Positions 1-43,725 of a stretch of DNA of 43,725 bases are shown piece by piece. Position 1 is the first letter of the stretch, and each line of letters opens with the position of its first letter. The notes beneath the pieces were generated by a model. It was not told the origin of the DNA, ran no database searches, and was given only the letters and a program-made list of their open reading frames with translations. Position numbers and translations under genes: made by a program. The stretch is from Luminiphilus sp. (lineage in GTDB: Bacteria; Pseudomonadota; Gammaproteobacteria; Pseudomonadales; Halieaceae): positions 1 to 43,725 of the forward strand of contig JAQWYY010000178.1 in the NCBI GenBank assembly GCA_029253705.1. Direction: 5' to 3'.

Positions 1-554
1 CTGATTAACTCTAACATTTGCTCCGCATAGGGTTGCCAATCCGTTGCCATATGCAAAACACCTCCCAGCCGCAATTTTTGACGAATTAATTGCAAGAATT
101 TTGGCTGAATAATACGTCGTTTATTATGCTTCTTTTTATGCCAGGGATCTGGAAAATATATCTGCACCCTATCCAAACTATCATTTGCAAAGCATTCATT
201 TAGAACATCAGTTGCATCGGCAAGATAAACTTTTAAGTTAGTTAACTGTTTTTCTTCAGCAGCATTGATAAGGCTACCTACACCCGGAGGATGAACCTCT
301 ATTCCAATAAAGTCGGTTTCGGGCTGTGCTTCCGCCATTTCAAGCAACGAGCCGCCCATGCCAAAGCCTATTTCAACAACCTTGGGGTTATCACGACCAA
401 ATAGTGCATTAATATCTACCATGCCATCGGCTAATTGTAGGCCATAGGAATCCCAGCCCGACTCAAACGCACTACGCTGAGCCCTGGTCATGCGACCCGC
501 CCTTACAACAAAGCTGCGAATAGTTTTATCGCGATATTCTGGTTTAATTTCCAT
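1..554 (-). CDS. trmB: tRNA (guanine-N7-)-methyltransferase TrmB, 3' end outside window
   Basis: This gene is not in the ORF track because it runs off the left edge. About 184 residues are present, starting with ATG at 552-554 (MEIKPEYRDKTIRS). TrmB puts N7-methylguanosine at position 46 of tRNAs using S-adenosylmethionine. The SAM-binding motif VEIGFGMGGSLLEMA, the acidic strand end ADATD and the family signature YFPDPWHKKKHNKRR are all visible. Its start codon abuts the stop codon of the upstream DUF423 gene (555-557), so the two are probably co-transcribed. The missing part is the last few dozen residues. Confidence 0.95.
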   Translation of the reverse strand, partial: MEIKPEYRDKTIRSFVVRAGRMTRAQRSAFESGWDSYGLQLADGMVDINALFGRDNPKVVEIGFGMGGSLLEMAEAQPETDFIGIEVHPPGVGSLINAAEEKQLTNLKVYLADATDVLNECFANDSLDRVQIYFPDPWHKKKHNKRRIIQPKFLQLIRQKLRLGGVLHMATDWQPYAEQMLELI

Positions 555-932
555 CTAATTTTCTCTAATTGCGGCAAACAGTAACATTATCCAACCGATC
601 ATAAATGATAAGCCGCCCAGCGGGGTAAGCATGGCTAACTTTGAAATATTCGTCGCTATAAGCAAGTACAGAGATCCGCAAAAAAGAATAATCCCTAGCA
701 AGAAAAAGACTGCAGCATATTTTTTCCAACGCATCGCTAGCAGCTTATCATCGATACAAATAAGGCCTAATAATGCCAGTGTATGATATATTTGATAGTC
801 CACCGCAGTATTGAAGGTCTCAATTCTCTGAGCGGTTAGAACGCCTTCCAGTATATGGGCAGTAAAAGCACCGAGCACAACGGATAACAACCCGTTAACT
901 GCTATAACTTTTATCCAAAATAATTTATTCAT
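555..932 (-). CDS. DUF423 (YgdD-type) small inner-membrane protein
   Basis: This is a 125-residue integral membrane protein with about four hydrophobic helices. It carries the family's N-terminal pattern of a helix followed by LGAFTAH (LGAFGAH in typical members). The biochemical function of DUF423/YgdD is unknown. The ORF track starts at 959, but that start lies inside the rpoH terminator. The second Met (MNKLFWIKV, at 932) matches the family start and is preferred. The gene lies directly upstream of trmB with no gap. Confidence 0.85.
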   Translation of the reverse strand: MNKLFWIKVIAVNGLLSVVLGAFTAHILEGVLTAQRIETFNTAVDYQIYHTLALLGLICIDDKLLAMRWKKYAAVFFLLGIILFCGSLYLLIATNISKLAMLTPLGGLSFMIGWIMLLFAAIREN

Positions 933-939
933 AGGTATA

Positions 940-977
940 AAAAAACCGCACAGTGACAACTTCTAGGTGCGGTTTTA
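940..977 (-). terminator. Rho-independent terminator after rpoH
   Basis: On the minus strand, arms AAAACCGCAC and GTGCGGTTTT flank a 16-nt loop, and a run of T follows. The hairpin begins 17 nt past the rpoH stop codon. It separates rpoH from the DUF423-trmB pair, which probably has its own promoter or relies on read-through. Confidence 0.8.
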
Positions 978-993
978 TAAATCTCTCGGTTAA

Positions 994-1872
994 TTAGGCT
1001 TCCATAGCAACGCGTACTTTTGTCATAGCATTTTTTTCAAGCTGACGAATTCTTTCGGCAGAAACACCGTACTCATCAGCTAGCTGATGAAGAGTGGCCT
1101 TATTATCATCGAGCCAACGCCGTTGAAGAATGTCCTGACTGCGCTGATCTAGTGCCTGAACAGCCAATCCAAGACGCGAGTTGCTATCACTTTCAAAATC
1201 CTGCTGTTCAACCTGCTCTGCAGGGTCTGCGCTTTTATCCTCAAGATATAGCGCCGGAGCATAGGCGGTCTTGTTATCATCATCGTCATCATCGGGCGCA
1301 TCAAAACAAGCGTCATGGGCTGAAAGGCGCATTTCCATTTCCATAACATCTTTGACTTCAACCCCTAAATCATCGGCAACTGCTTGCGCTTCGTCAGCAG
1401 ACAGCCATTGCAACTGCTTTTTGGCACTGCGAAGGTTAAAGAATAATTTGCGTTGAGATTTGGTAGTAGCAACTTTAACAATTCGCCAGTTGCGGAGAAT
1501 AAATTCATGAATCTCGGCTTTAATCCAGTGCACAGCAAAAGAAACCAAACGCACACCTTTGTTGGGGTCAAAACGTTTTACCGCCTTCATAAGACCCACA
1601 TTTCCCTCTTGTATGAGGTCGGCCTCGGCAAGCCCATAGCCAGAATAGCTCCGCGCAATATGTACCACAAAACGTAAGTGAGCGAGCACTAACTCTCGCG
1701 CAGAGTCAACGCACTCGCTGTAGTATAGCTTTTCGGCTAAGGCCTGTTCACGCTCAGCAGACAAAATTGGAATACCGCTAACAGCCTGAACATAGGCGGG
1801 CAAATTTGCCCCTGGGGTCATAGACATGACTGCCCCGTGACCCATTGCTACTGTTTTTCCTGATTCGGACAT
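994..1872 (-). CDS. rpoH: RNA polymerase heat-shock sigma factor RpoH (sigma-32)
   Basis: RpoH directs RNA polymerase to heat-shock promoters. The 292-residue protein has the sigma-2 core ([16 protein letters not shown]), the RpoH-specific box QRKLFFNLR at about 140-148, which marks it as RpoH rather than RpoS or RpoD, and a C-terminal helix-turn-helix ([13 protein letters not shown]). Before region 4 there is a very acidic insert with six consecutive Asp (about 194-199), somewhat richer in Asp than in E. coli. A strong Shine-Dalgarno (GGAGGAGG) lies 8 nt before the ATG. The gene follows ftsYEX as in many gammaproteobacteria. A perfect CIRCE element sits 32 nt upstream, implying HrcA control. 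Confidence 0.97.
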
Positions 1873-1903
1873 TTTGTCATCCTCCTCCCTTCGATTCCCT
1901 ATT

Positions 1904-1930
1904 TTAGCACTCTACATTAGAGAGTGCTAA
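1904..1930 (-). promoter_or_regulatory. CIRCE operator (predicted HrcA binding site) upstream of rpoH
   Basis: The sequence TTAGCACTC, nine bases, GAGTGCTAA matches the CIRCE consensus at all 18 conserved positions and with the exact 9-bp spacer. CIRCE is the operator of the heat-shock repressor HrcA, usually found at groESL and dnaK/hrcA operons. Here it lies between ftsX and rpoH, ending 31 nt before the rpoH start, so it would act on rpoH transcription or on the mRNA 5' leader. The hrcA gene itself is not in this window. Confidence 0.9.
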
Positions 1931-1965
1931 TCCTGGAAAAGTTCACGATTAACCGAGGGTAAAGG

Positions 1966-2922
1966 CTATCTGGGCTCTAACTCTCTGAGCTGACTCGTTG
2001 CCGCATGCCAAGCACTGAATAACCCTAGCGCGCCTCCTAGGAACATCATATTCATCACACCCATGATCCCCAATCCCGTAAAGCGCCGATCGCTGTCATA
2101 GAGCTGGAGCAACTGGTTAACTGGCTCAGAAAGATACATGAAGAAGATACCCACCATAATCGCGCCCAGCAGGCCGCCACCAAACCCAGACCACAATCCG
2201 GTGTAAAGAAAAGGGCGGCGCGCATAAGCATCATTAGCTCCAATCAATTTAATCACCGCGATTTCATCCCGACGAGCATCTATAGCCAGACGAATCGTAT
2301 TGGCCAAAATAAGCACCGCGCCCATCATCATGAGCAAACCAATACCCATTGCAAGCCTTTTGCCCGACTGCAGTACCCCAGCCAGTCGAGCCTGCCAAAG
2401 CGTGTCAAAGATCACCTGATCAACGCCTCTAACGGCCTCTAACGCCAGGGCCAACTGAGAATGACCCTCTGACCCAACGCTATTCATAGGATTGACTAGC
2501 AACGTATGCGGTAGTGGGTTTCCGGGAATCGAATCCAGCAATCCGACCAACCCGGTATCGGCGGCGAATCTCGCCAGTGCCTGATCTTGTGTGACTAACG
2601 TGACGTCTTGCACATCAACGCGGCTCTCTACACGCTTCAAAATGTCTTGAGCGTCGTTGAGAGAGGTGCCCACCTCGAGCAAAACAGAAAAACGCGCCGG
2701 CGAACGCATGTCACTAGTCACAGCCTCAATGTTCTGTAGGATCACCAAGAGGGAGGCAGGTAGCGCCAATGCGATCCCCACCACTAACCAGGTCAGGCCT
2801 GTAGCCACCGGTAGCCGAAAAGCTCTTCGCAGGCTCCCAGACGCCGCCTCCCGATGGTGATGTATCCATGACACCACGGTAGGCCTTGGGGCTGTGCCTA
2901 ATCCCGCCGCAGGCTTTTTCAC
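1966..2922 (-). CDS. ftsX: Cell division protein FtsX, ABC-type permease subunit
   Basis: FtsX is the membrane half of FtsEX, which sits at the division septum and activates peptidoglycan amidases through a periplasmic loop. The 318-residue protein has a first membrane helix at about residues 40-63, a long periplasmic region (about 64-190) and three more helices in the C-terminal FtsX domain. The predicted start is TTG; its bases overlap the ftsE stop as TTGA, which implies translational coupling. It is third in the ftsY-ftsE-ftsX operon, with rpoH after it. Confidence 0.95.
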   Translation of the reverse strand: MKKPAAGLGTAPRPTVVSWIHHHREAASGSLRRAFRLPVATGLTWLVVGIALALPASLLVILQNIEAVTSDMRSPARFSVLLEVGTSLNDAQDILKRVESRVDVQDVTLVTQDQALARFAADTGLVGLLDSIPGNPLPHTLLVNPMNSVGSEGHSQLALALEAVRGVDQVIFDTLWQARLAGVLQSGKRLAMGIGLLMMMGAVLILANTIRLAIDARRDEIAVIKLIGANDAYARRPFLYTGLWSGFGGGLLGAIMVGIFFMYLSEPVNQLLQLYDSDRRFTGLGIMGVMNMMFLGGALGLFSAWHAATSQLRELEPR

Positions 2923-3581
2923 AATCCAGCTCCCGCCACAAGCCTGCCGTCTTTCAACGTGACGATCCGATGACGCAGCCTAGAAATCAACGCGAGATCG
3001 TGGCTGGCAACAATCACGGTCACCCCGACACGATTAAAGGCCTCGAATAATCCCATAATTTCTGCCGAAAGCTGCGGATCGAGATTACCAGTGGGTTCAT
3101 CGGCAATTAAAAATCGAGGCCTTGCAACAACTGCCCGTGCAATCCCAACCCGCTGCTGCTCACCACCAGATAAAACGGCTGGATTGGCTTTCTCTCGACC
3201 CAAAAGCCCAACCTTATCAAGAGCAGCCCGAGTTCTGCGCTGAATGTCACGAGGGCGAAAGCCCGCTATTTCCAGAGGTAAGGCCACATTTTCAAGAACC
3301 GACCGGTCAAACAGCAGTTGATGATCCTGAAAAACAATACCGAACTCCCCCCGGTATCGACCAATATTTCGCCCTTTGATCCGCGCAGTATCCCGCCCAT
3401 CAACGCGCAAGGTGCCCATAGATGATCGCTCTAACAACATAAGTAGGCGCAAAAAAGTCGTCTTACCCGCCCCCGAATGCCCCGTAAGAAACACCATTTC
3501 ACCTGTGCCGATTGTGAGGGAAACATCGCGAAGCGCGTCATGATCCGCGTAACGCTTACTCACTCGGTTAAATTCAATCAC
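2919..3581 (-). CDS. ftsE: Cell division ATP-binding protein FtsE
   Basis: FtsE is the cytoplasmic ATPase of the FtsEX complex. The 220 residues contain a Walker A motif (GHSGAGKTT, about 34-42), the ABC signature LSGGEQQRVG (about 137-146) and Walker B with its catalytic Glu (FLIADEPTGNLD, about 157-168). Length is normal for the family. The start is GTG, three bases after the ftsY stop codon, and the gene overlaps ftsX by four bases, so ftsY-ftsE-ftsX form one operon. Confidence 0.97.
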   Translation of the reverse strand: MIEFNRVSKRYADHDALRDVSLTIGTGEMVFLTGHSGAGKTTFLRLLMLLERSSMGTLRVDGRDTARIKGRNIGRYRGEFGIVFQDHQLLFDRSVLENVALPLEIAGFRPRDIQRRTRAALDKVGLLGREKANPAVLSGGEQQRVGIARAVVARPRFLIADEPTGNLDPQLSAEIMGLFEAFNRVGVTVIVASHDLALISRLRHRIVTLKDGRLVAGAGL

Positions 3582-3584
3582 GGG

Positions 3585-4610
3585 CTACGATGACTCACTT
3601 TCAAATAAAGCATCTACAAAGGCATTGGCGTCAAAAGGTTGAAGGTCTGTCATACCCTCCCCAATACCTACAAATCGAATCGGTCGCGCCAGCTTCTGCG
3701 CGATCGCAAAAATCACACCCCCACGGGCGGTACCGTCTAGCTTACTGAGTGCGATACCGCTGACCCCAACAGCTTTATCAAATTCTTCGGCCTGAGACAC
3801 GGCGTTTTGCCCAGTGCCCGCGTCGAGCACCAGCAACGTCTCGTGGGGTGCCTGAGGGTCGACCTTTTGCATAACCCTGACAACTTTTTCTAGTTCGTCC
3901 ATCAAATGGCTTTTGTTCTGTAGCCTTCCAGCAGTATCAGCTAATAAAATATCGACTCCCCGAGCATTCGCAGCCTGCAAAGCATCAAATAAAACAGACG
4001 CACTGTCAGCACCCGTGTGCTGGGCGATAACGGGCACTTCGTTACGTGCGCCCCAGGCTTGAAGCTGTTCAACCGCAGCGGCTCGAAATGTGTCACCAGC
4101 GGCCAGCATGACCTGTTTACCCTGTGCCTTAAATCCGTGGGCAAGCTTGCCGATCGTGGTGGTCTTACCAGCACCATTGACTCCCACCACCAGTATTACA
4201 AAGGGCGTCTGATTGTCGGTGACTAGAGGTTGCTCGCAAGGCTTCAGAATATCAAGCAGAGCTGCCTTAGTAGCGGCAATGACTGCAGCGCCATCAGAAA
4301 GCTCTTTGCGAGAGATTCGCTCAGTGATAATTGAAACAATACGCCGGGTTGCCTCAATCCCTACATCAGCACTCAACAGCTGGTCCTCCAGAGCCTCCAA
4401 AACCGCCTCGTCGATGACTTTGCGCCCCAAAAAAAGCGCGCCAAGGCCGTTGGAGAAGTGGCCCCCCGTTCGACTCAGACCACGGCGAAATCGAGAGTAC
4501 AAACCCCCGTCTTTTACCGACTGTACCTCGGCTGCTGCTTTGCTTTCAGTTTCCGGCGCCAAGCTCTCTGTTGGCTTTTTAGGTTTTTCTTTGCGCCCAA
4601 AGAATTTCAT
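3585..4610 (-). CDS. ftsY: Signal recognition particle receptor FtsY
   Basis: FtsY is the SRP receptor GTPase that docks ribosome-nascent chain complexes at the inner membrane. In 341 residues it has a short Lys/Glu-rich A region (1-40), the helical N domain, and an SRP-type GTPase domain. The P-loop GVNGAGKTTT lies at about 143-152, followed by DTAGR and the TKxD-equivalent SKLDGTARGG. The A region is much shorter than in E. coli FtsY. The gene starts with ATG, is first in the ftsYEX operon, and is divergent from rsmD with 90 bp between them. Confidence 0.97.
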   Translation of the reverse strand: MKFFGRKEKPKKPTESLAPETESKAAAEVQSVKDGGLYSRFRRGLSRTGGHFSNGLGALFLGRKVIDEAVLEALEDQLLSADVGIEATRRIVSIITERISRKELSDGAAVIAATKAALLDILKPCEQPLVTDNQTPFVILVVGVNGAGKTTTIGKLAHGFKAQGKQVMLAAGDTFRAAAVEQLQAWGARNEVPVIAQHTGADSASVLFDALQAANARGVDILLADTAGRLQNKSHLMDELEKVVRVMQKVDPQAPHETLLVLDAGTGQNAVSQAEEFDKAVGVSGIALSKLDGTARGGVIFAIAQKLARPIRFVGIGEGMTDLQPFDANAFVDALFESESS

Positions 4611-4700
4611 GGCAACGTGCTCATTACAGTTTTGAAATAGAGTTGGTGACTGGGCAGAGCCCTCACATCAACATGGTAGCACTGCGTCGAGGGAGCAGAT

Positions 4701-5288
4701 ATGCGCAAAGAGCCAATAAAACACAGTAGTGGCCGACTGCGTATTATCGGGGGCGAGTGGCGAGGCCTCAAGCTCAACTTCCCTAGTGACGTCGCCCACT
4801 TGCGACCCACGCCAGACCGAGTAAGAGAAACACTGTTTAATTGGCTCACGAACCGTATTCAAGGAGCCCATTGTCTCGATCTTTTTGCCGGCAGCGGCGC
4901 TCTGGGGCTCGAAGCCCTCTCAAGGGGCGCCAATCACTGCGTATTTGTCGATAATTCCGCCGTAGCAACCGACGCCATCCGTGGCCACCTCAGCCAACTA
5001 AATGCTCAGGAGCGCGCTACCATCGTTTGCAACAACGCCCTTCAATGGCAGGGCAGCCCCGCAGATGTTGTTTTCATTGACCCTCCCTATTCCGCCGATT
5101 TAGCCGGCATCGCATTACAACATTTGCTGACCAACGGGTTGCTCGCGAACAGCGCAAGAATTTATGTAGAGCTGGAGCGAAATCAAACCATGCCGGACAT
5201 ACCAGTTCCTCTGGAGGTGATTCGAGATAAAGTAGCTGGAAACGTCCGATATCAGCTTCTGGCGATTTCGGATAATATTTGTTTGTAA
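4701..5288 (+). CDS. rsmD: 16S rRNA (guanine-966-N2)-methyltransferase RsmD
   Basis: RsmD methylates G966 of 16S rRNA in the 30S subunit. The 195-residue protein has the N-terminal RIIGGEWRGLKL segment, the SAM-binding motif LDLFAGSGALGLEAL (about 58-72) and the catalytic DPPY motif (127-130), all family hallmarks. A GGGAG ribosome-binding site precedes the ATG. The gene is divergent from ftsY and followed 49 bp later by coaD on the same strand, a common gammaproteobacterial pairing. Confidence 0.95.
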   Translation: MRKEPIKHSSGRLRIIGGEWRGLKLNFPSDVAHLRPTPDRVRETLFNWLTNRIQGAHCLDLFAGSGALGLEALSRGANHCVFVDNSAVATDAIRGHLSQLNAQERATIVCNNALQWQGSPADVVFIDPPYSADLAGIALQHLLTNGLLANSARIYVELERNQTMPDIPVPLEVIRDKVAGNVRYQLLAISDNICL

Positions 5289-5325
5289 GCGGCCCCTTGT
5301 GTACATTCAGCGCGTATATGGCTGA

Positions 5326-6629
<1,304 letters not shown>

Positions 6630-6643
6630 ATCTAATGGGGCAC

Positions 6644-6675
6644 AAAAAACCCCGGGGCTGGTAACAGCACCGGGG
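6644..6675 (-). terminator. Rho-independent terminator after rpmB-rpmG
   Basis: On the minus strand the transcript folds as CCGGGG/CCCCGG plus an inner CAGC/GCTG stem with a GTAA-type loop and one mismatch, followed by TTTTTT. It sits 25 nt after the rpmG stop codon and 15 nt before the mutM start, so it ends the ribosomal protein transcript. Confidence 0.85.
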
Positions 6676-6699
6676 CAGACTTAAAAGAAGCCGCAAAAT

Positions 6700-6855
6700 C
6701 TATTTGATTTTGCCTTCCTTATAAATAACGTGTTGCCTAGCCACTGGGTCGAATTTTTTCATCTCCAACTTTTCTGGCATCGTGCGCTTGTTCTTATCAG
6801 TCGTATAAAAATGGCCGGTGCCGGCTGTTGAGTTCATGCGAATCTTTTCACGCAT
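6700..6855 (-). CDS. rpmG: 50S ribosomal protein L33
   Basis: This gene is too short for the ORF track. It encodes 51 residues beginning [19 protein letters not shown] and ending KEGKIK, the standard bacterial L33 of the cysteine-free type (no CxxC zinc motifs). ATG is at 6853-6855, with a GGAG-like site upstream. It follows rpmB by 12 bp, the usual rpmB-rpmG pair, and is closed by a strong terminator. Confidence 0.96.
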
Positions 6856-6867
6856 ATCAATTCTCCT

Positions 6868-7104
6868 TTAGACTTTTTCGCCACGGGCGCGCAATTCGCC
6901 AAGTACGGTGTCGATACCGCGCTTGTCAATGATACGCATTCCCTTGGGGGATACACGAAGAGAAACAAACCGCTTCTCGGACTCTACCCAAAACCTATGG
7001 TTGTGCAGGTTTGGCAGGAAACGACGACGTGTTCGGTTCTTGGCGTGAGACACATTGTTACCGGTTACCGGACGCTTGCCGGTAACTTGACAGACTCGAG
7101 ACAT
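6868..7104 (-). CDS. rpmB: 50S ribosomal protein L28
   Basis: L28 is a 78-residue 50S subunit protein. The family starts [12 protein letters not shown], so the real start is the Met at 7102-7104, not the track's upstream start at 7152. The motif [14 protein letters not shown] and the C-terminal RIIDKRGID stretch are diagnostic. It is the first gene of the rpmB-rpmG operon, with radC upstream on the same strand. Confidence 0.96.
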
Positions 7105-7178
7105 GGTTAAACCCGTCGCAGGACACTGAAAAAAGGGTGCGCAACATACCAAAGCAAGGCCATTACCGCAAGCCTTAG

Positions 7179-7853
7179 TTAGCGGAACCCCGCTAATCCC
7201 TCTGAAGCCATAGAAAGAAATCGCCCCTGACCTACGATTAAATGGTCAAGAAACTCGATATCGAGGAGCTCGAGGGCATGGCGAAGCCGCTCAGTTAACC
7301 GTATATCCGCAGTGCTGGGAGCTAGAGAGCCTGAAGGGTGGTTATGGGCGACAATAATAGCTGAAGCGCTCAGTTTAAGAGCCATTGCAGCAATTTCCCT
7401 GGGATAAACAGGCGCAGCATTTACCGTGCCCAAAAACATGTCGCGACATACCAGAAGCTGCCGCTGTGTGTTAAGAAAAAAGCAGGTAAATACCTCCCTA
7501 TGCTGCAACTGATAATGGTGTCGCAAATAGTCGTAACAGCTGGAGGGGTTTTGTAGAGACACGCGCTCAAACAACCGCTCTTCGGCGAGCCGTGTTGCCA
7601 ATAGCAAGGCAGAGCCCAGCTGGCGGCGTCTTTTGCTACCGACTCCGGCAAGTCGTGTGCTGCTACCCAGCAGCGAGGCTATCCCTTCACGCAAAGAGCC
7701 GCGGTGGCGGCGTAAATAGCTTGCAATTTCAAGGTCAGCGCTTGCGGCCGGCAACCCAAGGGCCGCCGCCAACAACTCAGCATCGCCCAAGCACCCACTT
7801 TTAGATCTGTCGCACAGTAGTGCAATGCTAAATGTGTCCAAAAAGCGCTCCAA
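7179..7853 (-). CDS. radC: RadC-family JAB/MPN domain protein
   Basis: RadC (UPF0758) proteins carry a JAMM metallopeptidase-like fold; their cellular role is unsettled. The metal motif is complete: Glu120 and H170-N-H172-x7-S180-x2-D183. The N-terminal helix-hairpin-helix part is recognisable ([13 protein letters not shown]), but the usual PREKLL opening is replaced by [15 protein letters not shown]. The only available start is TTG at 7851-7853, because an in-frame TAG lies two codons upstream. The gene sits next to coaBC, divergently, as in E. coli and Pseudomonas. Confidence 0.88.
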
Positions 7854-7893
7854 GTGCTAGTGTTCAGGGTATTTTCTGGGTTAGCGCAGTCGA

Positions 7894-9144
7894 ATGGGAC
7901 ACCTTCACAATCGGAACATCATCATCGGTGTTACAGGCGGCATAGCTGCTTACAAAATCGCCGAACTAATTCGCCTTTTACGGGGTGATGGTGCTGCAGT
8001 GCGCATAATTATGTCTCAAGGTGCCCAGGCATTCGTCACGCCACTCACCTTACAGTCGCTATCTGGGTTTCCCGTCCACACCGAGCTTCTTGATGAAACT
8101 GCCGAAATGGCCATGGGTCATATCGAACTAGCGCGATGGGCTGATGCCTTTGTCGTGGCACCTGCAACAGCAGACTCGTTGGCACGTCTTGCTGCAGGGC
8201 GTGCTGATGACCTCCTAACAACAACCGCTCTAGCGACTCCAGCACCCGTATTCGTGGCACCAGCCATGAACCAGCAAATGTGGAAAAATCCAGCAACTGC
8301 AACAAATATTCAGATTCTTACGGGCCGGGGTATCACAATTATTGGCCCGGATGCTGGTGAACAGGCGTGTGGTGATGTCGGTCAGGGCCGGTTAACTGAG
8401 CCCGCACAAATCAGCGCTGCAATTAGTGCTCATTTTCCCAACAGGGCATTAGAGGGCCGGCGCGTAGTCATTTCGGCAGGCCCTACCCGAGAGCCGTTAG
8501 ATCCAGTGAGGTATATATCGAATCACAGTTCAGGAAAAATGGGCTTTGCCCTCGCCCAAGCTGCAGCCGAGGCAGGAGCGGAGACGATTTTAATTAGTGG
8601 CCCAGTCACACTCGATACACCCAAGGGCGTTACCCGTGTGAATGTAAACACCGCCATTGAAATGCATGCAGCGTGCCTGCAACACATTAAAACACCGACA
8701 GAACTCTTCATCGGTAGCGCTGCGGTCGCAGATTATCGCGCCGAATTCAACGCGCCACAAAAAATCAAAAAGGTAGGTGACACGCTAAATGTAAGTCTGA
8801 TTCGTAATCCAGACATCATTACCGAGGTCGCCAAATCAAGCAGTCGGCCGTCTTTAGTCGTTGGTTTTGCTGCCGAAACCGAAAACCTCATAGAGCATGC
8901 AGAGGCTAAGCGCCAAGGCAAACAACTTGACGTTGTCATTGCAAATGATGTCAGTCGAGCCGACATAGGCTTTAACAGTGACGTTAATATGGTGGCCTGG
9001 GTAGATAGCGCCGGTCATGACGTCGTCCCCTTAACCACCAAACGCAATCTGGCCAAACTTCTAATCGCGAGGTGTATTGAAAAACTGGCGGCGCACTGCG
9101 ACCAAGACGAAAAAATAGTAAATTCACTGGAGGATGAACGTTGA
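7894..9144 (+). CDS. coaBC: Bifunctional phosphopantothenoylcysteine decarboxylase/synthase CoaBC (Dfp)
   Basis: CoaBC couples cysteine to 4'-phosphopantothenate (CoaB) and decarboxylates the product (CoaC, FMN-dependent) in CoA synthesis. The N-terminal CoaC half (about 1-190) shows GVTGGIAAYK, the PAMNQQMW substrate motif and the conserved Cys in EQACGDVGQGR. The CoaB half (about 195-400) shows SAGPTREPLDPVRYISN and SSGKMG. Its TGA stop overlaps the TTG start of the next gene by four bases, so it is coupled to the algC-like gene. The dut gene that follows coaBC in many relatives is missing here. Confidence 0.96.
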   Translation: MGHLHNRNIIIGVTGGIAAYKIAELIRLLRGDGAAVRIIMSQGAQAFVTPLTLQSLSGFPVHTELLDETAEMAMGHIELARWADAFVVAPATADSLARLAAGRADDLLTTTALATPAPVFVAPAMNQQMWKNPATATNIQILTGRGITIIGPDAGEQACGDVGQGRLTEPAQISAAISAHFPNRALEGRRVVISAGPTREPLDPVRYISNHSSGKMGFALAQAAAEAGAETILISGPVTLDTPKGVTRVNVNTAIEMHAACLQHIKTPTELFIGSAAVADYRAEFNAPQKIKKVGDTLNVSLIRNPDIITEVAKSSSRPSLVVGFAAETENLIEHAEAKRQGKQLDVVIANDVSRADIGFNSDVNMVAWVDSAGHDVVPLTTKRNLAKLLIARCIEKLAAHCDQDEKIVNSLEDER

Positions 9145-11603
9145 GCTCCGAGCAAAAGAGCCAAAAAGACGGCGAAGTCTCCAGCGAAGGCGACAGCTTA
9201 AAAAGACTGTTACTTACAGCCGCTCTTGTCGCCCTCGCCCCGGCTTTACTCGCTTTTTTTTGGTTGGGCCTCATTAGAGAACCTCTTATTCAGTCGGGAA
9301 CAGCCACCAACCTTGCCCAAGCCACTGTTGAGAGCCGGGCCGATATGGTGGGGCTTTACATCAAAGACCTCGAGCTCCGCATCGACGCCTTAACAGCGCA
9401 ACTAGAGAACCAAACAGAAGCACCGGATTTGACCTATGCCACCCTGAGTTTCCCTGATGCAGACGCCATTTCGTTTATTCCTTTAGATGACCTAGGAACC
9501 GTAAGTATTAGCCCCGGAGATTTTGGCCTACGCTCCCATATCGATATCGATATCGTTCGGCGCGCCTTTGGAGGGGAAGATCCAGCACCTGAGTTTATTT
9601 TTGCCGATGATGGCTCCTACACGCTATTTGCTCGAGGACTAGGCAAGCCCGTTAGAGGTGTTTTTATTGTTGAAGTCAGTCCGCGTCGGCTAGCGGAACT
9701 AATTACACCAGGTGATGAAGGACAGTACCGCATTGTTCAGGAGCTTTCGGGTGCCAGCAGCGATACGGTCGTTGGGGCTTTAAAGGATGAAGCTCTGGTC
9801 AAGGCAACTGTGGCAGGAGCGATTTGGAATGTCGAGTTTTCGCCCAATCCCAAGTGGCTCTCGGCTGCTCAGCCAAGCTGGTGGGGTCTTATACTGGCGG
9901 TGCTCATAGCCCTAACCGGTATATTGGCGAGCTTTTATCTGCTTAGCCAACGATTGAGCCAACTACTGAAATCTGAAGTCAAACGCATATTAGAGGCGGC
10001 GGAGCTACGCACGCCACTCAGGGTATCGGTACCTGCATTAACACCCGTTGCCAAAATGTTGCGGCAGTTGAGCTTGCTCAGCCGCCGACAATTAGTGTTG
10101 CAAGCCCGAAGAGAAGCGACCCGGGACGAAACGGGGGAGGTCACCACCAAAGACTCTGACGTCTTGATGCCGGGTCCAACAGACGCCCCTCAAGAGCCAG
10201 ACGAATCGCTGGTCGATCATGATTCATTCTCCACTATCGATGAAATTCCAGTGCATATTTTTAAACCTGGGAGCATTCGAGGAGACGTTCAAACCGAACT
10301 GACAGAAGCGCTTATTGAGAGTATCGGCCAAGCCTTGGCCGTTATGTGTGGTGATCGTGATATTCAGACTCTCATCGTCGCCCACGACTCTCGCCCTAGT
10401 AGTAAACAAATTAGAACCATTTTGGTCAAAGCCCTGTTGGCAAGTGGTCGCGATGTCATTGATGTTGGCGAAATTCCAACTCCTGCCTTCTACTTTGCAA
10501 CCCATGAAGCAGGAACTGATTCCGGAATTATGATCACTGGCGGTCACGGTGATGAACATATCAATGGCTTTAAAGTTGTTTTCCATAAAAAACTTTTGGC
10601 CGGCGTAGGAATCGATGAGGTTCTTGCAACTATTCGCTCCAGGAAAACAACCCAAGGTTCTGGTCGCACTATTCGATCCCGTATAGAAGCCGACTATATT
10701 GATCGCATCGCCATGGATGTCTCATTGGCCCTACCATTGAAGGTTGTCGTTGATAATGACTTTGGTACTGCCGCCAGAATTACCGAGCCCTTGTTGGAGG
10801 CGCTAGATTGTGACTTGGTAAGTTTGAACTCCCCGGAGGAGGGGCCACGCCCCAAAGGGCGCACCCTCGAGAACGCGCTGGAATCTCTGGGAGAGCGTGT
10901 CGTTGCCGAGAGCGCAGACCTAGGCGTCCTCTTCGATAGTGACGGAGATCGACTACACACGGTAACCGAAGCTGGTATCGCCGTAGGCAACGACTCGCTT
11001 CTGATGTTATTCGCTAGGGATATGCTCGAGCGCAATCCCGGAGCAGATGTGGTTTATGACATTCAGTGTACTCGGCAATTCGCACCCTTCGTAACTCGGG
11101 CCGGAGGCAGAGCTCAAATGTCTCGCTCTGGTCAGGCGTTCATTGCCGAAAAAATGCTGCAAGCCAAAGCTCTGTTAGCCGGCGATTTCTCAGGACACCT
11201 GTTTTTCGGTGAGCGATGGTACGGATTTGACGATGCCCCCTATGCTATGGCGAGATTACTTGAAATTCTTGCCACGGCTAGCTCCGGGTTTGGCGATATT
11301 ATTGCCGCGTTACCGCAGTCTAGCAGCACCCCCGAGATCCTCCTTGAATTGGAAAGCCGCAGCCGCAAGAAAATTATGCGCGCATTAGTTAGCAACGCCG
11401 ATTTCCCAGGAGCTCGAATCACAACTTTAGATGGCCTACGTATTGACTATGCGGATGGTTGGGGTCTCGTGCACAACTCAATCACCGAGTCAGCACTATC
11501 CCTACGATTTGAAGGCAACGATGATGCCAGCCTTGAACGTGTTAAAGGAGTTTTACGGAAAGCCATAAGCGAGGCAGAGCCCAGCATCCATTTACCCTTC
11601 TGA
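9141..11603 (+). CDS. Membrane-anchored AlgC-like phosphohexomutase homologue with degenerate active site
   Basis: The 820-residue protein has a membrane helix at about 23-44, a roughly 200-residue predicted periplasmic region, a second helix at about 248-270, a linker, and a C-terminal phosphomannomutase/phosphoglucomutase domain from about 370. Gene order (after coaBC, before argB) matches algC of Pseudomonas, whose long form also has a membrane region. The metal loop is kept (DSDGDR, about 599-604), as is a GDFSGHLFF version of the sugar loop. The catalytic phosphoserine loop TGSHNP reads TGGHGD, with Gly at about 468 in place of Ser. The final phosphate loop RASNTTP reads HNSITES. By known AlgC chemistry this should abolish or greatly reduce mutase activity, so I do not assign the enzyme function. 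Start is TTG, overlapping the coaBC stop. Confidence 0.85.
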   Translation: MSSEQKSQKDGEVSSEGDSLKRLLLTAALVALAPALLAFFWLGLIREPLIQSGTATNLAQATVESRADMVGLYIKDLELRIDALTAQLENQTEAPDLTYATLSFPDADAISFIPLDDLGTVSISPGDFGLRSHIDIDIVRRAFGGEDPAPEFIFADDGSYTLFARGLGKPVRGVFIVEVSPRRLAELITPGDEGQYRIVQELSGASSDTVVGALKDEALVKATVAGAIWNVEFSPNPKWLSAAQPSWWGLILAVLIALTGILASFYLLSQRLSQLLKSEVKRILEAAELRTPLRVSVPALTPVAKMLRQLSLLSRRQLVLQARREATRDETGEVTTKDSDVLMPGPTDAPQEPDESLVDHDSFSTIDEIPVHIFKPGSIRGDVQTELTEALIESIGQALAVMCGDRDIQTLIVAHDSRPSSKQIRTILVKALLASGRDVIDVGEIPTPAFYFATHEAGTDSGIMITGGHGDEHINGFKVVFHKKLLAGVGIDEVLATIRSRKTTQGSGRTIRSRIEADYIDRIAMDVSLALPLKVVVDNDFGTAARITEPLLEALDCDLVSLNSPEEGPRPKGRTLENALESLGERVVAESADLGVLFDSDGDRLHTVTEAGIAVGNDSLLMLFARDMLERNPGADVVYDIQCTRQFAPFVTRAGGRAQMSRSGQAFIAEKMLQAKALLAGDFSGHLFFGERWYGFDDAPYAMARLLEILATASSGFGDIIAALPQSSSTPEILLELESRSRKKIMRALVSNADFPGARITTLDGLRIDYADGWGLVHNSITESALSLRFEGNDDASLERVKGVLRKAISEAEPSIHLPF

Positions 11604-11647
11604 TATGATCACCGGCTAAACACCGACCTAATTCACACAGAGAGTAA

Positions 11648-12538
<891 letters not shown>

Positions 12539-12576
12539 AGCAACAAAAAAATTTTAACCCTGACAGCTTTTAAAAA

Positions 12577-12605
12577 TTGCACTAGCCCTCGTGTATAGCT
12601 AGCAT
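12577..12605 (+). promoter_or_regulatory. Possible sigma-70 promoter for slmA
   Basis: TTGCAC and TAGCAT are separated by 17 bp, and the predicted start point would be about 20 nt before the slmA ATG. The match is partial and I have no further support. Confidence 0.3.
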
Positions 12606-12634
12606 GAAAGCGTCATCCGCTGGATCAAACGTCC

Positions 12635-13234
12635 ATGGCAAACTCAAAATTAGGACGCCGGGATCAAATCTTGCAAGCGTTAGCAGCGATGCTTGAGCAA
12701 GGCCCAGATACTCGCATTACAACAGCCAAGCTAGCCAATGAGGTAGGCGTGTCTGAGGCTGCGCTTTATCGGCATTTTCCCTCCAAAACGAAAATGTTTG
12801 AGGCTTTGATAGAGTTCGTAGAGGCGACCTTGTTCACGCGAATCAGCCGAATCATTGAAGATAAGCCCAGCAGCCTCGATTGTTGCTATCGAATTCTCGA
12901 GCTATTACTCGGCTTTTGTGAAAGAAATCCGGGGATTACTCGTATTCTTCATGGAGACGCTTTACTCGGAGAATCAGAGCGGCTGCACCTTCGTGTTGCG
13001 CAGCTCTTTGACCGGATCGAAACACAATTGCGTACGGCTTTAAGAGAGGCCGAAATCAAGGAACAACTGAGGCCAACAATATTGCTTGCAGATAGTGCCA
13101 GCTTAATATTGGCCGCTGCGGAAGGAAGAATTTCTCAATTTGTACGCAGCGAATTCAAACGGTCACCAATACAGGGCTGGGACCAGCAGTGGGCATTGTT
13201 GGCATCTAACCTGATGAGGCCCGTCCCGGTTTAG
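12635..13234 (+). CDS. slmA: Nucleoid occlusion factor SlmA (TetR family)
   Basis: SlmA binds specific chromosomal sites and blocks FtsZ ring assembly over the nucleoid. The 199 residues have a TetR-type helix-turn-helix (TTAKLANEVGVSEAALYRHFPSKTKMFEALI, about 30-60) and a C-terminal effector domain with the SlmA-like pattern RNPGITRILHGDAL. Neighbourhood agrees, because slmA lies near coaBC and pyrE in many gammaproteobacteria. The gene ends one base before the convergent coiled-coil protein gene. Confidence 0.92.
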   Translation: MANSKLGRRDQILQALAAMLEQGPDTRITTAKLANEVGVSEAALYRHFPSKTKMFEALIEFVEATLFTRISRIIEDKPSSLDCCYRILELLLGFCERNPGITRILHGDALLGESERLHLRVAQLFDRIETQLRTALREAEIKEQLRPTILLADSASLILAAAEGRISQFVRSEFKRSPIQGWDQQWALLASNLMRPVPV

Positions 13235-13235
13235 C

Positions 13236-13895
13236 TTATTGTGACGGCGTTTCTAGCTGGTGACGCAATCTGACGACGTCCTGTAGTTGCTCAAATCTGT
13301 CGATATCACGCTGATAAAGCGCTGTCATTTCACTGATTTGTGCTTCTCGCGTCGCAATTTTATCGTCGGTGCTGTCGATTTCCCGTTTGAGCAATTTAAT
13401 ATTTTCAAGATCGACGGGTTGCAGTTCCACGCCGGCACGCTCGGTTGCAGCGACCCTAGCTTGAGCATTTTCAACTTGTTGCCGCAAACTTCTTCGGTTG
13501 GACTTTAAAATAGACACTCTAATTTTGAGGTCGCTTAAAGATCGATCTCTTGCATCCTCAATATCGGCAATGGTTGAGTAGCGCAATAACAAAGACTCAT
13601 CCCAATTCTGCAAACGCTGTTGCTCAGATTTTGCATCTTCTTCAAGCTCGCGAGAAAGCGCCACGTTAGCGCGCTCTTCCGGTGTCATCGCACTGGGGAC
13701 CACATCTATAACCACGCCGTTGGCATCTAACACCTCGTAACCATTGTCGGCGTATTCAACAGGAACGTGAAAATCAACCACCACAACACCATTTTCCGCT
13801 CTATAGCGATAGAGGTTTTCAGCTGCACTGTGGGTTGCAACTGCCAACATAAACGCCCCAACAAGGGCGCCCAAAGCATGAGGGCTACACCCCAT
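13236..13895 (-). CDS. Predicted exported coiled-coil protein, DUF4124-like N terminus
   Basis: The preferred start is the Met at 13895 ([31 protein letters not shown]), giving about 219 residues. The track's longer start at 13997 lies inside pyrE. A hydrophobic segment ending THSAA looks like a signal peptide. It is followed by a short strand-rich piece ([14 protein letters not shown]) like the DUF4124 beta unit, then a long charged coiled coil to the end. The function is unknown. Its start overlaps the pyrE stop by 11 bp, so it is probably co-transcribed with pyrE; a similar uncharacterised gene next to pyrE is, as I recall, common in Pseudomonas. Confidence 0.75.
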
Positions 13896-14541
13896 AACGA
13901 TCTCTATAACGCTGCATAGGCTGAAGATGTTCGCTGAGATCTGACGTGGACTCAAGCCATTGAATAATGTCATGCATGGTAATAACGCTGACAACACTCA
14001 GACCAAGTTCATCGCGTACTTCATCAACCGCAGATTGCGTACCCGATCCGCGTTCGCAGCGATCTAAGCCAATAACCACCCCAGCAGGTTGGGCGCCAGC
14101 ATTGCGGATCAGAGCAATCGCCTCCCTAATGGCGGTTCCAGCAGTAATCACATCATCGACAATAACCACATCGTCCCTTAGCGGTGCTCCCACCAAAAGG
14201 CCGCCTTCTCCATGGCTTTTTGCTTCCTTGCGATTAAAACTGTATGGCACGTCAAGGCCATGATGGCTTGATAAAGCCACTGCTGTTGCAGTCACCAGTG
14301 GAATACCCTTGTAAGCTGGTCCAAACAAAACCGATGGTATTAACTCAAAAGCAACTAGGGTGTTGGCGTAACAGCGACCTAGCTCTGCGAGTGCTTGACC
14401 GCCTGAAAAACCACCCGCATTGAAGAAATAGGGGCTTACTCGGCCCGACTTCAATTCAAATTCACCAAAGCGTAAAACTTGGCAGTGGATGGCCAATTCA
14501 ATAAACGCTTTGCGGGTGGCGCTGTGCGTTGAGTTATTCAT
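13885..14541 (-). CDS. pyrE: Orotate phosphoribosyltransferase PyrE
   Basis: PyrE joins orotate to PRPP to give OMP in de novo pyrimidine synthesis. The 218-residue protein has the orotate segment [16 protein letters not shown], the [10 protein letters not shown] segment, [15 protein letters not shown] (catalytic loop) and the PRPP-binding motif [16 protein letters not shown] at 14541. It is divergent from crc across about 124 bp, as in Pseudomonas. Confidence 0.97.
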
Positions 14542-14665
14542 AGCTTAAGTTTTCGCCTTTAAACTAACAATCTAAATCCGGCAATCTAGGATTTTCTCTG
14601 CGGTCATGATGGCAGCCCGCTTTGCCTTCGCCTATGATACTGGCCTTGTTAACACAGGACTAGCA

Positions 14666-15427
14666 ATGAAAGTCGTCAGTTTAGTAGTTGAAGGCCTTGA
14701 ACAGGCACAGGGGGCAGGCCTTTTTGACTGGCTCCAAGAGGAAGACGCCGACATCGTTTGCCTGCAGGATACCCGCTGCTCCGAATATAGCTTGCGTGAT
14801 GATGTGTATTTTCCCAAGAATTACAGCCCCTACTTTCTCGATGACTTTGATAATCCCAAGCGTAACGGCGTTGCAATTTATTGTAAAAAGCTACCAAAAG
14901 CGATCATCACAGGCTTGGGTTTCACTGACTTTGACGGTCGCGGTCTGTACATCCAAGCTGACTATCACAACGTCAGCGTCGGATCATTACTGGTGCCAAG
15001 TGGCCAGGCTGGTGACGAGGCGATGAACACAAAGCTTAAGTTTTTGGCACTGCTAGGCCCACATCTTCAGAAAATCAAAAACAAACGCCGAGACTTCATC
15101 ATTTGTGGCGGTTGGGAACTGATCGGCCAACCGATCGATGCCGAAGAGGCGGGCAATCGCACAGATCTCCCGGGGTTTTCCAGTATCGAACAAGCTTGGC
15201 TGCAGGAGTTGTATCAAAATGGCTACTGCGATGCCTTTAGAACCTTGAATTCCAGCGCTGAAGAATTCACTTGGTGGCCAGAAGGAGATGACGCAGGTGC
15301 CCTGCGCTCAGACACTCAGATTGCCTCGCTATCCCTGAGGGAGCGGGTTATCAGTGCTGGGGTAAATACAAACGATGCATTTTCGAGCCACGCACCCGTT
15401 ATCGTTCAGTACGACGTCGAGCTTTAA
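14666..15427 (+). CDS. crc: Crc, catabolite repression control protein (non-catalytic ExoIII fold)
   Basis: Crc works with Hfq to repress translation of catabolic mRNAs in Pseudomonas. The preferred start is [10 protein letters not shown] at 14666, which matches family N termini and leaves 253 residues; the track's 14606 start adds 20 residues. The ExoIII fold is recognisable ([32 protein letters not shown]), but nuclease residues are gone: NxNG reads VxEG, the GDxN motif reads CGGWEL, and SDH reads SSH. PLAITGLGF-type and [11 protein letters not shown] segments match Pseudomonas Crc. The position between pyrE and rph also matches. A TATGAT -10-like element at 14633 would fit the shorter start. 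Confidence 0.88.
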
Positions 15428-16155
15428 GCCGACAACGCCTCGCGTTGCTTGCTAATAATAATTTGGCTGCCCGCAACGGCAAGGTCAAGCATATTGTTTA
15501 ACTGGGACCTTTCAAAAGCTGCGCCCTCTGCAGTGCCCTGTACTTCAATCAGCCCGCCACCCTCGGCGACGACGACATTCATATCAGTATCTGCCGTCGA
15601 ATCCTCTGCGTAGTCCAGATCAAGCACCGCCTGACCGTTCCACACACCCACAGACACAGCGCCTATCAAAAACCTGAGCGGGTCAGACTGCAACGACTGT
15701 TTACGTTGCAAGGTGTTGAGCGCGTCAACAACAGCAACACAAGCCCCCGAAATAGACGCTGTGCGAGTGCCGCCATCGGCCTGAATAACATCACAATCTA
15801 AGGTAAGCGTATTTTCCCCCAGAGCTTTAAGATCAATCGCGGCTCGCAATGATCGTCCGATTAGGCGCTGGATTTCCACGGTTCGCCCAGACTGTTTACC
15901 TCGGCTAGCCTCTCTGCTCATTCTACTGCCCGTGGACCTAGGTAACATTCCGTACTCCGCCGTCAGCCAACCCTGACCTTTACCCCGCAAAAATCCGGGC
16001 ACTCCAGGCGTCAATGAAGCGGTACAAAGTACTCGAGTTTGACCAAAAGATACCAAAACGGAGCCCTCTGCATGGCACGTAAAATTACGTTCAAAGGTAA
16101 TCGCTCTGAGTTCATCAAGCGCTCTACCGCTTGGGCGATCCAAAGTAACCGACAT
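15424..16155 (-). CDS. rph: Ribonuclease PH
   Basis: RNase PH trims tRNA 3' ends by phosphorolysis. The 243-residue protein has the N-terminal [11 protein letters not shown], the phosphate-binding [32 protein letters not shown] region, and the [14 protein letters not shown] and [15 protein letters not shown] motifs of the active site. Its stop shares TTAA with the crc stop on the other strand. ATG at 16155 is preceded by AAGGAA. Confidence 0.97.
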
Positions 16156-16272
16156 AGACCAATTCCTTAAAAAAATGGAGGTATCACTGGCCGCGCCACG
16201 CCGCTTCTAGCTGTTAAACTTATGGCGCATAGCAACCAACAACAGCTGAATAACAAGCAGGGATGTAGCAAG

Positions 16273-17136
16273 TTGACACAGAGTATGACTGGATTTTCTC
16301 GGGCTATTGTAACAACTGACTCCGTATCGGTCACAATAGAAATGCGATCGGTTAATAATCGTTATTTGGATGTGCAAATTCGCAGCCCCGAAATTCTTCG
16401 ATCTCAAGAGGCATCTTGGCGCCAGAAGATTGCTAAGCACATCACTCGAGGCAAGGTAGACGTATACGTACGTACAGATCTTTCCCAACAAACTAGTTCG
16501 CTGCAACTAGACCAGGGGCGTCTTAAAGAATTGCAAACCGTATTGAATAAACTAGCCACAGAGTTTCCTAACGCGCCAGTACCTGATCAGCTAGCACTTC
16601 TGATGGCGCCGGGCGTCATAGCGGGCGACACCACGGGAGAGTCCGTGTGGATTAAATCGGCTACCGACGCAATGGATCAAGCGCTAAACGAGCTGGTTGC
16701 TTCCAGGAAAGAAGAGGGTCAGAAACTGGAGAGCCTCATTCTGAAGCGTTGTAATGCGTTCAAGCAGTACCTTGCAGGTTATCGGGGCGCACTGCCAGAG
16801 CTCCAAGAGACCCATCGACAACGGCTGCTTGACCGGATAGAACAGTTGTCTGTTGAACCAGACGCTAAGAGGCTTGAGGAGGAGCTGGTTTACAGCGCGC
16901 AAAAAACTGACGTGGATGAAGAGCTGGATAGGCTCGATGCGCACCTTGCTGCAATAGCAGTAGCGGTGGCAGGCAAGCAGCCCTGTGGCCGCCGTCTTGA
17001 TTTTTTGATGCAAGAGCTCAACCGTGAAGCCAATACGCTGGCATCGAAGTCTGCATCACTAACAACGACCCAGACAGCTGTAGAATTCAAAGTATTGATC
17101 GAACAAATGCGGGAACAAATTCAGAACATCGAGTGA
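16273..17136 (+). CDS. yicC: YicC-family endoribonuclease
   Basis: YicC/YloC proteins are endoribonucleases linked to small-RNA and mRNA turnover. The protein shows SMTGFSRA at the start, the MRSVNNRYLDV segment, LTRGKV-type IARGKVDV, and the C-terminal GRRLDFLMQELNREANTLASKS and VLIEQMREQIQNIE typical of the family. The track starts at 16222 (304 residues). I prefer TTG at 16273 (LTQSMTGF, 287 residues), which matches the E. coli N terminus and has GGGATG upstream. The gene is divergent from rph and is followed by gmk, as in E. coli and Pseudomonas neighbourhoods. Confidence 0.92.
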   Translation: MTQSMTGFSRAIVTTDSVSVTIEMRSVNNRYLDVQIRSPEILRSQEASWRQKIAKHITRGKVDVYVRTDLSQQTSSLQLDQGRLKELQTVLNKLATEFPNAPVPDQLALLMAPGVIAGDTTGESVWIKSATDAMDQALNELVASRKEEGQKLESLILKRCNAFKQYLAGYRGALPELQETHRQRLLDRIEQLSVEPDAKRLEEELVYSAQKTDVDEELDRLDAHLAAIAVAVAGKQPCGRRLDFLMQELNREANTLASKSASLTTTQTAVEFKVLIEQMREQIQNIE

Positions 17137-17151
17137 CGGAGGTAATTAGGC

Positions 17152-17781
17152 TTGGAAGACCACCCAGCAACAGGCAACCTGCTGACCGTGTCAGCTCCCA
17201 GTGGAGCGGGCAAAACCTCGCTAGTTCGCGCACTAATTGAACGCAGAACACATTTAAGCGTCTCGGTGTCGCATACGACACGACCTATGCGCCCCGGGGA
17301 GGTTGATGGCGTCAATTACCACTTTATCTCCAAGCAAGGTTTTCTTGAGGCGAGAGCGTCTGGGGAGTTCTTTGAATGGGCAGAGGTCTTTGGTCACTTT
17401 TACGGAACCGCGAAAACCGAGGTCGCTTCACGCAGAGCAGCCGGCAATGACGTGATATTAGAAATTGACTGGCAGGGTGCTAGGCAGGTAAAGGCTGTCT
17501 GCCCCGAAAGCTGCTGTATTTTCGTGTTGCCACCCTCAATTTCGGAACTAGAGAACAGACTTACTCAACGTGGGCAGGATAACGCAGAGACCATAAGAAG
17601 GCGCATGGCCGAGGCTCAGAGTGAAATGGCCCGCTGGCCGGATGCTGACTATTTAGTTCTCAATGACGACTTTGAACGAGCCTTGGCAGAGCTGACTACG
17701 ATAACTGACGGCCTTCGACTCACCCGAGATTATCAGTCGCGGAACTTGGCGAAAGTTCTCGAAGACTTAGGCCACCATTGA
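17152..17781 (+). CDS. gmk: Guanylate kinase
   Basis: Gmk converts GMP to GDP. The 209 residues contain the P-loop VSAPSGAGKTSLVRAL (about 13-28), the GMP-binding SHTTRPMRPGEVDGVNYHF and the DWQGARQVK segment. The start is TTG with GGAGG nine bases upstream; an in-frame TAA just before it rules out longer forms. It follows yicC by 15 bp and precedes rpoZ and spoT, the conserved gmk-rpoZ-spoT cluster tied to guanine nucleotide control. Confidence 0.96.
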   Translation: MEDHPATGNLLTVSAPSGAGKTSLVRALIERRTHLSVSVSHTTRPMRPGEVDGVNYHFISKQGFLEARASGEFFEWAEVFGHFYGTAKTEVASRRAAGNDVILEIDWQGARQVKAVCPESCCIFVLPPSISELENRLTQRGQDNAETIRRRMAEAQSEMARWPDADYLVLNDDFERALAELTTITDGLRLTRDYQSRNLAKVLEDLGHH

Positions 17782-17835
17782 AGTGATTTTTACCATAGTC
17801 CGTTGCAGCCAGTAGTGGGGTATACTGGGGGACTG

Positions 17836-17853
17836 GGCTGCATTTGTGCAGCC
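17836..17853 (+). other. Perfect 7-bp hairpin in the rpoZ leader
   Basis: GGCTGCA and TGCAGCC flank a TTTG loop, 24 nt before the rpoZ start. It lacks a following T-run, so it is not an ordinary intrinsic terminator. A TATACT -10-like hexamer lies just upstream (17821-17826) without a good -35. Any role in rpoZ expression is unknown. Confidence 0.5.
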
Positions 17854-17876
17854 ATTACTAGGAGAACGCTTCACCC

Positions 17877-18134
17877 ATGGCACGCATCACCGTAGAAGAC
17901 TGTTTAGACAACGTAGACAACCGTTTCGAGTTGGTTATGCTCGCGGCAAAACGGGCTCGTCAAATCGCCACCCAAGGCAAGGACCCCTTAGTCGATGAAG
18001 AATCAGACAAGCCTACTGTGATTGCTTTGCGAGAAATTGCAGAGGGCATGGTCACGCCTGAACTGATCGCGCGCGAAACGGAAATCGAAGCTGAAGAAGA
18101 GTTAGCGGCAAGCTTCGAAACGCCTGTTTACTAA
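17877..18134 (+). CDS. rpoZ: RNA polymerase omega subunit RpoZ
   Basis: Omega helps assemble RNA polymerase and forms part of a ppGpp site. The 85-residue protein opens [30 protein letters not shown], the canonical signature, and has a short acidic tail. A GGAGAA site precedes the ATG. It sits between gmk and spoT, as in most gammaproteobacteria. Confidence 0.97.
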
Positions 18135-18154
18135 CCTTCGGATAATAGAGACCT

Positions 18155-20374
18155 TTGGTTGCCGGTACGTTACAGGTCCTTAGCAGCTCTATTACAGATG
18201 CTAGGTCGCGGCTGTTAGCCAAAACAACAGCCACGTCTCAGCGAGATGGCCTCGATCCTTCAGATCGATCTTTTGCGGGCTTTGAACGTCAAATCAAAGC
18301 CTATCTCCATGGCACACAAGTATTGCTGGTCAAGCGCGCTTACTTCTTTGCTGAACAAGCCCATTATGGCCAAGTTCGCCGCAGTGGAGAGCCCTACGTC
18401 ACACACCCCCTAGCCGTCGCCAGCGTCCTTGCAGAAATGCATATGGACCATCAAAGCCTAATGGCAGCGCTACTGCATGACACTATTGAAGATACTGGAG
18501 TGACCAAAGAAGACATTGGCGCGCAGTTTGGCGCAGAAGTGGCCGAGCTCGTCGATGGAGTGAGTAAATTAACCCATATCGAATTCGATAGCCTTGAACA
18601 CAAGCAGGCGGAAAACTTTCAAAAAATGGCGTTAGCCATGGCTCGGGATATTCGCGTAATACTCGTCAAACTCGCCGACAGACTACACAACATGCGAACC
18701 CTCGGCGTGCTGAGTCGTGAAAAAATTAAGCGTATCGCCGGGGAGACTTTAGACATTTACGCCCCCATTGCTCTGCGCCTTGGAATGAATTCGGTTCGTA
18801 TGGAGCTAGAAGATCTCGCTTTCAAGGCTTTGTATCCAATGCGTGCGCGGCGGATTGATGCGGCGATTCGCAGTGCAGGGGGCAATCGCAAAACCCTCAT
18901 TAATCAGGTGCGTAACCAAATAAAAACGGCTTTATTGCGAGAAGAGATGCAATGCCATGTTATTGGGCGAGAAAAGCATCTTTACAGTATTTATTCGAAA
19001 ATGAAGGCAAAGCGAAAGTCTTTCTCTGAAATCATGGACATTTTCGCATTTCGAATCATCGTCGAATCCGTTGATGATTGTTATCGACTCCTTGGGGTAG
19101 TTCATAGCCTTTACAAACCTGTCCCTGGAGAATTCACTGACTATATTGCTATTCCAAAAGCGAACGGCTACCAATCACTACACACTGTATTGAAGGGTAT
19201 GCACGGCATACCAATAGAAATTCAAATCCGCACGCTGGAAATGGAAGACATGGCCAACAACGGCATCGCTGCCCACTGGCTGTATAAGTCAGACAACGGA
19301 TCCGCCAGCGCGTCCCACACCCGAGCGCGGGAATGGGTGCAAGGGCTTTTGGAGATGCAACAACGGGCCGGGAACCCGATGGAGTTTATTGAAAGCGTCA
19401 AGATGGATCTCTTTCCCGACGAGGTTTATGTATTTACACCCCGTGGTGACATCATGGAGCTACCTCGAGGGGCTACTGCTGTCGACGCCGCCTATGCCGT
19501 ACATACTGACATTGGCAATGCCTGCGTCGCCTGCCGTATAAATCGGCGGCTTGCTCCGCTGTCTGAACCCCTTGAGAGCGGCCAGACTATAGAGATCATC
19601 ACCTCACCCAACGGCAGGCCCAATCCTGATTGGTTTAATTACGTTGTAACCGCAAGAGCGCGAACACATATTCGTCATTTTCTGAAAGACCAGCGTCGCG
19701 AGGATTCTATCGATTTAGGCCGCAATCTATTGAACAAAGCGCTGATTGCCCATGGTGTCAAAATTGACGACTTTATGGGTGAACTCTTAGAGCCCACCCT
19801 CAAAAAATTGGGCAGCCCAGATCTCCCCACTTTGTTGATTGACATTGCATTGGGAAATTTGTTGCCACAAATTGTCGCAAGCCGGATCACAGGTGCCACC
19901 GCTGGTCCGGTAGACCCTGATCGCAATGAGGCTGTCGCCATTCGGGGCACAGAAGGGTTTGTGGTGAACTATGCAAAGTGCTGTTGTGCTCTGCCTGGCG
20001 ACCCTATCGGCGGATATCTGAGCCCGGAAAAAGGGCTGGTCGTGCATCGTGAGGACTGCAAAAATTTGCTAGAAATGCGTGAACACCCCGAGCGAATGAT
20101 GAATTTACGCTGGGATGAAGAAGTGGAAGGGCTCTACTCTGCCGCCCTTAGACTCGAATCTGAGAACCGACGTGGCATTATTGCTGTGGTTGCTACGAGG
20201 CTCAGCACCGTCGGCATGAATATTGATCGCATATCAACCACCGATAAAGATGCCCAGTACACCTATGTCGACATTGAACTGCAGGTGCGCAGTCGCGTCC
20301 ATCTGGCTCGCATCATGAAACGGCTACGAACTGTTGAAGGCGTAAGGCGCGTCATCCGTATCAGTCGTCGCTAA
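18155..20374 (+). CDS. spoT: (p)ppGpp synthetase/hydrolase SpoT
   Basis: SpoT hydrolyses and, weakly, makes (p)ppGpp. In 739 residues there are an HD hydrolase domain with intact HDTIED (about 108-113), a synthetase domain (about 270-390), a TGS domain (DEVYVFTPRGDIMELP) and a C-terminal ACT domain. The hydrolase set suggests a functional SpoT. The synthetase motif that is RxKD in bifunctional Rel/SpoT proteins reads ExTD here (E326-F-T-D329), closer to the ExDD of RelA. The protein is about 37 residues longer at the N terminus than E. coli SpoT. The start is TTG; an in-frame TAG lies two codons upstream, and no later ATG precedes the HD domain. Confidence 0.95.
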   Translation: MVAGTLQVLSSSITDARSRLLAKTTATSQRDGLDPSDRSFAGFERQIKAYLHGTQVLLVKRAYFFAEQAHYGQVRRSGEPYVTHPLAVASVLAEMHMDHQSLMAALLHDTIEDTGVTKEDIGAQFGAEVAELVDGVSKLTHIEFDSLEHKQAENFQKMALAMARDIRVILVKLADRLHNMRTLGVLSREKIKRIAGETLDIYAPIALRLGMNSVRMELEDLAFKALYPMRARRIDAAIRSAGGNRKTLINQVRNQIKTALLREEMQCHVIGREKHLYSIYSKMKAKRKSFSEIMDIFAFRIIVESVDDCYRLLGVVHSLYKPVPGEFTDYIAIPKANGYQSLHTVLKGMHGIPIEIQIRTLEMEDMANNGIAAHWLYKSDNGSASASHTRAREWVQGLLEMQQRAGNPMEFIESVKMDLFPDEVYVFTPRGDIMELPRGATAVDAAYAVHTDIGNACVACRINRRLAPLSEPLESGQTIEIITSPNGRPNPDWFNYVVTARARTHIRHFLKDQRREDSIDLGRNLLNKALIAHGVKIDDFMGELLEPTLKKLGSPDLPTLLIDIALGNLLPQIVASRITGATAGPVDPDRNEAVAIRGTEGFVVNYAKCCCALPGDPIGGYLSPEKGLVVHREDCKNLLEMREHPERMMNLRWDEEVEGLYSAALRLESENRRGIIAVVATRLSTVGMNIDRISTTDKDAQYTYVDIELQVRSRVHLARIMKRLRTVEGVRRVIRISRR

Positions 20375-20413
20375 ACTCCACCCTCCATAATTCCTTACGA
20401 AGAGAAATTCTCC

Positions 20414-20797
20414 ATGTCCAATCGCGCTGTCATTTCTACTGAATCCGCTCCCGCAGCCATAGGCCCTTACTCGCAGGCCATAAAAGTAGGGAATACTGTT
20501 TGGATTTCAGGGCAAATTCCCCTCAACCCTGAAACAATGCTTTGTGTCGATGGTGGCATTGAGGCAGAAACACAGCAGGTTTTTGCCAATCTCAAAGCTA
20601 TCGCCGAAGCCGCCGGCGGAGAGTTAAACGACGCAGTGAAGATAAACATATCTCTCACTGACTTAGGCAACTTTGCCGCAGTAAATGCGATAATGGAGCA
20701 ACACTTTGATGCGCCCTATCCGGCCCGAGCTTGCGTTGAAGTTGCCGCATTACCCAAGGGCGTCGCAGTAGAAATCGAGGCGATTTTAAGCCTTTAA
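20414..20797 (+). CDS. ridA: Reactive enamine/imine deaminase RidA
   Basis: RidA hydrolyses reactive enamines/imines such as 2-aminoacrylate, protecting PLP enzymes. The 127 residues include IGPYSQAIKVGNTVWISGQIPL near the start and the C-terminal PARACVEVAALPKGVAVEIEAI, with the substrate-carboxylate Arg conserved. It follows spoT by 39 bp, a common pairing. Confidence 0.96.
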   Translation: MSNRAVISTESAPAAIGPYSQAIKVGNTVWISGQIPLNPETMLCVDGGIEAETQQVFANLKAIAEAAGGELNDAVKINISLTDLGNFAAVNAIMEQHFDAPYPARACVEVAALPKGVAVEIEAILSL

Positions 20798-20813
20798 AGC
20801 TATATGCCACGGC

Positions 20814-21680
20814 TTACAGGGCCAAATGCTCGCTGATCAGCTTAGCAAACCCTGACTGATAATCGGGATAGGTGAAGCGGTAGCCTGCGGACCGCAAGCA
20901 TTGATTACTGCATCGGCGATTGGCAAGGCGTGAGGGCGCGGCACCTGTCATAGCGGAAAGCCCCAGACTCTTAATTAACCACGCTTCAACTTCCCCTACC
21001 GGTGCTGGCTTATGGTCACTGGCGATGTAAACGGAAGCATTTGTCTCTCCATGCTCGAGACGACGCAAACAAAACGCCATTATTCCAGCGAGATCATCAC
21101 GGTGAATCCGATTGCTAATGCGATCAGGGTCTGGGCTGCAAAGGCCTTGCTGCAACCGCTTGATCAGCATGCCGGGCCAGTCACCGTAAATGCCTGAGGC
21201 TCGAAGTATCGTCGCAGAATTGCACGCTGCTAGAAATTGGCGCTCCGCCTCGATAATACTCACCGCCAGGGGATCTGATTGGGTGAGCGGCGAGTTTTCA
21301 TCGACCCACCCCCCATCGGTTTGTGCAAATACCCGGGTAGACGACACAAAAATTCCGCCTTTTACAGCCGTCAGTAATCCCAGCTCTGCCATGAGTTCAA
21401 CGGGGAGCACATAGCCTTGATGATAACCGGCCGAATCTCTCGCCGTTGGCAGCGGCGTAAACACCACATAATCAGGCTGTAATTTTATAAGGCCTGCAAT
21501 ATCGTGGCGCTGAGTGTAATCACCTTTAATGGCATTAAATTCCTCGGGCAGCCGGTCGATCTGCCGACGCATAGCACTAATTCTCCAGCCCAGTGCACTG
21601 AGCTGCAGACCTAGACGGAGACCAAGGTCACCGCAACCAACAATCAAAACGTGTGGCGACTTCACCCCAACTTCTCTCAC
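20814..21680 (-). CDS. NAD(P)-binding epimerase/dehydratase-like protein (YeeZ-type)
   Basis: The 288-residue Rossmann-fold protein opens with a dinucleotide-binding motif (VLIVGCGDLGLRLGLQL, GxGxxG) and resembles short extended-SDR proteins of the YeeZ group. The substrate is unknown. The central STRVFAQTDGGWVDE and GIYG segments sit where the catalytic Ser and the Tyr region fall in the superfamily; I cannot place a complete YxxxK. The start is GTG at 21680, and another GTG five codons later (VKSPHVLIVG) is equally possible. It is convergent with ridA and divergent from recG. Confidence 0.75.
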   Translation of the reverse strand: MREVGVKSPHVLIVGCGDLGLRLGLQLSALGWRISAMRRQIDRLPEEFNAIKGDYTQRHDIAGLIKLQPDYVVFTPLPTARDSAGYHQGYVLPVELMAELGLLTAVKGGIFVSSTRVFAQTDGGWVDENSPLTQSDPLAVSIIEAERQFLAACNSATILRASGIYGDWPGMLIKRLQQGLCSPDPDRISNRIHRDDLAGIMAFCLRRLEHGETNASVYIASDHKPAPVGEVEAWLIKSLGLSAMTGAAPSRLANRRCSNQCLRSAGYRFTYPDYQSGFAKLISEHLAL

Positions 21681-21752
21681 AGACTATGATGTCGTTTATT
21701 ATGCCCTTTTACTTAGGCTATTGCGTGATTCCAATAAGATGAACCTTTCACG

Positions 21753-23825
21753 ATGACACTGTCCCCAGACAACTCGCTGGGTGCTTCCGTCGGCACTCTT
21801 CGCGGTGTAGGCCCCAAACTTCAGCATCGACTGGAAGAGCTAGGGTTGCGCTGTGTTGAGGATATTCTTTACCACTTTCCGTTGCGCTACCAAGACCGCA
21901 CTCAAGTAACAGCCATAGGTGCCCTTCAAGATGGGGTTGATGCGGTTATTCAAGGGTCCATACGGTTATCCAGCATCGTGCCCGGAAGGAGGCCAACACT
22001 AGTTGTTAAAGTAGAGGATGGAACCGGTGTGCTCACGGTTCGGTTTTTTCACTTCCGACGTGCGCAAGCGCAGCAAATGAAACCTGGCCTTCCAATTGCT
22101 TTGTTTGGTCAAGCAAGACGATCAGGTGTTGGTCTAGACATGGTGCACCCTGAGTACCGCCTCGATGACGCAGAGGTTTTGCTCGAGGCAGCCCTCACAC
22201 CCATTTACCCTACCGTTGAGGGTTTAGGGCAGGGACTGTGGCGCAAACTCACCGAACAAGCACTCAATATTCTTCAAAAAAATTGCCCCGAAGACCTGCT
22301 GCAGGGTGTTGCTGAATCACCCTTTGCGCTCCTTGAAGCCATTCAATTTCTACACCGCCCTCCGCCTAAGGCACCAACAGAACGCATTCGAGAGTGGCAA
22401 CACCCAGCACAGCTGAGGTTAGCACTAGAGGAGTTGGTCGCTCATAACCTATCTTTGCAAATGCTTAGGAAAAAGGAAAAAGCTTGTCTGGGTATAGCTA
22501 TGACAAGCGATCAATCAGTAGCAGGTCCCTTCCTTGCACACCTTCCATTTCAACCCACTTCAGCACAGCATAGAGTGATTCAAGAAATAGCCCATGACAT
22601 GGCGCTACCCAGCCCCATGCTCAGGCTGATTCAGGGCGACGTCGGATCAGGAAAAACCTTTGTAGCCGCTATGGCCTGTATCACCGCTATAGAAGCTGGC
22701 CAACAGGTTGCCTTAATGGCGCCTACTGAGCTTTTAGGAGAACAACATTTACAAACCTTTCAGCAGTGGTTAGCGCCCTTTAACATACGTATCGCTTGGT
22801 TGAGTGGGCGAGTAAAGGGGCGAGCACGTACCACGGTTCTTGAAGCAATTAGCGATGGCTCGGTTGCGCTGGTTGTCGGCACCCACGCGCTTTTTCAGGA
22901 GGGAGTTACCTTCGCCTCACTGGCACTAGTGATCGTCGATGAACAACATCGATTTGGGGTCCACCAGCGGCTCGCGCTAACAGAAAAAGCATCGGGGCAA
23001 GCCCTTCCTCACCAGCTGGTTCTTACTGCCACGCCGATTCCCCGCACATTATCGATGGTGGCCTACGCCGACCTTGACTGCTCCGTCATCGACGAGCTAC
23101 CGCCCGGGCGTACACCGGTGCAAACTACTCTGCTCGATAGCCAGCGCAGAGATCAAGTCATTAAACGCGTGGGAGCAGCCTGCGGTGAAGGTCGCCAAGC
23201 TTATTGGGTATGCACACTCATAGAAGAGTCAGAAAATCTCGATGCTCGGGCCGCAGAAGCAACAGCAGAGTTATTACAATCCCAGCTACCAAATCTGCGC
23301 ATTGGTCTCATTCATGGACGATTACCGCCAACAGAAAAAGAAAATATGATGGCAGCATTTAAAGCTGGCGAGATAGCCCTATTAGTTGCCACCACTGTGA
23401 TTGAAGTTGGCGTTGATGTACCCAATGCCAGCCTGATGATCATTGAGAACCCAGAACGCTTGGGGCTTGCGCAGTTACATCAGTTACGTGGGCGGGTGGG
23501 ACGCGGCGCCATTGCCAGTCACTGCGTTCTTTTGTATCAGACGCCCCTAAGCCAGAGCGGGCGCGAGCGTTTAGAAGTTATGCGACGCAGTAACGACGGG
23601 TTTTATATTGCTGAACAAGATCTTCTTTTCCGAGGGCCTGGTGAGCTTCTGGGTACCCGACAAACCGGCCTAACCTCATTTCGCGTAGCACAGCTACCTG
23701 CTCATGAAGCGTTGCTCGATCAGGTGGCGCAGACAGCCGAGAGTCTCATGGCGAACTACCCCAAACGTTGCGAACTTCTAGTAGACCGCTGGACCGGAGA
23801 AAGACAGGCGTTTGCGCGAGTCTGA
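21753..23825 (+). CDS. recG: ATP-dependent DNA helicase RecG
   Basis: RecG remodels stalled replication forks and Holliday junctions. The 690-residue protein has the N-terminal wedge/OB domain (LRGVGPKLQHRLEELG, YHFPLRYQDRT), Walker A GDVGSGKTFVAA (about 292-303), the DEQH box VIVDEQHRFGV, motif III TATPIPRT and the C-terminal QLRGRVGRG motif. Length is typical. It lies downstream of spoT/ridA, as in the E. coli spo-recG neighbourhood. Confidence 0.97.
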   Translation: MTLSPDNSLGASVGTLRGVGPKLQHRLEELGLRCVEDILYHFPLRYQDRTQVTAIGALQDGVDAVIQGSIRLSSIVPGRRPTLVVKVEDGTGVLTVRFFHFRRAQAQQMKPGLPIALFGQARRSGVGLDMVHPEYRLDDAEVLLEAALTPIYPTVEGLGQGLWRKLTEQALNILQKNCPEDLLQGVAESPFALLEAIQFLHRPPPKAPTERIREWQHPAQLRLALEELVAHNLSLQMLRKKEKACLGIAMTSDQSVAGPFLAHLPFQPTSAQHRVIQEIAHDMALPSPMLRLIQGDVGSGKTFVAAMACITAIEAGQQVALMAPTELLGEQHLQTFQQWLAPFNIRIAWLSGRVKGRARTTVLEAISDGSVALVVGTHALFQEGVTFASLALVIVDEQHRFGVHQRLALTEKASGQALPHQLVLTATPIPRTLSMVAYADLDCSVIDELPPGRTPVQTTLLDSQRRDQVIKRVGAACGEGRQAYWVCTLIEESENLDARAAEATAELLQSQLPNLRIGLIHGRLPPTEKENMMAAFKAGEIALLVATTVIEVGVDVPNASLMIIENPERLGLAQLHQLRGRVGRGAIASHCVLLYQTPLSQSGRERLEVMRRSNDGFYIAEQDLLFRGPGELLGTRQTGLTSFRVAQLPAHEALLDQVAQTAESLMANYPKRCELLVDRWTGERQAFARV

Positions 23826-23870
23826 ACAGGTTACACTACGTCTACCTACTAACTTTTTTGATGCCGCACT

Positions 23871-24791
23871 ATGACCTCTTCTGCTCCAAGCCCCTCAACG
23901 CAGCCAGAGTCCTCCAATTCTGACAGCAAGCTGCGCGGATTCTGGCTGCTGATGCGCTTTCACAAGCCCATTGGAACCTGGCTGTTAGCGGCACCGACCA
24001 CCTGGGCGCTGGTTATTGCCAGCGAAGGGTGGCCAGATTTCGCAATACTGTGCACCTTTGCGCTGGGTATCGTAGTTATGCGGGCAGCTGGCTGTGTTGC
24101 CAACGACCTTGCCGATCGCAAACTTGACGGCTATGTAGCACGCACACGTGATCGACCTCTAGTAACCGGTTTGGTGTCAACTAAGGAGGCGCTAGCACTT
24201 CTTTTTACACTACTTTTAATTGCACTGGCATTGGTGTCATCAACTAATGTACTGACCGTAAAGTTGTCTGTAGCTGGCGTTTCCTTGGCAATGATGTACC
24301 CCTATATGAAGCGGGTTACACACTTACCGCAGTTCGTCTTGGGGGCTGCATTTTCATGGTCTATTCCGATGGCTTTTGCCGCCGTAACGGATACTTTACC
24401 TGGGGCATTATGGTGGCTATTTTTAGGGAACTTGCTGTGGACTGTGGTCTATGACACCCAATACGCCATGGTTGATCGCGAAGACGATCTGGCCATTGGT
24501 ATAAAATCTACGGCCATTTTATTTGGCCACCTAGATAGACGACTCATAGCAGCCATGCAGATTGGGGCGCTGGCTTGCTTTTCACAAACAGGGGCAGCTT
24601 TCGGCTTCACCTGGCCTTATTACCTAGCCGTAATCAGCATTGGACTGATCTTTTGCTGGCACCAGTGGCTAATCCGGGATCGCGAGGAGCAGGCTTGCTT
24701 CAAAGCCTTCAACCAAAGCAAGTGGATTGGCCTCATTATGCTTTTAGGAATTGTGGGACACTTTCTTGCCGAGCACGTATCACTTTTCTAA
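23871..24791 (+). CDS. ubiA: 4-hydroxybenzoate polyprenyltransferase UbiA
   Basis: UbiA attaches the polyprenyl chain to 4-hydroxybenzoate in ubiquinone synthesis. The 306-residue membrane protein has the two Asp-rich motifs of the family: NDLADRKLDGYVARTRDRPL and YDTQYAMVDREDDLAIGIKS. About eight hydrophobic helices are visible, with the last ending at the C terminus. Chorismate lyase (ubiC), often just upstream, is absent between recG and ubiA. Confidence 0.95.
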   Translation: MTSSAPSPSTQPESSNSDSKLRGFWLLMRFHKPIGTWLLAAPTTWALVIASEGWPDFAILCTFALGIVVMRAAGCVANDLADRKLDGYVARTRDRPLVTGLVSTKEALALLFTLLLIALALVSSTNVLTVKLSVAGVSLAMMYPYMKRVTHLPQFVLGAAFSWSIPMAFAAVTDTLPGALWWLFLGNLLWTVVYDTQYAMVDREDDLAIGIKSTAILFGHLDRRLIAAMQIGALACFSQTGAAFGFTWPYYLAVISIGLIFCWHQWLIRDREEQACFKAFNQSKWIGLIMLLGIVGHFLAEHVSLF

Positions 24792-24812
24792 CTCACGGGC
24801 TCTGGCGAAATC

Positions 24813-25967
24813 ATGCAACTGGATATTTACCGTAGCATCAGGGACATTTCTGCCTTGGATTGGAATCATTGGTTTGGTGGTGATTATCCCTTTCTTCGTC
24901 ATGATTTTTTACTGGGGCTAGAGGACACCGGCTGTACCAACGAAGCCAGCGGCTGGGCGCCACATCATATGGTGCTTCGAGATGGGCCCGACGTCGTGGG
25001 TGCGGCACCTGGTTTTCTAAAAGAACACTCTTACGGCGAATACGTATTTGACTGGGCTTGGGCCGATGCATGGCAACGCAGCGGCCTGTCTTATTATCCA
25101 AAGCTGATTTCAGCTGCCCCCTTTACCCCAGCAAGTGGCCCCAAGATTTGGTGTAATACTAAGATCCCGGAGGCGGAAGCCAAATTTTGCCGTGCCGTTC
25201 AAGGTTTTTGTGCTGAAAACGGCCTCTCTAGCTGGCACATCTTATTTTCTAACTCAGAATTCCAAGAACCGAGCACAACTCTCAACCTAAATGACCGTGC
25301 GACCTGCCAATTTCATTGGGTCAACCGAAATTATGAGAGCTTTGAGGACTTCCTCCAGCTTTTTAGCAGCCGCAAACGTAAAAACTTACGTAAAGAGCGA
25401 AATCATGTGGCGGCCCAAGGAATAACTCTGACCACCCGCGTAGGGTCAGATATCATGCCTGAAGATTGGTCTTTCTTTCATTACTGCTATCAAACAACCT
25501 ATGCCAAACGCAGTGGTCACGGCGGTTATTTATCCCGGGAATTTTTTACCGAGCTTTGCCCAAAGCTGGGTACCGCCCCGGTCATGGTGCTAGCTTCTCT
25601 TAATGAGCAGCCAGTAGCAGCCGCTTTGTTTTTTCAATCATCAGACACCCTTTATGGTCGATATTGGGGCTGCCTCAGAGAATATGACGGTTTACATTTT
25701 GAGGCCTGCTACTATCAGGGCATCGAGTACTGCATCAAACACGGTATTCAACGCTTGGACCCAGGCGCCCAAGGGGAACATAAAATACAGCGTGGCTTTG
25801 AACCCACGTTAACTCGATCTCATCACTGGGTTGCAGAGGCGGGCTTTCAACCCGCAATTAAAGACTTCTGTGCCCGGGACATAGAGCAAGTCAAATCCTA
25901 CAGTGAAGAGGCCGCCAAGCTGCTGCCCTTCAAAGAAGGCGCGCTAAGCGCCCTTCAATCAGGTTAA
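24813..25967 (+). CDS. DUF482 (COG3146) GNAT-like acyltransferase domain protein
   Basis: The 384-residue soluble protein matches the widespread DUF482 family, annotated as peptidogalycan-biosynthesis or FemAB/GNAT-like acyltransferases of unproven substrate. Typical parts are HDFLLGLEDTGC at the N terminus, the basic SSRKRKNLRKERN helix (about 190-202) and the GCLREYDGLHFEACYYQGIEYCI segment with the nearby PGAQGEHK motif. Its TAA stop overlaps that of yaaA by four bases (TTAA). Nothing in the context tells the substrate. Confidence 0.85.
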   Translation: MQLDIYRSIRDISALDWNHWFGGDYPFLRHDFLLGLEDTGCTNEASGWAPHHMVLRDGPDVVGAAPGFLKEHSYGEYVFDWAWADAWQRSGLSYYPKLISAAPFTPASGPKIWCNTKIPEAEAKFCRAVQGFCAENGLSSWHILFSNSEFQEPSTTLNLNDRATCQFHWVNRNYESFEDFLQLFSSRKRKNLRKERNHVAAQGITLTTRVGSDIMPEDWSFFHYCYQTTYAKRSGHGGYLSREFFTELCPKLGTAPVMVLASLNEQPVAAALFFQSSDTLYGRYWGCLREYDGLHFEACYYQGIEYCIKHGIQRLDPGAQGEHKIQRGFEPTLTRSHHWVAEAGFQPAIKDFCARDIEQVKSYSEEAAKLLPFKEGALSALQSG

Positions 25968-26755
25968 TCAACCACAGACTTAGGCGCTTCATCACGCAAA
26001 AAGACCCAACTGTCCGCCGTTGAGCGCTCGGCGCTGTAGTAATAGCCAGCACCACAAAACCCTTTCAGCTCTTCAGGGTCGTTTAATCTCTGCTCAACGA
26101 TATATCGAGCCATAACGCCTCTAGCCTTCTTCGCAAAAAAGCTGATAATTTTATAATCACCATTTTTCAAGTCTTTAAAAACAGGGGTTATGACCTCTGC
26201 ATTAAGCTGTCGAGGTTTTACTGCCTTGAAATACTCGTTCGACGCCAAATTAACCAATACCGAGCTGCCACTTTTGTCAATTTCTGTATCAAGCAACTGG
26301 GTAATTTCTTCTCCCCAGAACTCATACAAATTACGACCCCCACGATTGGAGAACTTAAGGCCCATTTCCAATCGATAAGGCTGCATAAGATCTAATGGCC
26401 GGAGCAAACCATACAAACCCGAAAGAATGCGCAGGTGCTTCTGGGCAAAGGTAAGAGACTTGGTGTCTAGGGTGCCGGCGTCAAGGCCCGTGTAAACATC
26501 TCCCTTAAATGCCAGCACCGCCTGCTTGGCATTATCAAGGCTAAAGTCTGGCTGCCAATTCATGAATCGCTCATGATTCAGCAGCGCGATATTTTCGCTA
26601 ACTCCCATAAGTTTTTGCAACGCTTCTGGAGTTAGAACCCGAGCATCATCAACCAACTGAGCGGCGCGTTCGATAAAGTAAGGCTGTGTCGCCTTACGAG
26701 TGCGAGGGGCTGTCTCGAAGTCAAGTGTCTTCGCCGGAGAAAGGATTGTCAGCAC
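25964..26755 (-). CDS. yaaA: Peroxide stress protein YaaA (DUF328)
   Basis: YaaA limits intracellular iron and DNA damage during hydrogen peroxide stress in E. coli. The 263 residues begin MLTILSPAKTLDFE and contain LLRPLDLMQPYRLEMG, NLASNEYFKAV and FFAKKARGVMARYI, all conserved in the family. ATG at 26755. The gene is divergent from the TRAP permease genes across 79 bp. Confidence 0.95.
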   Translation of the reverse strand: MLTILSPAKTLDFETAPRTRKATQPYFIERAAQLVDDARVLTPEALQKLMGVSENIALLNHERFMNWQPDFSLDNAKQAVLAFKGDVYTGLDAGTLDTKSLTFAQKHLRILSGLYGLLRPLDLMQPYRLEMGLKFSNRGGRNLYEFWGEEITQLLDTEIDKSGSSVLVNLASNEYFKAVKPRQLNAEVITPVFKDLKNGDYKIISFFAKKARGVMARYIVEQRLNDPEELKGFCGAGYYYSAERSTADSWVFLRDEAPKSVVD

Positions 26756-26834
26756 AATGGGGGCCTCCCTGATGTCTGTGGTAATAGAATGATAACCTGT
26801 GTACCGCCCTGAAAGACCCTATAAGGAATAAGAA

Positions 26835-27356
26835 GTGGTCGTTTTAATTTCATCAATTCGCGTACTTGATGGCCTGTCACAAAGATTGTCACACATTATT
26901 GGCTGGCTGCCCTTATTAATGGCGCTGTTAACCGTTCTAGTCGTGGTACTGCGCTACGGTTTTGGTGTGGGCGCCATAGCGGCACAGGAAAGTGTGATCT
27001 ATCTTCATGGAACGCTGTTTATGCTGGGTGCTTCATGTACCCTACACATGGGCGGACACGTACGTGTCGATGTGTTGTACCAACGGTTTACACCTAGAAT
27101 AAAGGCTTGGATCGACGCACTAGGGCACGTCATGTTCACCCTACCACTGTGTGCTTTGATAGGTTTTACCAGCCAAGATTACGTGATCGAGTCCTGGGTC
27201 GCGCGAGAAACATCTCCAGAGCCAGGGGGTATACCCGCTGTTTTTCTTTTAAAAACCCTGCTACCCATCATGGCTGCGCTGTTGGCGCTTCAAGCCTTGT
27301 CAGAAATCATCAAAGCACTAAAAATCCTCGTTACTGAGGTGGCTCAAAATGATTGA
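26835..27356 (+). CDS. dctQ: TRAP transporter small permease DctQ
   Basis: DctQ is the four-helix small membrane subunit of a tripartite ATP-independent periplasmic transporter. The 173-residue protein has four hydrophobic helices, with ESVIYLHGTLFMLGASCTLHMGGHVRVDV in the middle, typical of the family. The start is GTG with AAGGAA upstream. It overlaps dctM by eight bases, so the two permeases are coupled. The matching DctP gene lies 2 kb away on the opposite strand. Confidence 0.9.
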   Translation: MVVLISSIRVLDGLSQRLSHIIGWLPLLMALLTVLVVVLRYGFGVGAIAAQESVIYLHGTLFMLGASCTLHMGGHVRVDVLYQRFTPRIKAWIDALGHVMFTLPLCALIGFTSQDYVIESWVARETSPEPGGIPAVFLLKTLLPIMAALLALQALSEIIKALKILVTEVAQND

Positions 27357-28713
27357 AATACCAGTTCTCATGTTTTTGACAGTTTGCCTTGTGCTGCTAG
27401 CCGGGTTTCCGGTAGCCCTGACACTCGCTGGTGTGGGCCTGATGTTCGCAGCCATAGGCACCATTTCTGGAACATTTGATGCTGGCTATCTAGCTGCAAT
27501 TCCTGCCAGAATTTTTGGCACCATTGGCAATGAAACGCTAATCGCAGTTCCCTTGTTTATTTTGATGGGGAATATCCTTGAGCGCGCAAAAATCGCCGAA
27601 GATTTGCTACGGAATATGGCCCAGTTATTTGGAAGTCGACCCGGTGGGCTTGGTGTGGCCGTGGTGCTGGTAGGTGCACTATTAGCTGCGAGTACCGGCA
27701 TTGTTGGTGCAACCGTGGTCACGATGGGGCTGTTATCGCTTCCCTCTATGCTGCGCGCCGGATACAGCCCAGCCCTCGCAACCGGTACGATTTGTGCCAC
27801 AGGCACTCTCGGCCAAATTATCCCACCATCGATCGCTTTGGTTTTGTTGGGTGATGTCATTGCCAGTGCTTATCAACGTGCCCAACTAGAAATGGGCGTT
27901 ATAAATACCGCCACCGTCTCTGTAGGCGACCTATTCGTCGGTGCACTGATTCCAGGCCTTATCCTTGTCGCGCTTTACCTGGTTTGGATTTTACTCATTG
28001 CGCGGATTACACCCGACCGTGCCCCTGCGATTGCTTCAGAGGGGGCTTCTGTTTCAGAGTTGCTGAACGCTTTGTTGCCGCCGTTCATACTAATCGCGTT
28101 GGTTTTGGGCTCAATTCTTTTAGGTGCGGCAACCCCCACTGAAGCTGCTGGTGTCGGTGCTGTCGGCGCGTTGCTTTTAGCATTGCAACGCAGGCAAATG
28201 AGCTGGGGGAAACTGCATGAAATTGGTCTGTCTACTATGCGCATTACCAGCATGGTTTTTTTAATTCTTATTGGGGCCGCTGTGTTTACACTGATTTTTC
28301 GAGGCTTTGGTGGTGAAGAACTGGTGCAGGGTTTCTTCGAGCGCATGGATTTGGGCCCTCAGGGCGCCATGCTGTTAGTGATGGTTGTTATCTTTCTTTT
28401 GGGTTTCATTCTCGATTTTATCGAAATCACTTTTGTCGTGGTGCCTATTGTTGGCCCAATCTTACTCGCCATGGGCTTTGATCCCGTTTGGTTTGGCATT
28501 ATGTTGGCGGTCAACCTACAAACTTCGTTTTTGACCCCCCCCTTTGGCTTTGCACTTTTTTATCTACGAGGCGTTGCCCCAGTATCATTACCCACAGGAG
28601 CAATTTATAAGGGGGTTATACCTTTTGTCGCACTTCAAATTGGACTGCTGGCGTTGCTCTGGAGCTTCCCAAATTTAATCACTTGGTTACCCAATGTCTT
28701 GCGCTCGAGTTGA
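27349..28713 (+). CDS. dctM: TRAP transporter large permease DctM
   Basis: DctM is the 12-helix channel subunit of TRAP transporters, driven by the sodium or proton gradient. The 454 residues contain ETLIAVPLFILMGNILE, STGIVGATVVTMGLLSLPSML, GTLGQIIPPSIALVLLGD and LQTSFLTPPFGFALFYLRG, the family's discontinuous-helix and loop motifs. Together with the TakP-like DctP on the other strand it probably imports an organic acid; 2-oxo acids are a guess from DctP resemblance. Confidence 0.93.
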   Translation: MIEIPVLMFLTVCLVLLAGFPVALTLAGVGLMFAAIGTISGTFDAGYLAAIPARIFGTIGNETLIAVPLFILMGNILERAKIAEDLLRNMAQLFGSRPGGLGVAVVLVGALLAASTGIVGATVVTMGLLSLPSMLRAGYSPALATGTICATGTLGQIIPPSIALVLLGDVIASAYQRAQLEMGVINTATVSVGDLFVGALIPGLILVALYLVWILLIARITPDRAPAIASEGASVSELLNALLPPFILIALVLGSILLGAATPTEAAGVGAVGALLLALQRRQMSWGKLHEIGLSTMRITSMVFLILIGAAVFTLIFRGFGGEELVQGFFERMDLGPQGAMLLVMVVIFLLGFILDFIEITFVVVPIVGPILLAMGFDPVWFGIMLAVNLQTSFLTPPFGFALFYLRGVAPVSLPTGAIYKGVIPFVALQIGLLALLWSFPNLITWLPNVLRSS

Positions 28714-28731
28714 ACACCTGTAACTTTCGAC

Positions 28732-28776
28732 GCTTATAACGTTGGTGCTTATAACATTGGTGCTTATAACATTGGT
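28732..28776. repeat. Three tandem 15-bp repeats
   Basis: The unit GCTTATAACATTGGT occurs three times head to tail (the first copy has one change, G for A), followed by a partial GCTT. It lies between the dctM stop (28713) and the thioesterase start. It is direct, not palindromic, and too short for CRISPR. Its function is unknown; replication slippage is the simplest origin. Confidence 0.9.
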
Positions 28777-28826
28777 GCTTGAATAACCACCAATCACGCT
28801 TTATCACCTTAGCAGCAGGCAAAAAC

Positions 28827-29231
28827 ATGACTGACCTCGATATGAATCCAACCCCTCAAGGGGAGCTCAGCCTTCAGGCTGTCGCCATGCCTGCGGACAC
28901 CAACCCTCACGGCGATATTTTTGGTGGCTGGCTTATGTCACAAATGGATTTAGCCGGTTATGTAACCGCCTGTGAGGTGGCAGGTGGCAGAGTAGCTACC
29001 GTGGCGGTGGAAGGTATGGTTTTTTTGACCCCTGTTCATGTGGGTGCGGTCGTCAGCTGTTACTCAGACATTTTGGAGATAGGACGCAGTTCGGTGCGGG
29101 TAATTGTTGAAGTTTGGATTAATTCCCGGCAAGACGGAGAGCCTATCAAAGTGACCGAAGGTACCTTTATTTATGTCGCCATTGGTGGAGACAAGCGGAC
29201 TCGTGCCATTCAACGTCCGGGCTCTGCCTGA
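28827..29231 (+). CDS. Acyl-CoA thioesterase, YciA type
   Basis: This hot-dog-fold enzyme hydrolyses acyl-CoA thioesters. The motif NPHGDIFGGWLMSQMDLAGYV is the YciA signature, with the catalytic Asp at the end and Asn before HGD. The track starts at a TTG inside the tandem repeats (28779). I prefer ATG at 28827 (MTDLDMNPTPQGELSL, 134 residues), the usual family length. Its last 22 bp overlap the 3' end of dctP on the opposite strand. Confidence 0.88.
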   Translation: MTDLDMNPTPQGELSLQAVAMPADTNPHGDIFGGWLMSQMDLAGYVTACEVAGGRVATVAVEGMVFLTPVHVGAVVSCYSDILEIGRSSVRVIVEVWINSRQDGEPIKVTEGTFIYVAIGGDKRTRAIQRPGSA

Positions 29232-30382
29232 TCAACCTCTGGCATCACTCGCGGTAATACCTTGTCCCGTGCGTTAAGGTATGCGCGTTCTGAAATTTCG
29301 TGATATGCCCTAACGTTTTTCGAAAACGCGTCATAGGAAACCGCGATTTTTTCGGCCATGAAGTCACTCGCCCTTAATGTCGCCATAGCGTCTAGGGACT
29401 TCTCATACAGCAAGCTCAATATATCCTCTGGCAATGCGCGCAACTGGGTGCCCGCAGCCAGTAATTGTTGCAGTGACTCATTATTGCGCGCGGTAAATTC
29501 ATCCAGCATATTTTGGTTCGCTGCTCTGGCTGCGTATCGAACAATAGCCTGTAAGTCGCTAGGTAGTTGATTAAAGGCTGTCGAATTTACCGTGAATTCG
29601 AGCATAGCGCCCGGTTCATGCCATCCCGGGTAATAGTAATATTCTGCCACCTCATTAAGCCCAAGGGTACGGTCGTTATAGGGACCTACCCATTCAACCG
29701 CATCGATTACACCTGTTTGCATTGAAGTGTAAACCTCGCCGCCTGCTATCCGTACCGCAGTGCCTCCTGCTGCGTCAAAAACCTCCCCAGCAAGGCCTGG
29801 AATACGCATCTTCAAACCGGATAAATCTTTGGCGCTGCGCAGCTCTCTATTAAACCAGCCCGCCATCTGAACGCCGGTACTCCCTCCGGCAAAGGGAATA
29901 ATCCCAAAAGGTGCGTACAACTCCTCCCACAACTCCAACCCACCACCGTAATGCAGCCAGCCATTCATCTCTTGCGCGGTCATACCAAAAGGCACCGCCG
30001 TAAAGAACACAGCGGCCGGAATTTTACCTTTCCAGTAGTAGCTAGCACCGTGGCCGACCTCAGCCGCACCCTGCGAGACAGCATCAAAAACTTCAAAAGC
30101 GGGCACAATTTCGCCAGCGCCGAACACACGAACTTCAAGGCGCCCACCACTCATTTCGTTAACATACTGAGCAAAGTTTTCAGGAGCAGCCCCTAAACCA
30201 GGGAGGTTTTTAGGCCAAGTAGTGACAAGCTTCCAACGAAACTCCGGGGTATCACTGCTATTGCTTGCTGCGGGCAGAGGGCGGCTTTGATCACTGCTAT
30301 CTACAGCCCATAACCCCAGCACCAACACCAGTGCCGACACCAACAAGATGACAACCACGGGCAGAAATCGCTTTTCAAACAT
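29210..30382 (-). CDS. dctP: TRAP transporter substrate-binding protein DctP (TakP-like)
   Basis: This is the periplasmic binding component of a TRAP system. An N-terminal hydrophobic segment (about residues 7-26) acts as signal peptide or anchor, followed by a linker and the DctP domain (WKLVTTWPKNLPG, GGEVYTSMQTGVIDAVEWVGPYND, YYYPGWHEPG). The last two motifs match the TakP group that binds 2-oxo acids. The preferred start is ATG at 30382, three codons inside the track's GTG start. It is unusual that dctP is on the strand opposite dctQM, with a thioesterase gene between them. It lies 42 bp downstream of uvrD on the same strand. Confidence 0.9.
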   Translation of the reverse strand: MFEKRFLPVVVILLVSALVLVLGLWAVDSSDQSRPLPAASNSSDTPEFRWKLVTTWPKNLPGLGAAPENFAQYVNEMSGGRLEVRVFGAGEIVPAFEVFDAVSQGAAEVGHGASYYWKGKIPAAVFFTAVPFGMTAQEMNGWLHYGGGLELWEELYAPFGIIPFAGGSTGVQMAGWFNRELRSAKDLSGLKMRIPGLAGEVFDAAGGTAVRIAGGEVYTSMQTGVIDAVEWVGPYNDRTLGLNEVAEYYYYPGWHEPGAMLEFTVNSTAFNQLPSDLQAIVRYAARAANQNMLDEFTARNNESLQQLLAAGTQLRALPEDILSLLYEKSLDAMATLRASDFMAEKIAVSYDAFSKNVRAYHEISERAYLNARDKVLPRVMPEVDQAEPGR

Positions 30383-30433
30383 ACACAGCACCTTCGCCTA
30401 TTTTTGAGATTGTTGTACTCGGCCTTTATCAAT

Positions 30434-32599
30434 TCAGAGGGTTTGTAGGTTGGCATACTGTAATACCAACCACTTCGATCCCTCGGCAAAGCTCACCTCT
30501 ACACGCGCATTAGCCCCACCACCCTCAAAATTTGTCACAACGCCCTCACCAAAGACCTGGTGCATAACACGTTGGCCCAGGCTGACACCACTCTCTATGT
30601 GAGCCGCACTCGGGGTTGGCGACAGCGAGGACAAAGATGATACGGGGCGTGAGATGGAGGCGCCCAATCGAACCTCGTTCAGGAGTTCAGAAGGAAGCTC
30701 ACGTACAAAGCGTGACGCGGTATTATAAGACTCAGACCCGTGAAGCCTGCGACTCTCAGCATACGTAAGTACTAACTTCTCCATGGCGCGAGTAATACCT
30801 ACATAACAAAGCCGACGCTCCTCCTCGAGTCGTCCTGGTTCGTCAAGCGACATACGATGAGGAAACAAGTTTTCCTCCATACCAGCCAGAAAGACCAGTG
30901 GAAATTCGAGCCCTTTGGCCGAGTGCAGGGTCATTAGCTGAACACTGTCTTCATGAGGATCTGCTTGAGCGTCACCAGCATCTAAGGCAGCGCTATCTAA
31001 AAATTGCTGTAGAGAGGGTAGATCGGTGTCATCGGGGACAAAGGTCTTTGCCGCTGACACCAGCTCCTCTAAGTTTTCCACCCGAGCCTGACCCCGCTCA
31101 CCCTTTTCAGCGCGGTGATACTCCACTAAGCCAGAGCTTGCCACAACATGCTCCGTAAGCTCCTCCAAGGGTAACTCTAGGGTTGTAGCGTCCATCTCAT
31201 CAACAAGAACCGTAAACCCAGCTAAGGCTTTGAGCGCTCGTGATGAAAAAAGCTTCTCGTCTTGGGCAATCGCAATAGCTTGCCATAAGGGCACCTGTCG
31301 AGTTCGTGCAAGATCACGCAACTGCTCTACCGTCTTATTGCCTATGCCCCTAGGGGGCAGATTGAGAACTCGTTCTAATGCAGTATCGTCGCTACGCCTT
31401 ATTAATAGGCGCATGTAAGCCAACGCATTTCGAATTTCTAGGCGCTCATAAAAGCGCTGGCCACCATAAATGCGGTAGGGGATTTGCGCTCGTATCAATG
31501 CCTCCTCAAGCACGCGAGACTGGGCATTAGACCGATACAAAATGGCGCTGGAGCGCCTGGTGTTTCCGTCGGACACCCACGCTTCAATGCGCTCGACAAT
31601 AAACCTAGCCTCGTCCTGCTCATTAAATCCAGCATACAAACTGATCGGATCTCCAGCATCTCCCGCCGTCCAGAGTTCCTTACCCAAGCGCCCGAAGTTA
31701 TGACTAATTAGGCCGTTGGCTGCTTTGAGAATTGTTTGAGTTGAGCGGTAATTTTGCTCAAGTCGAATTGTTTGCGCAGGACTAAAGTCCTCACCGAATC
31801 GATGGATGTTTTCAATTTTGGCACCACGCCATCCATAAATGGACTGATCGTCGTCTCCAACAGCCACAACCGGAATTGTTTGACCGGCTAAGACCCTCAG
31901 CCACGCGTACTGAATCGTGTTGGTGTCCTGAAATTCATCTACCAAAATAGTACGGAATCGGCGCTGATAATGCTGCAAAGTTTCCGGAGACTTCAGCCAA
32001 AGCTCGTGGGCGCGCAGAAGCAGTTCGGCAAAATCAACTAATCCACCACGCTGACAAGTCTCTTCATAAGCGCTGTAAACACGCAGCATGGTTTTAGCGT
32101 ATAAATCACCGTAAGGAGGATCAATATGCCCGGCACGCAATCCTTCGTCTTTTTGCGCATTGATATACCACTGTGCCTGCCTCGGTGGCCATTGTGCCTC
32201 GTCTAAATTTAAGTCACGGCACACCCGCTTTACCAGTCGCAGCTGGTCATCACTGTCGAGTATTTGGAAGTTTTGTGGCAGCTGGGCCTCCTGCCAGTGC
32301 TGTTTAAGCAGTCGGTGAGCCAAACCGTGAAAAGTACCAACCCACATACCCTGCGTCGGTACATCCAACATCGTTTCAATACGGCTACGCATTTCTCGAG
32401 CGGCTTTATTAGTGAAGGTCACCGATAATAAAGCATGGGTCGAGACGCCCTCAGCCCGAATAAGCCAGGCCATTCGGTGCACTAAAACCCGGGTTTTGCC
32501 AGAGCCAGCACCGGCTAATACCAGTAGATTGCCCGAATCTGCAGCCACAGCTTCACGTTGCGCCGCGTTAAGGTCAGTGAGAATATCGGAAACATCCAT
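30434..32599 (-). CDS. uvrD: DNA helicase II UvrD
   Basis: UvrD unwinds DNA in nucleotide excision and mismatch repair. The 721 residues have the Q-motif (LNAAQREAV), Walker A LAGAGSGKTRVLVHR (about 29-43), motif II LVDEFQDTN, motif III GDDDQSIYGWRGA, motif V LMTLHSAKGLEFPLVFLAG and the C-terminal Tudor-like tail (GQRVMHQVFGEGVV) that contacts RNA polymerase. Length matches E. coli UvrD (720), distinguishing it from Rep. No convincing LexA box was seen upstream. Confidence 0.96.
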   Translation of the reverse strand: MDVSDILTDLNAAQREAVAADSGNLLVLAGAGSGKTRVLVHRMAWLIRAEGVSTHALLSVTFTNKAAREMRSRIETMLDVPTQGMWVGTFHGLAHRLLKQHWQEAQLPQNFQILDSDDQLRLVKRVCRDLNLDEAQWPPRQAQWYINAQKDEGLRAGHIDPPYGDLYAKTMLRVYSAYEETCQRGGLVDFAELLLRAHELWLKSPETLQHYQRRFRTILVDEFQDTNTIQYAWLRVLAGQTIPVVAVGDDDQSIYGWRGAKIENIHRFGEDFSPAQTIRLEQNYRSTQTILKAANGLISHNFGRLGKELWTAGDAGDPISLYAGFNEQDEARFIVERIEAWVSDGNTRRSSAILYRSNAQSRVLEEALIRAQIPYRIYGGQRFYERLEIRNALAYMRLLIRRSDDTALERVLNLPPRGIGNKTVEQLRDLARTRQVPLWQAIAIAQDEKLFSSRALKALAGFTVLVDEMDATTLELPLEELTEHVVASSGLVEYHRAEKGERGQARVENLEELVSAAKTFVPDDTDLPSLQQFLDSAALDAGDAQADPHEDSVQLMTLHSAKGLEFPLVFLAGMEENLFPHRMSLDEPGRLEEERRLCYVGITRAMEKLVLTYAESRRLHGSESYNTASRFVRELPSELLNEVRLGASISRPVSSLSSLSPTPSAAHIESGVSLGQRVMHQVFGEGVVTNFEGGGANARVEVSFAEGSKWLVLQYANLQTL

Positions 32600-32793
32600 A
32601 CAATGATTCTACCGGAAAACAGACAGGTTACCGGGTTTTAAACTAGCAACTTGCAGCGGTTTGGGGCAACTTTGGACTTGTTTTAATTAGAGAAGTCGCG
32701 ACAATTAAAAAAGTTGGATAGTAAACGTGGCTAGATCCACAGAAAAACCGGTTCAATATCGTTAAATCATGGAAAGTAGAGGCAAACGAAGCA

Positions 32794-34293
32794 ATGGATG
32801 ATCACGACGAAAAGGATAAACGTCGGTTTATGACACCTCCAAAAGAATGGGGGGGGGATGGTGATGATGAGGCAGATTGGCTCATGGCCCCAGAAGAGAA
32901 TTCCACTTCCCCTCAGCTTTCAAACCGTCCGGCAATTGACGATGCTGGCTGGCTCACCTCTGAGTCAGACGGTGCCGAGTTGAATGGACAAGACGATTCG
33001 TCTATGGCCGATGGTAGCTCAGCTAGCGACTGGTTTACGGGTGGCGACATCACTCGGTCCCCGGAAACAACAGCTCCTGAACAATCAGAGGGTATGTCTG
33101 CAACATCGGCTACAGACACCCAACCCCCAGAGTCAGCCGAAGCCCCCCCCACCTCAGCAGACCCACTAGAGCCCTTTAGTGCCAGCGCCAGCTCAGAGTT
33201 TTCTTCTATGGACCTGCTGACTGACCACCACATTGTGGGTACCAGCACGACAGGAAAGCTGCCGCTGTGGCCAACAATCGCAGGAATAGCGGCTGTAGTT
33301 CTGTTACTTGTCGGGGGGTGGGGTGCAATTTCAGAGCGTTCTTCTTTGCAAAACCGCATCGTAGAACTGGAAGATCAGCAAGACACGTCTCAATCACAGG
33401 GAAATCTCGATGCTGGGGATGAGGCCGTTCTTGAAGCTAAAAACCAAGCCCTTACACAACAGCTCACAACACTAAAAGGCGATTACTCTGCCGCCAACAC
33501 CACCATACAGGCCCTTCAGGTTGAATTAGACAACGCTGAAAAGCTGGCTGCTGAAGCCACACGCCAACTTGAATCTTCACCGTCACCTGCGCAACAAACG
33601 GCTGCAATATCAGAGGCAAAAATAGCTGCACCCCGCACCACCCCTGTTACGCCTTCAAACAACCCCACTACACCCAGAGCTTCAGAGAGCCTTAGTGGAG
33701 GCCTGTGGTTTGCCAATGTGGCGGCGTACTCTCGCCGTGCTACGGCAGAGACTTGGGCGCAAAAGCTTCAAATAGAGGGCTACAACGCAGTGACACAAAG
33801 CGTCGATGTCGAAGGCCGTACCTTATATCGAGTTCGTGCGGTTGGCTTTAACACTAAAGCCGACGCAAAGGCCGCCGCCGCTGAACTGGAAGCAGCTTAC
33901 AATTTGGGTGCCTTGTGGATTGGTAAATCTTCAGCGCCTCCAACCCCTAATGTCAGACAACAACCTCAAGCCAAGCCGGCACTGGATAAAACCATGCCAC
34001 CAGCATCATCCTTAACCGCTACTGGGGGTAAAACCACTGAGTCCACCTCGCAAGAATTAGGCGGCTGGTTTATCTATGTCGACACCTACGCTCAAGGAGT
34101 CGACGCTGACAACAAAGCACAACAAATTGAAGAAGCGGGTTACGCTGCCAAGGTAGCCGTTGAGTACCGCTCTGGTGAGCTTCTTTATCGCGTGCAAATT
34201 GTTGGCATCAACTCACGAGCGCGCGGCGAAGAAATTGTTCAGGCCCTCGCTGCTGGTGGCGATATGCCCAACCTACAACTGCGACAATATTGA
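32794..34293 (+). CDS. Membrane protein with two SPOR domains
   Basis: The 499-residue bitopic protein has an acidic, Ser/Thr/Pro-rich cytoplasmic part (1-153), one membrane helix (about 156-176), a coiled coil (about 180-265), a Pro/Thr linker, and two SPOR domains: SPOR1 about 302-377 (GGLWFANVAAYSRRATAETWAQKL) and SPOR2 about 422-499 (GGWFIYVDTYAQGVDADNKAQQI). SPOR domains bind denuded peptidoglycan glycans at division sites. By this logic it is a septal protein, but the exact role is unknown. A run of Asp codons and poly-G (ggggggg) near the 5' end is a possible slippage site. Confidence 0.85.
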   Translation: MDDHDEKDKRRFMTPPKEWGGDGDDEADWLMAPEENSTSPQLSNRPAIDDAGWLTSESDGAELNGQDDSSMADGSSASDWFTGGDITRSPETTAPEQSEGMSATSATDTQPPESAEAPPTSADPLEPFSASASSEFSSMDLLTDHHIVGTSTTGKLPLWPTIAGIAAVVLLLVGGWGAISERSSLQNRIVELEDQQDTSQSQGNLDAGDEAVLEAKNQALTQQLTTLKGDYSAANTTIQALQVELDNAEKLAAEATRQLESSPSPAQQTAAISEAKIAAPRTTPVTPSNNPTTPRASESLSGGLWFANVAAYSRRATAETWAQKLQIEGYNAVTQSVDVEGRTLYRVRAVGFNTKADAKAAAAELEAAYNLGALWIGKSSAPPTPNVRQQPQAKPALDKTMPPASSLTATGGKTTESTSQELGGWFIYVDTYAQGVDADNKAQQIEEAGYAAKVAVEYRSGELLYRVQIVGINSRARGEEIVQALAAGGDMPNLQLRQY

Positions 34294-34334
34294 CTGTAGT
34301 TAAACCCCACACCACCAATAACGGAAATGAAACG

Positions 34335-34697
34335 ATGAAAATGATAACAACCTCAATCGCGCTGTTACTCGTACTCAGTGCTGGGCAAACGCTAGCTTCT
34401 GATTGTGACATGCCAACATTACCCACCATCCCAGATGGCGCCTCGGCTACCATGGAAGAAATGATTGAAGGACAACAAGGCGTGAAAGCTTTCCAAGCCG
34501 CAGCTGCCGAGTTCCGATCTTGCCAGGACGTTGCCATGGCAAGACTCAAAGCCTCGGTTGAGGAAGGTAATCCTGATGCAGCACCAAAATATGAGGCTGC
34601 AACCGAGGGTTACAACGAGTCCGTAGCCCTGGAGGAGCAGCTTGCGGAGCAGTTTAATCAAGCTATCCGCGCTTATAAGGCTGCCAACCCAAGTTAA
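34335..34697 (+). CDS. Small secreted protein of unknown function
   Basis: The preferred start is the Met at 34335 (MKMITTSIALLLVLSAGQTLAS), giving 120 residues; the track's 34290 start overlaps the SPOR gene. A classical signal peptide with an AxA-like cleavage site (TLAS) is followed by a helical, Ala/Glu-rich mature domain with two Cys, probably forming a disulfide. Similar small Cys-pair secreted proteins occur in marine gammaproteobacteria, as I recall, but I know no function. It begins 41 bp after the SPOR gene and is probably in the same transcript. Confidence 0.75.
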   Translation: MKMITTSIALLLVLSAGQTLASDCDMPTLPTIPDGASATMEEMIEGQQGVKAFQAAAAEFRSCQDVAMARLKASVEEGNPDAAPKYEAATEGYNESVALEEQLAEQFNQAIRAYKAANPS

Positions 34698-34778
34698 TAC
34701 ACCGAATTGACCCGCGGGGGTGCACAGGTATTTGCTTCACGTACTGAAGGCACCCCTAATCTTTGTTTTAACATTCAG

Positions 34779-34799
34779 CAGCACCTGTGCTTGGTGCTG
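34779..34799 (+). other. Hairpin in the spacer after the small secreted protein gene
   Basis: CAGCACC and GGTGCTG form a perfect 7-bp stem around TGTGCTT. The right-hand side of a weaker 8-bp inverted repeat (GCACAGGT at 34722-34729 with ACCTGTGC at 34783-34790) overlaps it. There is no clear U-run, so it is at best a weak terminator for the plus-strand genes. Otherwise 34698-34871 shows no gene. Confidence 0.5.
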
Positions 34800-34871
34800 A
34801 CATTAAAATTCTTCTGGCCCGCCCCCGAACAGAGACCCTGCACTTATAATTTATTTAAATTATGGTATGGG

Positions 34872-35036
34872 TTAATTCTCTTCAAGTAACCCCTTTACTT
34901 CTAAAACAGCCGTCAGTTTTTTTATTTTGCTAAGACAAATAATTCCAAAAACGAAGCCTAATGTCCCCAACGAAAACTCCAACATCCCAAATACTTCCAC
35001 CATCAACTCCTTTTTTAACTCAACCGCTCCTTTCAA
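34872..35036 (-). CDS. Possible small membrane protein, not in the ORF track
   Basis: A reading frame ends at TAA (34872-34874). It encodes up to 54 residues from TTG at 35036, or 43 from ATG at 35003 (MVEVFGMLEFSLGTLG...). The frame is open even further upstream, to about 35140. It has one hydrophobic segment (FGMLEFSLGTLGFVFGIICL), a basic KIKK and a charged tail (LEVKGLLEEN). An AGGAG lies three bases before the ATG, too close to be ideal. It follows the 98-residue gene on the same strand, after a copy of the unit boundary repeat. Real coding status is uncertain. Confidence 0.45.
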   Translation of the reverse strand: MKGAVELKKELMVEVFGMLEFSLGTLGFVFGIICLSKIKKLTAVLEVKGLLEEN

Positions 35037-35082
35037 AATTTCGTATCCGTCCGCTTTATCCTCACCCTCCCAGTTAAACGCC

Positions 35083-35118
35083 TCGCCACGCCTCTCTCTT
35101 TGATCGCCGAACGCTCGA
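35083..35118 (-). repeat. Unit-boundary direct repeat, copy B
   Basis: Read on the minus strand it starts TCGAGCGTT and ends AAGAGAGAGGCGTGGCGA. Compared without gaps with the copy at 35415-35450, the first 9 bases are identical and 15 of the last 18 match (27 of 36 overall). It begins 3 bases past the stop codon of the 98-residue gene. Confidence 0.65.
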
Positions 35119-35121
35119 TAA

Positions 35122-35418
35122 TTACTTATAAATCGCGTGACTTACCTTTTCGTCTTCAGCGAAGGTTATCTCACAGCGAACTAAATTTAGGTGGAGCGCA
35201 CTGCTATGTGTAACGCGCTTGCCCTGTTCGGATTTTTCAATCTTGTAATCCGACAAATTAGCAGTATCGAGTTGTCTTACGACACTAGAATAAGAAACAC
35301 CCGATTTGAAGTTTCCGCACAGGTAATAAATTTCATTCCTTGCCGATAACACAAAGAATGCGTAAGTCCCAACCATAAGCAGGAATAAACCGGCCAAAAG
35401 GAATGGCGTTTTTGTCAC
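35122..35418 (-). CDS. Small membrane-anchored protein of unknown function
   Basis: With GTG at 35418 (MTKTPFLLAGLFLLMVGTYAFF) the product has 98 residues; GAGAGGGG lies at a good distance before it. The track's GTG at 35439 overlaps the candidate attC end. It has an N-terminal membrane helix, then a small soluble domain with two Cys (YYLCGNF and LVRCEITF). It resembles, from memory, small hypothetical proteins carried in integron cassettes of marine gammaproteobacteria. It lies in the AT-rich patch downstream of glmS. No function can be assigned. Confidence 0.65.
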   Translation of the reverse strand: MTKTPFLLAGLFLLMVGTYAFFVLSARNEIYYLCGNFKSGVSYSSVVRQLDTANLSDYKIEKSEQGKRVTHSSALHLNLVRCEITFAEDEKVSHAIYK

Positions 35419-35450
35419 CGCGCCCCTCTCTTCGCCCACTTAACGCTCGA
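35415..35450 (-). repeat. Unit-boundary direct repeat, copy A
   Basis: This is the partner of 35083-35118, 332 bp apart, in the same orientation. It contains the last part of the attC-like candidate and the ribosome-binding site and GTG of the 98-residue gene. Confidence 0.65.
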
Positions 35451-35521
35451 CATAGATGCGCCTAGCAGAAGTAGGTTATGAAGCGCTTTTACGGCGTTGC
35501 CCCGCTGCCAAAACGTTAAAC
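35438..35521 (-). other. Candidate attC-like recombination site
   Basis: On the minus strand an 84-nt segment begins GTTTAAC (RYYYAAC) and ends GTTAAGT (GTTRRRY). The two ends can pair over about 11 positions if G-T wobbles are allowed (GTTTAACGTTT with GAGCGTTAAGT). An inner GCGCTT/AGGCGC stem lies between. It sits between two small genes in the same orientation, and the next gene starts at once after it, as in integron cassettes. No integrase gene is in the window, and the consensus is short enough to arise by chance, so this is tentative. Confidence 0.4.
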
Positions 35522-35599
35522 GGGTGCCGCAAATTAAGGCGCGAAACGAGTAAAGCGTTACCATTCGACTTTAGAATTTATTCAACAGTTACCGACTGT

Positions 35600-35618
35600 A
35601 TTTGAACAGTGAATTCAA
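35600..35618 (+). repeat. 19-bp inverted repeat, left copy
   Basis: ATTTGAACAGTGAATTCAA here is repeated in inverted orientation at 36105-36123 with one mismatch (18 of 19). The pair brackets the MBOAT-like gene. No flanking target-site duplication was seen. Confidence 0.75.
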
Positions 35619-35675
35619 TTTCCACCTTTGTTTCCAACCTTACTCATTGCTTCTTTTACCTCGAAAAACCATCTA

Positions 35676-36101
35676 TTACGTTAGGAGTGTTGCCAGAAAA
35701 AAACAAATCGCTATTGAAGATATATTGATAACTGCTCTAATAAAGAAACTGAACCCGCTATAACTAATATTTAAAAATTTTGAGATGTTCATAAAAACTC
35801 CCATCATGACAAACCAAATTGTAAAGAAGTTCTGCCAACCTAAACCCAATAAACCTATTGCTAAATCATGGAATGCGCCACTTATCCCAAAAGTAACAAT
35901 CGACGAAATTGTTTTAGGTAGATATCTATTAAGTGGGAAGTAGATGTATTTAGAAAGATAGAAACCCCAAATTGGATTCCAGTATTTCCAAAACAAGATA
36001 TTGTTTTCTGCACCAACCGAGTTTTGAAGATTTTTTAATAGCGATGCTTTGGCACCAAGGGGCACCCCGTTTCTTTTTAAGACGTATTCAGACAGGGTCA
36101 T
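35676..36101 (-). CDS. Small multi-helix protein resembling the C-terminal part of MBOAT acyltransferases
   Basis: The 141-residue membrane protein has about four hydrophobic helices. The stretch FWKYWNPIWGFYLSKYIYFPL and the later SGAFHDL resemble the Trp-Asn and invariant-His regions of membrane-bound O-acyltransferases, but the protein is only about a third of a normal MBOAT. It starts with a normal ATG and is intact, so it looks like a stand-alone small family rather than a broken gene; I recall similar proteins in integron cassettes. It lies 22 bp after the glmS stop on the same strand and is richer in A and T than its neighbours. Substrate and activity are unknown. Confidence 0.7.
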   Translation of the reverse strand: MTLSEYVLKRNGVPLGAKASLLKNLQNSVGAENNILFWKYWNPIWGFYLSKYIYFPLNRYLPKTISSIVTFGISGAFHDLAIGLLGLGWQNFFTIWFVMMGVFMNISKFLNISYSGFSFFIRAVINISSIAICFFLATLLT

Positions 36102-36104
36102 GCT

Positions 36105-36123
36105 TTAAATTCACTGTTCAAAT
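36105..36123 (-). repeat. 19-bp inverted repeat, right copy, abutting the glmS stop
   Basis: On the minus strand this reads ATTTGAACAGTGAATTTAA and begins at the base after the glmS TGA. Including the stop, AGTGAATTT occurs twice 13 bp apart (AGTGAATTTGAACAGTGAATTT), suggesting a partial duplication of the glmS end. Confidence 0.75.
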
Positions 36124-37944
36124 TCACTCCACGGTGACTGACTTCGCTAGGTTTCGCGGCTTGTCGACATCCGTACCTTTAACAATTGCGACATGGTAAG
36201 CCAGTAGCTGCAGCACAACAGAGTAAACAATGGGCACCGACCATTCAGCGCAATGCGGGATTTGTAGAACATGTAGCCCGGGCCCAGACTCAAAATTAGA
36301 GGCCTCGTCGGCGAACACAAACAGCTCACCACCACGTGCTCGAACCTCCTCCAGGTTTGAACGGAGCTTTTCCAGTAAATCGTTATTGGGCGCTACTGCC
36401 ACTACAGGCATGTCAGCGTCAACTAATGCCAAGGGGCCATGCTTTAACTCACCCGCTGCATAAGCCTCGGCGTGAATATAAGAGATCTCTTTAAGCTTAA
36501 GTGCCCCTTCCATGGCCACAGGGTTATTAATACCTCTACCAAGGAATAGCGCGTGATGTTTAGCCGCGAAATGCGTAGCCATGGCTTTGATGGCCTGCTC
36601 CGTACCCAGAACCGCTTTAACGACAGCGGGAAGTGAACCTAATGCCGCATCTAATTCCTCACGTTTAAAATCCGCGCGGCTATTGATTTCAGCAAGCTTT
36701 CCCGACAACAACATGAGGGCAGCCAGCTGCGTCGTAAAGGCTTTGGTTGACGCGACGCCAATCTCTGCACCAGCACGAGTCAAAATCGTGAGTTCACTGG
36801 CACGGACAATCGCAGAGTGATCGACGTTGCACAACGCCAAGCGCGCGACCACATTGTCATTGGCGGCATGTTTTAGTGCGGCTAGCGTATCGGCTGTTTC
36901 GCCACTTTGAGAAATACAAACCACAAGAGTACCCGGGAGGGTGACCGATTGCCGGTAACGGTATTCAGACGCCACCTCAACCTGACAGGTGAGGCCTGCG
37001 ATACCCTCTATCCAGTGTCGCGCTATTAAACCAGCGTGATAGCTGGTACCGCAGGCGATAATCTGAACCGCTTGAACCTGAGATAATAACTTTTGTGTAT
37101 TTGCGCCAAAACAATCGTGACTACGCCAGTCTATCGCTACGGTGTCTTGTAATCGTGCAGGCTGTTCATGAATCTCTTTGAGCATATAGTGGTCGTAATC
37201 ACCCAAACCACTGGAGTCTTCACTCACTTCGATAGTCGTTATTTGCCGATCCTCGATTTGGCCATCTTGACCATAAATTGTATAGCTACCAGCTGTGAGT
37301 TCGGCAATATCGCCTTCCTCAAGATAAACAAAACGATCGGTGACCGGCCGTAAAGCCAAGGTGTCAGAGCCCGCGTAGGTTTCACCCATACCAACACCCA
37401 ACACTAAAGGACTCCCCGCACGCGCAACCACACAACGCCCTGGAGACTGGGCGTCTATAACCGCCAACGCATAAGCACCCTCTAAACGTGGCAGTACCTG
37501 CTGAACTGCCTTAAGCAGAGAGGGCTGGCCAGCTATTTCTGCATTGATAAGATGAACAATCACTTCAGAATCGGTATCGGAGGAGAAGCACACTCCGCTC
37601 GCTAGGAGTGACTCGCGCAGTACCTGATGATTTTCGATAATACCGTTGTGGACTAAGCCAATGCGATTTCCACTGATATGTGGGTGCGCATTTTCCTGAT
37701 TTGGCACCCCATGAGTGGCCCACCGGGTATGGGCAATACCGGTTGCTCCCATAACAGGAGTGACTGTTAACGCCTGCTCCAACACCGCAACTTTACCAGC
37801 ATGTTTACAGGGCTGTAGGTCACCATTGCCATTAACTACGGCAATGCCTGCTGAGTCATAACCTCGATACTCTAGGCGTCGCAGACCCTCAAGGAGAATC
37901 TCTGGCACATCCCGTTGAGCGACGGCGGCCACTATTCCACACAT
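36124..37944 (-). CDS. glmS: Glutamine-fructose-6-phosphate aminotransferase GlmS
   Basis: GlmS makes glucosamine-6-phosphate, feeding peptidoglycan and LPS synthesis. The 606 residues start MCGIVAA, exposing the catalytic Cys of the glutaminase domain (1-240), followed by two SIS isomerase domains (CGTSYHAGLIARHW, SQSGETADTLAAL) and the C-terminal PRNLAKSVTVE. It starts three bases after the glmU stop codon, so glmU-glmS are one operon. The 3' end is a classic attachment region for Tn7-like elements, and here an accessory patch follows it. Confidence 0.97.
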   Translation of the reverse strand: MCGIVAAVAQRDVPEILLEGLRRLEYRGYDSAGIAVVNGNGDLQPCKHAGKVAVLEQALTVTPVMGATGIAHTRWATHGVPNQENAHPHISGNRIGLVHNGIIENHQVLRESLLASGVCFSSDTDSEVIVHLINAEIAGQPSLLKAVQQVLPRLEGAYALAVIDAQSPGRCVVARAGSPLVLGVGMGETYAGSDTLALRPVTDRFVYLEEGDIAELTAGSYTIYGQDGQIEDRQITTIEVSEDSSGLGDYDHYMLKEIHEQPARLQDTVAIDWRSHDCFGANTQKLLSQVQAVQIIACGTSYHAGLIARHWIEGIAGLTCQVEVASEYRYRQSVTLPGTLVVCISQSGETADTLAALKHAANDNVVARLALCNVDHSAIVRASELTILTRAGAEIGVASTKAFTTQLAALMLLSGKLAEINSRADFKREELDAALGSLPAVVKAVLGTEQAIKAMATHFAAKHHALFLGRGINNPVAMEGALKLKEISYIHAEAYAAGELKHGPLALVDADMPVVAVAPNNDLLEKLRSNLEEVRARGGELFVFADEASNFESGPGLHVLQIPHCAEWSVPIVYSVVLQLLAYHVAIVKGTDVDKPRNLAKSVTVE

Positions 37945-37947
37945 GCT

Positions 37948-39318
37948 TCAGTCCTTTTTCTTGTTGGGGCGCTGCCAGCCAGCAATGTTTCGTTGACGGG
38001 CACGACCTACCGCGAGCTCTTCCCTTGCTACGTCATTAGTCACCACCGAGCCGGCCGCCACAAAAGCGCCATCTGACAACGTTACTGGGGCAACAAGGGT
38101 GCTGTTAGAGCCCACAAAAACCCCATTACCAATAGAGGTTTTATGCTTATCAATCCCATCGTAATTGCAGGTAATGGTACCGGCGCCTATGTTGGTATTG
38201 GGCCCCACTGTTGTATCACCAATGTATGCTAGATGGTTTGCCTTACTACCCACACCAAAGGTGGTATTTTTAGTTTCTACAAAATTCCCAACCCGAGCAG
38301 CGTCAGCTAGAACACTTCCCGGTCGTAAGCGTGCATAAGGACCTATGCGGCATTGCTCTCCGATAACAGCCCCCTCAAGGTGGCAAAAAGGTTGTATATC
38401 GGTTCCCGAACTGACATCAACGTCCTTCAATACGCAGTGAGCGCCGACCCTAACACCATCACCCAAACGCACCTGACCTTCAAAAACCACATTAATGTCG
38501 ATGACCACATCGACACCACACTCTAGTTCACCTCTAATATCTATACGTTGACGATCAGCCACTGCGACACCTGAGGCCATGAGGGCGTCAGCTCTTTTGC
38601 ATTGCATTAGGCGCTCTAGCTCTTGCAGCTGAACGAGATCATTTACACCGTACATCTCAAGGGCATCCTCGGTGACGACCACTTCGACGGCGATGCCTTG
38701 CTGCCTAGCGAGACCTAAAACGTCGGGAAGATAGTACTCTTCCTGCGCGTTGTCATTGCTCACAGACTTCAATAATGATGCGAGCTGATCCGCTGGTGCG
38801 GCTAAAACCCCCGTATTAACCTCACAAATAAGGGCCTCTGACTCGCTGGCATCCGCCTGTTCGACCACAGCCAGAAAGCCGCCTGCTTCATCACGAAGCA
38901 CGCGCCCATAACCTCGAGGATTCTCCAGACGAGCAGCCAACATCATTGGCTTACGCTGAGCACCTCCAATTAGTGCTTGAAGGGTGGACGCAGTGATTAA
39001 TGGCACATCGCCAAATAATACCAGCACGACACTGTCTCGCTGACAAGCTGGTAGTGCGCAGCCCACCGCATGACCTGTACCCAATTGCTCTTTTTGAGAG
39101 TGAAATTTAAGTTCTTGTTGAGAAAGTGTCTTCTGAACAGAATCAGCACCGTGCCCTACAACGACATGAATCTGACTAGGATCCAGAGCCCTAGCTGTGT
39201 CAATCACATGCTGCAGTAAAGGCTTGCCAGCTAAAGTATGTAAAACCTTAGGCAGCGAGGACCGCATCCGAGTCCCTCGGCCTGCTGCCAAGATAATAAC
39301 CTCAAGGTTTTTTTCCAT
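37948..39318 (-). CDS. glmU: Bifunctional UDP-N-acetylglucosamine pyrophosphorylase/glucosamine-1-phosphate acetyltransferase GlmU
   Basis: GlmU makes UDP-GlcNAc. The N-terminal uridyltransferase domain (about 1-227) has LAAGRGTRMRSSLPKVLHTLAGKPLL and GTGHAV. The C-terminal left-handed beta-helix acetyltransferase (about 250-456) has NFVETKNTTFGVGSKANHLAYIGD and GAGTITCNYDG. Length 456 is normal. It lies between the atp operon terminator and glmS. Confidence 0.97.
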   Translation of the reverse strand: MEKNLEVIILAAGRGTRMRSSLPKVLHTLAGKPLLQHVIDTARALDPSQIHVVVGHGADSVQKTLSQQELKFHSQKEQLGTGHAVGCALPACQRDSVVLVLFGDVPLITASTLQALIGGAQRKPMMLAARLENPRGYGRVLRDEAGGFLAVVEQADASESEALICEVNTGVLAAPADQLASLLKSVSNDNAQEEYYLPDVLGLARQQGIAVEVVVTEDALEMYGVNDLVQLQELERLMQCKRADALMASGVAVADRQRIDIRGELECGVDVVIDINVVFEGQVRLGDGVRVGAHCVLKDVDVSSGTDIQPFCHLEGAVIGEQCRIGPYARLRPGSVLADAARVGNFVETKNTTFGVGSKANHLAYIGDTTVGPNTNIGAGTITCNYDGIDKHKTSIGNGVFVGSNSTLVAPVTLSDGAFVAAGSVVTNDVAREELAVGRARQRNIAGWQRPNKKKD

Positions 39319-39381
39319 AAGAGCAAATCGGATTTACTTGTTGAGATGAGACTTTAACAGGGGATAGGGTTTTTAAAGACC

Positions 39382-39408
39382 AAAAAAAACCGCCTAAAAG
39401 GCGGTTTT
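39382..39408 (-). terminator. Rho-independent terminator of the atp operon
   Basis: AAAACCGCC and GGCGGTTTT form a stem around TAAAA, followed on the minus strand by eight T. It starts 13 nt past the atpC stop codon and isolates atp from glmU. Confidence 0.9.
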
Positions 39409-39421
39409 CTTACTTGACCTG

Positions 39422-39850
39422 TCAACCTCTACCGGCGCGGCCTTTCATTTTTCTGAGAGTTGCTAATTGTGCAGCAGCTTCGGCAAGCTGAGCAGACGCT
39501 CTGCCATAGTCCAGTTCACCGCTTTGATTAGCCAGTGCTTCTTCAGCAGCTTTTCGCGACTCTTCAGCAGCTGCCTCGTCTACATCAGCAGCTCGCAGTG
39601 CGGTGTCAGCCAAAATAGTAACAACATCGCGCTGCACTTCTAAAAAACCACCCGAGGCATAAAACACCTGCTCTGAACCGCCCTGCTCAACGAGACGCAC
39701 CGGCCCAGGCACCAGGGCGGTAAGCAATGGAGCATGTCCGTAGCAAATTCCCAGCTCACCTTCTGAACCTGTAGCGACAAGCAACTCTACCAGACCCGAG
39801 TAAATCTGGGCCTCGGCAGACACGATGTCACAATGAATGGTCATAGCCAT
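39422..39850 (-). CDS. atpC: ATP synthase F1 epsilon subunit AtpC
   Basis: Epsilon links rotor to stator and inhibits ATP hydrolysis. The 142-residue protein has the beta-sandwich domain ([49 protein letters not shown]) and a helical C-terminal hairpin rich in Ala. ATG lies 20 bp after atpD. Two tandem Met codons (MAM) leave the exact start ambiguous by two residues. Confidence 0.96.
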
Positions 39851-39869
39851 AACGTACTACCCCGCGGGA

Positions 39870-41321
<1,452 letters not shown>

Positions 41322-41343
41322 TCAGGGTTTATTTCTTTTGTGG

Positions 41344-42207
41344 CTAACCAATGGCCGCGGCACCACTGACAATCTCCGCCAGCTCCTGAGTAATTGCCGC
41401 TTGGCGTGCTTTGTTGTAAACCAACTGAAGCTCATCTATCAGATCACCGGCGTTATCACTGGCGCTCTTCATGGCCACCATTCGAGCTGCCTGCTCACAC
41501 GCACCGTTTTCCACAACGGCTTGGTACACCAACGACTCCACGTACCGAACGAGTAACGCATCGAGCAGTTCACGGGCATCGGGCTCATATACATAGTCCC
41601 AGTGGTGTGACAGGTTGGCATCCTTTGAAGGTTCTAAGGGCAGCAATTGCTCCACCTGCGGCGTTTGAGTCATGGTATTCACGAATTCGTTACTCACCAG
41701 ATACAACGTGTCGATACGACCCTCAACGTAAGCGTCGAGCATTTGCTTAACGCCTCCGATGAGTTGATCCACAGTGGGCTCTTCACCCACATCTCGGACG
41801 CTGGCTACAACATTGCCACCCACGCTCTTAAAGAAGGCTAAGGATTTCGCTCCGATCAAACAAAGATCAACGCCAATACCTGCCTCGTTTTGAGGGCGCA
41901 TTTGCGCAATTGCCGCCTTAAACAGATTGATGTTCAAGCCACCACAAAGACCGCGATCTGTAGATACAATAATGTACCCTACCCGCTTGAGTTCTCGTTG
42001 CTCCATGTACGCGTGCCGATATTCGGGTACGGCGTTGGCAATATGCCCAACCACGTCACGAATACGCCGGGCGTAGGGTTTTCCAAGCTCCATGCGGTCC
42101 TGAGCGCGCCGCATCTTACTGGCCGCCACCATCTCCATAGCACTGGTGATCTTCTGAGTACTTTGAATACTCGAGATCTTAGTGCGAATTTCCTTACCAG
42201 CAGCCAT
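41344..42207 (-). CDS. atpG: ATP synthase F1 gamma subunit AtpG
   Basis: Gamma is the central rotor shaft. The 287-residue protein has the two terminal coiled-coil helices ([36 protein letters not shown] at the N terminus; [31 protein letters not shown] near the C terminus) and [11 protein letters not shown]. It begins 6 bp after atpA and precedes atpD. Confidence 0.97.
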
Positions 42208-42213
42208 ATTCGG

Positions 42214-43725
42214 TTACCAAGCCTGCGTTGACTTAAATGTGTCAATAGCTGCTTTGAAGGCCGCTTCCCGGTCGTCATTCCAACCACCATCTGCAGCAAT
42301 TTCAGACATCAACGCACCATGCTCAGCATGCATATAAGCCAGTAATGCGGTTTCGAGGTCACCGATTTTATCGACCGGAACGTCACCCAGCTGATTTTCG
42401 TTAGCGGCGTACAAAAGAACCCCCATCTCAGCAATTGACAGTGGCGCATACTGCTTTTGCTTCATCAACTCGGTTACACGTTCACCATGATCAAGTTGTG
42501 CTTTCGTTGCGTCGTCTAAGTCTGATGCAAATTGAGAGAACGCTGCCAGCTCACGATACTGTGCAAGTGCGGTTCGAATACCACCCGAAAGCTTCTTCAC
42601 AATCTTCGATTGGGCAGCACCACCTACTCGAGAAACCGAAATACCTGCGTTCATTGCCGGACGCACACCGGCGTTAAACATATCCGCTTCCAAAAATATC
42701 TGACCATCGGTAATGGAGATTACGTTAGTCGGTACGAAGGCTGAGACATCTCCCGCTTGAGTCTCAATAACAGGCAAAGCCGTTAACGAACCAGTCTTAC
42801 CCTTGACCGCTCCATTAGTGAACTTTTCTACATAGTCAGCATTCACTCTGGCAGCGCGCTCAAGTAGACGCGAGTGCAAGTAAAAGACGTCACCGGGGTA
42901 AGCCTCTCGACCGGGTGGGCGACGCAAAAGCAGGGAAATTTGACGGTAAGCCACGGCCTGCTTGGATAGGTCATCATAAATAATTAGGGCATCTTCGCCG
43001 CGGTCTCTGTAGTACTCACCCATTGTGCAACCCGCAAACGGCGCCAAAAACTGCATCGCAGCTGGATCGGATGCGTTAGCCGCAACAACAATGGTGTGGT
43101 CCATTGCGCCATGCTCTTCTAACTTGCGAACAACAGCGGCTACTGAGGACGCTTTCTGTCCCACAGCAACGTAGACGCACTTAATGCCCGTTCCTTTTTG
43201 GTTGATAATAGCGTCTACCGCAATGGCGGTTTTGCCTACCTGTCGATCACCAATAATTAACTCACGCTGGCCTCGACCAATTGGCACCATGGCGTCGATA
43301 GCTTTCAAACCAATTTGTACCGGTTGATCAACTGACTGACGTGCAATGACACCGGGTGCAATCTTTTCAATGGCGTCGGTTTCTTCCGTTTCGATGCTTC
43401 CACGGCCATCGATAGGGTTCCCAAGAGCGTCTACAACGCGGCCTTGAAGAGCAGGGCCAACAGGGACCTCCAAAATCCGACCCGTACAGCGACAGGTTTG
43501 CCCCTCTGCAAGCTGCTTGTAATCGCCCAGAATAACCGCGCCCACGGAGTCGCGCTCCAAGTTGAGTGCTAAGCCAAAAATACCGCCTTGAAACTCGATC
43601 ATTTCACCGTACTGCACCTCATTGAGGCCATGAATACGGATAATGCCATCGGTTACCGAGACAATCGTACCTTCGTTGGTTGCTTGCGATGTGACATCGA
43701 GCTGATCAATCCGTTGCCGAATGAT
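42214..43725 (-). CDS. atpA: ATP synthase F1 alpha subunit AtpA, 5' end outside window
   Basis: The track starts at an internal Met (43617), but the frame stays open to the window edge and the extra 36 codons ([24 protein letters not shown]...) match the AtpA N terminus, so only about 10 residues are missing. Alpha forms the non-catalytic nucleotide sites of F1. The P-loop [16 protein letters not shown] and the [29 protein letters not shown] motif are present. It leads atpG-atpD-atpC, with atpH presumably just outside. Confidence 0.97.

Follow-up and report, generated by a model that had tools for sequence, protein, structure and literature searches.

Textbook accounts keep two modes of heat-shock control apart: control through sigma-32, as in E. 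coli, and control through the HrcA repressor and its CIRCE operator, as in Bacillus. In E. coli, the P3 promoter of rpoH, the gene for sigma-32, is sigma-E-dependent, and in Pseudomonas the rpoH promoter is AlgU-dependent. Permina and Gelfand (2003) reportedly covered the heat-shock regulons of beta-, gamma-, and epsilonproteobacteria and may hold more predictions of CIRCE at rpoH; that study and Ueki and Lovley (2007) are said to be the likeliest prior reports of such sites. The closest described system is a prediction: a CIRCE ahead of rpoH at position −51 in Geobacter sulfurreducens, as listed in Table 8 of Rodionov et al. 2004 (PMC545781). In Campylobacter jejuni, GroE has been shown to enhance HrcA binding (PMC8533110). 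Here we describe an rpoH locus from Luminiphilus sp. (Halieaceae) in which a perfect CIRCE overlaps a sigma-E-type promoter, and we compare it with rpoH loci across the family, the order, and the class.

A perfect CIRCE precedes rpoH in Luminiphilus

The window, by which we mean the whole 43,725-nt stretch analyzed, is one contig (C153) of a 2.28 Mb bin that comprises 278 contigs and is 82% complete. Its relatives place it in the Halieaceae, the named hits being Luminiphilus, Haliea, Halioglobus, and Parahaliea. Positions 1904–1930 hold TTAGCACTC-TACATTAGA-GAGTGCTAA (TTAGCACTC-TCTAATGTA-GAGTGCTAA on the minus strand, as read toward rpoH), a predicted HrcA operator that matches CIRCE with 0 mismatches. 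It is the sole match in the window at ≤3 mismatches, where shuffled sequence leads one to expect 0.03. A gap of 31 nt separates it from the rpoH ATG (1872), which is preceded by a ribosome binding site read off the sequence as GGGAGGAGG (1881–1889, minus strand). Read along the minus strand, the locus runs ftsY, ftsE, ftsX, CIRCE, rpoH, a DUF423 gene, and trmB, with an ftsX of Halieaceae type (1966–2922) as the next gene upstream of rpoH. Because the flanking genes all lie on the minus strand, rpoH is the only plausible target of this CIRCE. An earlier note on this DNA had reported an exact HrcA operator 31 nt ahead of rpoH, which we confirm, and had proposed that it is positioned to control rpoH and so to link the HrcA and sigma-32 circuits, a predicted role that the layout supports. 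Elsewhere in the window, ARAGORN calls a 93-nt tRNA-Gln (ctg) at 39128–39220, inside a 456-aa ORF (37948–39318); this is possibly a false call, or the start of the ORF is mis-set.

The rpoH ORF (994–1872, minus strand) matches the RpoH equivalog TIGR02392 with 394.6 bits. It is also a hybrid of two taxa, which the earlier note overlooked. Residues 1–110 of the encoded protein are 100% identical to those of a second rpoH–CIRCE–ftsX locus in the same bin (L001; G000:C5:14616–17140), whose Halieaceae rpoH is intact (388.8 bits), and residues 141–292 show 56% identity to L001 versus 93% to UBA7375 (Cellvibrionales; L035). The junction falls in codons 111–140 (1453–1542, minus strand), where a Halieaceae-type 5′ part meets a Porticoccaceae/SAR92-type 3′ part. 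Nucleotide identity changes taxon at this junction, and GC content drops across it from 50 to 57% to ∼40 to 48% on the foreign-looking side. That side (1 to ∼1500, minus strand; ∼40 to 47% GC) consists of trmB, the DUF423 gene, and the 3′ part of rpoH and is nearest to UBA7375; its DUF423 and TrmB products are 80% and 86% identical to those of L035 and just 35 to 57% identical to those of the window's own genus. FtsX shows the reverse, with 93% identity to L001 and 33% to L035. Thus, rpoH codons 1–110 and everything upstream are of Halieaceae type, and codons 141–292 with the remainder of the foreign-looking segment are of Porticoccaceae/SAR92 type. L001 and the window share 89% DNA identity across their common part, and the bin is a mixture of two related strains or species. 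Because rpoH is at its most conserved where the junction falls, a contig end is near, and the bin mixes two strains, a misassembly at the contig end is the most likely origin of the hybrid; true recombination inside the conserved gene is a possible alternative.

With such an ORF, the CIRCE–rpoH arrangement could itself be an artifact of a chimeric contig, but the junction, ∼360 nt downstream of CIRCE, does not separate CIRCE from the rpoH start or from ftsX, and the intact locus L001 has its CIRCE at the equal distance of 31 nt. We give an artifactual arrangement practically no chance; for CIRCE itself, L001 and the relatives described below refute it. Given that CIRCE, promoter, rpoH start, and ftsX all belong to the Halieaceae side and that L001 repeats the layout, the CIRCE finding stands.

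The bin carries hrcA and rpoE, and its CIRCEs mark rpoH and groES

The earlier note had suggested looking for hrcA in the rest of the genome, and we found it on contig C253 (G000:C253; PF01628, E = 8e-62; TIGR00331 equivalog, 317.6 bits; cut-off, 197.2). The bin also encodes RpoE (C149:24280; TIGR02939, 290 bits, above cut-off). It contains three perfect CIRCEs: the one at rpoH in the window, the one at the second rpoH on C5 (L001), and one at C194:4733. The last has a sigma-32 promoter at +34 and sits on a contig that stops ahead of groES, the gene that relatives have at this place. The usual placement of CIRCE at the groESL and dnaK operons, as stated in the earlier note, fails here for the dnaK side. 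In the bin's own genome, no CIRCE was found at hrcA-grpE-dnaK (the best match near hrcA/grpE has 7 mismatches), which places it outside the classical class I regulon, and grpE has a sigma-32 promoter (CTTGAAA…CCCCCA). We therefore rejected dnaK/grpE as a CIRCE target: the input to groES is CIRCE plus a sigma-32 promoter, and the input to grpE-dnaK is sigma-32 only.

CIRCE at rpoH is conserved in Halieaceae and tracks hrcA across the class

The family sample comprised 61 genomes from 28 genera. We detected hrcA in 58 of them, including all 48 near-complete ones, and CIRCE in 59, most with exactly two sites; as a control, the reversed pattern gave 0 sites in 60/61. A CIRCE lies before rpoH, with ≤1 mismatch, in all 55 genomes for which the rpoH upstream region was available, so the site has the conservation in close relatives that the earlier note had named as a check. 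The remaining two genomes with rpoH have it at a contig edge (L203 and L204). The second site precedes groES in every locus inspected, with the groES start ∼84 to 142 nt downstream and usually a sigma-32 promoter 33 to 35 nt past the CIRCE start.

Among 47 other named gammaproteobacterial genomes, 11 have hrcA and 12 have CIRCE, the lone mismatch between the two being a 2.2 Mb Luminiphilus MAG. Every hrcA-bearing genome in this set, e.g., those of Ketobacter and Alcanivorax, has a CIRCE at rpoH. Neither hrcA nor CIRCE was found in the Pseudomonas, Halomonas, Acinetobacter, Marinobacter, Microbulbifer, SAR92, and Enterobacterales genomes searched, and hrcA was likewise not found in the E. coli control genome. 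In a class survey with one genome per family, in which a CIRCE at rpoH was scored within 2 mismatches, we found it in 85 of 98 hrcA-bearing genomes (50 of them perfect) versus 8 of 38 without hrcA; shuffled controls gave 0/680 regions at ≤3 mismatches. The order and class searches rejected a family-specific oddity. Because CIRCE at rpoH is nearly universal in hrcA-bearing relatives, we conclude that it is a widespread wiring absent from E. coli and not an oddity of this genome. The joining of HrcA to sigma-32, which had been presented as exceptional, is not so, given the counts for the family and for hrcA-bearing families of the class and the 2004 prediction in G. sulfurreducens.

The eight genomes that keep an rpoH CIRCE without hrcA (G406, G428, G484, G489, G494, G396, G518, and G525) include some incomplete MAGs and some nearly complete ones; hrcA may have been missed or recently lost in them. 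For G406, G484, and G518, the other sampled member of the family carries hrcA. Gilvimarinus gilvus (L041), also without hrcA, has a decayed CIRCE, TTGGCAGTC-N9-TAGTGCTAG, that retains 12/16 positions over a sigma-E −10 box and is likely a relic following hrcA loss. We rejected general CIRCE decay in hrcA-less genomes, since L041 alone was convincing and the others were at or near chance.

The existence of these sites and of the decayed one allows that the CIRCE in the window is likewise a nonfunctional relic, or else a chance palindrome. Against this stand the chance expectation and shuffled controls given above and the pattern of conservation: across 53 distinct aligned upstream regions, the 18 CIRCE arm positions are near-invariant, and most of the spacer and flanks are variable. 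We regard a relic or chance origin as extremely improbable. In a separate case, a genome of the class with no CIRCE at rpoH (L406; G462:C8) has a GAACTT + CIRCE composite ahead of a clpB-like gene, which is possibly a rewired HrcA target.

CIRCE lies over a sigma-E-type promoter

An ungapped, CIRCE-anchored alignment of the 53 distinct regions showed GGGAACTTTT conserved at −16 to −7 and TAA right after the left arm; the conserved block GGAACTTTT stands 15 nt ahead of CIRCE. In the window, the alignment columns −15 to −9 before CIRCE correspond to a −35 box of sigma-E (sigma-24/AlgU) type, TGAACTT (consensus GGAACTT; 1939–1945, minus strand), which is followed after a 17-nt spacer by the −10 box TCTAA (1917–1921, minus strand). 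This promoter, TGAACTT-N17-TCTAA, matches sigma-E at 11/12 positions, and its −10 box lies within CIRCE, at CIRCE position 9. TGAACTT and the 17-nt spacer, a slight departure from the sigma-E pattern, also mark the window's genus. Most of the family has GGAACTT-N15-TCTAA, mostly with 12/12 matches and with a −10 box that shares its TC with the left arm of CIRCE; GGAACTT-N15-TCTAA is the sigma-E/AlgU consensus. Of 68 CIRCE-bearing loci, 55 have a best sigma-E match of 11 to 12 of 12, and the −10 box almost always begins at CIRCE position 7. The TAA after the arm occurs in 0/16 groES-side CIRCEs (read toward groES) and is specific to rpoH. Boxes, spacing (15–17 nt), and the presence of rpoE all agree with a sigma-E promoter. 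A strict sigma-E + CIRCE composite was found in 58/295 genomes of the order and 60/274 of the class, with 0 control matches, and 57 of the 59 composites examined stand immediately ahead of rpoH; of the other two, one lies at a distance of 286 nt and one at the end of a contig. The earlier note overlooked this superposition. Because CIRCE overlaps the sigma-E-type promoter, bound HrcA should block sigma-E polymerase.

HrcA might instead control rpoH through CIRCE by blocking a sigma-70 promoter or transcription that runs on from ftsX, with GGAACTT incidental or minor. The −10 element with its next base, TCTAAT, resembles a sigma-70 −10 box too; three Luminiphilus relatives (L007, L037, and L039) have no good −35 box; and 30 of 93 CIRCE-bearing rpoH regions class-wide have no clear one, so that other promoters must serve rpoH in those 30. 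However, GGAACTT is among the best-conserved blocks outside CIRCE and stands at sigma-E spacing, and it is present at rpoH in hrcA-less relatives as well: 36 of 66 CIRCE-less rpoH loci keep sigma-E boxes at p ≤ 0.02, including similar boxes in Pseudomonas and Enterobacterales. Sigma-E control of rpoH is, moreover, established in E. coli and Pseudomonas, which also counts against this alternative. We consider it unlikely.

CIRCE could also work at the RNA level, forming a hairpin in the 5′ UTR of rpoH mRNA that affects stability or translation, and not as a DNA operator. It can form a stem-loop, it lies close to the ribosome binding site, and RNA functions of CIRCE have been suggested for other bacteria. 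Yet because the −10 box lies within CIRCE, transcription is predicted to begin at about the right arm; a sigma-E transcript would then carry one arm and no hairpin, which makes an RNA role unlikely for that transcript. The presence of CIRCE at rpoH also tracks hrcA, a pattern not expected of a pure RNA role. Taken together, we judge an RNA role to be very unlikely.

Discussion

We think it quite likely that this CIRCE functions as an HrcA operator superimposed on a sigma-E-dependent rpoH promoter. HrcA binding, repression, and sigma-E transcription are here predicted from sequence, and the GroE feedback on HrcA is carried over by analogy with other bacteria. In the proposed circuit, HrcA aided by free GroE chaperonin would occupy CIRCE in nonstressed cells, covering the −10 box and start site and shutting out sigma-E RNA polymerase, so that sigma-32 synthesis would be low. 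Under heat or envelope stress, unfolded protein would take up GroE, HrcA activity would be lost, and sigma-E activity would rise; loss of HrcA would derepress rpoH and groESL, and sigma-32 would then drive groESL, grpE-dnaK, and the remaining regulon. Once GroE is restored, HrcA would become active again. HrcA would thus gate both sigma-32 synthesis and GroE in a feed-forward loop with feedback, repressing groESL directly and, via rpoH, indirectly.

If the operator is functional, HrcA and sigma-32 act in series in most hrcA-bearing Gammaproteobacteria: a repressor that senses the chaperonin gates the transcription of rpoH, from a promoter that also reads envelope stress. We lean toward a further reading, in which a sigma-E −10 box embedded in CIRCE is the ancestral rpoH control region in Gammaproteobacteria (in the GTDB sense). 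Within ∼40 bp, this arrangement would combine an HrcA-mediated reading of chaperonin status with a sigma-E-mediated reading of envelope stress, and the scheme of E. coli and Pseudomonas would be derived, having arisen after hrcA loss, with regulation resting on post-translational control of sigma-32. The arrangement offers a directly testable reason for genomes with rpoH to have kept hrcA, and it makes E. coli the exceptional case in the comparison.

CIRCE at rpoH is already known as a prediction, and its overlap with a sigma-E promoter is new here; the selected passages covered by our literature search do not describe a CIRCE over a sigma-E promoter. The E. coli P3 and Pseudomonas AlgU promoters resemble the present one in transcribing rpoH from a GGAACTT…TC(A/T)AA-type promoter, but their lineages have neither hrcA nor a CIRCE over the −10 box. 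G. sulfurreducens has the identical perfect CIRCE consensus at rpoH and also a CIRCE at groESL; it differs in being a deltaproteobacterium, in having a further CIRCE at hrcA-grpE-dnaK-dnaJ, and in being a one-species prediction, and the passages at hand describe no sigma-E overlap (PMC545781). The proteobacterial HrcA/CIRCE systems at groESL, as in Agrobacterium, rhizobia, and Campylobacter, share the operator, the repressor, and groESL as the constant target; unlike those systems, the present one leaves out the dnaK-side operon and has rpoH as a second constant target.
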